Below, piece after piece: positions 1 to 35,215 of a DNA stretch of 35,215 bases. The notes beneath the pieces were generated by a model that made no database searches, had not been told where the DNA came from, and was given only the letters and a program-made list of their open reading frames with translations. This DNA is from Lentisphaerae bacterium ADurb.BinA184 (lineage in GTDB: Bacteria > Verrucomicrobiota > Lentisphaeria > Oligosphaerales > MVZH01). The stretch's first letter is position 1, and the number at the start of each line of letters is the position of its first letter. The position numbers and the translations under genes are program-made. The stretch is taken from assembly GCA_002068325.1 (NCBI GenBank), contig MVZH01000015.1, positions 1-35,215 of the forward strand, in the 5' to 3' direction.

Positions 1-111
1 GACCCCCGTGACCGCCGTTTCGGGGTCGGCGGCGAAGAGCCGGCCGCCGGTGGCGGCGGCGAGCTCGCCGAGCGTGAAGTGGGCGCGGTTGGGCGGGATC
101 GGGGTTGCCAT
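1..111 (-). CDS. N-terminus of a MurF- or LpxD-like protein (partial)
   Basis: A minus-strand ORF starts with ATG at 109-111 and runs off the left edge of the window, giving 37 residues. The visible peptide reads MATPIPPNRAHFTLGELAAA and continues with TGGRLFAADPETAVTGV. The pattern 'FTLGELA..TGGRL...DP.T.VTGV' is the usual N-terminal substrate-binding region of UDP-MurNAc-tripeptide:D-Ala-D-Ala ligase (MurF), but LpxD begins in a very similar way. The sequence stops before residues that would tell them apart. A peptidoglycan ligase would fit the D-Ala-D-Ala-ligase-like gene nearby; LpxD would fit the lptE gene further right. It is on the same strand as the aldolase gene, about 200 bp downstream of it. 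Confidence 0.6.
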   Translation of the reverse strand, partial: MATPIPPNRAHFTLGELAAATGGRLFAADPETAVTGV

Positions 112-317
112 CGGCCGGCGAGCTTATCCCGAGGCCGGGCGGGGCGCCCCGTTTCAGGGCGTTGCGGGTTTCCGGAGGACCTGTCCGAGCGCCCGCATCG
201 ACTCGTCCTGCCTGGAAATCTTCCTAGAGGTTATCGATTTGTAATTCTGGATAATCGCGCCGACCGAACCCGGCACCCCCGCACACAGGACCCGCCCGGC
301 CGCCCGGCGCAAACCCC

Positions 318-1466
318 TCACACCTTGCCGGCCGACCCGAAGCCCACCATCTTCTCAACCGCCATCTCGTAGAGCGCCTTGCGGGCGGCCTCGAAATACT
401 TGCGCTGGTCGAACTCGTCCGGCTTCTCCGCCATGAACTTGCGGATGGCGCCGGTGGTGCCGAGGCGGCCGTCGGTGTCGACATTGATCTTGCGCACGCC
501 GCCCTTGATCGCCTCGCGGATAGCCTCCATCGGCACGCCGGAGGACTTCTTCAGGCAGGAGAAGAAGGCCAGGTCGGAACCCAGGCGGGCCATGTCCCAA
601 GGGTTGGTCGTCGTGTACCGGCGCGTCTCGGGCTTCTTCGCCTCGGGGTTGAAGAACCCGGTCACGCCCAGCACGCCGTTGTCCAGGCAGACCACCGGAT
701 AGCGGTCCACCAGGGCGACCAGGTTGGCCGGCACGCTCGAGGAGCCGTGCATCACCAGACGGCAGGTTCCCGCCTTGGCATGGATCTTCGGCACCAGGTC
801 GAGGGCCAGCTTCGCCGCGCCTGGGAACTTGTAGGCGCCGTGCGAGGTGCCGATCGCCACCGCCAGCGCATCCACCCCCGTCTCCTTCACAAAGCGCTCG
901 ACCTCGTCGGGATCAGTCAGGTGCACGCTCGCCGCCTGCGTCTCGTCCTCGACGCCGCCCAGCGTCCCCAGCTCGCCCTCAACCGAAACCCCGCGCTTGT
1001 GCGCGTACTCGACCACCTCGCGCGTCACCTTGATGTTCTCGTCCAGCGTACGGGCCGGGTGCTTGCCCTTGTCGTCCTTGCGGCCGTAGTCCAACGAGGC
1101 ATCAATCATGACCGACGGGAACCCGTTGTCAATCGCCCCCTTGCACTGCTTGAAGTCCGGGCCGTGGTCCAAGGTGATCGAAACCGGCACGTCGTAGCCA
1201 TACACCGCCCGGTACTGCTCGATGAACGTCTTGATCATGCCGATCGTGACGGCCGCGCCCAAGTCGGGGTTCTCCGCCTCCTTCGACAGCCAGCCGGTGA
1301 ACTTGCGCGACCCCATGCTCGCCTGCAGGATCACCGGCGACTTCCGTTCGAAGGCCGCGTTGAGGTAGGCCTGCAACTGCAGCATCTCGTTGATGTTCAG
1401 CGCCGGCACCCCGTAGTTGCCGCGCTCCGCCGCATCCAGAATCTCCTTCATCGGAACCAACGCCAT
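318..1466 (-). CDS. fba: Class II fructose-1,6-bisphosphate aldolase
   Basis: This 382-residue cytoplasmic enzyme should cleave fructose-1,6-bisphosphate to DHAP and glyceraldehyde-3-phosphate, or run the reverse in gluconeogenesis, with a divalent metal. Visible class II motifs are ITLDHGPD (D100, H101), VEGELGTLGG with metal-side glutamates near 163-165, GTSHGAYK with H209, VMHGSSS with H240, and the phosphate-binding NVDTDGR around 328-334. The insert around residues 252-292 makes it somewhat longer than E. coli FbaA (about 359 residues). The frame stays open upstream to 1844, but the ATG at 1466 is preceded by GGAGGA at about 7 nt and begins the recognisable domain (MALVPMKEIL), so I chose it. 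A plausible promoter sits about 110 bp upstream. Confidence 0.95.
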   Translation of the reverse strand: MALVPMKEILDAAERGNYGVPALNINEMLQLQAYLNAAFERKSPVILQASMGSRKFTGWLSKEAENPDLGAAVTIGMIKTFIEQYRAVYGYDVPVSITLDHGPDFKQCKGAIDNGFPSVMIDASLDYGRKDDKGKHPARTLDENIKVTREVVEYAHKRGVSVEGELGTLGGVEDETQAASVHLTDPDEVERFVKETGVDALAVAIGTSHGAYKFPGAAKLALDLVPKIHAKAGTCRLVMHGSSSVPANLVALVDRYPVVCLDNGVLGVTGFFNPEAKKPETRRYTTTNPWDMARLGSDLAFFSCLKKSSGVPMEAIREAIKGGVRKINVDTDGRLGTTGAIRKFMAEKPDEFDQRKYFEAARKALYEMAVEKMVGFGSAGKV

Positions 1467-1577
1467 GGCTGCATCCTCCGTGAGTGAACCGGTTCGGGCG
1501 GTGCGGGCCGGCCGTCGCATCGGCGGCCGATGGCTCCCGCGACAGGGCAACCGTCCCCGGTCGGTTGGGCAAAGCGC

Positions 1578-1607
1578 AATATAACGCTCCGGGCCAAGCC
1601 GGGGCAA
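1578..1607 (-). promoter_or_regulatory. Candidate sigma70-type promoter for fba
   Basis: On the minus strand TTGCCC (1602-1607) is followed after 18 bp by TATATT (1578-1583), a five-of-six match to the -10 consensus. This would put the transcript start near 1571 and give a leader of about 105 nt. It is a motif match only. It lies in an A/T-richer pocket in otherwise very GC-rich intergenic DNA. Confidence 0.45.
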
Positions 1608-1767
1608 GGCCGCCGCCGGAAAAAGGCGCCCGCGCCGGCCCCGCACCCAACCGGATCCGCCAAGGGCACGCACGCGGGGCGAACGGCGCCGCCACCCGCC
1701 GGACACAAGGGATCCTGCCGCCTCCCGAAAAAAAAGTTGGCCGCCCGCTTTTTGTGCGTCATCCGGC

Positions 1768-1795
1768 TTGACAGAATGCAAAGACGCGCTAACTA
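1768..1795 (+). promoter_or_regulatory. Candidate promoter of the ATP-grasp gene
   Basis: A perfect TTGACA (-35) at 1768-1773 is followed after 16 bp by a weak -10 (TAACTA, 1790-1795). Transcription would begin near 1802, so the in-frame ATG at 1802 could not be used with a normal leader. This supports the ATG at 1862 as the start of the gene. The 395-bp gap 1467-1861 otherwise holds only this promoter and the fba promoter, back to back. Confidence 0.45.
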
Positions 1796-1861
1796 CATCC
1801 CATGATCCCAGGAAAAAGGGCCGGCCCGGAAACCCAAGGAGCAAAGCGGGAACACGCGATA

Positions 1862-2884
1862 ATGCCGTCAGAGCTCAGCCGCAATCAGCTTCGAGTCGTC
1901 ATGCTCTACGATTTGGATCCCGAGTGGGAGGCCAACGACCAGGCCGCGGCTGACCGTGAGACCCGCCGGCTCGGCTTCGCCCTGCGACGTCAGGGGCTGT
2001 CGGTCGCCTTCACCCCCGTCACCACGGCCGACCTGACCGCGCCGCTGTCCGCCTTCTCCCCCGAACAGGTCGTCGTCTTCAACTGGTGTGAGGGGCTGCC
2101 CGGCGTCGAGCACAGCGAGCCGAAGGTGGCCCGGCTGCTGGAGACGATGAACTTCACGTACACGGGTTCGACCGCCGAGGTTCTCGAACTCAGCTACAAC
2201 AAGCCGGCCATCAAACGGCTCCTCGAATCGGTGGGCGCGCCGACGCCACGGTGGGCGGTCTTCGACCAGCCGGAGATCGGCGAGTGGACGGAGTTCCCGG
2301 CGATTGTCAAGCTGGCCTGGGAACACTTCAGCCTCGGCATCGATGAGGGCTCGGTGGTGTTCAACCGCGACGAGCTGGCCCGCCGCGTCAGCCAAGTCCT
2401 CGGCACCTACCGGCAACCCGCCCTCGTCGAGGAGTTCATTGACGGCCGCGAGTTCCACGTCCCCGTCTGGGGCAACGACTGCGCCGAAGTGCTGCCCCCC
2501 GTGGAAATGGATTTCCGCGGCATCGCCGACGCCCGCCGCCGGGTCTGTTCATACGAGGCCAAGTTCGACCCGGACTCCGAGGGCTACTCGGCCGTCGGCA
2601 CCCTCCTGCCCGCCCCCTTGACGGAGGCCGAGATGGAGGAGCTGCGCCGGGTGACACGGCTGGCCTACACCGCCACGGGATGCCGGGACTACGGGCGCGT
2701 TGATCTGCGGCTGCGCGACGGCGTCTTCTACGTGCTCGATGTCAACCCCAACGCCGACGTGAGCGCCGACGCCTCCGTGGCCCTGGCCGCGGGGGAGGCG
2801 GGCTTCTCCTACGGCGCCCTCGGCAGCCGCCTGCTGGAGATGGCGGCGGCCCGCCACCCTCAGAACCTCGCGCCCCACCAGTAG
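1862..2884 (+). CDS. D-alanine-D-alanine-ligase-like ATP-grasp protein
   Basis: This is a 340-residue cytoplasmic protein with the Ddl/ATP-grasp layout. It has an N-terminal pre-ATP-grasp part (LRVVMLYDLDPEWEAND), the hinge segment 'GSTAEVLELSYNKPAIKRLL' near 100-120, the nucleotide-binding strand PAIVKLAWEHFSLGI, the 'VEEFIDGREFHVPV' stretch, and the metal-binding end YGRVDLRLRDGVFYVLDVNP. Canonical Ddl ends with a E-I-N-x-x-P-G-type motif; here it is DVNPNADVSADAS. The substrate may therefore be another carboxylate-amine pair rather than D-Ala-D-Ala. The start at 1862 is preceded by AAGGAG at a long spacing of about 22 nt; the alternative ATG at 1802 has no ribosome site. The 3' end overlaps the convergent peptidase gene by 25 bp. 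Confidence 0.85.
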   Translation: MPSELSRNQLRVVMLYDLDPEWEANDQAAADRETRRLGFALRRQGLSVAFTPVTTADLTAPLSAFSPEQVVVFNWCEGLPGVEHSEPKVARLLETMNFTYTGSTAEVLELSYNKPAIKRLLESVGAPTPRWAVFDQPEIGEWTEFPAIVKLAWEHFSLGIDEGSVVFNRDELARRVSQVLGTYRQPALVEEFIDGREFHVPVWGNDCAEVLPPVEMDFRGIADARRRVCSYEAKFDPDSEGYSAVGTLLPAPLTEAEMEELRRVTRLAYTATGCRDYGRVDLRLRDGVFYVLDVNPNADVSADASVALAAGEAGFSYGALGSRLLEMAAARHPQNLAPHQ

Positions 2885-3810
2885 CTGGTCAGCAGCGAGG
2901 TCAGCTGCCCGACGATGACGCTGCGGTCCGAGTCGGCCGCCACCCGGATGCCCGTCGAGCTGGCGATGATCTTGTAGTCGCGGTAGAAGTTGCGCAGGTC
3001 GGTCTTGTTGAGGCGCACGTTGCCCTCGCCCCAGCGGGTTATGCTGTCGAGGATCGGCTCCTCGTATTCGTCGAGCAGCTCGGCCAGGGTGGGGCCGTCC
3101 GCAATCTCCTTGTTGCCCGGGCTGGCCAGGCGGGCAATCTCCCCCAGGTCCCGGGCCATGCCGGCCGCGGTGTCGCCGGAACCGCGCTCGCACAGCCGCA
3201 GCCACTCCTCGGAGACCCGCCAGCGCGCCGGCTGCCCGTCCTCACGGCTGAGCAGGATCGCAAAATACTGGTCCGGCTCGTCGTGGTCGCCGTCCGGGGG
3301 GTTGCGGTTCCAGGCCTCGCGGAGAAGCCGCGCCCCCGTCCACCGCCGGAACAGCGAGTTCTCGTCCCTCGTGTCAACGATGATGAACTGACGGCGCGAC
3401 TTGAGGAACCCCAGCACCGCCACCCAATGGTCGAAGTCCCGGATCAGCAACACCGCAGGATTGCCCTGCGACAGATGCGCACGCAGCTGCCGCGCAAACT
3501 GCGGCCCGTCGCCCTGCCGGTCGCACAGCAGGAACTCCGAGCGGACGCCGAAGACGCGGGCGGCCCGTCGCAGGCCCTTCTCGTCAATGCCGTGCGTGAA
3601 CACGCTCACCCGCCGGCCCGCAGCCGTGGCAAGGGCACGCTGACTGGCATTGATGCCGAGGATGAACAGACAGGCGGACAGGCTGCAGGGACCGCAATGG
3701 CTAGGCAACTGCAGCTGTGCCAGCGGGGCGAACAGCACCTTGGTGCTCACGGAATCTATCCATTCCCGGCACGAACGGTCCGTGTGCCGGATCGCGCTGC
3801 ACATAGGCAT
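2860..3810 (-). CDS. C39-like papain-fold cysteine peptidase
   Basis: The product is 316 residues if started at the ATG at 3810 (an ATG at 3804 is also possible; neither has a strong ribosome site). Residues 34-150 look like a C39/papain-like domain: 'LQLPSHCGPCSLSACLF' with the likely nucleophile C39, 'DFDHWVAVLGF' with H128, and 'FIIVDTRDEN' with D146. In characterised families this fold is found in bacteriocin-leader peptidases and other processing enzymes. There is no ABC transporter or membrane part here. I do not recognise the C-terminal half (about 170-316), which has a conserved-looking, aromatic-rich end. No signal peptide is evident. It overlaps the convergent ATP-grasp gene at its 3' end, and the substrate is unknown. 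Confidence 0.7.
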   Translation of the reverse strand: MPMCSAIRHTDRSCREWIDSVSTKVLFAPLAQLQLPSHCGPCSLSACLFILGINASQRALATAAGRRVSVFTHGIDEKGLRRAARVFGVRSEFLLCDRQGDGPQFARQLRAHLSQGNPAVLLIRDFDHWVAVLGFLKSRRQFIIVDTRDENSLFRRWTGARLLREAWNRNPPDGDHDEPDQYFAILLSREDGQPARWRVSEEWLRLCERGSGDTAAGMARDLGEIARLASPGNKEIADGPTLAELLDEYEEPILDSITRWGEGNVRLNKTDLRNFYRDYKIIASSTGIRVAADSDRSVIVGQLTSLLTSYWWGARF

Positions 3811-3981
3811 TCGAGAGGCCCGGCCCACGGTTCCGGACTGGAGCCGGACCCCACGGCCAGGCGGGGGGGAAAACGGCTCAATGTATAGGGGAAACCCCTC
3901 CCGGTCAACCCCCCCGCGGCCGGCGCCGGGCGACACCCTCCCCCCTGGGCCTGCGGGGCCTACGCCGCCGCACCCCACCGG

Positions 3982-6933
3982 TCAACGATCCTCGACCTGC
4001 ACGGTGCCGTAGCCGGCAGGGCTGCAGTAGGGCCGGGGGGCGCCGAAAAGCGTCCCCCGCAGGCGGGCGCCGCCGGCGCGGTGAGCGGTGACCGCGACCT
4101 CGGCCAGCAAGGCGTCGGCGCGCGCGCCGATGCGCAGGAAGGCCAGCGGCAGCAACGCGGCAACCTCATACCCGTCGGCGGTGAGACGGGCGGCCACGCG
4201 CAGCGACGGATCGGCGGCCTGCCGGTCGCCGTCCTGAAACGCCACGCGCACCGGCTGCCCGGACACCGGCGGCACGAGGAAGACCTGCCGCAACTCGCCG
4301 GGCGCCGCGGCCCGGGCGGCCTCGGTGCGCTCCCCGGCACCCGCCAGGAAAAGCTCGACGCACGATCCCTCCCACGGTCGCGGCCCAGACACCAGCCGCG
4401 CCTCCTTGACCTTGACCAGGACCGCCAAATCCTCGCCGGCCACCGCCAGCGCAACCTCGGCCAACGCCAGCGAACGCGCCCACTGCACCGGCTGCCGCGA
4501 CAGCCCGGCCAGCGTCGCGAACACCCGCTCCACCGTCGAAACCGCCTCCAGCCGCGGCACCCGCCACTCGGGCGGACGCCCAAGGAACTCGAGCGTCGGC
4601 ACAAAACCCGCCCCCGAGACGACGGTCTCAACCGTCACAAACGCCAGCGGCCGCCGCCGCTTGACCGCGAACTCCACCGTGCGCGTCTCCCCCGGCTGGA
4701 GACCCTCAACCGCGCACAGCGGGCGACGGCGGAACTGCACGGCCTCGGGGGGAGAGACCACCAGCCGCACCCGCCCGCCCGCCACGGCCCGCCCGAGGTT
4801 GGTCAGCGTCAGACGGATGGCGCCGCCGGGCGTCTCCTCGAGGCGCGAGTGGACGATCGGCCGCGGCCGCGCCAACGCCTCGTCCGGCCACTCCTCGTAG
4901 GCGGCCGGCCGCACCCCCCGCCGGCCGCGCGGCCCCACCAGCCCGGCCAGCGTGAACGGCCGGAACCCGATCGCCACGGCCGGGGAGTCTTCGCGCAACG
5001 TGAAGTCGCCGGCCTCCGGCGCGCGGAAGAGCGGGTCGGCGACCACACTTGCACTGTGCTGCCCGAGCGCCTGCCACTCGGAAAGCCGCACCCCGCCCCC
5101 CAGGTCAAGATCCCCGCCCACACCGTCCCAGAACAGGTTGCGGGAGAACAGGAAGTGCCCGCGGGGCCACTCCGCATTGCGGAATCCGCAACCGCGCCAC
5201 CACACGATGTTGCCGGTGAACACCGTCGTGCGATGCGCCTCCTGCTTGCCGGGGTTGACGTGGGCGGCGCGGGCCAGCGCGAAGATGTTGTTGCGCACCA
5301 GGTTGTCGCGGCCGTAGTGCGTCGAGAAGCCGGCGTCGTCGGTGTCATGGACGATGTTGCCCTCGATGCGGATGCCGCTGCTGCCCTCGTCGGGGTAGAT
5401 GCCCCAGCCGCCGTAGTGGTAGCAGCCGATGTGATGGATGAGGTTGCCGCGCAGGGTGGTGCCGGGCTGGATGCCCAGCGTGTAGATGCCGCCGTTGTCG
5501 CTGAGGATGCGATCCCAGTTGATGTGATGGATGTGGTTGAACTCGATGCGGTTGTCAACCGTGGCGGTCGGCGCGTACCCCCACGTCCAGCCGCACGACA
5601 CCCCGGTGTAGTTCATGTCGTGGATGTGATTGCGCAGGATGCGGTTGCAGCCCGAGTTGCCGATCCACACGCTGACCGCCTGGTAGTGGATGCGGCTGCC
5701 GTCGCGGATCTCGCAGTCGCTGACCGTGGTCTCCATTGGCCGCCCGTCGGCGCGCCCGCGCAACGTGCCCCGGTGCGTCTCGTTCGAGCGTTCCAAGGCC
5801 TCGTGCCCGATGCGGACGCCGCCGCCGCCCAGGTCGAATAGCGTGCAGGCGACAATGCGGTTGCCGGCGCTGCCGGTGCGCACCTCGACGCCGTACTGGG
5901 CGACGTGCGAGACCTCGCACCCGTACAGCACGCAGTCGGTGGCCCAGTCGAAGACCACGGCGCCGGGCACTTTCCAGGCCGCCTGGATCGAGCCGGGATC
6001 GTCGGGCCCATACTCCCACTCGGCGTGGCGGAAGGCGAAGTTCTCGATGCGCACGTGACGGACCTCGGCGTCCGGCCGGCCGGCGAAAACCAGGATTTCG
6101 GCCAGGCGCGGGGCGACAACCTCGGCGGCGGCCATCTCCTCGCCGGGCAACGGCAGGTAGTACAGCCTGCCCTCGGCCCGGTCCAAGTAGAACTCGCCGG
6201 GCTCGTTGAGGGCCTCGAACACGTTCTCGACGAAGTACCGGGCCGGCAGCCCCTTCTCATCAATCAGGCTGCCAAGGCTCTTCGCGCGGAAGGTGACCGT
6301 GTTGGCGGCGAGGTCGAGCGCCTTGATCCGGTGGTGGGCCTCGAACCATAGCTGCAACGCCACGACCTTGACGTCGTCGCGGTGGCGCCAGTCCTGCAGG
6401 TCGCGGGTGCGGAACTTGGCCTCGGACGGGCCTTCAAGCCACGGCGTGTGGCCGCCGGCCGCCACGCTGGCAAAGCGGTAGTACCCGTGTTTCGGCAGGC
6501 GCGGCCGGAAACGGCGCCCGCCGTTGACAAACAGCTGCGTGAAGAACCACCGCCCGGCCCGCACCTCGGGCAGGTCCGCCACCCAACAGGCACGCCCTTC
6601 AACCGCCCCGGCCGACCACGTGCGGAGGCGCCGGCCGCCGCTCAAGACCGGCACTTCGCCGGGGAAGGCCGCATAGACGACCGGGGCCTCGGCCGTGCCC
6701 GAGTCGGCGGCGGTCAGCGTGAACGGCTCATCAAGCTCATACACCCCGCCGCGCACGAGGATGCGCGCCGCGCGGCCCTCGAGTTCCCCGGCGGCCCGCA
6801 GACGGCGGAGTTCGTCGCGGGCCCGCGTCAGCGTGGCGAACGGCCCGTCGGTGTGTTCGGGGTTGGGATCCGCCAGGCCGCCGCCCCACCGGTCGTTGCC
6901 GGCGGGAGAGACATAGAGCGTCGCGCAGTCCAT
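3982..6933 (-). CDS. GH141-like right-handed beta-helix protein with CBM9-like tail
   Basis: This 983-residue protein begins with LYVSPAGNDRWGGGL and GPFATLTRARDELRRLR, the usual opening of bacterial parallel beta-helix glycosidases of the GH141 type (fucosidase/xylanase-type activities are known there). A long central region is rich in short N/G/H turns (for example 'NRIEFNHIHHINWDRILSDN' and 'GNLIHHIGCYHYGGWGIYP'), as expected of helix coils. About residue 790 onward (LALAEVALAVAGEDLAVLVK, then CVELFLAG) resembles a CBM9-type carbohydrate-binding domain. The start at 6933 follows AAAGGA at about 10 nt. No signal peptide is visible, which is odd for an enzyme on large glycans. It lies 57 bp downstream of the propeller gene. 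The exact sugar substrate cannot be read from the sequence. Confidence 0.8.
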   Translation of the reverse strand: MDCATLYVSPAGNDRWGGGLADPNPEHTDGPFATLTRARDELRRLRAAGELEGRAARILVRGGVYELDEPFTLTAADSGTAEAPVVYAAFPGEVPVLSGGRRLRTWSAGAVEGRACWVADLPEVRAGRWFFTQLFVNGGRRFRPRLPKHGYYRFASVAAGGHTPWLEGPSEAKFRTRDLQDWRHRDDVKVVALQLWFEAHHRIKALDLAANTVTFRAKSLGSLIDEKGLPARYFVENVFEALNEPGEFYLDRAEGRLYYLPLPGEEMAAAEVVAPRLAEILVFAGRPDAEVRHVRIENFAFRHAEWEYGPDDPGSIQAAWKVPGAVVFDWATDCVLYGCEVSHVAQYGVEVRTGSAGNRIVACTLFDLGGGGVRIGHEALERSNETHRGTLRGRADGRPMETTVSDCEIRDGSRIHYQAVSVWIGNSGCNRILRNHIHDMNYTGVSCGWTWGYAPTATVDNRIEFNHIHHINWDRILSDNGGIYTLGIQPGTTLRGNLIHHIGCYHYGGWGIYPDEGSSGIRIEGNIVHDTDDAGFSTHYGRDNLVRNNIFALARAAHVNPGKQEAHRTTVFTGNIVWWRGCGFRNAEWPRGHFLFSRNLFWDGVGGDLDLGGGVRLSEWQALGQHSASVVADPLFRAPEAGDFTLREDSPAVAIGFRPFTLAGLVGPRGRRGVRPAAYEEWPDEALARPRPIVHSRLEETPGGAIRLTLTNLGRAVAGGRVRLVVSPPEAVQFRRRPLCAVEGLQPGETRTVEFAVKRRRPLAFVTVETVVSGAGFVPTLEFLGRPPEWRVPRLEAVSTVERVFATLAGLSRQPVQWARSLALAEVALAVAGEDLAVLVKVKEARLVSGPRPWEGSCVELFLAGAGERTEAARAAAPGELRQVFLVPPVSGQPVRVAFQDGDRQAADPSLRVAARLTADGYEVAALLPLAFLRIGARADALLAEVAVTAHRAGGARLRGTLFGAPRPYCSPAGYGTVQVEDR

Positions 6934-6990
6934 CCAGAGGGGTTCCTTTCGCGTGCCGTCCTGAGGCCGAGGGCCGCGACGGCGACGGGA

Positions 6991-8885
6991 TTATCCAATA
7001 CCCTTGAGGCAGTCTTCGAGGATGAGGATCTCGTGCGGGCGCACCAGGTAGACGGTCGTGTCCTGCGCCTCGGCAAGGTACACGCCCTCGCCCTCCCAGA
7101 GCACCCGCACGCAACGCTCCCGCCGCAGATCCCATACCGTGAAGCGGTTCCGGCGGCGGCAGAGAAAGAAGCCGGGCCTAAGACTGAGCAGGATGCGCCC
7201 GGCCGCGGCGGGCGGCGGCCGCATCGCGGCGGCCTCCGGCACGTCAAGGCTGGCGGCATCCAGCACAAAACACCGGGGGCACGCCCCGACCCCGTCGCGC
7301 CAGACACAGGTGGCCAGATAGCTGCCGCCGCCCAGGGGCCCGAGCCAGGCGGATTCAACGCCCGCCGGCGCCGCCGTCCATTCGGTCAGCGACAGGTCCG
7401 TCGCCGAAAGCAGGGCGAAGAAACAGCGTTCGCTGGTCGGCGGGCAGCTGCGGCAGTCCGCGTGCATCGTCGTCGAAGCGACCAGGCTGCCCAGCGCGCG
7501 GTCGTAGTGGAGGCTGAGGATCTGGTGTCCCGGGATCGGGTCGTCGGCGTACCGGGTCTCGCCGGTGCGGGGGTCGTACCAGGCCAGGGCCGACCCCAGG
7601 GTGCCGTAGTCCCGGCTGCTGGCGTAGTAGAGCCGGCGGCCGTCGTCGGTCATGGCCACCGGCCGCATGGCGTGCGGCGGGTCGGCGACGACGCGCGGGT
7701 TCTCGGGGAAGCCGACCGGACGGCCGGGGTTGAACTCGAGCAGCTCGCCGCCGCCATAGGCGCCCAGATACACGCAGCCCCCAAGCCGCCGCAGGCGGGC
7801 CAGAAACGCTGGGTGATGAAAGGGGTGCCGAGCAGCCGCCGCCGGTCCAGCCGGCACACACAGTCCACCCGCCCGACGGACTCGGCCGGCAACACGCGCG
7901 ACATCTCGAGGACGCCGCTGGTGCCGTCGAACCGATGGAAGACGCCATAGACGTTCACGGCGACGATCTTGCCCGCCGCACTGAGCGTCAGGTTCATCAG
8001 GCTGGCGTCCGGGATCGTGCACACCTCACGCACCTCCCCGGTGTGAAGGTTCCAGACGCCGACCGTGGTGTCGGCGCCGCGCCGGACGGCCCCCCACGCC
8101 CGGTCGCCGCGCCGGGCAAACCACGTCATCTCCCGCTGCGGCCGGGGCCCGGCAGCCCTGATGTGACGGCGGGACGGACTGTACCAGCCGCGGCCCGGGA
8201 AATACCAGCGCCCGCGCCCGTCGCTGACCAGCGCATACGTCGTGCCGCCCGCAGCGGCCTCGCCGGCGCCCCCAAGGGCGTCGGCCGTGACCGTCTCGGC
8301 AACCGGATCCCAATGCAGGATCGTCTCCCCCGGGCACTGCAGGACGCAGCAGTGGGTGCCGTCCGGGTTGGCGAAACTGCAGCGCATGTAGCGGTCGTCA
8401 CAGACCTGCCGATGAACGCGGACGGTGCGCCGGGCCTGCGTATCAAAGGACACGGCCAGCGTCTCGCCAGCCTCGGGGATGAACTGGGCCATGAACAGCT
8501 TTCGCGTCGCGTGGTCAAAAATGGTCCCCTGAAAGACCAGCCCGGCCGGCGCCCCCGTCGGGAAAACCTCGTGCGTCCCGCGGCTCAACGACAGACGGAC
8601 CACGCGGGAGAGGTCGCCCCACAGCCACAGCGTGTCGGAATCCTCCTGCGCGGCGCCGTAGAAACACTCGTGCCCGCGGAAGCGGTAGAGCCTGAAGGCG
8701 CCCCCCTCGTCAACCACGACGCCGCGGCAACCCGGGTGGCGCGCGTTCCACGACGACGCCCAGAAGCGCTCCCGCCCGTCCTCCCCGGGGCCGAGCGAAA
8801 GCAGGGTGACGTTGATGAACGGGTCGCGGCTCCTGGGCAACGGCACCCGCCGGACATCGCCCTGCCAACGCCTGACCGCATGCAT
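6991..8885 (-). pseudogene. Beta-propeller-like protein, split by a -1 frameshift
   Basis: Two overlapping minus-strand frames make one protein. The 5' frame starts at ATG 8885 (AGAGGGG just upstream) and is sensible to about 7810, at 'RRLLGTPFITQRF'. The meaningful sequence then continues in the -1 frame as 'LARLRRLGGCVYLGAYGGGE' down to the stop at 6991. Beyond the switch, the 5' frame becomes low-complexity Ala/Ser/Arg. One missing base in a T run (AAA at 7804-7806 on plus) explains it; repaired, the product would be 631 residues. The sequence has repeated blocks ending in W-x-L/W-D-P-type strands (ILHWDPVAETV, VGVWNLHTGEV, LAWYDPRTGE, FTVWDLRRERC), typical of a seven-bladed propeller. No enzyme motif was recognised. 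The sequencing-error explanation is as likely as true decay. Confidence 0.7.
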
Positions 8886-9033
8886 GGCTCACCCCTCTGC
8901 ATCCTGCGGCGCCCGCAGCAGACACCCGCACGCCCGACTCTCCACCGGCACGCCCCATGCCAAGTGAACATAACGCGTCGCCGGCGCGATGGCGAGGCCG
9001 TGCCGCCGCCGTACGCGACGGCTCCCCCCCCGG

Positions 9034-10395
9034 TCAGATCCACTCGCCGCGGCGGGCGCAGTCGTGGAGGTAGGAGAAAGCCTTCGGCGGCGGCATCGCC
9101 TCCAGCCCGCCGCGGATCTGCGGGGAGGGCGCCGGCAGGGCGCCGACGGCGGCGAAAACCTGGTTGCGCCGGGCCCGCGACGCATACTCGTGGCAGGCCT
9201 CGCGCCCCACATACGGGAAGTCGGCGTAACGGAAGAACCGCTGGTGCCCAACCACAACCTGCGCGCCCTCGATGAACTGCCGGGCAAGCGGCTTCATCGG
9301 CGGCGCCTCGAAATCGTCCACAAACCGCTGGCCGGGCTTGTTCATCTCCGTACCGACGAGCACCGGCAGGCCAAGGTCGCCGGCCATCTTGGCGTAGCGG
9401 TGCAACTCCCGGACCTTGCGTTCCCGCTGCGCCGGATCCTTGAGGTTCCAATTGCGGTCGGGGATGATGTTGGTGGCCGCAACACCCTTGCTGATCAGGC
9501 ACTCAAGCTGGGCGCCGGGATCGGCTTCGCCGGCGGACGTGCCGTCCAGCCACGTGCTGGTCGGGAGCGCACCGCAATCGAGGATCATCGCGATCACGTC
9601 GTCCAACGCGGGGAACGTGCCCTCGGTCGGCTGCGTGTAGCCCACCCCGCCCTTCTTCATCAGCTTCGAGCGCAGCAGGTCGAGGAAGCCGTTCACGTCG
9701 TGTGCCTTGGCCGCCAGGTCGTCGGCGCTGGTGCCGAGGCCGCGGGCCCAGAACGCCGCCGCCCGAACCGGGTCGCCCCCCGCCTTGGCCAGCGCCTTGT
9801 CAAAGTAGGCCGTGACGATGTGCCGCTCGGTGGCGTTGCCGGCCGGGGTCAGCGGCAGCACCTCGGAATCGTAGTCCAGACCGAGACCGGCAAGCCGGTC
9901 GTTGATGCGGGCGATGAGGTCGCGGTTGCGCTGATGCGACTGGTGCAACATGCGGGTCAGCACGCCGTGGGCGCAGCTGCCGGGGTCGGGTTCACGACGG
10001 AAGCCGACCCCCATGAAGTAGAAGACCCCGGGTTCGCCGGGGGAGTTGATCTCCTGGTTGCCGTACTCGCGGAAAAAGGTTCGCGTCTCAAACCCCACGG
10101 CGGCGCGCAGACGCAACGCCTCGGCGGCGTCGAGAAACTCGCGCAACCCCGCCAGCACGTCGAAATCGCAGATGCCGGCCGCGTAAAGACCCTCCCGCCG
10201 CGACTCCCAGGCCAGGCGTGTCGGCGACCAGCCCTCCCCGTTGTACGAGAAGAACGTGTGCATGTGCATGTTGACCCGCCACGTCTCCGCCGGCGCCGTG
10301 GCCTCGGCATCAAGCAGGGCGCTCAAGGCCCGCCGCCGGACGTCGGCGTCGAAGGAACTCAAGGCGTTGAGCAGGGCCGGGATGTCAGGGTTCAT
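9034..10395 (-). CDS. PHP-domain metal-dependent protein
   Basis: This is a 453-residue protein with an early PHP (polymerase/histidinol phosphatase) motif: VNMHMHTFFSYNGEG (H44, H46), then YAAGICDFDVLAGL and GFETRTFFREYG (E103). These should form a metal site for phosphoester hydrolysis. Motif 2 normally reads T/C-D-H; here it is CDFD (77-79), so one usual metal-ligand histidine is Phe. The C-terminal half contains 'GDLGLPVLVGTEMNKPGQ' and 'GAQVVVGHQRFFRYADFPYV'. The frame is open upstream to 10770 only because the repeat array lacks stops there; the ATG at 10395 (AGGACGCGTCC upstream) begins recognisable sequence. It is the first of a minus-strand run that continues with the propeller and GH141-like genes. 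Confidence 0.75.
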   Translation of the reverse strand: MNPDIPALLNALSSFDADVRRRALSALLDAEATAPAETWRVNMHMHTFFSYNGEGWSPTRLAWESRREGLYAAGICDFDVLAGLREFLDAAEALRLRAAVGFETRTFFREYGNQEINSPGEPGVFYFMGVGFRREPDPGSCAHGVLTRMLHQSHQRNRDLIARINDRLAGLGLDYDSEVLPLTPAGNATERHIVTAYFDKALAKAGGDPVRAAAFWARGLGTSADDLAAKAHDVNGFLDLLRSKLMKKGGVGYTQPTEGTFPALDDVIAMILDCGALPTSTWLDGTSAGEADPGAQLECLISKGVAATNIIPDRNWNLKDPAQRERKVRELHRYAKMAGDLGLPVLVGTEMNKPGQRFVDDFEAPPMKPLARQFIEGAQVVVGHQRFFRYADFPYVGREACHEYASRARRNQVFAAVGALPAPSPQIRGGLEAMPPPKAFSYLHDCARRGEWI

Positions 10396-10488
10396 GGACG
10401 CGTCCTGTTGCGGGTTGCGCACACTCCGGTAAGATAGCTGGACGCCCGCATGCCGCCACCCCGCCAGCAGGCCCCCGCCTCCGCCATG

Positions 10489-10925
10489 TGCGTGAAAACA
10501 CGCCGTTTTCACGAACTGGCGCCGCCGACCGCAGGCTGGCACCCACCCCGGACGAGTGCGTGAAAACACGGCCGTTTTCGCGAACTGGGCTTCCCCCCGG
10601 GAGGCGGCGTCCCCCCTGCCGAGTGCGTGAAAACACGGCCGTTTTCGCGAACTGGGCTTCCCCCCGGAGGCGGCACCCGCCCCTGACGAGTGCGTGAAAA
10701 CACATCCGTTTTCGCGAACTGGGCTTCCCCCCCGGAGGCGGCGTCCCCCCTGCCGAGTGCGTGAAAACACGACCGTTTTCGCGAACTGGGCTTCCCCCCG
10801 GAGGCGGCGCCCGCCCCTGACGAGTGCGTGAAAACACGGCCGTCTTCACGAACTGGACACGCCCCCCGGGAGCAGGCCCCACCCCCGGCCGTGTGCGTGA
10901 AAACACGCCCGTTTTCGCGAACTGG
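10489..10925. repeat. Seven-copy 67-bp tandem repeat with palindromic core
   Basis: Copies begin at 10489, 10557, 10624, 10691, 10758, 10825 and 10894, so the period is 67 bp (68 and 69 at the two ends). Each begins with a 31-32-bp core: TGCGTGAAAACACG, then 1-2 variable bases, CC, GTTTTCGCG and AACTGG. The arms CGTGAAAAC and GTTTTC(A/G)CG form an inverted repeat around a 5-6-nt centre. The 35-bp linkers are also similar (GGCTTCCCCCCGGAGGCGGC), but the outermost ones differ. Linkers alternate between two types, so copies 2+3 and 4+5 form a 134-bp higher-order duplication. The array occupies most of the 706-bp gap between the divergent PHP gene and diguanylate cyclase. The outer parts of the gap (10396-10488, 10926-11101) hold only a promoter candidate. 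Confidence 0.95.
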
Positions 10926-11004
10926 ATGGCCAATCCGCGTCCGCCCCCCGGACGAGACATGAGGTCGCGGCGGCGGCCGGCGACGGTTGCCGGCGGTCCG
11001 GCTG

Positions 11005-11032
11005 TTGCAAACGGCCGGGCACGGGCTAAACT
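11005..11032 (+). promoter_or_regulatory. Candidate promoter of the diguanylate cyclase gene
   Basis: TTGCAA (11005-11010), a 16-bp spacer and TAAACT (11027-11032) give a four-of-six match at each box. It lies between the end of the 67-bp array and the gene start, with a predicted leader of about 60 nt. Motif match only. Confidence 0.4.
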
Positions 11033-11101
11033 GGCGGGGCGTGGATGTGGTAGCGGGCCGGCCGGCGGCGGCCGTCGGCGGGGCGGGCGGAAGGCGAGGC
11101 G

Positions 11102-12388
11102 ATGGACCGGCGGGCAACCACCATCATTCCTCTGGCTCTCCTGGCGGGCGTCAGCCTGGCCGTGCTGCTGGCCGGCCAGTCGCTGGCGGAGCTGGATCGT
11201 GCGTGGTGGATCGAATACCTGCCCCTGATCGTCTTCCTGATCGCGGCGCTGATGGGCGGCCGCATGAACCACTCCCGCATCACGTTCCTGGCCCTGGTCG
11301 GGCTGTTTACCTTTCTGGCCGCGGGCAGCGGCGGCACGACTGAGCCGGTACAGCGGGCGACGGCGCTGGCGGCCGGGCTGGCCGTGTGCGTCTACACGCT
11401 CCTGTGCGCCCACTGGCGGGAGCGGGGGCTGGTGACGGAGCCGGGGGTTCTGCGGCTGCTGCTGGTCGTGGGTCCGATGGCGGTCCTGTGGGGCCTTGTG
11501 GCGACGCGCCCGGCAACGTTGGTGGTGCTGCTGCCGCGTTTCTTTGCGGCGCCGCTGTTCGGCCGGCTCCTGCCGTTGCCCTGGCCGGTTCTGCTGGGCG
11601 CGCTGGCCGTGGGGGCCCTGCTGACGGCGCGCCTTCCCCGACATCCGCTTGAAACACCGGTGCTGCCGGTCGCCATGGCGGCCATGCTGTTGGGGTTGGG
11701 CATGACCTCGCCGCGCTTTGTCGGGTGGGGGGCCGGCGGCGACATGGCCGTTCGCCTGGCGGCCGGCCGTGTGGCCTGTTCGCTGTTCATGGGCGTGGCG
11801 GCGCTGGTTCTGCTGCTCGCCTCGCTCGAACACTCCTACGGCAGCGCCTATCTGGACGAGCTGACCGGGCTGCCGGGGCGCCGCGCGCTCGAACAGCGCC
11901 TCTCGGCCCTCGGCTCGCGGTTCGCCGTGGCGATGGTGGACATTGACCACTTCAAGCGGGTCAACGACCGCTATGGGCACGCCGTGGGCGACCAGGCGTT
12001 GCGCTTCATCGCCGGGCACCTGCGCGACATCAAGGGCGGCAACGCCTACCGCTACGGCGGGGAGGAGTTTGCCGTCGTGCTGCCGCGGCGCGGGGAACGG
12101 GATGCCCTCGGGGTCATGGAGGACATCCGCGGGAGGATTGCGGAGGGGGTGTTCCACTTGCGGGCGAACGGGAGGCCGGCGGCGGCCGCCGAGCCGCCGA
12201 CGGGCAGTCCGACGGAGGGGATTCCGTTGACGGTCAGCGTCGGCATCGCGGCGGTGGCCCGCGGTGAACTGACCCCCGAGGAGGCGCTGGACGAAGCTGA
12301 CCGCGCCCTCTACCGGGCCAAGGAGCTGGGGCGGAACCGCACCGTACGGCGTAGCGAGCTCAAGGAGGACGAGCCATCGCTGGGCTGA
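11102..12388 (+). CDS. Membrane-anchored GGDEF diguanylate cyclase
   Basis: This 428-residue protein should make cyclic di-GMP from two GTP at the inner membrane. Residues 1-240 are a chain of hydrophobic segments (about six to eight helices; no known sensor domain recognised), followed by a GGDEF domain: 'YLDELTGLPGRRALEQRLSA', AMVDIDHFKRVNDRYGHAVG with the metal-binding Asp, and YRYGGEEFAVVLP with the GGEEF signature at 319-323. The allosteric I-site (RxxD, nine to six residues before GGEEF) is absent; the residues there are IKGG. So product inhibition of the usual kind is not expected. GGAAGG lies upstream of the ATG. No EAL or receiver domain is present. It is the first gene to the right of the repeat array. 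Confidence 0.9.
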   Translation: MDRRATTIIPLALLAGVSLAVLLAGQSLAELDRAWWIEYLPLIVFLIAALMGGRMNHSRITFLALVGLFTFLAAGSGGTTEPVQRATALAAGLAVCVYTLLCAHWRERGLVTEPGVLRLLLVVGPMAVLWGLVATRPATLVVLLPRFFAAPLFGRLLPLPWPVLLGALAVGALLTARLPRHPLETPVLPVAMAAMLLGLGMTSPRFVGWGAGGDMAVRLAAGRVACSLFMGVAALVLLLASLEHSYGSAYLDELTGLPGRRALEQRLSALGSRFAVAMVDIDHFKRVNDRYGHAVGDQALRFIAGHLRDIKGGNAYRYGGEEFAVVLPRRGERDALGVMEDIRGRIAEGVFHLRANGRPAAAAEPPTGSPTEGIPLTVSVGIAAVARGELTPEEALDEADRALYRAKELGRNRTVRRSELKEDEPSLG

Positions 12389-12411
12389 ACGGGCGGCGCG
12401 GGATTGGCGCG

Positions 12412-12455
12412 GTGCCAGTGGCACAGTCGGGCTAGCCGTCGTATGTTACACGGCT
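12412..12455 (+). terminator. Two small hairpins after the cyclase gene
   Basis: GTGCC-AGT-GGCAC (12412-12424) and AGCCGT-N10-ACGGCT (12434-12455) are perfect short inverted repeats lying between the cyclase stop and the TPR gene start. Neither is followed by a T tract, so they are at best weak terminators, or leader structures for the next gene. Confidence 0.25.
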
Positions 12456-12530
12456 GGCGGGCCGAGCCGGCGACACGGCGCCCGGCGGGGGTGCCACCGG
12501 GCCTTGCCCGGCCAAGTAAGAGGTGACAGC

Positions 12531-13667
12531 ATGAGCATGCGGATCGCAGGACTGGCCGTCATCGCCGTCGCATGGGTTGTCGTCGGCTGGGCGAGCGCCG
12601 AGCCGCCGCCGGTGGTGACGCCGGAGCCCGGCTGGATTCGCAAGCAGCTTCTGCTTCCGGACCTCGACCTGACTCCCGTGGCCGAGGACTTTGAGCGCAG
12701 CGGCCAGTACCGCGACGCCGCCGAGGTCTACGGCAAGATGGCCGAGCTGGCCGAAAAGGAGGCCAACCGCGCCTACGCCAAGCTGCGCCAGGCCGACAGC
12801 CTGTTCGCGGCCGGCGAGTACCGCCAGGCGTACGAGGCCTATGAGGTGGTGCGCACATCGTACCGCGACCAGGTCTCCTACGAACACCTCACCGGCATGT
12901 TGCGGAAGCTGGCCGAGACCTACGCCTCGGGCACGGTCGGATGGCTCGGCGGCAACGACTACCAGGCCGCGCGCGGCATCTACAGTGCGGTCCTCGAAAT
13001 GGCACCGACCGGGCCGCTGGCCGCCGCCGACACCGTCCGGCTGGCCCAGCTGCAGCGGGCCGACGGGCTGTACGACGAGGCGATCGCCACGTTCGAGGAG
13101 GTCGTCCGGCGTTTCCCCAACACCCCGCAGGCCGACGAGGCGCGCCTGGAGCTCACGCGCACGTCGCTGGAGAAGGCGCAGGCTGGCCGCGGCGACGCCA
13201 AGCTGGCCCGGCAGGCGCAGCAGCAGGCGACGCGGCTGGCCGAGGGCGCGGCCGGGCGTCCGCTGGCGGAGGAGGCGGCCGCGCTGAAGGCCGCAGCGGA
13301 CGAGGCTTTGGTGCAACACTTCCTGTACCTCGGGGAGTTCTACCAGCGCAAGGCCCACTACCGGCCGGAGGCGGCGCGGCGCTACCTGACCACGGTTCTG
13401 GAGAAGGCGGCGGGGACGGCCTCCGCGGATCAGGCGCAAGCGCTGCTGGCCCGTTTGCCGACCGGCGAGGCCCTGTCGGCGCCGGTGCCGGCCGCCGAGC
13501 GGATTGAGTCCGACCGCCAGTTGCCGCCGCCTGCGCAGGCGGTGCCCGCGGCGGTGCCGGACACGGCGGAAGGGGCGGTGGTCGAGCCGCCGCCGGCCCG
13601 CACCGTCATCGAAGAGAAGGAACGTGTGAAGAAGTGGCTGCTGCCCATCCCGGACCTTGGGCTGTAG
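12531..13667 (+). CDS. Exported TPR protein
   Basis: This is a 378-residue protein with an N-terminal signal (MSMRIAGLAVIAVAWVVVGW, then ASAEPPP). TPR-like helices follow: 'GQYRDAAEVYGKMAELAEKE', 'ADSLFAAGEYRQAYEAYEVV', 'ADGLYDEAIATFEEVVRRFP' with NTPQADEARLEL, and a later alanine-rich helical part. The shape recalls periplasmic BamD/CpoB-type scaffolds, but no such identity can be claimed. A phrase near the N-terminus (LLLPDLDL) is echoed at the very C-terminus (LLPIPDLGL), possibly a docking motif. The ATG at 12531 has AGAGGTG at about 7 nt; an in-frame TTG at 12504 is less likely. It precedes lptE, so an envelope role is plausible. Confidence 0.75.
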   Translation: MSMRIAGLAVIAVAWVVVGWASAEPPPVVTPEPGWIRKQLLLPDLDLTPVAEDFERSGQYRDAAEVYGKMAELAEKEANRAYAKLRQADSLFAAGEYRQAYEAYEVVRTSYRDQVSYEHLTGMLRKLAETYASGTVGWLGGNDYQAARGIYSAVLEMAPTGPLAAADTVRLAQLQRADGLYDEAIATFEEVVRRFPNTPQADEARLELTRTSLEKAQAGRGDAKLARQAQQQATRLAEGAAGRPLAEEAAALKAAADEALVQHFLYLGEFYQRKAHYRPEAARRYLTTVLEKAAGTASADQAQALLARLPTGEALSAPVPAAERIESDRQLPPPAQAVPAAVPDTAEGAVVEPPPARTVIEEKERVKKWLLPIPDLGL

Positions 13668-13873
13668 ACCCCTCGAAGGGTGGACGGATCGAAAGCTGAG
13701 AGGGTTGAAACCCGAAAGGCCCAAAGGCCGGGACTCGACAGGCCGGAAGCCGGAGCCCGACCCCCGGCACCCGGCACCTGACACCCGGAAATGCGGATGC
13801 GAGGCTTGTCCCAGTGTCCGCCCCCTGAATACCCAGCCCGCCCCGCCGGCGGCGTCCCGCAGGAGAGCATGCG

Positions 13874-14440
13874 ATGAAGCGATTGTTTCGAGCCTTTCTT
13901 CCGTGCCTGGCTGTGGTTGCGGCCGCCCTGGCCGTGACGATGGTGGGCGGGGGGTGCCTGGGGTATCGGGCGGGGTCGGTGGCGCATCCGCAGATCCGCC
14001 GCGTGTGCGTCGGCGACTTCACGAATCTCACCGACGAGCCGCAGCTCGCCGTCCTGCTGCGCAGCAAGCTGGCCGAGGCCCTTGCGCGCGAGGGTTCGTT
14101 CGAGTTGGCCGATTGCGCGCGGGCGGACGTGCGGGTGCAGGGCCGGGTGGTCAGCTACGCCCTGCGCGGTATCGGCTCGGCCAAGTTGCGCGACGATGCG
14201 GTGAAGCCTGACGACCGTTCCGCCTACAAGACGGTTCACTACCGGGCCGACCTGGTCGTCGAGTTCGAGCTGGTCGCCGCGCGTGTCGAGGAGCGGACCG
14301 TGCTGGCGCCGGCCATGCTGACCGGCGAGGGCGCGTTCCCGGAAGTGCCCGACATGAACACCGCGCGGCAGGTCGGGCTCGAACAGGCGGCCGCCGATGC
14401 GGCGGCGCAGATGGCGGCGGCGTTGTCCGAGGCGTGGTGA
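13874..14440 (+). CDS. lptE: LptE-like LPS-assembly lipoprotein
   Basis: This 188-residue outer-membrane lipoprotein probably plugs the LptD barrel that delivers lipopolysaccharide to the cell surface. The N-terminus is a lipoprotein signal ending in VGGGC, with C28 as the lipidated residue, followed by LGYRAGS as in LptE proteins. 'IRRVCVGDFTNLTDEPQLAV' and 'LLRSKLAEALAREGSFELAD' with ARADVRVQGRVVSYALR match the LptE/RlpB pattern (fixed-length pair of strands and helices). AGGAG sits about 9 nt before the ATG. The stop TGA shares its A with the ispF start, so the two genes are probably translationally coupled. The 206-bp gap upstream (13668-13873) has no recognisable gene. Confidence 0.75.
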   Translation: MKRLFRAFLPCLAVVAAALAVTMVGGGCLGYRAGSVAHPQIRRVCVGDFTNLTDEPQLAVLLRSKLAEALAREGSFELADCARADVRVQGRVVSYALRGIGSAKLRDDAVKPDDRSAYKTVHYRADLVVEFELVAARVEERTVLAPAMLTGEGAFPEVPDMNTARQVGLEQAAADAAAQMAAALSEAW

Positions 14441-14922
14441 TGATACGGGTCGGCTACGGCTACGACGTGCACCGCACGGCCGCCGGCCGCCGGCTGATGC
14501 TTGGCGGCGTCGTCATCCCCTGGGACCGCGGGCTGCTCGGGCATTCCGACGCCGACGTCCTGCTCCACGCCATCACCGACGCGGTGCTCGGGGCCTTGGC
14601 GGCGGGCGACATCGGGCAGTGGTTCCCCCCGGACGACGAGCGGTACCGTGACGCGGACAGCGCCGAACTGCTACGCACCGTCCTGCGCGCGCCCTGTTGT
14701 GCCGGCTGGCGCCTGGGCAACGTTGACGCCACCGTGGTCGCGGAACGGCCGCGGCTGCTCCCGTATGTTCCGGCCATGCGGCGGGCGATTGCCGCGCTGT
14801 TCGAGGCGGGCGAGGATCAGGTTTCGGTGAAGGCCACCACCTCGGAGGGCTTGGGTTTCGCCGGCCGTGGCGAGGGGATGACGGCGGCGGCGGTCGTCCT
14901 GCTGGTGCGGGAGGGGCGGTAA
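14440..14922 (+). CDS. ispF: 2-C-methyl-D-erythritol 2,4-cyclodiphosphate synthase
   Basis: This 160-residue enzyme converts CDP-methylerythritol 2-phosphate to MEcPP in the non-mevalonate isoprenoid pathway. It has VGYGYDVHR with the zinc ligands D and H, 'LGGVVIPWDRGLLGHSDADV' with LLHAITDAVLGA and the third ligand H, DIGQWFPPDDERY, and the C-terminal 'VSVKATTSEGLGFAGRGEG' motif. Length and motif order are normal for the family. The ATG at 14440 overlaps the lptE stop (TGATG). GTG codons at 14434 and 14437 are alternatives but less likely. Confidence 0.95.
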   Translation: MIRVGYGYDVHRTAAGRRLMLGGVVIPWDRGLLGHSDADVLLHAITDAVLGALAAGDIGQWFPPDDERYRDADSAELLRTVLRAPCCAGWRLGNVDATVVAERPRLLPYVPAMRRAIAALFEAGEDQVSVKATTSEGLGFAGRGEGMTAAAVVLLVREGR

Positions 14923-15085
14923 GGGGTGGTGCGCCACCCGGTCGTCGGTGGCGCGGCGGCGTGAGCGGTTTCGCGCGCCGGCCGGGCGGGCCTCCGGGAG
15001 GCGCTGAGGCCGTCCGGAATGGGCCGTACCACGGCGGCGGCGCCTTGCCGGAGCGTCGGCGTTGTCGCGCCGTGAGGGTTCTGCG

Positions 15086-17761
15086 ATGGGAAGCGTGCGA
15101 ACAAGTCGAAGCCGGGTTGGTTGCGCCGTAGGGCTGGCCGGTGCGCTCCTGCTGTCGGTGGTGGCCGTGGCCGCCCCCCCGGGTGTGCCGCCCCCGCCGC
15201 GCAGCGGGCCGGTGCTGGTGGTCGCCAACAGCAACAGCCCGGTCTCCCTCGAAGCGGCCCTGGCCTACATGCGGGCCCGCCGCCTGCCCCCGGCCAGCCT
15301 GCTCCGCGTCGCCCTCGCCGAGAACGAGACGGTCACCATCGCGGGGCCGGCCTTTCTTGACAAGCTGGCCGAGCCGGTGGCCGAGCGCTGCCGGGCCCTG
15401 AACGAGGGGATGGACTACGTGGTGTTGATGCGGGACGTGCCCTACCGCGTGGAGCACCGCTCGACCACCGCCGCCCTGGCCTTCGGTTCCCTCGACAGCC
15501 TGCGCGAACTGCATGGCTACTTCGGCCGCCAGGAGCCCTTTGACGCCCTGGTGCCCTACGGCGGGCAACGGCTGCGGCTGACCACGGTCCTGTCGGGGTA
15601 TACGTTGCGCGACATGTTGCGGCTGATCGAGCGCAGCCAGCTGCGGTACGCCAAGCTCACGGCCGCCGGCACGTTCTACCTGTGCGAAGGGGCGGGGCCG
15701 CGCGGCAGCCGCAATCCGCAGATTCCGGCCGCCATGGAGGAGCTCACGGCCCTCGGCGCCCGCGCCCGGGTGATTCCCGGCCCGCAACTGACGGCCGAGC
15801 ACCAGGACGTGATCATGCAGATGACCGGCAGCCCGCGCATCACCATCGCCGGGGTCGGCTACCGGCCCGGGGCGGTGATTGACAACATGACCTCATTCGG
15901 CGGCTACCTTCTCGAAAGCCCCGGCCAGACCGCCGCGCTCGCGTTCATCCGCAACGGCGCCTGCGGGGCCTACGGCACCGTCGAGGAGCCGACCAACGCA
16001 TGGGCCCGCTGGGCCAACTACGGCCTGGCCGCCCGCTACGCCGCCGGCGCCAACCTGGCCGAGGCCTACTTCCAGAGCGTTCAGGACATGACGTTGGGCG
16101 CCGTGGTGGGCGACCCCCTGCTGGCGCCGTTCTCGTGGCCGTGTGCGGTTGAAGTCGTCGCACCGCCCAATCCCGTCGCCTCGGGGAGCGCCGCCACACT
16201 GGATGTCGTGCTCAAGGAGACCGCGGCAGGCGAGGGGCTGAGCTGGCTCGAAGTCTGGCTGGACGACCAGCACCTCGTCCACCGCTGGAGTCCGACCCTG
16301 CCCGCCGACGCCTCCTGCCAGCTGCTGTTGAAAGAGGGGGAGGGCGCGCTGTTCGAGCGCTCGGTCAAGCTGGAGCAGGACACGGATTTGGGCGACGTGC
16401 TCGGGCAGCTGGCCGGCACGGGGGAACGCTTCCGCATCGTCCGCGGCGGCCGGCACAACCTGAGACTGCTGGTGCAGGTGGCGCCGGAGATTGACGGCGG
16501 CCAGCTGCGGCCGCTGACCGGGGAGGTCGCCGTGACCGTGGGCAACCATACGGCGCGGCGCTCGTTCACCCCCTCCCCGTTCCCCATCCTGGCCCGTTGC
16601 GCCGTGCTGGACTTCGGCAACCAGCAACCACTGCCGGGCGACCGCGTGTCGGTGACCGTGGCCGGGCAGGAACGCTCGGTCTCGACCCTGGCCAGCGACA
16701 ACATGGACAAGATCCTCGAACGGCTGGTTACGTTCCTCGAGCCGCTCGAACCGCTGTCGCCGCGGGGCGGCTGGAAGGCAGAGGTGCGCAAGGCTGAGGG
16801 TGGCCAGGCGGGATGGAAGCTGTGGTTTGTGCCCAAGGCGGCGGGCGACTCCCGCACGTTCGAGATCAAGGCGCGGGTCTCGCGCATGCCGGGGTCAGCC
16901 TTCGCCACCGCCCTGGATGCGCAGAAGTCATTCTGGGTCACCGTCCCGGTCGGGATTGTGGCGGAGGCGGCGGTGACGCCCTTTTTGCCGGTGCCGGAGT
17001 CGCGCGTCAGCGTCCGCATTGCGGGCGGCCTGCTGTGTCCGGGGTTGCACACCGTGACCGCGGTTGCCGCCACGCCCCGCGGGGTGCAGGCCGTCGCCCA
17101 CGGCGAAGTGCGCGTGGCGACGACGCCGGCGACCGGCGATTTTGTGGTGAAGTACTCGGGCGAGGTGTTTGACCCCGGCGAGATGCTGGTGGTCATGATG
17201 CGGGCGGACGGGCCGTTGGCGGAGGCCCATCCGCAACTGATGCTCGACGGGCGCGCGGTGTGCGTGTGGCCCCCGGCCACGCCGGTCGGGACTTTTCCGC
17301 TGACCATGCCGCTGGTCTGCCCCGGCGAGCACACGCTGTGGGTGGAGTGGAGCCCGACGCCGGACCTGCCGTCCGTGACCGTGGCCCGCACCCCGCTGGC
17401 CCGCAGCGACCCCACCACGATCCACGTGCGTCGTCCGCTGGCCTACGGGCTGTCCTGGGGGCCGAGACAGGCCACCGTCGGCGCCAACGCCCGGCTCGAA
17501 TTCCGCGGCCCCTATCTGCACGACGATGTGCGGCTGATGGTCGGCGGCGAGCCCGCCGTGTTGACGGCCGCCGCCGACGGCGCCGCGTGGTCGGCCGACC
17601 TGAGTTCCCTGGCGGCGCGCCAGTATACGCTCACGTTGTTTGGCGAGGCGCGGAGCGAGGTCGCCGCCACGCTCGAAGAGCCGCTGGTCATCGTGCCGCC
17701 CGCCCCCCCGGCGGCGCCGGAGAGTCCCGCGACGCCGGGAGGCACGCCGGCACCAAAGTAG
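15086..17761 (+). CDS. TIGR03790-type large secreted protein
   Basis: This is an 891-residue exported protein. A signal peptide (CAVGLAGALLLSVVAVAAPP) is followed by VLVVANSNSPVSLEAALAYM and ARRLPPASLLRVALAENETV. These, with 'MDYVVLMRDVPYRVEHRSTT' and the 'CGAYGTVEEPTNAWARWANY' region, match the pattern I know as TIGR03790, a family of unknown function found mainly in PVC and Acidobacteria-like genomes. Residues about 360-860 are beta-rich repeats that look like several Ig-like domains (for example 'PFLPVPESRVSVRIAGGLLC'). The ATG at 15086 (GAGGG about 8 nt upstream) is preferred to an in-frame TTG at 15062. It sits between ispF and xseA but has no obvious link to either. Confidence 0.7.
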   Translation: MGSVRTSRSRVGCAVGLAGALLLSVVAVAAPPGVPPPPRSGPVLVVANSNSPVSLEAALAYMRARRLPPASLLRVALAENETVTIAGPAFLDKLAEPVAERCRALNEGMDYVVLMRDVPYRVEHRSTTAALAFGSLDSLRELHGYFGRQEPFDALVPYGGQRLRLTTVLSGYTLRDMLRLIERSQLRYAKLTAAGTFYLCEGAGPRGSRNPQIPAAMEELTALGARARVIPGPQLTAEHQDVIMQMTGSPRITIAGVGYRPGAVIDNMTSFGGYLLESPGQTAALAFIRNGACGAYGTVEEPTNAWARWANYGLAARYAAGANLAEAYFQSVQDMTLGAVVGDPLLAPFSWPCAVEVVAPPNPVASGSAATLDVVLKETAAGEGLSWLEVWLDDQHLVHRWSPTLPADASCQLLLKEGEGALFERSVKLEQDTDLGDVLGQLAGTGERFRIVRGGRHNLRLLVQVAPEIDGGQLRPLTGEVAVTVGNHTARRSFTPSPFPILARCAVLDFGNQQPLPGDRVSVTVAGQERSVSTLASDNMDKILERLVTFLEPLEPLSPRGGWKAEVRKAEGGQAGWKLWFVPKAAGDSRTFEIKARVSRMPGSAFATALDAQKSFWVTVPVGIVAEAAVTPFLPVPESRVSVRIAGGLLCPGLHTVTAVAATPRGVQAVAHGEVRVATTPATGDFVVKYSGEVFDPGEMLVVMMRADGPLAEAHPQLMLDGRAVCVWPPATPVGTFPLTMPLVCPGEHTLWVEWSPTPDLPSVTVARTPLARSDPTTIHVRRPLAYGLSWGPRQATVGANARLEFRGPYLHDDVRLMVGGEPAVLTAAADGAAWSADLSSLAARQYTLTLFGEARSEVAATLEEPLVIVPPAPPAAPESPATPGGTPAPK

Positions 17762-17937
17762 GGCTGGGAGTCCCCGGCGACCTGACGGGGCGCCGTCCCG
17801 CCCGATGACAGAACTCGGAGATCCGCCAGGGAGAGGGGGGGGCAGGAGACAGACACCGGACGCCGGCCCGTCCCCGCGCGGCCTCCCGAGGGCGGGGCGC
17901 GGAGGGGACGGCCGGGGTCCGCAGACCGGTGAGACCC

Positions 17938-19155
17938 ATGCCGCAAGAGACCAAGATCTGGAGCGTGTCCGAGCTCAACCGTCTGGTCAAGGACGTGTTC
18001 GAGCAGAGCTTCTACCCGTTCTGGGTGCGCGGCGAAGTCAGCAACCTGACCTTGCACCGCTCGGGACACGTCTACCTGACGCTGAAGGACGAGCGCAGCC
18101 AGCTCTCGGCGGTGTACTTCCGCGGTGTGGAGACGGCGCGCCGCTCCGGCCTTGCCGAGGGGATGCTGATCGAGGTGTGCGGCCGGCTGACGGTCTACGA
18201 GCCGCGGGGCGCCTACCAGCTCGTCGTGACGCAGCTCCGCCTCAAGGGCAAGGGGGATCTGCAACAGCGGTTCGAGGAGCTGAAGCTCCGCTTGCAGGCC
18301 GAGGGCCTTTTCGACCCGGAACGCAAGCGCCCGGTTCCGGCCCTGCCCCGGCGCATCGGCGTGGTGACATCCCCGCAAGGGGCTGCGCTGCAGGATTTTC
18401 TGAACATCCTTGGGCGGCGGTTCGCCAACGTCCAGGTGCGCATCGTGCCGGCGGCGGTGCAGGGCGAGCGGGCCGCGGCCGAGGTCGCCGAGGGGGTTCG
18501 CTTCCTGAACCGGACGGGGGCCGCCGACGTCATTGTGGTCACCCGCGGCGGCGGCAGTCTCGAGGATCTGTGGCCGTTCAACGACGAGACGCTGGCCCGC
18601 GTGATCGCCGCCAGCCAGATCCCGGTCATCAGTGCGGTCGGGCACGAGGTGGATTTCACCATCTGCGACTTTGTGGCCGACCTGCGGGTGCCGACCCCGT
18701 CGGCGGCTGCCGAGCTGGTCATCGGGCGCCAGGCCGACTTGTTCGAGGGCATCGCCAACCTGCGCAGCCGCCTGCGCTCGCGGCTGTTGCTGAGCCTGGG
18801 TGAGCTGCGCCGCCGCGTCGAGCGCGCCGCCGGCAGCTATGTGTTCCGCGAGCCGGGCAATGCCGTGCGCACAGCGCAGCAGCGGGTGGACGAGGCCTCG
18901 ATCCGCCTGCAACGCGCCGCCGCCCGCGGCCACGAGCAGCGCCGGGCGGCGCTCGACCGCCTGCAGGCACAGCTGACCGCGCTCGACCCCCGGCGCGTCC
19001 TCGGACGCGGATATTCGATCCTCCTTGACGAGTCCGGCGTGGCGCTCACCGACGCGACGCGCACCGCGGCCGGCGCCCGCCTGCGCGCACTGCTGGCACG
19101 CGGCGAACTGGGGCTGACCGTAAACGACGTCCGCGAACCCCGCGGCCCGGCCTGA
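17938..19155 (+). CDS. xseA: Exodeoxyribonuclease VII large subunit
   Basis: This 405-residue catalytic subunit of exonuclease VII degrades single-stranded DNA in complex with XseB. It begins IWSVSELNRLVKDVFEQSF and has the N-terminal OB-fold stretch 'FWVRGEVSNLTLHRSGHVYL' with TLKDERSQLSAVYFRG. The catalytic half contains RIGVVTSPQGAALQDFLNIL, 'VIVVTRGGGSLEDLWPFNDE' and 'VISAVGHEVDFTICDFVADL' with RVPTPSAAAE, the family's most conserved blocks. It is shorter than E. coli XseA (456 residues), mainly in the C-terminal coiled region. The ATG at 17938 was chosen; GTG at 17929 is an alternative. The small subunit follows. Confidence 0.95.
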   Translation: MPQETKIWSVSELNRLVKDVFEQSFYPFWVRGEVSNLTLHRSGHVYLTLKDERSQLSAVYFRGVETARRSGLAEGMLIEVCGRLTVYEPRGAYQLVVTQLRLKGKGDLQQRFEELKLRLQAEGLFDPERKRPVPALPRRIGVVTSPQGAALQDFLNILGRRFANVQVRIVPAAVQGERAAAEVAEGVRFLNRTGAADVIVVTRGGGSLEDLWPFNDETLARVIAASQIPVISAVGHEVDFTICDFVADLRVPTPSAAAELVIGRQADLFEGIANLRSRLRSRLLLSLGELRRRVERAAGSYVFREPGNAVRTAQQRVDEASIRLQRAAARGHEQRRAALDRLQAQLTALDPRRVLGRGYSILLDESGVALTDATRTAAGARLRALLARGELGLTVNDVREPRGPA

Positions 19156-19245
19156 ACCCGTGCGGCCGCCTGGGGCCTTCTCCGGAAAACCTGTCCCGCC
19201 CCCGGCGGCAAGCCTCCATCCCTCTCATAAACCGAGGAGACTCCC

Positions 19246-19563
19246 ATGCCAGCCAAGAACGCAGGCCCTGGACTGGACGAAAAGCTGTCCTTCGAGAAAG
19301 CCCTCGAAGAGCTCGAGAAGATCGTGGCGGAGATGGAGAGCGGCGACCTGCCGTTGGACAAGACCATGGCGCGCTTCGAGCGCGGCATGAAGCTGGCCAA
19401 GTTCTGTTCCGCCAAGCTGGGCGAGACCGAGAGGCGGATCGAGATCCTCATGCGCGACGCCAAGGGCGAGCCCGAGTGGAAGCAGGTCACGGCCGACGAT
19501 GACGGGGACGGCGACGGGGGGGCGGTTGCCGGCGACGAGGCGCCGCCCGAGGCCGAGGCCTGA
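19246..19563 (+). CDS. xseB: Exodeoxyribonuclease VII small subunit
   Basis: This is a 105-residue helical subunit that binds XseA. The hallmark 'LSFEKALEELEKIVAEMESG' with DLPLDKTMARFERGMKLAKF is present, followed by a longer than usual acidic, Gly-rich tail (DDDGDGDGGAVAGDEAPPEAEA region). GAGGAG lies about 6 nt upstream of the ATG. It sits 90 bp after xseA and 35 bp before mnmG. Confidence 0.95.
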   Translation: MPAKNAGPGLDEKLSFEKALEELEKIVAEMESGDLPLDKTMARFERGMKLAKFCSAKLGETERRIEILMRDAKGEPEWKQVTADDDGDGDGGAVAGDEAPPEAEA

Positions 19564-19598
19564 GGCGGGCGGCGGCGCGCCGCAGGAAGCGTGCAGCG

Positions 19599-21473
19599 AT
19601 GTCATTGACCCGTCATTTTGACGTGATCGTGGTGGGCGGAGGCCATGCCGGCTGTGAGGCGGCCCTGGCCGCCGCGCGGCTGGGTGCGCGGACGCTGTTG
19701 TTGACGTTGCACGCGGATCACATCGCGCAGATGTCCTGCAATCCGGCGATTGGTGGGGTGGCCAAGGGGCAGGTGGTGCGGGAGATTGATGCGCTCGGCG
19801 GCGAGATGGCGCGCAACACCGACGCCAGCGCGATCCAGTTCCGCATGCTCAACCGTTCGCGGGGGCCGGCCGTGCACTCGCCGCGGGCCCAGTGCGACAA
19901 GCTGCTCTACCAGCACCGCATGAAGCAGGTGCTCGAACGGCAGGACGGGCTGGTGCTGCAGCAGGCCGAGGCGGTGCGGCTGGAGGTGCGCGGCGGCCGC
20001 GTCGCCGGGGTCGCCGCCCAGTTTGGCGAGGTGTGGACGGCGGCGGCGGTGGTCGTCGCCACCGGCACATTCCTGGCCGGGAAGTTGCACTACGGCCTGG
20101 ACTCCATCCCCGGCGGCCGGGCCGGCGACGCCGCCAGCTGTGCCCTCTCCACCAGCCTACGCGACGGACTCGGCCTGGAACTCGGGCGGCTCAAGACGGG
20201 CACCCCGCCCCGCCTGCTCGCCCGCACCCTCGACTTCGGCGCCATGGAACGCCAGGACGCCGACCCCGAACCCTATACCTTCTCGTACCGCCCGCTGCCC
20301 GACGAGCCGCCGCGGCTGGGCGGCCTGCGGACTCCGCAACGGCCCTGCTACATCACGCACTCGACGCCGGCGACGGCCGCCATCATCCGCCGCAACCTCG
20401 ACCGTTCGCCGCTGTACGCCGGCCGCATCGAGGGCATCGGCACCCGCTACTGCCCGTCCTTCGAGGACAAGGTGGTGCGCTTTGCGCAGCAGGAGACGCA
20501 CCATCTCTTTCTCGAACCCGAGGGGGCGTTCACCGAGGAGTACTACGTGAACGGGATTTCGACCAGCCTGCCGCCCGAGGTGCAGTGGGAGATGATCCGC
20601 TCGGTGCCAGGCCTCGAACGCGCCTGGATCACCCGTTTCGCCTACGCCATCGAGTACGACTTCGTCTTCCCGCACCAGATTGCGGCGTCGCTGGAAGTGA
20701 AGCGTTGGCCGGGGCTGTTCCTGGCCGGTCAGATCAACGGCACCAGCGGCTACGAGGAGGCGGCCGGGCAGGGGCTGGTGGCGGGCGTCAATGCGGCGCG
20801 GGCGGCGGCCGGCTCGGCGGAGCGGCTCGTGCTGGGGCGTGGCAAGGCCTACATCGGCGTGATGATTGACGACCTGGTGACCAAGGACATCATCGAACCC
20901 TACCGGCTGTTCACCAGCCGCGCCGAGTACCGGCTGCACCTGCGCCAGGACAATGCCGACCGCCGCCTGGTGCCGGTCGGCTACCGGCTCGGGCTGGTGC
21001 CGCGCGCCGAGTACGACCGCGTCGTCGCCCTGGAGCGGGAGGTGGCGGCCCTCAAGGCCTGGCTGCAAGGGGTACGGCAGGGCGATGTCACGTTGTGGGA
21101 ATGGCTGCGGCGCCCGGAGGCGGGGTTTGCGGACCTCGCAAACGCCCCCGCGGCCAGCCCCCGCGCCGTCGAGCAGGTCATGATCGAGGCCCGCTACGAA
21201 GGGTACATCGAGCGCGAGGCGACGTTGGCCGCCGGGCTGCACGAGCTCGAGGCCTGGCGCGTGCCCGAGGGCTTCGCCTATGGATCGGTGACCGGCCTCG
21301 GCGTCGAGGCGCGCGGCAAGCTGGAGAAGGTGCGCCCGCGCTCCCTCGCCCAGGCGGCCCGAATAGATGGCATCACCCCCGCCGACATCGCCCTGCTGCA
21401 GGTCTTCCTGACCCGCGGCCGGCACCACCCCGCGGCGGCGAGGACGACGGATCCGCTCCCTCCCACGGGCTGA
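19599..21473 (+). CDS. mnmG: tRNA uridine-5-carboxymethylaminomethyl modification enzyme MnmG
   Basis: This is a 624-residue FAD enzyme that, with MnmE, builds the cmnm5 group on wobble U34 of certain tRNAs. The N-terminal FAD site is FDVIVVGGGHAGCEAALAAA; 'QMSCNPAIGGVAKGQVVREI' and 'RSRGPAVHSPRAQCDKLLYQ' are classic GidA blocks. The insertion 'LFLAGQINGTSGYEEAAGQG', and YRLFTSRAEYRLHLRQDNAD followed by RRLVPVGYRLG, are also present, and the C-terminal helical part runs to 'ALLQVFLTRGRHHPAAARTT'. Length and order are normal. GGAAG lies about 11 nt before the ATG. The xseA-xseB-mnmG run probably shares a transcript. Confidence 0.95.
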   Translation: MSLTRHFDVIVVGGGHAGCEAALAAARLGARTLLLTLHADHIAQMSCNPAIGGVAKGQVVREIDALGGEMARNTDASAIQFRMLNRSRGPAVHSPRAQCDKLLYQHRMKQVLERQDGLVLQQAEAVRLEVRGGRVAGVAAQFGEVWTAAAVVVATGTFLAGKLHYGLDSIPGGRAGDAASCALSTSLRDGLGLELGRLKTGTPPRLLARTLDFGAMERQDADPEPYTFSYRPLPDEPPRLGGLRTPQRPCYITHSTPATAAIIRRNLDRSPLYAGRIEGIGTRYCPSFEDKVVRFAQQETHHLFLEPEGAFTEEYYVNGISTSLPPEVQWEMIRSVPGLERAWITRFAYAIEYDFVFPHQIAASLEVKRWPGLFLAGQINGTSGYEEAAGQGLVAGVNAARAAAGSAERLVLGRGKAYIGVMIDDLVTKDIIEPYRLFTSRAEYRLHLRQDNADRRLVPVGYRLGLVPRAEYDRVVALEREVAALKAWLQGVRQGDVTLWEWLRRPEAGFADLANAPAASPRAVEQVMIEARYEGYIEREATLAAGLHELEAWRVPEGFAYGSVTGLGVEARGKLEKVRPRSLAQAARIDGITPADIALLQVFLTRGRHHPAAARTTDPLPPTG

Positions 21474-21563
21474 CGGGGCGGCCGCCTGTTGTCGCGTGGA
21501 GTCGAGGGCCCCGGCCCCATGCGGCCGGTTTCACGCCGCCGCCGTCCCGCGACGCGCGCAGGC

Positions 21564-24500
21564 CTACGCCCAGAGGGCGAGTCCGGCGTCGAACTTGTTG
21601 GGCAGCTTCTCGTGGTAGGGGATGATGCGGATGCCGTAGGAGTAGCTGCCCTTGGCCTCGACGGTGTATTCGGCGGCAAAGACGGCGATCCGTTCCTTGG
21701 TCTCGGCGTTGATGTGGGCCATGCGGATCTGGATGGGGTCGCGGATCTGGCGCTGGGCGTCGGTGTGGCCGATGATGAGATCGATGCACAGCTCGCCGGG
21801 CGCCAGCTCGCCGGGGTTGACGCGGGCCTTGACGCCGAAGGTCTCGCCGGCCTGCATGGAGCCGCTTTTCAGGCCGGAGCGGGTAAGGTCAACCAGGTGG
21901 ACCGAGGAGAAGCGGCTCTGGACGTGGCGTCGCCACTCGGCCAGCTCGCGGGCGAGGCGGCCGTCGTCGGCTTCGAGCTCGGCCGCGCGTTCGGCGGCGG
22001 GCTTGTACAGCTGGGCGAAGTAGTCGGTGACCATGCGGTGGCTGTTGAAGAAGGGGGTCACCGAGCCGACCGACTCGCGCATGAAGTCCAGCCAGCGTTC
22101 AGGCAGTCCGCGGGCGTTGCGCTGGTAGTACATGGGGACGATGACGTCTTCGAGCAGGCTGTAGAGGTCGCTGCTCTCGCGGGCGTCGTCGCTGACCGAA
22201 GTTTCGTCAACCTCGTCGGGCATGGGGCCGATGGTCCAGCCGTTGCTTTCGCTGGCGGCCTCGTGCCACCAGCCGTCGGCGACGCTCAGGTTGATGGTGG
22301 CGTTGGCGGCGGCCTTCTGTCCGCTGGTGCCGCTGGCCTCGAAGGGCCGGCGCGGGGTGTTGAGCCAGACATCAACGCCCTGGACGAGCATTTTGCCGAT
22401 GCGCAGGTCGTAGTCCTCGAGGAAGACGATGCGGCCGGCGAAGCGGGGGTCGCGGGTGAGGCGGACCACGTCGCGGACCAGCTCGCAGCCCTGCTGGTCG
22501 CGCGGGTGGGCTTTGCCGGCGAAGACGATCTGGACGGGGCGCCGCGGGTTGTTGACGATGCGGTCGAGGCGGTCGAGGTCGCTGAACAGCAGGGTGGCGC
22601 GTTTGTAGGGGGCGAAGCGGCGGGCGAAGCCGAGGGTCAGGGTGAGGGTGCGGATGCGGCCGAGGACTTCGTCGCGGCTGATCTCGGGCTGGGCCTCGCC
22701 GTTCCAGTCGCGGGCGACGCATTCGCGCACGTAGGCGATGAGGCGCTGTTTCATCTCCTGCTTGGCGTCCCAGAGCAGGTGGCCGGGGACGTTGTCCATC
22801 TTGGCCCAGGTCTTGGCCGAGGGCAGCCCGCGATCCCACTGCAGACCGAGGTAGGTGTCGAGCAGCTCGCGCATTTCGTGGCCGATGTAGGAGGGCACGT
22901 GGATGCCGTTGGTGACCGCGCAGATAGGCACCATCGAGCGGTGCACACCGCCCCACACCGGCTCCCACATCTGGCGCGCCACCCGGCCGTGGAGGGCGCT
23001 GACCCCGTTGGCGATGCTGGTCATCTTCAGCGCCAGCACGGTCATGAGGAACTTGTCGGCGTCGCCGCCGGGCTGCCGCCCCAGCTCGAAGAAGCGTTCC
23101 GGGGTGATGCCCAGCTCCTTGACGAACGAGTTGAAGTAGTAGAGGATAAGGTCGCGGGCGAAGCGTTCATTGCCGGCCTCGACCGGGGTGTGGGTGGTGA
23201 AGACCGCGTGGCCCTTGACCAGCTCGGTGGCCTCCTCGAAGGACATGTCGCCGTTGGCCATGGCCTCGCGGATGTTCTCGATGATGAGGAAGGCTGAGTG
23301 GCCTTCGTTGATGTGGTAGACGCTGGGGGCGATGCCGAGCTTGCGGAGGGCGCGGGCGCCGCCGACGCCGAGGAGGATTTCCTGTTCGAGGCGGACGCGT
23401 TCGTCGCCGACGTAGAGCTGGTCGGTGATGTGGCGGTCCTGGGGGGTGTTGGCAGAGGCGTCGGTGTCCAGCAGGTAGAGCGTGATGCGGCCGACCTGGA
23501 GCTTCCAGATGAAGGCGTAGAGGGTGCGGCCGGGCAGGTCGACGCTGACGGTCAGGGGGGTGGAGTCGTCGGCCTGCATGCGTTTCAGCGGAAGGTTGAT
23601 GAAGTCGTTGCTGTTGTACTCGGGGACCTGGTTGCCGTCGCGGTCGATGCGTTGGTTGAAGTAGCCGTGCGAGTAGAACAGCCCGACGCCGACGAGGGGG
23701 AGGCTGAGGTCGCTGGCCGACTTCAGGTGGTCGCCGGACAGCACGCCGAGGCCGCCGGAGTACAGGGGCAGGGACTCGTGGAGGCCGAACTCGGTGGAGA
23801 AGTAGGCGATTGGCCGTTGCCAGCTGATGGCGGCGGTGGCAGGCAGGTCGGGGCAGACGGTGGTGTCGCCCATGTAGGCGTCGAAGACGGCCATCACCTC
23901 ATCGTAGGCGCGCACGTAGGAGACGCTCTCGGCGATTTCGGTGAGGCGGGCGACGGGCACCTCGTCGAGCAGCCGGATCGGGTTCCAGCCCAGTTGCTCC
24001 CAGCGTTCGGGGTCAATGCGCTCGAACAGGTTTTCCGCGGCGGGGTGCCAGGACCACCACAGGTTGCCGGCCAGCTCGCGCAGGCGGATGATCTTGGCGG
24101 GGAGCGTCTTCTCGGCCACAAAGGTGCGGAAATGGGGGTGCTGCGACTCGCGCGCGGCCACCACGCTGCCGACCAGCCCGCTCTCGATCGCCTCGCGGCG
24201 GAAGGCCCGTTTCTCGGCGCTGCGCAAGGCCAGCTCGTACCCGTTCAGGTACTTCTGGTAGAACTCCGTCCACCGGGCCCGGCCGCCGATGGCGCGGGCG
24301 GCGGCGCGCTGCGCGGCCAGCTCCTCGTCGCTCCAGGCGATGAATGTGCGCAGCTGCTGGGCGAGGGCCTTGACCACCTCGTCGCGCGAGCGGCCGCGGC
24401 GCGGCAACACCAGGACGCCGCGGTCGTGCGCCAGGTCGTCGCTCTCCTGGACCCAGAGGCCGAATCCGGCCTGGTCGGTGGTGATGGTGGGCACGGCGTA

Positions 24501-25811
24501 GACGACGCTTTCTAGCGGCGTGTAGCCCCACGGCTCGTACTGCGAGGGGAAAACCCCGAGGTCAACGCCCTGAAGCACCTCGTAGTAGGGCAGGTTGAGC
24601 ACGCCGTCGCCCTCGCAGAGGTAGACCGGCACGAAGATGACCTTGAGCAGGTCTTCGGCGCGGTTGGTGACGCCGAGGGCGAGGCAGCGGCTGACGATGG
24701 GGTCGTGGTTCTCGTCGCGCAGCCGGTGGGTGCAGATGGGGGCGGTGCCGTCGGCGCGGGCGCCGTCGGGGCGGCGTTCGAGGTGGCCGCCGAGGATGCA
24801 GAACAGCGCCAGCACGTCCTGTCCGGGATGCAGGCCGGCGCGCAGCTCGGCGAGGGCGTCGAGGAAGACATCCACGCCCTTGTTGACATACTCGTAGCGG
24901 CCGGAGATCAGGAGGATGCGGGTGTGCTCGGGCGGGCGCTGGCCGAGGAAGCGGCCGGCGAAATCCAGCAGCCGGCCGCGCGAGGCCAGGGCGGGCTGCC
25001 GGTTGGCCGCGAGGTCGGGGACCGCCTCGACCTCCATCGCGTTCTCGGTGATCACCGACGGCTGGCGGCCGAGGATCTTCTGCGCCTCCCAGCCGGTGAT
25101 CTTGCTGACCGCGGCGAAGGCGTCGGCCTCGCGCGCCGTCACGCTCTCCATCGAGTGCTTGGCGACGATGTTCAGCTGGCGGGCCTCGTTCTGGGGGGAG
25201 ATCGCCTCGAGGTCGCGGTAGAGGTCGCGGCCGCTGCCCATGTAGGAGCGTCCGAGGACGGTGGCGTGGGTGGTGAAGACGGTAGCGATGTTGGGGGCGT
25301 TCTCCTTGACGTGGAGGAGGCCGGCGCCGGTCATCCACTCGTGGAAGTGGGCGATGACCTTGGTCTGGGAGCGGGCCAGGATCTTCTGCTCCAGCAGCAC
25401 GATGGCCTCGGCGCACACGGTGCTGAAGAGGACGGGTTCGACGTAGTCCCAGCCGCCGGCGATGGAGTCCACGCCGAAGCTTTCCCAGAGCCGGTAGAGG
25501 AGCTGGTCGGTGTTGTAGCGGCTGCCCGGGCGCAGCAGGATGACCTTGGGCCAGCCGTCAACCGCCCAGCGGCCGAAGCGGCACTCGAAGTCGTGCTCCT
25601 CGAGCCACTGGCGGGGCTCGCGCCAGCACGGCTCATCGGTCTCCTGGAACTCGGGGTTGCGCGCGAGGTAGGGGCCGAGCAGGCAGTAGTTGTCGCCGAA
25701 CTCGGCCAGGGCCTGCGGAATCTTGCTGCGGATGACGGTATAGATTCCGCCGACCTTGTTGCAGACTTCCCAGCTGACTTCGAACAGGGCAGTGTTGGTC
25801 AAGCGGCTCAT
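21564..25811 (-). CDS. GT3 glycogen synthase - GT35 alpha-glucan phosphorylase fusion
   Basis: A single 1415-residue protein holds both a synthesis and a breakdown enzyme for glycogen. Residues about 1-545 are like the eukaryotic (GT3) glycogen synthase: LFEVSWEVCNKVGGIYTVIR, IAHFHEWMTGAGLL, VFTTHATVLGR, the donor site ISGRYEYVNKGVD and the 'SQYEPWGYTPLESVVY' region. Residues about 560-1415 are a short-form (TIGR02094-like) phosphorylase: ELAGNLWWSWHPAAENLFER, IAYFSTEFGLHESLPLYSGG with LGVLSGDHLKSASDL, VTNGIHVPSYIG, and EASGTSGQKAAANATINLS with the pyridoxal-phosphate lysine K1166. Both sites look intact. The ATG at 25811 (GAGGG upstream) starts the domain; an upstream in-frame ATG at 25886 is unlikely. 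No glgB or glgC is nearby. Confidence 0.9.
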   Translation of the reverse strand: MSRLTNTALFEVSWEVCNKVGGIYTVIRSKIPQALAEFGDNYCLLGPYLARNPEFQETDEPCWREPRQWLEEHDFECRFGRWAVDGWPKVILLRPGSRYNTDQLLYRLWESFGVDSIAGGWDYVEPVLFSTVCAEAIVLLEQKILARSQTKVIAHFHEWMTGAGLLHVKENAPNIATVFTTHATVLGRSYMGSGRDLYRDLEAISPQNEARQLNIVAKHSMESVTAREADAFAAVSKITGWEAQKILGRQPSVITENAMEVEAVPDLAANRQPALASRGRLLDFAGRFLGQRPPEHTRILLISGRYEYVNKGVDVFLDALAELRAGLHPGQDVLALFCILGGHLERRPDGARADGTAPICTHRLRDENHDPIVSRCLALGVTNRAEDLLKVIFVPVYLCEGDGVLNLPYYEVLQGVDLGVFPSQYEPWGYTPLESVVYAVPTITTDQAGFGLWVQESDDLAHDRGVLVLPRRGRSRDEVVKALAQQLRTFIAWSDEELAAQRAAARAIGGRARWTEFYQKYLNGYELALRSAEKRAFRREAIESGLVGSVVAARESQHPHFRTFVAEKTLPAKIIRLRELAGNLWWSWHPAAENLFERIDPERWEQLGWNPIRLLDEVPVARLTEIAESVSYVRAYDEVMAVFDAYMGDTTVCPDLPATAAISWQRPIAYFSTEFGLHESLPLYSGGLGVLSGDHLKSASDLSLPLVGVGLFYSHGYFNQRIDRDGNQVPEYNSNDFINLPLKRMQADDSTPLTVSVDLPGRTLYAFIWKLQVGRITLYLLDTDASANTPQDRHITDQLYVGDERVRLEQEILLGVGGARALRKLGIAPSVYHINEGHSAFLIIENIREAMANGDMSFEEATELVKGHAVFTTHTPVEAGNERFARDLILYYFNSFVKELGITPERFFELGRQPGGDADKFLMTVLALKMTSIANGVSALHGRVARQMWEPVWGGVHRSMVPICAVTNGIHVPSYIGHEMRELLDTYLGLQWDRGLPSAKTWAKMDNVPGHLLWDAKQEMKQRLIAYVRECVARDWNGEAQPEISRDEVLGRIRTLTLTLGFARRFAPYKRATLLFSDLDRLDRIVNNPRRPVQIVFAGKAHPRDQQGCELVRDVVRLTRDPRFAGRIVFLEDYDLRIGKMLVQGVDVWLNTPRRPFEASGTSGQKAAANATINLSVADGWWHEAASESNGWTIGPMPDEVDETSVSDDARESSDLYSLLEDVIVPMYYQRNARGLPERWLDFMRESVGSVTPFFNSHRMVTDYFAQLYKPAAERAAELEADDGRLARELAEWRRHVQSRFSSVHLVDLTRSGLKSGSMQAGETFGVKARVNPGELAPGELCIDLIIGHTDAQRQIRDPIQIRMAHINAETKERIAVFAAEYTVEAKGSYSYGIRIIPYHEKLPNKFDAGLALWA

Positions 25812-25871
25812 CGCATCCCTCGTTGTCTTGGGCAACGTCGCCCGGGGCGGGCCACGCGCACGGGACCCCGT

Positions 25872-25877
25872 AGTATA
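25872..25877 (-). promoter_or_regulatory. Possible -10 element for the fusion gene
   Basis: TATACT on the minus strand, about 60 bp upstream of the ATG at 25811. No convincing -35 is seen at normal spacing. The 248-bp gap between the PEP-CTERM stop and this gene shows nothing else I can name. Confidence 0.25.
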
Positions 25878-26059
25878 ACCTCGCAAAGGCGGGTTGGCCG
25901 GCTGACGACGGGAGAATGCGACGGCGTCGCTTGATGGCCCGGGATGGTGAGGCCGCCTGGCCGCGGCGCCATGCGCCGGGTCGGGCCGTGTTTTCCCTGT
26001 GCCGGGTCGGCCGGCCGCGAGGTTCCGGCACGGGATCGTTCAGGGGGCCGCCGCCGGAC

Positions 26060-27130
26060 TCAGCCCCGGCGCGGCCGCAGCAGGCCGGCCGCCGAGAGGA
26101 GCAGCAGGCTGGCGCTGGCCGGCTCGGGGATGGCGACGCCGAAGACCTGAAAATCCGAGAGCGCGCCATTCGAGCCGCCGTAGTTGGTGAGGCGGACGTA
26201 GCGGGCGTCCACCGGGCTGGCCAGGTAGACTTCCTTGGCGCTGCCCAGGGATGTCGTCTGGCTGAACACCGAGGTGTAGCTCGCGCCGTCCTCGCTCAGT
26301 TCGATGCGGGCTCCGCTGCCCCAGGTCTGCCCCTGGTAGAAGCCCAGGCTGAACGCCTGCACCGCATGGGTCTTGCCCAGATCAACGACCACCAAAGCGT
26401 CGCCTCCCCCGGCCCCGCGAAGATAGGTGAACTGATCCAAGTCAATGATGTTGTTCTCGGAGTCATACTGCCAGTTGCCGGACACCTTGGTGGCGGTCAC
26501 CGGGCCGGAGGCGCGCATGGCGACGACGTCGAAGCCGGCCGTCGTGGTAATCGCCGGCAGGTTGGCGCCGTCGGCGTAGGCGCGGAACTCCTGCAGCATG
26601 ATGTACTGGTAGGACGGGTTGGTGCCCTGCCAGCGGTACTCGATGTACTTGGCGGCGACCGGGGTCGTCAGCACGTCCCACTGGTTGGTGCCAGGCGTTC
26701 CCCCCGAGACCACGGGGGTCATGGCGCCGAACCCAGTCGTGGAAACGCTGATCTGGTAGGAGGTGGGCGTCGTATTCCCCCCGAGATAGGAATGGTTGAA
26801 CTCCTTGATCAGATACGTGTCCGCCAGCGTGTATTGGACAGTGGCATACTTGGTGGGATCGTTGGCCGTGCCGCCGTTCCATTGCGTCTTCTCGCCCGCC
26901 CCGTCCACGCTGTTCAACAGTGAGTATTCCAGGCTCACCCCCGGCCCCGTCGCGCCGCCAACCACGGGTTTGGTGGTTCCGGCGCCGGCGTTGTACTCAC
27001 GCATCACGTTCGCCGTGTAGGCGCCGTTCGCGTCCAGCGGAAAGGGATAGTCGAACTTGACCGCCACCGCCGTGAGCTGCGTCGCCGCCACCGCCGCTAC
27101 CACCGCCACGCGCTTGAGGATCGCTGTCAT
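26060..27130 (-). CDS. PEP-CTERM protein with discoidin-like domains
   Basis: This is a 356-residue exported protein. A signal-like N-terminus (AILKRVAVVAAVAATQLTAV) is followed by two similar beta-sandwich stretches of F5/8 (discoidin) type, around 40-180 ('YLIKEFNHSYLGGNTTPTSY') and 190-325 ('VVVDLGKTHAVQAFSLGFYQ', ARIELSEDGASYTSVF, 'PVDARYVRLTNYGGSNGALS'). The C-terminus is the PEP-CTERM sorting signal: IPEPASASLLLLSAAGLLRP followed by the basic RRG. In such proteins exosortase removes or anchors the tail. No exosortase gene is in the window. AAGGAGG lies 8 nt before the ATG. It is divergent from ribE. Confidence 0.85.
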   Translation of the reverse strand: MTAILKRVAVVAAVAATQLTAVAVKFDYPFPLDANGAYTANVMREYNAGAGTTKPVVGGATGPGVSLEYSLLNSVDGAGEKTQWNGGTANDPTKYATVQYTLADTYLIKEFNHSYLGGNTTPTSYQISVSTTGFGAMTPVVSGGTPGTNQWDVLTTPVAAKYIEYRWQGTNPSYQYIMLQEFRAYADGANLPAITTTAGFDVVAMRASGPVTATKVSGNWQYDSENNIIDLDQFTYLRGAGGGDALVVVDLGKTHAVQAFSLGFYQGQTWGSGARIELSEDGASYTSVFSQTTSLGSAKEVYLASPVDARYVRLTNYGGSNGALSDFQVFGVAIPEPASASLLLLSAAGLLRPRRG

Positions 27131-27159
27131 CGTCAGGGCCTCCTTCTTGGGTTTTTCCG

Positions 27160-27171
27160 GGGGACGTCCCC
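27160..27171. other. 12-bp perfect palindrome in the PEP-CTERM leader
   Basis: GGGGACGTCCCC, located about 30 bp upstream of the ATG at 27130 on the transcribed leader. It may be part of a regulator site or of a leader hairpin. Confidence 0.4.
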
Positions 27172-27197
27172 AGGTCCGCGCAACCCATCATCACGCC

Positions 27198-27224
27198 GGA
27201 CATCCCACTCAGTCAGGGATGTCC
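27198..27224 (-). promoter_or_regulatory. Perfect 9-bp inverted repeat downstream of the promoter
   Basis: The arms GGACATCCC and GGGATGTCC are separated by 9 nt (ACTCAGTCA on plus). The site starts about 9 bp after the predicted transcript start, so it could be an operator or an RNA hairpin at the 5' end of the PEP-CTERM mRNA. Confidence 0.55.
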
Positions 27225-27239
27225 AGTTCGTACGGAAGA

Positions 27240-27268
27240 AGTATACCTTGACTGGACGCCACCTGCAA
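27240..27268 (-). promoter_or_regulatory. Promoter candidate for the PEP-CTERM gene
   Basis: On the minus strand TTGCAG (27263-27268), exactly 17 bp, then TATACT (27240-27245). The -10 matches five of six bases. The leader would be about 100 nt and would hold the inverted repeat and the palindrome described here. Confidence 0.5.
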
Positions 27269-27327
27269 GCGATATTCCCCGGCGCAGGGCGGCCTGGCGG
27301 GCCGGCCTGCCGGCACGGAGACGACGC

Positions 27328-27978
27328 GTGTTCACGGGGCTGATCGAAGACGTCGGAGTCCTGGCCGGGCGACGGAGCCTGGGCCAGGCGGGCAAGCTCG
27401 AAGTCCGCACGGGCTTGCCGCTCAACGAAGTGCGGGTCGGGGACAGCCTCGCCGTCAACGGGGCCTGCCTGACGGTCGAGTCGGTGCAGGCGGCGGGCGG
27501 AACCCTGACCTTCCACACCTTGGCGGAGACGCTGCGCCGCACCAACCTCGGGAGCCTGCCCCTGGGAGCGCGCGTGAACCTTGAACGGGCGATGCGCCTC
27601 GGCGACCGCCTGGGCGGACATCTGGTCGCCGGCCACATTGACACCACGGCGGAGATTTGCGGGGTTCGCAAAGAAGACGATGACTGGGTGGTGACCGTGG
27701 CCCTGCCGGCGGCGATCGCCCACCTGGTGATCGTCAAGGGCAGCATTGCGGTGGACGGGATTTCGCTGACCGTGGCGGAGCTGGCGGCCGACCGGTTCGC
27801 CGTCCACGTCATCCCGCACACTTGGGCGCACACGAACTTGGCGGAGGCGCGGGCGGGGGCCGCGGTCAACCTCGAAGCCGACCTGGTCGGCAAGTACATC
27901 CTGCGCCAGCGCGAGGTGGCCGGCGGGGCCGGCGGGCTGGCGATGCGTTCCCTCGAAGCGGCCGGGTTCGGCGGGTAG
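27328..27978 (+). CDS. ribE: Riboflavin synthase alpha subunit
   Basis: This 216-residue enzyme dismutates two 6,7-dimethyl-8-ribityllumazine molecules to riboflavin. It has the N-terminal MFTGLIEDVG, the first lumazine barrel (VGDSLAVNGACLTVESV, FHTLAETLRRTNLGSLPLGA, RVNLERAMRLGDRLGGHLVA with GHID) and the second, related barrel (VVTVALPAAIAHLVIVKGSI, AVDGISLTVAEL, 'FAVHVIPHTWAHTNLAEARA', 'VNLEADLVGKYILRQ'). The start codon is GTG at 27328, with GGAG 8 nt upstream. No FMN riboswitch is seen in the upstream gap, and no other rib gene is in the window. Confidence 0.95.
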   Translation: MFTGLIEDVGVLAGRRSLGQAGKLEVRTGLPLNEVRVGDSLAVNGACLTVESVQAAGGTLTFHTLAETLRRTNLGSLPLGARVNLERAMRLGDRLGGHLVAGHIDTTAEICGVRKEDDDWVVTVALPAAIAHLVIVKGSIAVDGISLTVAELAADRFAVHVIPHTWAHTNLAEARAGAAVNLEADLVGKYILRQREVAGGAGGLAMRSLEAAGFGG

Positions 27979-28084
27979 CGGGCCCGCGGGGCGGCGACGC
28001 CGGGCGGTTGCCTCGTCGCGCCATCGGGTTACCGTGTATGATTCCGTGCGCCGTGGTTGCGCAACAAACCCTAAGGAGACCGTG

Positions 28085-31054
28085 ATGAAGCAGGCACTGT
28101 GCATGGCATCCGTTTTGATGATCCTCGGGCTGTCGGCTTGGGGGCAGACCGTGGCATTGCCCGGGAACATGAAGGAACTGAACTGTGCGGCAGCCGACGC
28201 CAACTGCCGCTTTGTCGGCAGCAATGCCCCGGGGCAGCTGTTCCACCCCGGCGAGGCGGCCGACCTGCGGTTCGCCTTCGCCAAGGGGCAGGACGCGGGG
28301 GCGGTCCAGTTCGGGCTGGAGATCCAGGAGGTCGGCACGCGCACGCCGGGCAAGGTCGCCGCCGGCATGGAAGGCTTCAGCGACACCGCCGGCCACGCCC
28401 CGATCTTCGATCTCATCGGCAAGCCCATCGTGCATCCGTTCACGGTGACCTTCGGCGACGCGGCGACGGCGGAGTTCGAGCTGAAGGGCGTGCCCCTGCC
28501 GGCGCGTTTCGGCACCTACGCCATGGTCCTGGTGCGCGGCGACCGGCGGCAGTTCCTGGGCACGCTGGCGCGGGTGCCGGCGCCGCGGCCGTACGGCACG
28601 GTCGAGAACACCCCGATCTTCGGGGAGGGGCAGTTCATGGGCGGCGACCTGCGCACCCGGGCCGCCATCTACGGCCGCATGGGCATCCGCGGCTGGCGCT
28701 CCGAGCTGAGCTGGAACGAAACCGAGGACGGCCAGGTCAACTGGAACAGCTATGACGCGCTGTTCGCCGCCGCCAAGTCGGCCGGCTGCCGGATCATGGT
28801 CACCCTCGGCGGCATGGGCGGCTGGATGTGGCCGTTCAAATTCAAACAGACCCCGGCCTCGGTCGGCAACAACCCCAACTGGGACGGCAACCCGTACTGG
28901 GGCCAGTGCGACTGGCTGTGCGGCCCCGAGCTGTACCCGCGCTATGAAAAATGGATCGCCGCCTTCTGCCAGCGCTACTGGGAGGACGGCAAGGGCGGAC
29001 TCTGGGGCCTGGAGAACTACAACGAACCCTGGGAGGGCGGCGGCATCTCCGGCTGGGCGCGCGACTGCGTGCAGTACCGCGAGATCCAGCGCACCATCGC
29101 CCGCGCGGCCCGCTCAGTCTCCCCGGACATCCGTCTGCTCGCCGCCTCCTCGATCATGAACACCGAGGACAAGCTGTACAGCGACGGCAGCGAGGAGTTC
29201 AACCAGTACCTGGACATCCTCACCGACCACTACGTCGTGCCGTCCATGTGCTACGGCCCGATGGTGGCCAAGGCCCACGGCAAGGAGTCCATGGAGACCG
29301 AGACCTGGTTTGTCGGCACGGAGTATCAGCTGCCGCAGGGCGTCGCCCAGTTCCTGGCGGCCGGGCAGGCGCGCATCTCGCCCTGGCACCCGCGGGTGTT
29401 GTTCGACAACGTGCCCGGTGGCAGCGACGCCAGCCTGATCCCTTCGCCGGTCGTCAGCGCCACCGCGGCGTTCAACTACTTCGTCACCGGCAAGCGCTTT
29501 GAACGGATGGTCTTCGCGGACCATCTGCCCTGGGTCTTCCAGTTCGGCAAGGACGACGACAAGGACGCCCTGCTGGTGATGTTCGGGCAGCTCATCCAGG
29601 TCGGCGGCGACAACCCGAAGGAGGCCCTGTGGTCGCAGGTCAACGCCGCCGCCGGGGGCACCATGGTGATCGCCAACGCCGACGGCCTGCTGAAGTTCTA
29701 CGACCTCGCCGGCAACCCCGTCTACGAGGGCGAGAAGACCGTCCGCCTGCCGCTGAGCATCTTCCCCAGCTACATCACCTGCGCCCAAGGCCCCAAGGCG
29801 GCCGCGGCACGCCTGGCCGACATGACCATCGAGGGCAAACGGCCGGTGGAGATCATCCCGCACGACTTCTCGACGCTGCTGACCGCCCCCGGGGCCGCGC
29901 TGCGGGTGACGGTGCACAACTGCCTGAACCGCGCCGTCAGCGGCCGGCTGGCCGTCAAACCCCCCGCCGAACTCCAGCTGGCGGCGCCGGAACAGGCCGT
30001 CGAGCTGAAGGCGGGGGAGAGCAAGACCCTGGCGTTCGCGGTCGCCAAGGCCACGCCCGTCGAGGAGAACGCCTACCCGTGCGCCTTCTCCTTCGCCTCG
30101 GCGGCCGGGCCGGCCGAGTACGCCGAGACCCTGAGCGTCACGGTCGCCCCCAAGGCCGCCATCACCATTGACGGCAACTTGGACGACTGGAAGGGCATCC
30201 CGGCGGTCGCCGTTTTCGCCAGCAAGGAGAAGATTGACAGCACCGAGCTGATGCGGCGGCCGTGGCTGCAGGTGCAGGGCGAGGAGGAGGAGGTTGTGGG
30301 CGGGCGCGTACGCCTGGCCTGGGACGAGAACAACCTCTACCTCTGCGCCGAGGTCAAGGACAAGACCCCCGAGCCGAAGCCCATCCGGTTCGCCGACCGC
30401 GACGAGAATGCGTACTTCCACACCAAGGCCAACGACGAGCGCGAGCCGTTCAAGCGCTTCCTCGAAACCACCAAGGGCCAGGACGGCAAGAGCCTGAAGG
30501 AGCTGGGCCGCAGCTTCGCCGAGGTCTCCTACGTCTACGCCTTCCCGCCCGAGGCCGGCATCCCGTTCCGGCGCGACCGCGTGCAGGTCGCCTTCGACGT
30601 CAGCGACGGCTGGCACGACCTGCAGCCCACGACCGACCGGGTGCCCTACGGCTACCACGCCGTGCCGGACACCGATTACGAGTACAGCCTCTACCTGTGC
30701 GGCGACGGCAAGGGCGAGCTGTGGCGGCATCTGGCGCCCGGGGTGCCGCGCATCCACGACTTCCCGCGCCAGCCGCGCGGCGAGCCGACCACCGGCGCCG
30801 TCAAGGACGCCCGCTTCTCGGTCACCCGCACCGACACCGGGTACGTGTACGAATGCGCCATCCCAAAGGGCGAGCTGGCACAGTTCAACCTGGCGGCCGG
30901 CACCGAGTTCGGGTTCGTCTTCAAGATCGGCAACAGCGGCGGCGCGCAACCGGAGTCCGGCCACGACAAGGCGGTCTGCAAACTCAATGGCCTGACCCTG
31001 CATCCGTACTGGGAGCGTTCGCCCAGCGCCGGGGTGCGCTGGACGCTGCGGTAG
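28085..31054 (+). CDS. Secreted GH-A-clan-type glycosidase with CBM9-like domain
   Basis: This is a 989-residue exported protein (signal ASVLMILGLSAWGQ). Residues about 40-170 are a beta-rich N-domain. Residues about 190-480 look like a TIM-barrel glycosidase: IRGWRSELSWNETEDGQVNW, CRIMVTLGGMGGWMWPFKFK, 'GLWGLENYNEPWEGGGISGW' with the likely acid/base E314, and SMETETWFVGTEYQ with a likely nucleophile at E404 or E406. From about residue 690 a CBM9-like domain follows (ITIDGNLDDWKGIPAVAVFA, VRLAWDENNLYLCAEVKDKT). The precise GH family and sugar are not clear. The ATG at 28085 has AAGGAG 6 nt upstream; the in-frame ATG at 28034 lacks one. It lies 106 bp after ribE. Confidence 0.75.
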   Translation: MKQALCMASVLMILGLSAWGQTVALPGNMKELNCAAADANCRFVGSNAPGQLFHPGEAADLRFAFAKGQDAGAVQFGLEIQEVGTRTPGKVAAGMEGFSDTAGHAPIFDLIGKPIVHPFTVTFGDAATAEFELKGVPLPARFGTYAMVLVRGDRRQFLGTLARVPAPRPYGTVENTPIFGEGQFMGGDLRTRAAIYGRMGIRGWRSELSWNETEDGQVNWNSYDALFAAAKSAGCRIMVTLGGMGGWMWPFKFKQTPASVGNNPNWDGNPYWGQCDWLCGPELYPRYEKWIAAFCQRYWEDGKGGLWGLENYNEPWEGGGISGWARDCVQYREIQRTIARAARSVSPDIRLLAASSIMNTEDKLYSDGSEEFNQYLDILTDHYVVPSMCYGPMVAKAHGKESMETETWFVGTEYQLPQGVAQFLAAGQARISPWHPRVLFDNVPGGSDASLIPSPVVSATAAFNYFVTGKRFERMVFADHLPWVFQFGKDDDKDALLVMFGQLIQVGGDNPKEALWSQVNAAAGGTMVIANADGLLKFYDLAGNPVYEGEKTVRLPLSIFPSYITCAQGPKAAAARLADMTIEGKRPVEIIPHDFSTLLTAPGAALRVTVHNCLNRAVSGRLAVKPPAELQLAAPEQAVELKAGESKTLAFAVAKATPVEENAYPCAFSFASAAGPAEYAETLSVTVAPKAAITIDGNLDDWKGIPAVAVFASKEKIDSTELMRRPWLQVQGEEEEVVGGRVRLAWDENNLYLCAEVKDKTPEPKPIRFADRDENAYFHTKANDEREPFKRFLETTKGQDGKSLKELGRSFAEVSYVYAFPPEAGIPFRRDRVQVAFDVSDGWHDLQPTTDRVPYGYHAVPDTDYEYSLYLCGDGKGELWRHLAPGVPRIHDFPRQPRGEPTTGAVKDARFSVTRTDTGYVYECAIPKGELAQFNLAAGTEFGFVFKIGNSGGAQPESGHDKAVCKLNGLTLHPYWERSPSAGVRWTLR

Positions 31055-31161
31055 CCGCAGCCACGGCCGACTGGCGGGCCGGATCGGGCGGCGCCGGGGA
31101 CATGGCCGGCGGTGGGGGAAGCCCTGCGCCGTCGTGGCCTGAGCGATTCATCAACAAGGAG

Positions 31162-31378
31162 AGGCGCTTGCAGAACCGCCGCGGACGACCACGACCTCGT
31201 GCGATGGAGGGCGGACCTCCGTGTCCGCCAGGTCATTCGTGAAGACTCGGTCTGCCGCGGACGAACCCGGACGACACGGAGGTCGTCCCTCCAGCTCGGC
31301 AGACGACGTCCCTATGGGCGCCGATGGAGGAGCCGGGCTCTGTCCCGGCCACGTGACGGGAGGTCCTGCCAGAGCCTC
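31162..31378 (+). mobile_element. Miniature inverted-repeat element, copy 1
   Basis: This is an approximately 217-bp non-coding element. The left end reads AGGCGCTTGCAGAACC and the right end GGTCCTGCCAGAGCCTC, its imperfect inverse (14 of 17 positions). The flanks carry the direct repeat AGGAG (31157-31161 and 31379-31383), a likely target duplication. Inside are two tight hairpins, GGCGGAC-CTCCGT-GTCCGCC and GGACGAC-ACGGAG-GTCGTCC, whose loops are complementary. Over the left ~127 bp it differs from the inverse of copy 2 at nine positions by my count; the rest is more diverged, and only the end with CTCTGTCCCGGCCACGTGA matches well. No transposase is encoded. It lies after the glycosidase gene, and with its surroundings fills the gap 31055-31542. 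Confidence 0.8.
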
Positions 31379-31468
31379 AGGAGGCAACGGGGATAGCGGA
31401 GGTATGTCTCATGGGTTCGCCGTGTCCTACGAACCACTGAGATCGCTGTCGGTTTCGACGCCGTCCAA

Positions 31469-31496
31469 CTGCATGCGGGGTCGTTACCCCCTGCAG
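31469..31496 (-). terminator. Hairpin downstream of fabI
   Basis: CTGCA and TGCAG flank a GGGG/CCCC stem with an internal loop. It lies about 50 bp past the fabI stop on the minus strand and has no T run. It is a possible terminator. The rest of 31384-31542 shows no gene I can support. Confidence 0.3.
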
Positions 31497-31542
31497 CGCA
31501 AAGCCTTCGTTTCCTCCGTCTCCTCTTTGTGGACAGTCCGGG

Positions 31543-32352
31543 TCAGGGGGCGCTGACCCGCCGCACGATGTCGCGGTCGAAGTAGTTGATGCTCATGCCG
31601 GCATCAACCACCAGCGTCTGGGCGTTGATGCCGCTGGCGCGCCCGCTGAGCAGGAAGGCGGCGGCGTGGGCGACCTCCTCGGTGGCCAGGCCGCGGCGGC
31701 GGGGGATGACCTTCTCGGCGTACAGGTAGGCGTCAGCGTAGCCGGGGATGCCGGCGGAGGCCGACGTCTTGAGCAGTCCGGCGCCGACGGCGTTGACGCG
31801 GATCTCCGAGTCCGCGCTCAGGGACTTGGCCAGGAAGACCACGGTGGAATCGAGGGCCGCCTTGATGGGGGCCATGTAGCCGTAGTTCTCGGCGGCCATG
31901 CGGGTGGTGGAGATCGAGATCGTCACCACCGAGGCGGTGCGGGACAGCAACGGGCGCAGGTGACGGACCAGGCTGACGAGCGAGAAGCACGAGATGTCCA
32001 CGGCCTGCAGGAAGTCCTCGCGGCGCGTCTCGTGGAAGGGGCACGGCCCTTGGGCATAGTTGGCGTAGGCGATCGAGTGCACAAGCCCGTCAAGCCGGAC
32101 GCCCGCGGCGGCGAGCTCGGCCGCCAGCCCGGCGATCTCGGCCTCGTTCTCGACGTTGCAGGTGAAGACCGGCGCGTCGCCGAGCAGCGGCCGCACGCGC
32201 TCACGCACCTCGGCGTCGCGAACCACATAGAGCACGCGCACGCCTTGCTCGGTTAGAACCTTGGCGATGGCGTAGGCGACGCTGCGGCGGTTGGCGACAC
32301 CGAGCACGGCGACGCTCCGTCCGGACAGGCCGAGGAAATCTGGGGATGCCAT
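31543..32352 (-). CDS. fabI: Enoyl-[acyl-carrier-protein] reductase (FabI type)
   Basis: This is a 269-residue short-chain dehydrogenase fold enzyme that should reduce the enoyl-ACP double bond with NAD(P)H in fatty acid elongation. The FabI-type cofactor site VAVLGVANRRSVAYAIAKVL replaces the ordinary SDR GxxxGxG. LVHSIAYANYA, the catalytic pair Y157 and K164 (YGYMAPIK, Y-x6-K as in FabI rather than Y-x3-K) and 'IRVNAVGAGLLKTSASAGIP' are present. An SDR-like assignment with a different substrate is possible but less likely. GGAG lies about 8 nt before the ATG. Confidence 0.88.
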   Translation of the reverse strand: MASPDFLGLSGRSVAVLGVANRRSVAYAIAKVLTEQGVRVLYVVRDAEVRERVRPLLGDAPVFTCNVENEAEIAGLAAELAAAGVRLDGLVHSIAYANYAQGPCPFHETRREDFLQAVDISCFSLVSLVRHLRPLLSRTASVVTISISTTRMAAENYGYMAPIKAALDSTVVFLAKSLSADSEIRVNAVGAGLLKTSASAGIPGYADAYLYAEKVIPRRRGLATEEVAHAAAFLLSGRASGINAQTLVVDAGMSINYFDRDIVRRVSAP

Positions 32353-32646
32353 GGCGGTTCTCCGCGGGTTTCAGGCGCGGCGGCGGCGATCGCGACTGTC
32401 CCGATGCGTGGCCTCACCATAGTCCCGCGGCGCGGTTCCGCCACCGGACGGCGCCGCCCACCTGGGCACGGCGCAGACGCTCTTAGCCGCTCCGTCCTTG
32501 CGGACCCCGCAACCCGGCCTGCGGGATGGCTGAATTGCGGAGGCGCTCGCGGCGGCCGGATCCGACGAGGGGCCCACCCAGACTGGAGCGACCGCTGGAC
32601 GCCCCGGTGGCCCCTTCCCGGCTGGCCGCGAGTATGGCGCATTGGT

Positions 32647-32684
32647 GAGTCACAACTAATTGGCCTACAATCAGTTGTGTACTC
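32647..32684. promoter_or_regulatory. Inverted repeat upstream of a PEP-CTERM promoter
   Basis: GAGTCACAACT and AGTTGTGTACTC pair over 11 positions with one bulged T; the loop is 15 nt. It lies 26 bp upstream of the -35 box. It is a good operator candidate, or the end signal of something to its left. The rest of 32353-32640 shows nothing I can name. Confidence 0.5.
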
Positions 32685-32710
32685 CTTTGAAAAATGGGTT
32701 GTGGCCGGGC

Positions 32711-32739
32711 TTGACAGAGCACGGCTCTTGGTGTAAAGT
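32711..32739 (+). promoter_or_regulatory. Strong promoter candidate for the second PEP-CTERM gene
   Basis: A perfect TTGACA (32711-32716), a 17-bp spacer and TAAAGT (32734-32739), followed by a leader of about 86 nt ending in GGAGGGG and the ATG at 32832. This is the best sigma70-like promoter in the window. Confidence 0.7.
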
Positions 32740-32831
32740 ATGATTAGGCTGTGGGGGGCGCGGCGCACTGCCGCACTCCGGTTGGTTTCGCTGGGGACTC
32801 GGAACACTCAAAACGGGGATTGGAGGGGTCA

Positions 32832-33545
32832 ATGAGAACGTTCGTCAGGATCGTGGTGGCCGCCATGCTGACCGCAACCAACGGCATGGCCTTCATGGTG
32901 GTGGATCGCGGATTGCCGACAATAAACCTCAACGATGCCGCCGGAGCCTACCGCTGCAACGTCAATTGGACTCTCGAAAACCAACCTTGGTATTGCGTGG
33001 GAGATCAAGTCACGCTGCCGACAGCATTCCCATATTACCTTGTCGATACCATTCGTGTATGGGTCGTTGGCGAATACACTGGCTTGGAGCTGTTTGTCGG
33101 GATAAGCGATGTTCTGCAGTCCTCGACAACCTACAGCGCGACTCAGGTCACATACGCCAATGGCGAGGGATATCAGGGTCAGAGCGGAGCGTTCCTGGAT
33201 ATGTGGCAACTGGATTTTGCCGTTGACAGGCGCGTACAGGGCGGCTCCGCCTTGAATTTTGCCTTGAAACCCGACTATGACTCAGACTATACGTTTCTAC
33301 TCGCTTCCAACGCCGCCTTGAGTGGTTCGCCGCAGGAGGGGGCGGATGATTTGTGGGGCTATTGGTACTGGGTTTCGACAGACCCTGATCGCTATGGGAT
33401 GGGTTTCTGGAGTTCAAAAGGGAATGGCTGGGACAAGAGCAGTGACATCAATGTCCAGGTATTTGGGCTTGGAGTTCCCGAGCCGGCCACCATGGCTCTT
33501 CTGGGCTTTGGCGGACTGCTGTTACTCAAGCGCAAGCGCGGGTGA
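32832..33545 (+). CDS. Small secreted PEP-CTERM protein
   Basis: This is a 237-residue protein. A signal peptide (RTFVRIVVAAMLTATNGMAF) is followed by a beta-rich, aromatic body with no domain I recognise (ALNFALKPDYDSDYTFLLAS, DDLWGYWYWVSTDPDRYGMG) and ends with the PEP-CTERM signal VPEPATMALLGFGGLLLLKR with KRG. It is clearly richer in A/T than its neighbours, which could mean recent arrival or a relaxed codon bias. GGAGGGG lies about 5 nt before the ATG. An in-frame upstream start is open to 32751 but lacks this site. It has its own promoter and a terminator. Confidence 0.85.
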   Translation: MRTFVRIVVAAMLTATNGMAFMVVDRGLPTINLNDAAGAYRCNVNWTLENQPWYCVGDQVTLPTAFPYYLVDTIRVWVVGEYTGLELFVGISDVLQSSTTYSATQVTYANGEGYQGQSGAFLDMWQLDFAVDRRVQGGSALNFALKPDYDSDYTFLLASNAALSGSPQEGADDLWGYWYWVSTDPDRYGMGFWSSKGNGWDKSSDINVQVFGLGVPEPATMALLGFGGLLLLKRKRG

Positions 33546-33572
33546 TGTGCGCGCATTTGCGTCGCCCTTGGG

Positions 33573-33610
33573 GGCCGCTCCGGGAGAGCCGGGGCGGCCT
33601 CTTGCATTTC
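33573..33610 (+). terminator. Rho-independent terminator after the PEP-CTERM gene
   Basis: An 11-bp stem (GGCCGCTCCGG with CCGGGGCGGCC, one U-G pair), a GAGAG loop, then TCTTGCATTT. It starts 28 bp after the stop codon. Confidence 0.6.
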
Positions 33611-33671
33611 GGGGAGGGGCGGCCACCTTCGGGCAGCGCCCGGCGCGCCAGGCTGGCCGGCCAGACACTGC

Positions 33672-33810
33672 ATGCGTTCGCCCGGCCTGATCGCGGAGGA
33701 GGAGGTCCGGGCCTACCTTCCTGCACCTGATCAACCAGCGGAGGGTCTCGCCCTCGACGGTGCGGGTGAACCTGGCGGGGGTGCGGTTCCTCCGCCGCCA
33801 ACTGCAGCAC
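33672..33810 (+). pseudogene. Tyrosine-recombinase N-terminal remnant
   Basis: The frame from ATG 33672 reads MRSPGLIAEEEVRAYL, then loses its sense. Dropping one base near 33716-33720 lets it continue as LHLINQRRVSPSTVRVNLAG and VRFLRRQLQ. Together this is the SAM-like (core-binding) domain seen in phage/IS-type integrases, which typically reads '...YLLHLxxxRxxSPSTxxxxLxxxRFLY'. No catalytic domain follows; the next sequence is low-complexity. So it is a truncated, frameshifted fragment. The rest of 33811-34111 has no gene I can support. Confidence 0.5.
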
Positions 33811-34111
33811 AGCCTGCCGCCGAGCTCCCGCCCAAGCCGCCGGCGTGACTGCGGACTCCGCGAAACGCCATGCCCCCTCCGCCGCGGAGCGTCGGAACCA
33901 CGCTTCCGGCGACGCCGCCTCTTGCCCGCACAGCCCCGCCGACGGCCGTCTTCTTCCGCTTGCCTATGCCGTCCCGACCCTCTATGGTAAGACCCGCCGG
34001 GTGGCGGAAAGCCGGCAGATCGCCCGGCCGGCGAAGGGATCCGTTGGACACGCGCTGAGCCGTCGCGCCGCGCCGCACAATCTCCGGTCGTTGGCCACAC
34101 GGGGCACGACG

Positions 34112-34799
34112 ATGGATATTCTTGACGAATTGAAGGCGGTGACCGTCAGACTCGACCAGGAGGGCATTGATTACGCGCTGTGCGGCGGATTGGCTATGGC
34201 CGTCTACAACCTCCCACGCGCCACCCTGGAGAGGCGCTTGCAGAACCTCTGCATCACGTGGCCGGGACAGAGGCCGGCCCTCCATGGCCACCGAAAGTGC
34301 CCCTTGTCTGCCCTTCTGGAGGGACGACCTCCGTGTCGTCCGGATTCGTCCGCGGCAAACCGGGTCTTCGCGTATGACCTGGCGGACACGGAGGTCCGCC
34401 CTCCATCGCACGAGGCCGTTGTTGTCCGCGGGGGTTCTGCAAGCGGCTCTGGATATTGACCTGCTGATCCAGGCTGACACCCTGTTCCGTGCCAGGCGGG
34501 CCGTTGAGCCGTTGGGATTCACTCTGAGCGGCGCCCCGATGGAGTTCCATGGCGGGAAGATCCAGATTCGTCGCCTGTGCAAGATCGCCCGTGACACTGG
34601 CGAACAGCTGATCCTTGACTTCCTGCTTGTGACCCCCGAGACGGCCGGGGCCTGGGAGGGTCGCCGGGAAGTTGAGTGGGAAGGGGGGGCACTCAAGGTA
34701 GTGTCCCCCCAAGGCCTGATCCTCTTGAAATCGTTCCGTCGAAGCGGGAAGGATCAGGATGACATCGAGCACTTGCGGAGTATCGCCGATGGAAGTTGA
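34112..34799 (+). pseudogene. Nucleotidyltransferase-fold gene split by a miniature element
   Basis: The 5' part (34112-34230) encodes MDILDELKAVTVRLDQEGID and YALCGGLAMAVYNLPRAT; the 3' part (34449-34799) encodes DIDLLIQADTLFRARRAVEP and continues to LKSFRRSGKDQDDIEHLRSI. Removing the 218-bp insert and one copy of CTGGA restores an unbroken frame with RATLDIDLL, the GG-x-A...DID-type signature of MNT/AbiEii-like nucleotidyltransferases that often act in two-gene toxin-antitoxin modules. The repaired product would be 154 residues. As it stands the insertion changes the frame and no full protein is made. The start is by ATG; the ribosome site is weak. The end overlaps a small ORF. Confidence 0.85.
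34231..34448 (-). mobile_element. Miniature inverted-repeat element, copy 2
   Basis: This is 218 bp, oriented opposite to copy 1. Its ends are GAGGCGCTTGCAGAAC (left) and GTTCTGCAAGCGGCT (right), with 12 perfect inverted terminal bases (CGCTTGCAGAAC). It is flanked by CTGGA on both sides (34226-34230, 34449-34453). The same two hairpins occur as in copy 1. It has interrupted the nucleotidyltransferase gene. No transposase is present, so mobilisation would need an enzyme elsewhere. Confidence 0.85.
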
Positions 34800-34989
34800 C
34801 ATGAGTCCGGAAGCCGTTGGGCGACGGCTTCGCCTGGTCCGCGAGCTGCGGCGGCTCTGCCTCTCCCTGGCGAGTTCCAGTGCTGGGCGCGAGATCGCGC
34901 GGAGGTTCCCGGCCAACCCGGCCGTCCGGCGGACCTCGCAGGCGCTCGGCCGCCGGCCGGCTATCGGTAGACCAAGTGGATTCGCGTAG
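34789..34989 (+). CDS. Small helical partner of the nucleotidyltransferase
   Basis: This 66-residue ORF overlaps the end of the nucleotidyltransferase gene by 11 bp, in another frame. It reads MEVDMSPEAVGRRLRLVREL and RRLCLSLASSSAGREIARRF, two basic amphipathic helices. The sequence fits the small protein often paired with such nucleotidyltransferases, but I am not certain of a named family. The last 20 residues look low-complexity and may be eroded. If the pair was a toxin-antitoxin-like unit, the enzyme half is broken here. An internal ATG at 34801 is an alternative start. Confidence 0.55.
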   Translation: MEVDMSPEAVGRRLRLVRELRRLCLSLASSSAGREIARRFPANPAVRRTSQALGRRPAIGRPSGFA

Positions 34990-35120
34990 CCTTGGGGGCC
35001 AGTCCGCCAACGGCGAACCGCAGAGAGAGGAACGGCGAACACCTGGCCGCTGCCGGTTCCGCGGGGCGCGGGTCTGCAGCGTTCAGCCGGGGCGTTTGTC
35101 ATATTGACGGCACGGATGGG

Positions 35121-35215
35121 ATGGCCCGGATGGACAGGACATCGGCAGGTTGGTGGGGTCGGACGGCGGGGCTGGCTTTCACGCTGGCGTTCACGGGGGC
35201 GGTGGCGCCGGGCCC
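35121..35215 (+). CDS. Start of an exported protein (partial)
   Basis: The frame from ATG 35121 runs to the right edge (31 residues). It reads MARMDRTSAGWWGRTAGLAF with TLAFTGAVAPG, a plausible signal peptide. An ATG at 35130 is also in frame. No clear ribosome site is seen, and the function cannot be judged. Confidence 0.4.
   Translation, partial: MARMDRTSAGWWGRTAGLAFTLAFTGAVAPG

Follow-up and report, generated by a model that had tools for sequence, protein, structure and literature searches.

A run of evenly spaced palindromes between two genes raises the question of what has been conserved there: the array, the palindrome, or something smaller. In the window (the whole 35,215-nucleotide stretch analyzed here, from Lentisphaerae bacterium ADurb.BinA184), seven near-palindromes lie at 10487 to 10923 with start-to-start distances of 68, 67, 67, 67, 67, and 69 bp, between divergently transcribed genes for a PHP-domain protein and a GGDEF diguanylate cyclase. 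A sequence-only reading had described a regular array between these genes and proposed that its even spacing reflected binding at many sites or a repeat that spreads by itself. Both the array and its placement were confirmed. TRF reported a 67-bp tandem repeat of 6.5 copies (10488 to 10925), and the core pattern, allowing up to 3 mismatches, had 12 matches in the window versus 0 in 100 shuffles.

Anatomy of the array

Each core in the window is an imperfect inverted repeat built of a 13-bp arm, a spacer of 5 to 6 bp, and a second 13-bp arm, in which the left arm is WGTGCGTGAAAAC and the right arm is the reverse complement of AGTTCGYGAAAAC (Table 1). The outermost linkers are unrelated to the inner ones or have diverged from them, and the arms beside them are intact, in agreement with the earlier proposal that the core is better conserved than the linkers at the array ends. 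No similarity to the window linker was found elsewhere in the genome beyond that centered on the core. What has been conserved is the half-site WGTKCGYGAAAAC of 13 bp; the 67-bp period is specific to this locus and does not define the conserved unit. The neighboring PHP-domain protein is widespread in the order, with ~50 to 63% identity in most relatives.

Table 1. Coordinates of the array and its flanking genes in the window
Feature	Position	Strand	Description
Palindrome 1	10487..10517	.	Arms 10487-10499 and 10505-10517, 5-bp spacer
Palindrome 2	10555..10586	.	Arms 10555-10567 and 10574-10586, 6-bp spacer
Palindrome 3	10622..10653	.	Arms 10622-10634 and 10641-10653
Palindrome 4	10689..10720	.	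Arms 10689-10701 and 10708-10720
Palindrome 5	10756..10787	.	Arms 10756-10768 and 10775-10787
Palindrome 6	10823..10854	.	Arms 10823-10835 and 10842-10854; one mismatch in right arm
Palindrome 7	10892..10923	.	Arms 10892-10904 and 10911-10923
Linker stretch	10587..10822	.	Four related 35-bp C-rich linkers, locus-specific
Four related linkers	10587-10621, 10654-10688, 10721-10755, 10788-10822		
Outer linkers	10518-10554 and 10855-10891		Not related to the four middle linkers, or diverged; arms intact
PHP-domain gene	9034..10395	-	Start likely ATG at 10395, read from sequence
GGDEF diguanylate cyclase gene	11102..12388	+	E=5e-32

A repeat family known from one organism

Counting the core across the genome, a check that the sequence-only reading had proposed, showed that it is far from unique. 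The draft genome (4.76 Mb) contains 454 matches to the 12-bp core pattern GTKCGYGAAAAC, compared to 0 for the reversed pattern, and the repeats form at least ~60 intergenic clusters in this one genome. The window array is one locus of a genome-wide and so far single-species intergenic family with the 13-bp unit WGTKCGYGAAAAC(R).

Counts in the remaining 196 class genomes range from 0 to 12, a background level like that of their controls, and the N6 palindrome was absent from 58 relatives. A scan of one genome per species, covering 84,980 species, returned two matches outside the host. One of these, L032 (Planctomycetota RA.bin114), was rejected as a second genome with the array because it matches host contig C113 at 100% identity across 3,637 bp and so represents the same strain; the other, in Rhodopirellula MED697 (L031), is one isolated site, probably due to chance. 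Since the first match is not independent and the second is a single site, only one organism is so far known to carry the family. The L032 sequence, JAKLDR010000240.1, is probably a mis-binned contig filed under RA.bin114, and its identity to C113 suggests that the two MAGs share one metagenome.

The motif was in none of the viral, phage, and plasmid collections searched, and none of the viral contigs, considered as a source of a possible phage-integrase target by analogy with NIME/dRS3, had the palindrome or a direct pair. No related arrays with another motif were seen in the sampled stretches of relatives; candidate arrays in one relative (G012) look like a CRISPR array. Literature searches with the motif sequence gave nothing relevant. 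Five host contigs (C65, C367, C336, C53, and C50) end within ~100 bp of clustered half-sites, suggesting that the assembly breaks at arrays and that their number is underestimated.

Half-sites occur in many arrangements

Arrangement and placement were examined in 64 stretches (647 kb in total), almost all of them surrounding motif loci, with genes predicted by a simple codon model. This sample contains 385 half-sites with at most 1 mismatch, in 69 clusters of 1 to 20, where clusters were found via the motif itself and sites grouped in one locus are not independent. Per-position counts give the half-site consensus WGTKCGYGAAAACR, with ~23 bits of information summed over positions, more than the ~14 bits that would suffice to locate 454 sites in 4.76 Mb; this excess is as compatible with copying or drive as with binding.

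Head-to-head arms are separated by 6 bp (n=78, a share inflated by a first sample drawn with the N6 pattern), 5 bp (n=22), 7 bp (n=21), or 8 bp (n=8). Some loci have inverted arms with an 18- to 21-bp gap, and others have direct repeats ~15, 19, or 37 bp apart. Arm spacing takes values of 2, 5 to 8, and 18 to 21 bp, direct or inverted. Linker sequence, period, and arrangement differ locus by locus. With periods from ~19 to >220 bp at other loci, the even 67-bp spacing in the window reflects local tandem duplication, and the earlier reading of its evenness was not supported; palindromes also showed no helical phasing across loci.

In many arrays (L043 7235, L057 6642-6822, L064 1426, L065 5538, L074 1100-1528, and others), half-sites are accompanied by a second word, GGGGTCTGTCCCC, at an almost fixed start-to-start distance of 23 to 26 bp. 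This word is also found elsewhere and is almost absent from the sampled relatives.

Arrays lie near the ends of unrelated genes

Half-sites fall outside predicted genes in 360 of 385 cases (94%), with 25 in coding sequence, though 85% of the sampled DNA is coding. The median distance from arrays is 150.5 bp to gene starts and 77 bp to stops (p=9e-6), the stop is the nearer end in 20 of the 26 arrays between same-strand genes (p=0.009), and 17/52 stops versus 3/48 gene starts lie within 60 bp of an array. Among sampled intergenic regions, arrays occur in 20% of divergent, 25% of convergent, and 13% of same-strand regions; an apparent enrichment in convergent regions weakened to p=0.10 in the larger sample and is not significant. 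Only 11 of 50 array-bearing regions are divergent. By region class and by distance to starts and stops, then, the divergent setting of the window array is not typical of the family.

Neighbors include URO-D-like methyltransferases, glycosidases, LpxI, a transcription-repair helicase, a gyrase B-like protein, and others, and the 76 neighbors examined have no functional theme, with no family represented more than four times. The location at 3' ends, the avoidance of gene starts, and the unrelated neighbors together argue that promoter regulation is not the general role of the arrays, contrary to what the window locus had suggested. The orientation of the C/T arm relative to transcription (10 to 4) was not significant.

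The half-site, not the hairpin, is conserved

Among the half-sites in arrays, 308 match exactly, 74 have one mismatch, and 10 have two. Those with three mismatches number 13 compared to 5.8 expected, and beyond three the counts equal chance, so the tail of decayed copies is missing. Between successive units, substitutions were found at 38 of 993 arm positions (3.8%), 27 of 196 spacer positions (13.8%), and 205 of 1,974 linker positions (10.4%), a comparison biased toward the arms in that they were defined by matching the motif.

The constraint on an arm does not depend on its partner. Unpaired half-sites are as well conserved as paired ones (exact to one-mismatch ratios of 88:26 and 221:49; p=0.32), and at the expected partner position beside unpaired half-sites decayed arms were not clearly more frequent than on the control side. 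Arms of a pair are not matched for hairpin pairing: 37 of 129 pairs are homotypic versus 43 expected, and the K and Y positions vary freely between the two arms. Spacer self-complementarity was not above expectation, and an early signal that perfect palindromes were avoided (p=0.005) faded to p=0.14 in the larger sample. Half-sites also have no strand bias relative to transcription (85 sense, 68 antisense). The missing decay tail, the equal conservation of unpaired half-sites, the lack of complementarity between arms, and the lack of strand bias argue that half-sites are recognized singly, as duplex DNA, and that the hairpin is not the conserved object.

Competing explanations

One alternative holds that these are selfish palindromes of the REP/REPIN/BIME type (PMC3733652, PMC2817692, PMC8049555), multiplied by a transposase, whether a RAYT (Y1) or another type; tandem arrays would then arise by replication slippage, and conservation would be due to recent copying. 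Like those elements, the family consists of extragenic palindromes in hundreds of copies, in tandem arrays, on the 3' side of genes, and in one lineage. Y1_Tnp genes are present in the host genome, and the array at C4 (L043) is found again at C190 (L074), with 86% identity over 332 bp, matching edge to edge among flanking genes with no similarity, so arrays can be copied between loci. Copying of this kind was seen for one pair only, however, and most loci have just the word in common; spacers and linkers differ by locus, leaving nothing longer than 13 bp common to most of them. None of the three Y1_Tnp loci has the motif nearby (in a draft ~82% complete, where a transposase may be in the missing part), no RAYT is linked to the arrays, and per-position counts flanking 269 sites revealed no GTAG or CGTC tag. 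REPs keep their palindromy via complementary changes (PMC2817692), whereas the arms here do not, and REPIN singlets are decaying remnants of doublets (PMC8049555), whereas unpaired half-sites here are not decayed. We consider this account rather unlikely, but a serious contender. With respect to the two options raised at the outset, arm conservation favors many-site binding and the array copied edge to edge favors some spread.

A word enriched by uptake-biased transformation, comparable to DUS/USS, would also be short, highly conserved, lineage specific, and present in hundreds of copies, with an information content beyond what binding requires; pairs in inverted orientation often lie near gene ends here, as in Neisseria (PMC2397512). 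It is nonetheless an improbable explanation for a word that is nearly absent from coding DNA and strongly clustered in long tandem arrays instead of being spread along the genome. Control of the PHP-domain and GGDEF promoters by a single transcription factor, with the array as its operators, would suit the position of the window locus between two divergent genes, but few other arrays have that setting, stops are nearer than starts, and neighbors lack a common function, making such a role very unlikely. Slighter still is the chance of an RNA hairpin acting as a terminator or mRNA stabilizer. The 3' bias of arrays and the folding of single palindromes (-9.6 to -19 kcal/mol) agree with it, whereas inspection found no T-tract after the stem, a terminator scan was at chance level, Rfam gave no match, arms do not covary, and direct half-site arrays are unable to form a hairpin. 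A functionless minisatellite made by slippage would account for locus-specific, tandemly duplicated linkers, but it is the least credible reading of one 13-bp word shared without a decay tail by ~60 otherwise unrelated clusters, and the genome-wide count already contradicts it. Recombinase sites like loxP/FRT were set aside for the variable spacing and direct arrays, and parS was set aside because its sequence is different. The hallmark of attC, RYYYAAC/GTTRRRY, is absent, and attC was set aside as well.

The closest known architecture is that of the neisserial dRS3/NIME repeats, which the family resembles. Those are hundreds of short inverted repeats with fixed ends and a free center (ATTCCC-N8-GGGAAT), in intergenic arrays with varied DNA between them (PMC3898611). 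Fixed arms, a free center, and intergenic arrays are likewise found here. The arm differs in sequence from that of dRS3 and is longer (13 bp), the spacer is of variable length, half-sites are also found singly or in direct repeats, most linkers do not belong to shared RS families, and a phage using the site was not found.

A putative factor that reads the word

The most likely explanation, which we hold at about an even chance, is a sequence-specific DNA-binding factor, with arrays that grow by tandem duplication and a word kept by selection or correction. Such a factor would read the word in double-stranded DNA, one half-site each, usually at head-to-head pairs 5 to 8 bp apart. Tandem duplication would include whatever DNA happens to separate the sites, a whole array would occasionally be copied to another place, and selection or biased correction would hold the word constant as linkers drift. 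The location of arrays downstream of genes with unrelated neighbors suggests a role at the scale of the genome, such as nucleoid organization, topology, or the insulation of transcription, and not a regulon; both this role and a protein reader of the word are what we infer from the pattern of conservation and placement. Against binding, a binding protein for the word was not found, and variable arm spacing, direct or inverted, is unusual for a rigid dimer. A more specific version is possible but doubtful. It proposes that a planctomycete has an architectural system spanning its genome: the 13-bp word would be read by a dedicated DNA-binding protein or by some other guided factor, clusters of 2 to 20 between genes, mostly downstream of them, would serve as topological or insulating anchors, and selection would preserve the word as arrays turn over.

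A hairpin and a transposase are the usual explanation for bacterial intergenic repeat families. What is conserved here is a short, hairpin-independent half-site, with several hundred undecayed copies in decayed surroundings. If a protein reads this word, the two would make up an abundant and highly specific system for binding the chromosome, in a phylum whose nucleoids are unusual; if the word is instead maintained by copying, all known elements would be far larger than the unit copied.

Other repeats in the host genome

Several further repeats were observed. Long repeats with GTGCAACCCGGAGGGTTG lie on both sides of a Y1 (RAYT-like) transposase gene on C76 (L097 ~4950-6150) and are a separate REP-like family, different from the half-site motif. 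An 86-bp tandem repeat of 5.3 copies at L045 264-722, with the hairpin-like CACACTTCGCAAAGTGTG, is unrelated to the half-site. Another dispersed family, around GACCTCCGTGTCGTCC and GGTTCTGCAAGCG, is absent from sampled relatives and occurs at ~15 sampled loci and in many intergenic regions of the host genome (G000), for example at L099 4613 and 7793.

Follow-up and report, generated by a model that had tools for sequence, protein, structure and literature searches.

The two inverted-repeat copies in the window, i.e., the whole stretch of 35,215 bp that was analysed (contig C15 of an assembly of 4.76 Mb and 575 contigs, 82% complete), very probably belong to a family of miniature inverted-repeat transposable elements (MITEs) that is present in many copies and would be mobilised by a transposase made elsewhere. 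The family has about 100 copies in this uncultured Lentisphaeria-type bacterium, comprises old as well as recent members and is active or recently active. This reading is supported by the terminal inverted repeats (TIRs), the copy number, 4-bp target-site duplications, varied flanks and near-identical copies, and in addition by perfect 4-bp (some 5-bp) duplications around short elements with the same terminus in the phylum. Counted against it were that no transposon with these ends was found in the sampled part of the window genome, whose PF01609 hit lacks the TIR and which has no PF07592 hit, and that the elements are as GC-rich (69.5%) as the genome itself, contrary to typical MITEs, which are AT-rich (PMC10969869).

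Element copies in the window and in its genome

Copy 1 occupies positions 31161-31378 (218 bp, reverse strand) and copy 2 positions 34231-34449 (219 bp, forward strand). The first-pass annotation had correctly placed two copies in opposite orientation, but its ends (31162-31378 and 34231-34448, about 217 bp) gave way to these exact ones. The copies are 86% identical over the whole element, with 189 of 220 aligned columns identical, 28 substitutions and 3 gap columns; the nine differences reported earlier over the conserved ~127 bp were counted again between the CTGGAGG block and the position just before the right TIR. Both copies carry the family TIR consensus GAG[G/C]CGCTTGCAGAACCC. Copy 2 starts with GAGGCGCTTGCAGAACC (34231-34247, forward strand) and finishes with the opposite TIR GAGCCGCTTGCAGAACC (34433-34449, reverse strand), and copy 1 has the same intact GAGGCGCTTGCAGAACC at 31161-31177 (forward strand) and a degenerate opposite TIR, GAGGCTCTGGCAGGACC, at 31362-31378 (reverse strand). 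This exact 17-mer occurs 80 times in the window genome and its reversed pattern not at all.

Copy 1 lies between two AGGA duplications (31157-31160 and 31379-31382) and copy 2 between two TGGA duplications (34227-34230 and 34450-34453), all read directly from the sequence, with the 4-bp length taken from the family. Earlier, these had been described as 5-bp duplications, AGGAG and CTGGA. However, as the element starts with GAG and finishes with CTC, one adjacent base can seem duplicated, and the extra base belongs to the element's own G or C ends. In a set of 49 elements whose ends were good, 48 could be evaluated; 20 of these had identical flanks at length 4, compared to only 2 at length 2, 1 at length 3 and 2 at length 5, and in a cross control flank 4-mers of different elements agreed in 9 of 2352 comparisons. 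Only length 4 is thus enriched, and the proposal that a 5-bp duplication points to a specific transposase class falls with the fifth base. A perfect 4-bp duplication was present at 29 of 79 paired elements in the sampled part of the window genome. The GC content of the perfect duplications was 45%, compared to 69% for the overall sequence, indicating that insertion prefers somewhat AT-richer targets.

Copy 2 (34231-34449) interrupts a reading frame which, read by eye, is putatively nucleotidyltransferase-like; a Pfam search with the two halves of this frame, taken separately, gave no match. Element and duplication together add 223 bases, by which the frame is shifted. A small secreted-type open reading frame with a terminal PEP-CTERM motif is located between the two copies (32751-33545), and a gene for a FabI-like enoyl-ACP reductase (31543-32352, reverse strand) adjoins copy 1.

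The family is numerous beyond the window. The exact pattern CGCTTGCAGAAC occurs 107 times in the window genome, compared to 0 for the reversed pattern, and at least 40 copies are near full length. Stretches picked from this genome for holding termini (0.98 Mb) yielded 79 unique paired elements along with 109 family-like intervals. The paired elements span 97-253 bp with a TIR of ~18 bp and fall into length classes near 99, 133, 218 and 252 bp. A further pair enclosing 1250 bp (L063:3090-4339) has weak ends, with 5 and 3 mismatches, around an ordinary MITE copy and was taken as chance. The median pairwise identity among 56 full-length copies is 82%, and copies 99.5% identical to copy 2 are found on two further contigs (C212 and C324) with different flanks, indicating recent movement. 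Generally, flanks vary among copies, except for neighbouring ones.

The elements are thus shorter than 500 bp with TIRs, have a target-site duplication, are dispersed in multiple copies and hold no transposase gene; at ~220 bp they are too short for a full one. Their GC content (0.695, compared to 0.694 for the sampled genome) does not show the AT-richness that is typical of MITEs, although not obligatory. The earlier view of a non-autonomous element with target duplications and without transposase is therefore supported by copy number, recurring duplications and differing flanks, and the genome search proposed at that time did return many copies with recurring 4-bp duplications. Neither of the outcomes that had been named as speaking against it was observed: the two copies are not the only ones within a longer duplicated block, as copies are numerous and flanks mostly different, and duplications are repeated at other sites.

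The same terminus in other genomes

Elsewhere in the phylum, the ends of the element are found again, its interior mostly not. None of 59 close relatives matched the element. The exact 17-mer was present in 3 of 198 genomes of the class and the exact 18-mer GAGNCGCTTGCARAACCC in 10 (~3%) of the 388 genomes taken from the phylum. At these other loci the 18-mer bounds short elements whose interiors are mostly unrelated and whose duplications measure 4 bp, in some cases 5 bp. Genome G005 is Lentisphaerae bacterium RIFOXYA12_64_32, as the terminus has equal coordinates on its contig C375 and on MHBL01000375.1; it belongs to the order of the window genome, hence the description of the host as Lentisphaeria-type. 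When one genome per species was scanned, 107 stretches with the terminus were obtained; some of the unpaired single matches among them can only be chance hits. A single terminus in genome G012 (L121) was taken as chance, since its locus holds no partner terminus. Paired elements with duplications abound in a MAG labelled Akkermansia muciniphila; they are also present in MAGs of Kiritimatiellae and Lentisphaerae and in single contigs labelled Mariprofundus and Neomarinimicrobiota. All labels were taken from the records and may reflect mis-binning.

A version of ~131 bp with two modules, in which TGGAGGGACGACCTCCGTGTCGTCC is identical to the window family, was found in two contigs, one of Kiritimatiellae (L252, with the duplication CTGA) and one labelled Neomarinimicrobiota (L288, with the duplication ACAT). 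That three distantly labelled MAGs have an identical hairpin module points to either transfer from lineage to lineage or a binning error. The MAG MiH-14oct19-36, labelled Akkermansia muciniphila (L217, L337-L366), holds many elements of 132-153 bp with the same TIR and perfect duplications; their interiors are long inverted repeats (TTCAGGTTTCAGG), and each end also forms its own hairpin. As one terminus with a nearly fixed duplication length is found across several classes, with differing interiors, it provides a sequence handle for a transposase search. The search for the same termini around a full transposon, as suggested by the first-pass annotation, led to other short elements but to no unambiguous full transposon, the sole candidate being an element of 2042 bp.

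Candidate transposases

We infer mobility in trans through a transposase of the staggered-cut type. Each MITE copy consists of two ~18-bp TIRs and internal hairpins with no recognisable coding content. In the proposed mechanism, a transposase supplied elsewhere would bind the GAG[G/C]CGCTTGCARAACCC ends. This enzyme would excise or copy the element, by cut-and-paste or copy-and-paste, and insert it at a 4-bp staggered cut, where gap repair would then give rise to the 4-bp duplication.

With about even odds, a conventional DDE insertion sequence (IS) serves as partner and is missing from the incomplete assembly owing to the collapse of multi-copy elements during short-read assembly. Several contigs terminate 75-85 bp within an element, as would fit such a collapse. 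Duplications of 4 bp are known from several IS families. Bacterial MITEs are thought to come mainly from IS (PMC10969869). However, no DDE insertion sequence flanked by the TIR occurred at any fetched locus of other genomes. PF01609 (DDE_Tnp_1) transposases, considered in the window genome and in Lentisphaerae bacterium RIFOXYA12_64_32 of the same order (G005), had no such TIR nearby, and the TIR was also absent around the PF07592 (ISAzo13) copies of three TIR-positive genomes (G017, G336, G435). In the window genome itself a search for PF07592 gave no hit. Its only PF01609 hit (L170, C1:49484-50293) lies between a different inverted repeat, GAAGCCGGTTGCGCTGTGGG, and hence represents a separate IS. 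In the MITE-rich MAG G454, no long element was located around any of the 30 termini examined.

It is possible, if somewhat short of probable, that the partner is instead of the type of the 2042-bp element and that the protein of 546 amino acids encoded by this element is an unclassified transposase moving the MITEs. The element is located in the Lentisphaerae MAG Loclat_bin-12951 (L263, CAITYL010000044.1, positions 72-2113), bounded by TIRs and the duplication AATT. Its right TIR is exact, and its left TIR has 4 mismatches but retains the CTTGCAAAAC core. The chance expectation for such a TIR pair is ~0.04 in the unpaired termini searched, based on a reversed-pattern control and a count of about 36 unpaired termini. 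In addition, MITEs of the same MAG have in common with it 27 bp at the right end and, at the left end, the CTCC...CCGGT signature. The open reading frame fills the element, and the C-terminal region of the protein is winged-helix-like; apart from weak winged-helix hits at this C-terminal end, there was no Pfam or NCBIfam match. A structure predicted without alignment was unusable (mean pLDDT 36), and viral contigs, phages, Rfam and PDB gave no useful match. It was also counted in favour that relatives of the protein are unnamed or named for the HTH alone, plasmid-borne and often decayed. Those on plasmids of Mycobacterium, Rhodococcus and the Burkholderia group show roughly 22-37% identity and are annotated as hypothetical protein, once as ArsR regulator.

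On the other hand, the 2042-bp element is known from one locus only, and neither the window genome nor the MAG G454, with its abundance of nearly identical MITEs, has a relative of the protein. Other members of its family are not bounded by the MITE TIR, and the ends of the Rhodococcus relatives look different: the left one bears a hairpin, the right one is constant, and a duplication is not visible. The element and its protein are therefore a lead from a single locus rather than a result. It appears rather unlikely that the family of this protein comprises transposases of a new kind, the ends of which serve MITEs across the whole phylum. Still, the terminus has already yielded one candidate without a named family.

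The protein family of ~500 amino acids on Mycobacterium and Rhodococcus plasmids (L325, L326, L327, L331, L367-L372) is unnamed. The constant right end, varied left truncations and hairpin left end of the Rhodococcus copies suggest an undescribed mobile element. On a Mycobacterium riyadhense plasmid, which carries the closest plasmid relative, an inverted pair of CTAGCCGCTTGAGGAT is located at and just after the stop codon (L325:4146-4221) and partly resembles the MITE terminus. AGCCGCTTG occurs near the right end of this relative, but sits in a local palindrome and has no left partner.

Internal hairpins and comparison with known systems

The interior of the elements is built from hairpin modules that follow a single plan: TGGAG, a stem of 7 bp, a CTCCGT loop and the stem complement. 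In copy 2, module A (TGGAG and GGACGAC, CTCCGT loop, GTCGTCC) is located at 34317-34341 on the forward strand and module B (TGGAG and GGCGGAC, CTCCGT, GTCCGCC) inverted to it at 34381-34405 on the reverse strand. A third module, C (34260-34284, reverse strand), is slightly degenerate and a weaker match, and the family consensus of C folds alike. Copy 1 has module B at 31205-31229 (forward strand), module A at 31269-31293 (reverse strand) and module C, as apparent from its sequence, at 31325-31350 (forward strand). Stems vary (GGACGAC, GGCGGAC, GGCCGGG) but each is matched by its own complement, an argument for the hairpin being maintained; copy 2 as a whole folds far more strongly than its own shuffles (DNA parameters, z = -5.0). 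Elements of the 99-bp class contain one module, C, those of the 133-bp class A and C, and those of the 218-bp class A, C and the additional B. The 252-bp members (L069:4469, L071:10050, L085:11595, L100:10896, L116:687, L116:3580 and L067:10583) possess an additional palindrome of ~34 bp (CCTGCCTG...CAGGCAGG). This palindrome sits, without duplication, at CTCCG^TGTC within the loop of a single module; most copies have it in the right hairpin, L067 in the left one.

REP and REPIN sequences of IS200/IS605-type RAYT systems have GGAG beside a hairpin and modules in inverted pairs. The 5' GGAG, the 7-bp stem, the constant CTCCGT loop and the inverted pairs of the present modules would fit such units moved by a Y1 (RAYT) transposase, with the TIRs being incidental. 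This is nevertheless very improbable: 147 modules were located inside TIR elements and 5 outside in the 0.98 Mb of the window genome, and all 4 modules in 767 kb of other genomes were inside, demonstrating that the modules do not move independently here. Moreover, the boundary of the duplication-flanked unit is the TIR. A segmental duplication or other immobile repeat, as might be suspected from the flanks common to some neighbouring copies (and expected for clustered copies), is refuted by exact 4-bp duplications at many unrelated sites and can practically be dismissed.

This leaves a genuine MITE family, in which the terminus common to several classes and the missing or unrecognised transposase are unusual. 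A literature search identified no description of this terminus. With ~100 copies the family is a major repeat of the genome, which fragments the assembly into contigs and disrupts reading frames. The ISAzo13 family (PF07592) has short duplications and G-rich ends, and is alike in these respects but absent from the window genome. The likeness to REP/REPIN lies in the GGAG with hairpin and the inverted pairs; in the present family, however, modules are not independent, and TIRs and a duplication belong to the unit as a whole. MITEAba12 of Acinetobacter (PMC6382973), a novel IS-derived non-autonomous element, also has TIRs and target duplications and is likened here by kind, not by sequence. In bacterial type II MITEs, similarity to the autonomous element is confined to the TIRs (PMC10969869). 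The window family shares with these a length below 500 bp, a TIR below 30 bp, a target duplication, the lack of a transposase gene and a hairpin-forming interior, but differs in being GC-rich instead of AT-rich and in having one TIR over several classes with mostly unrelated interiors.
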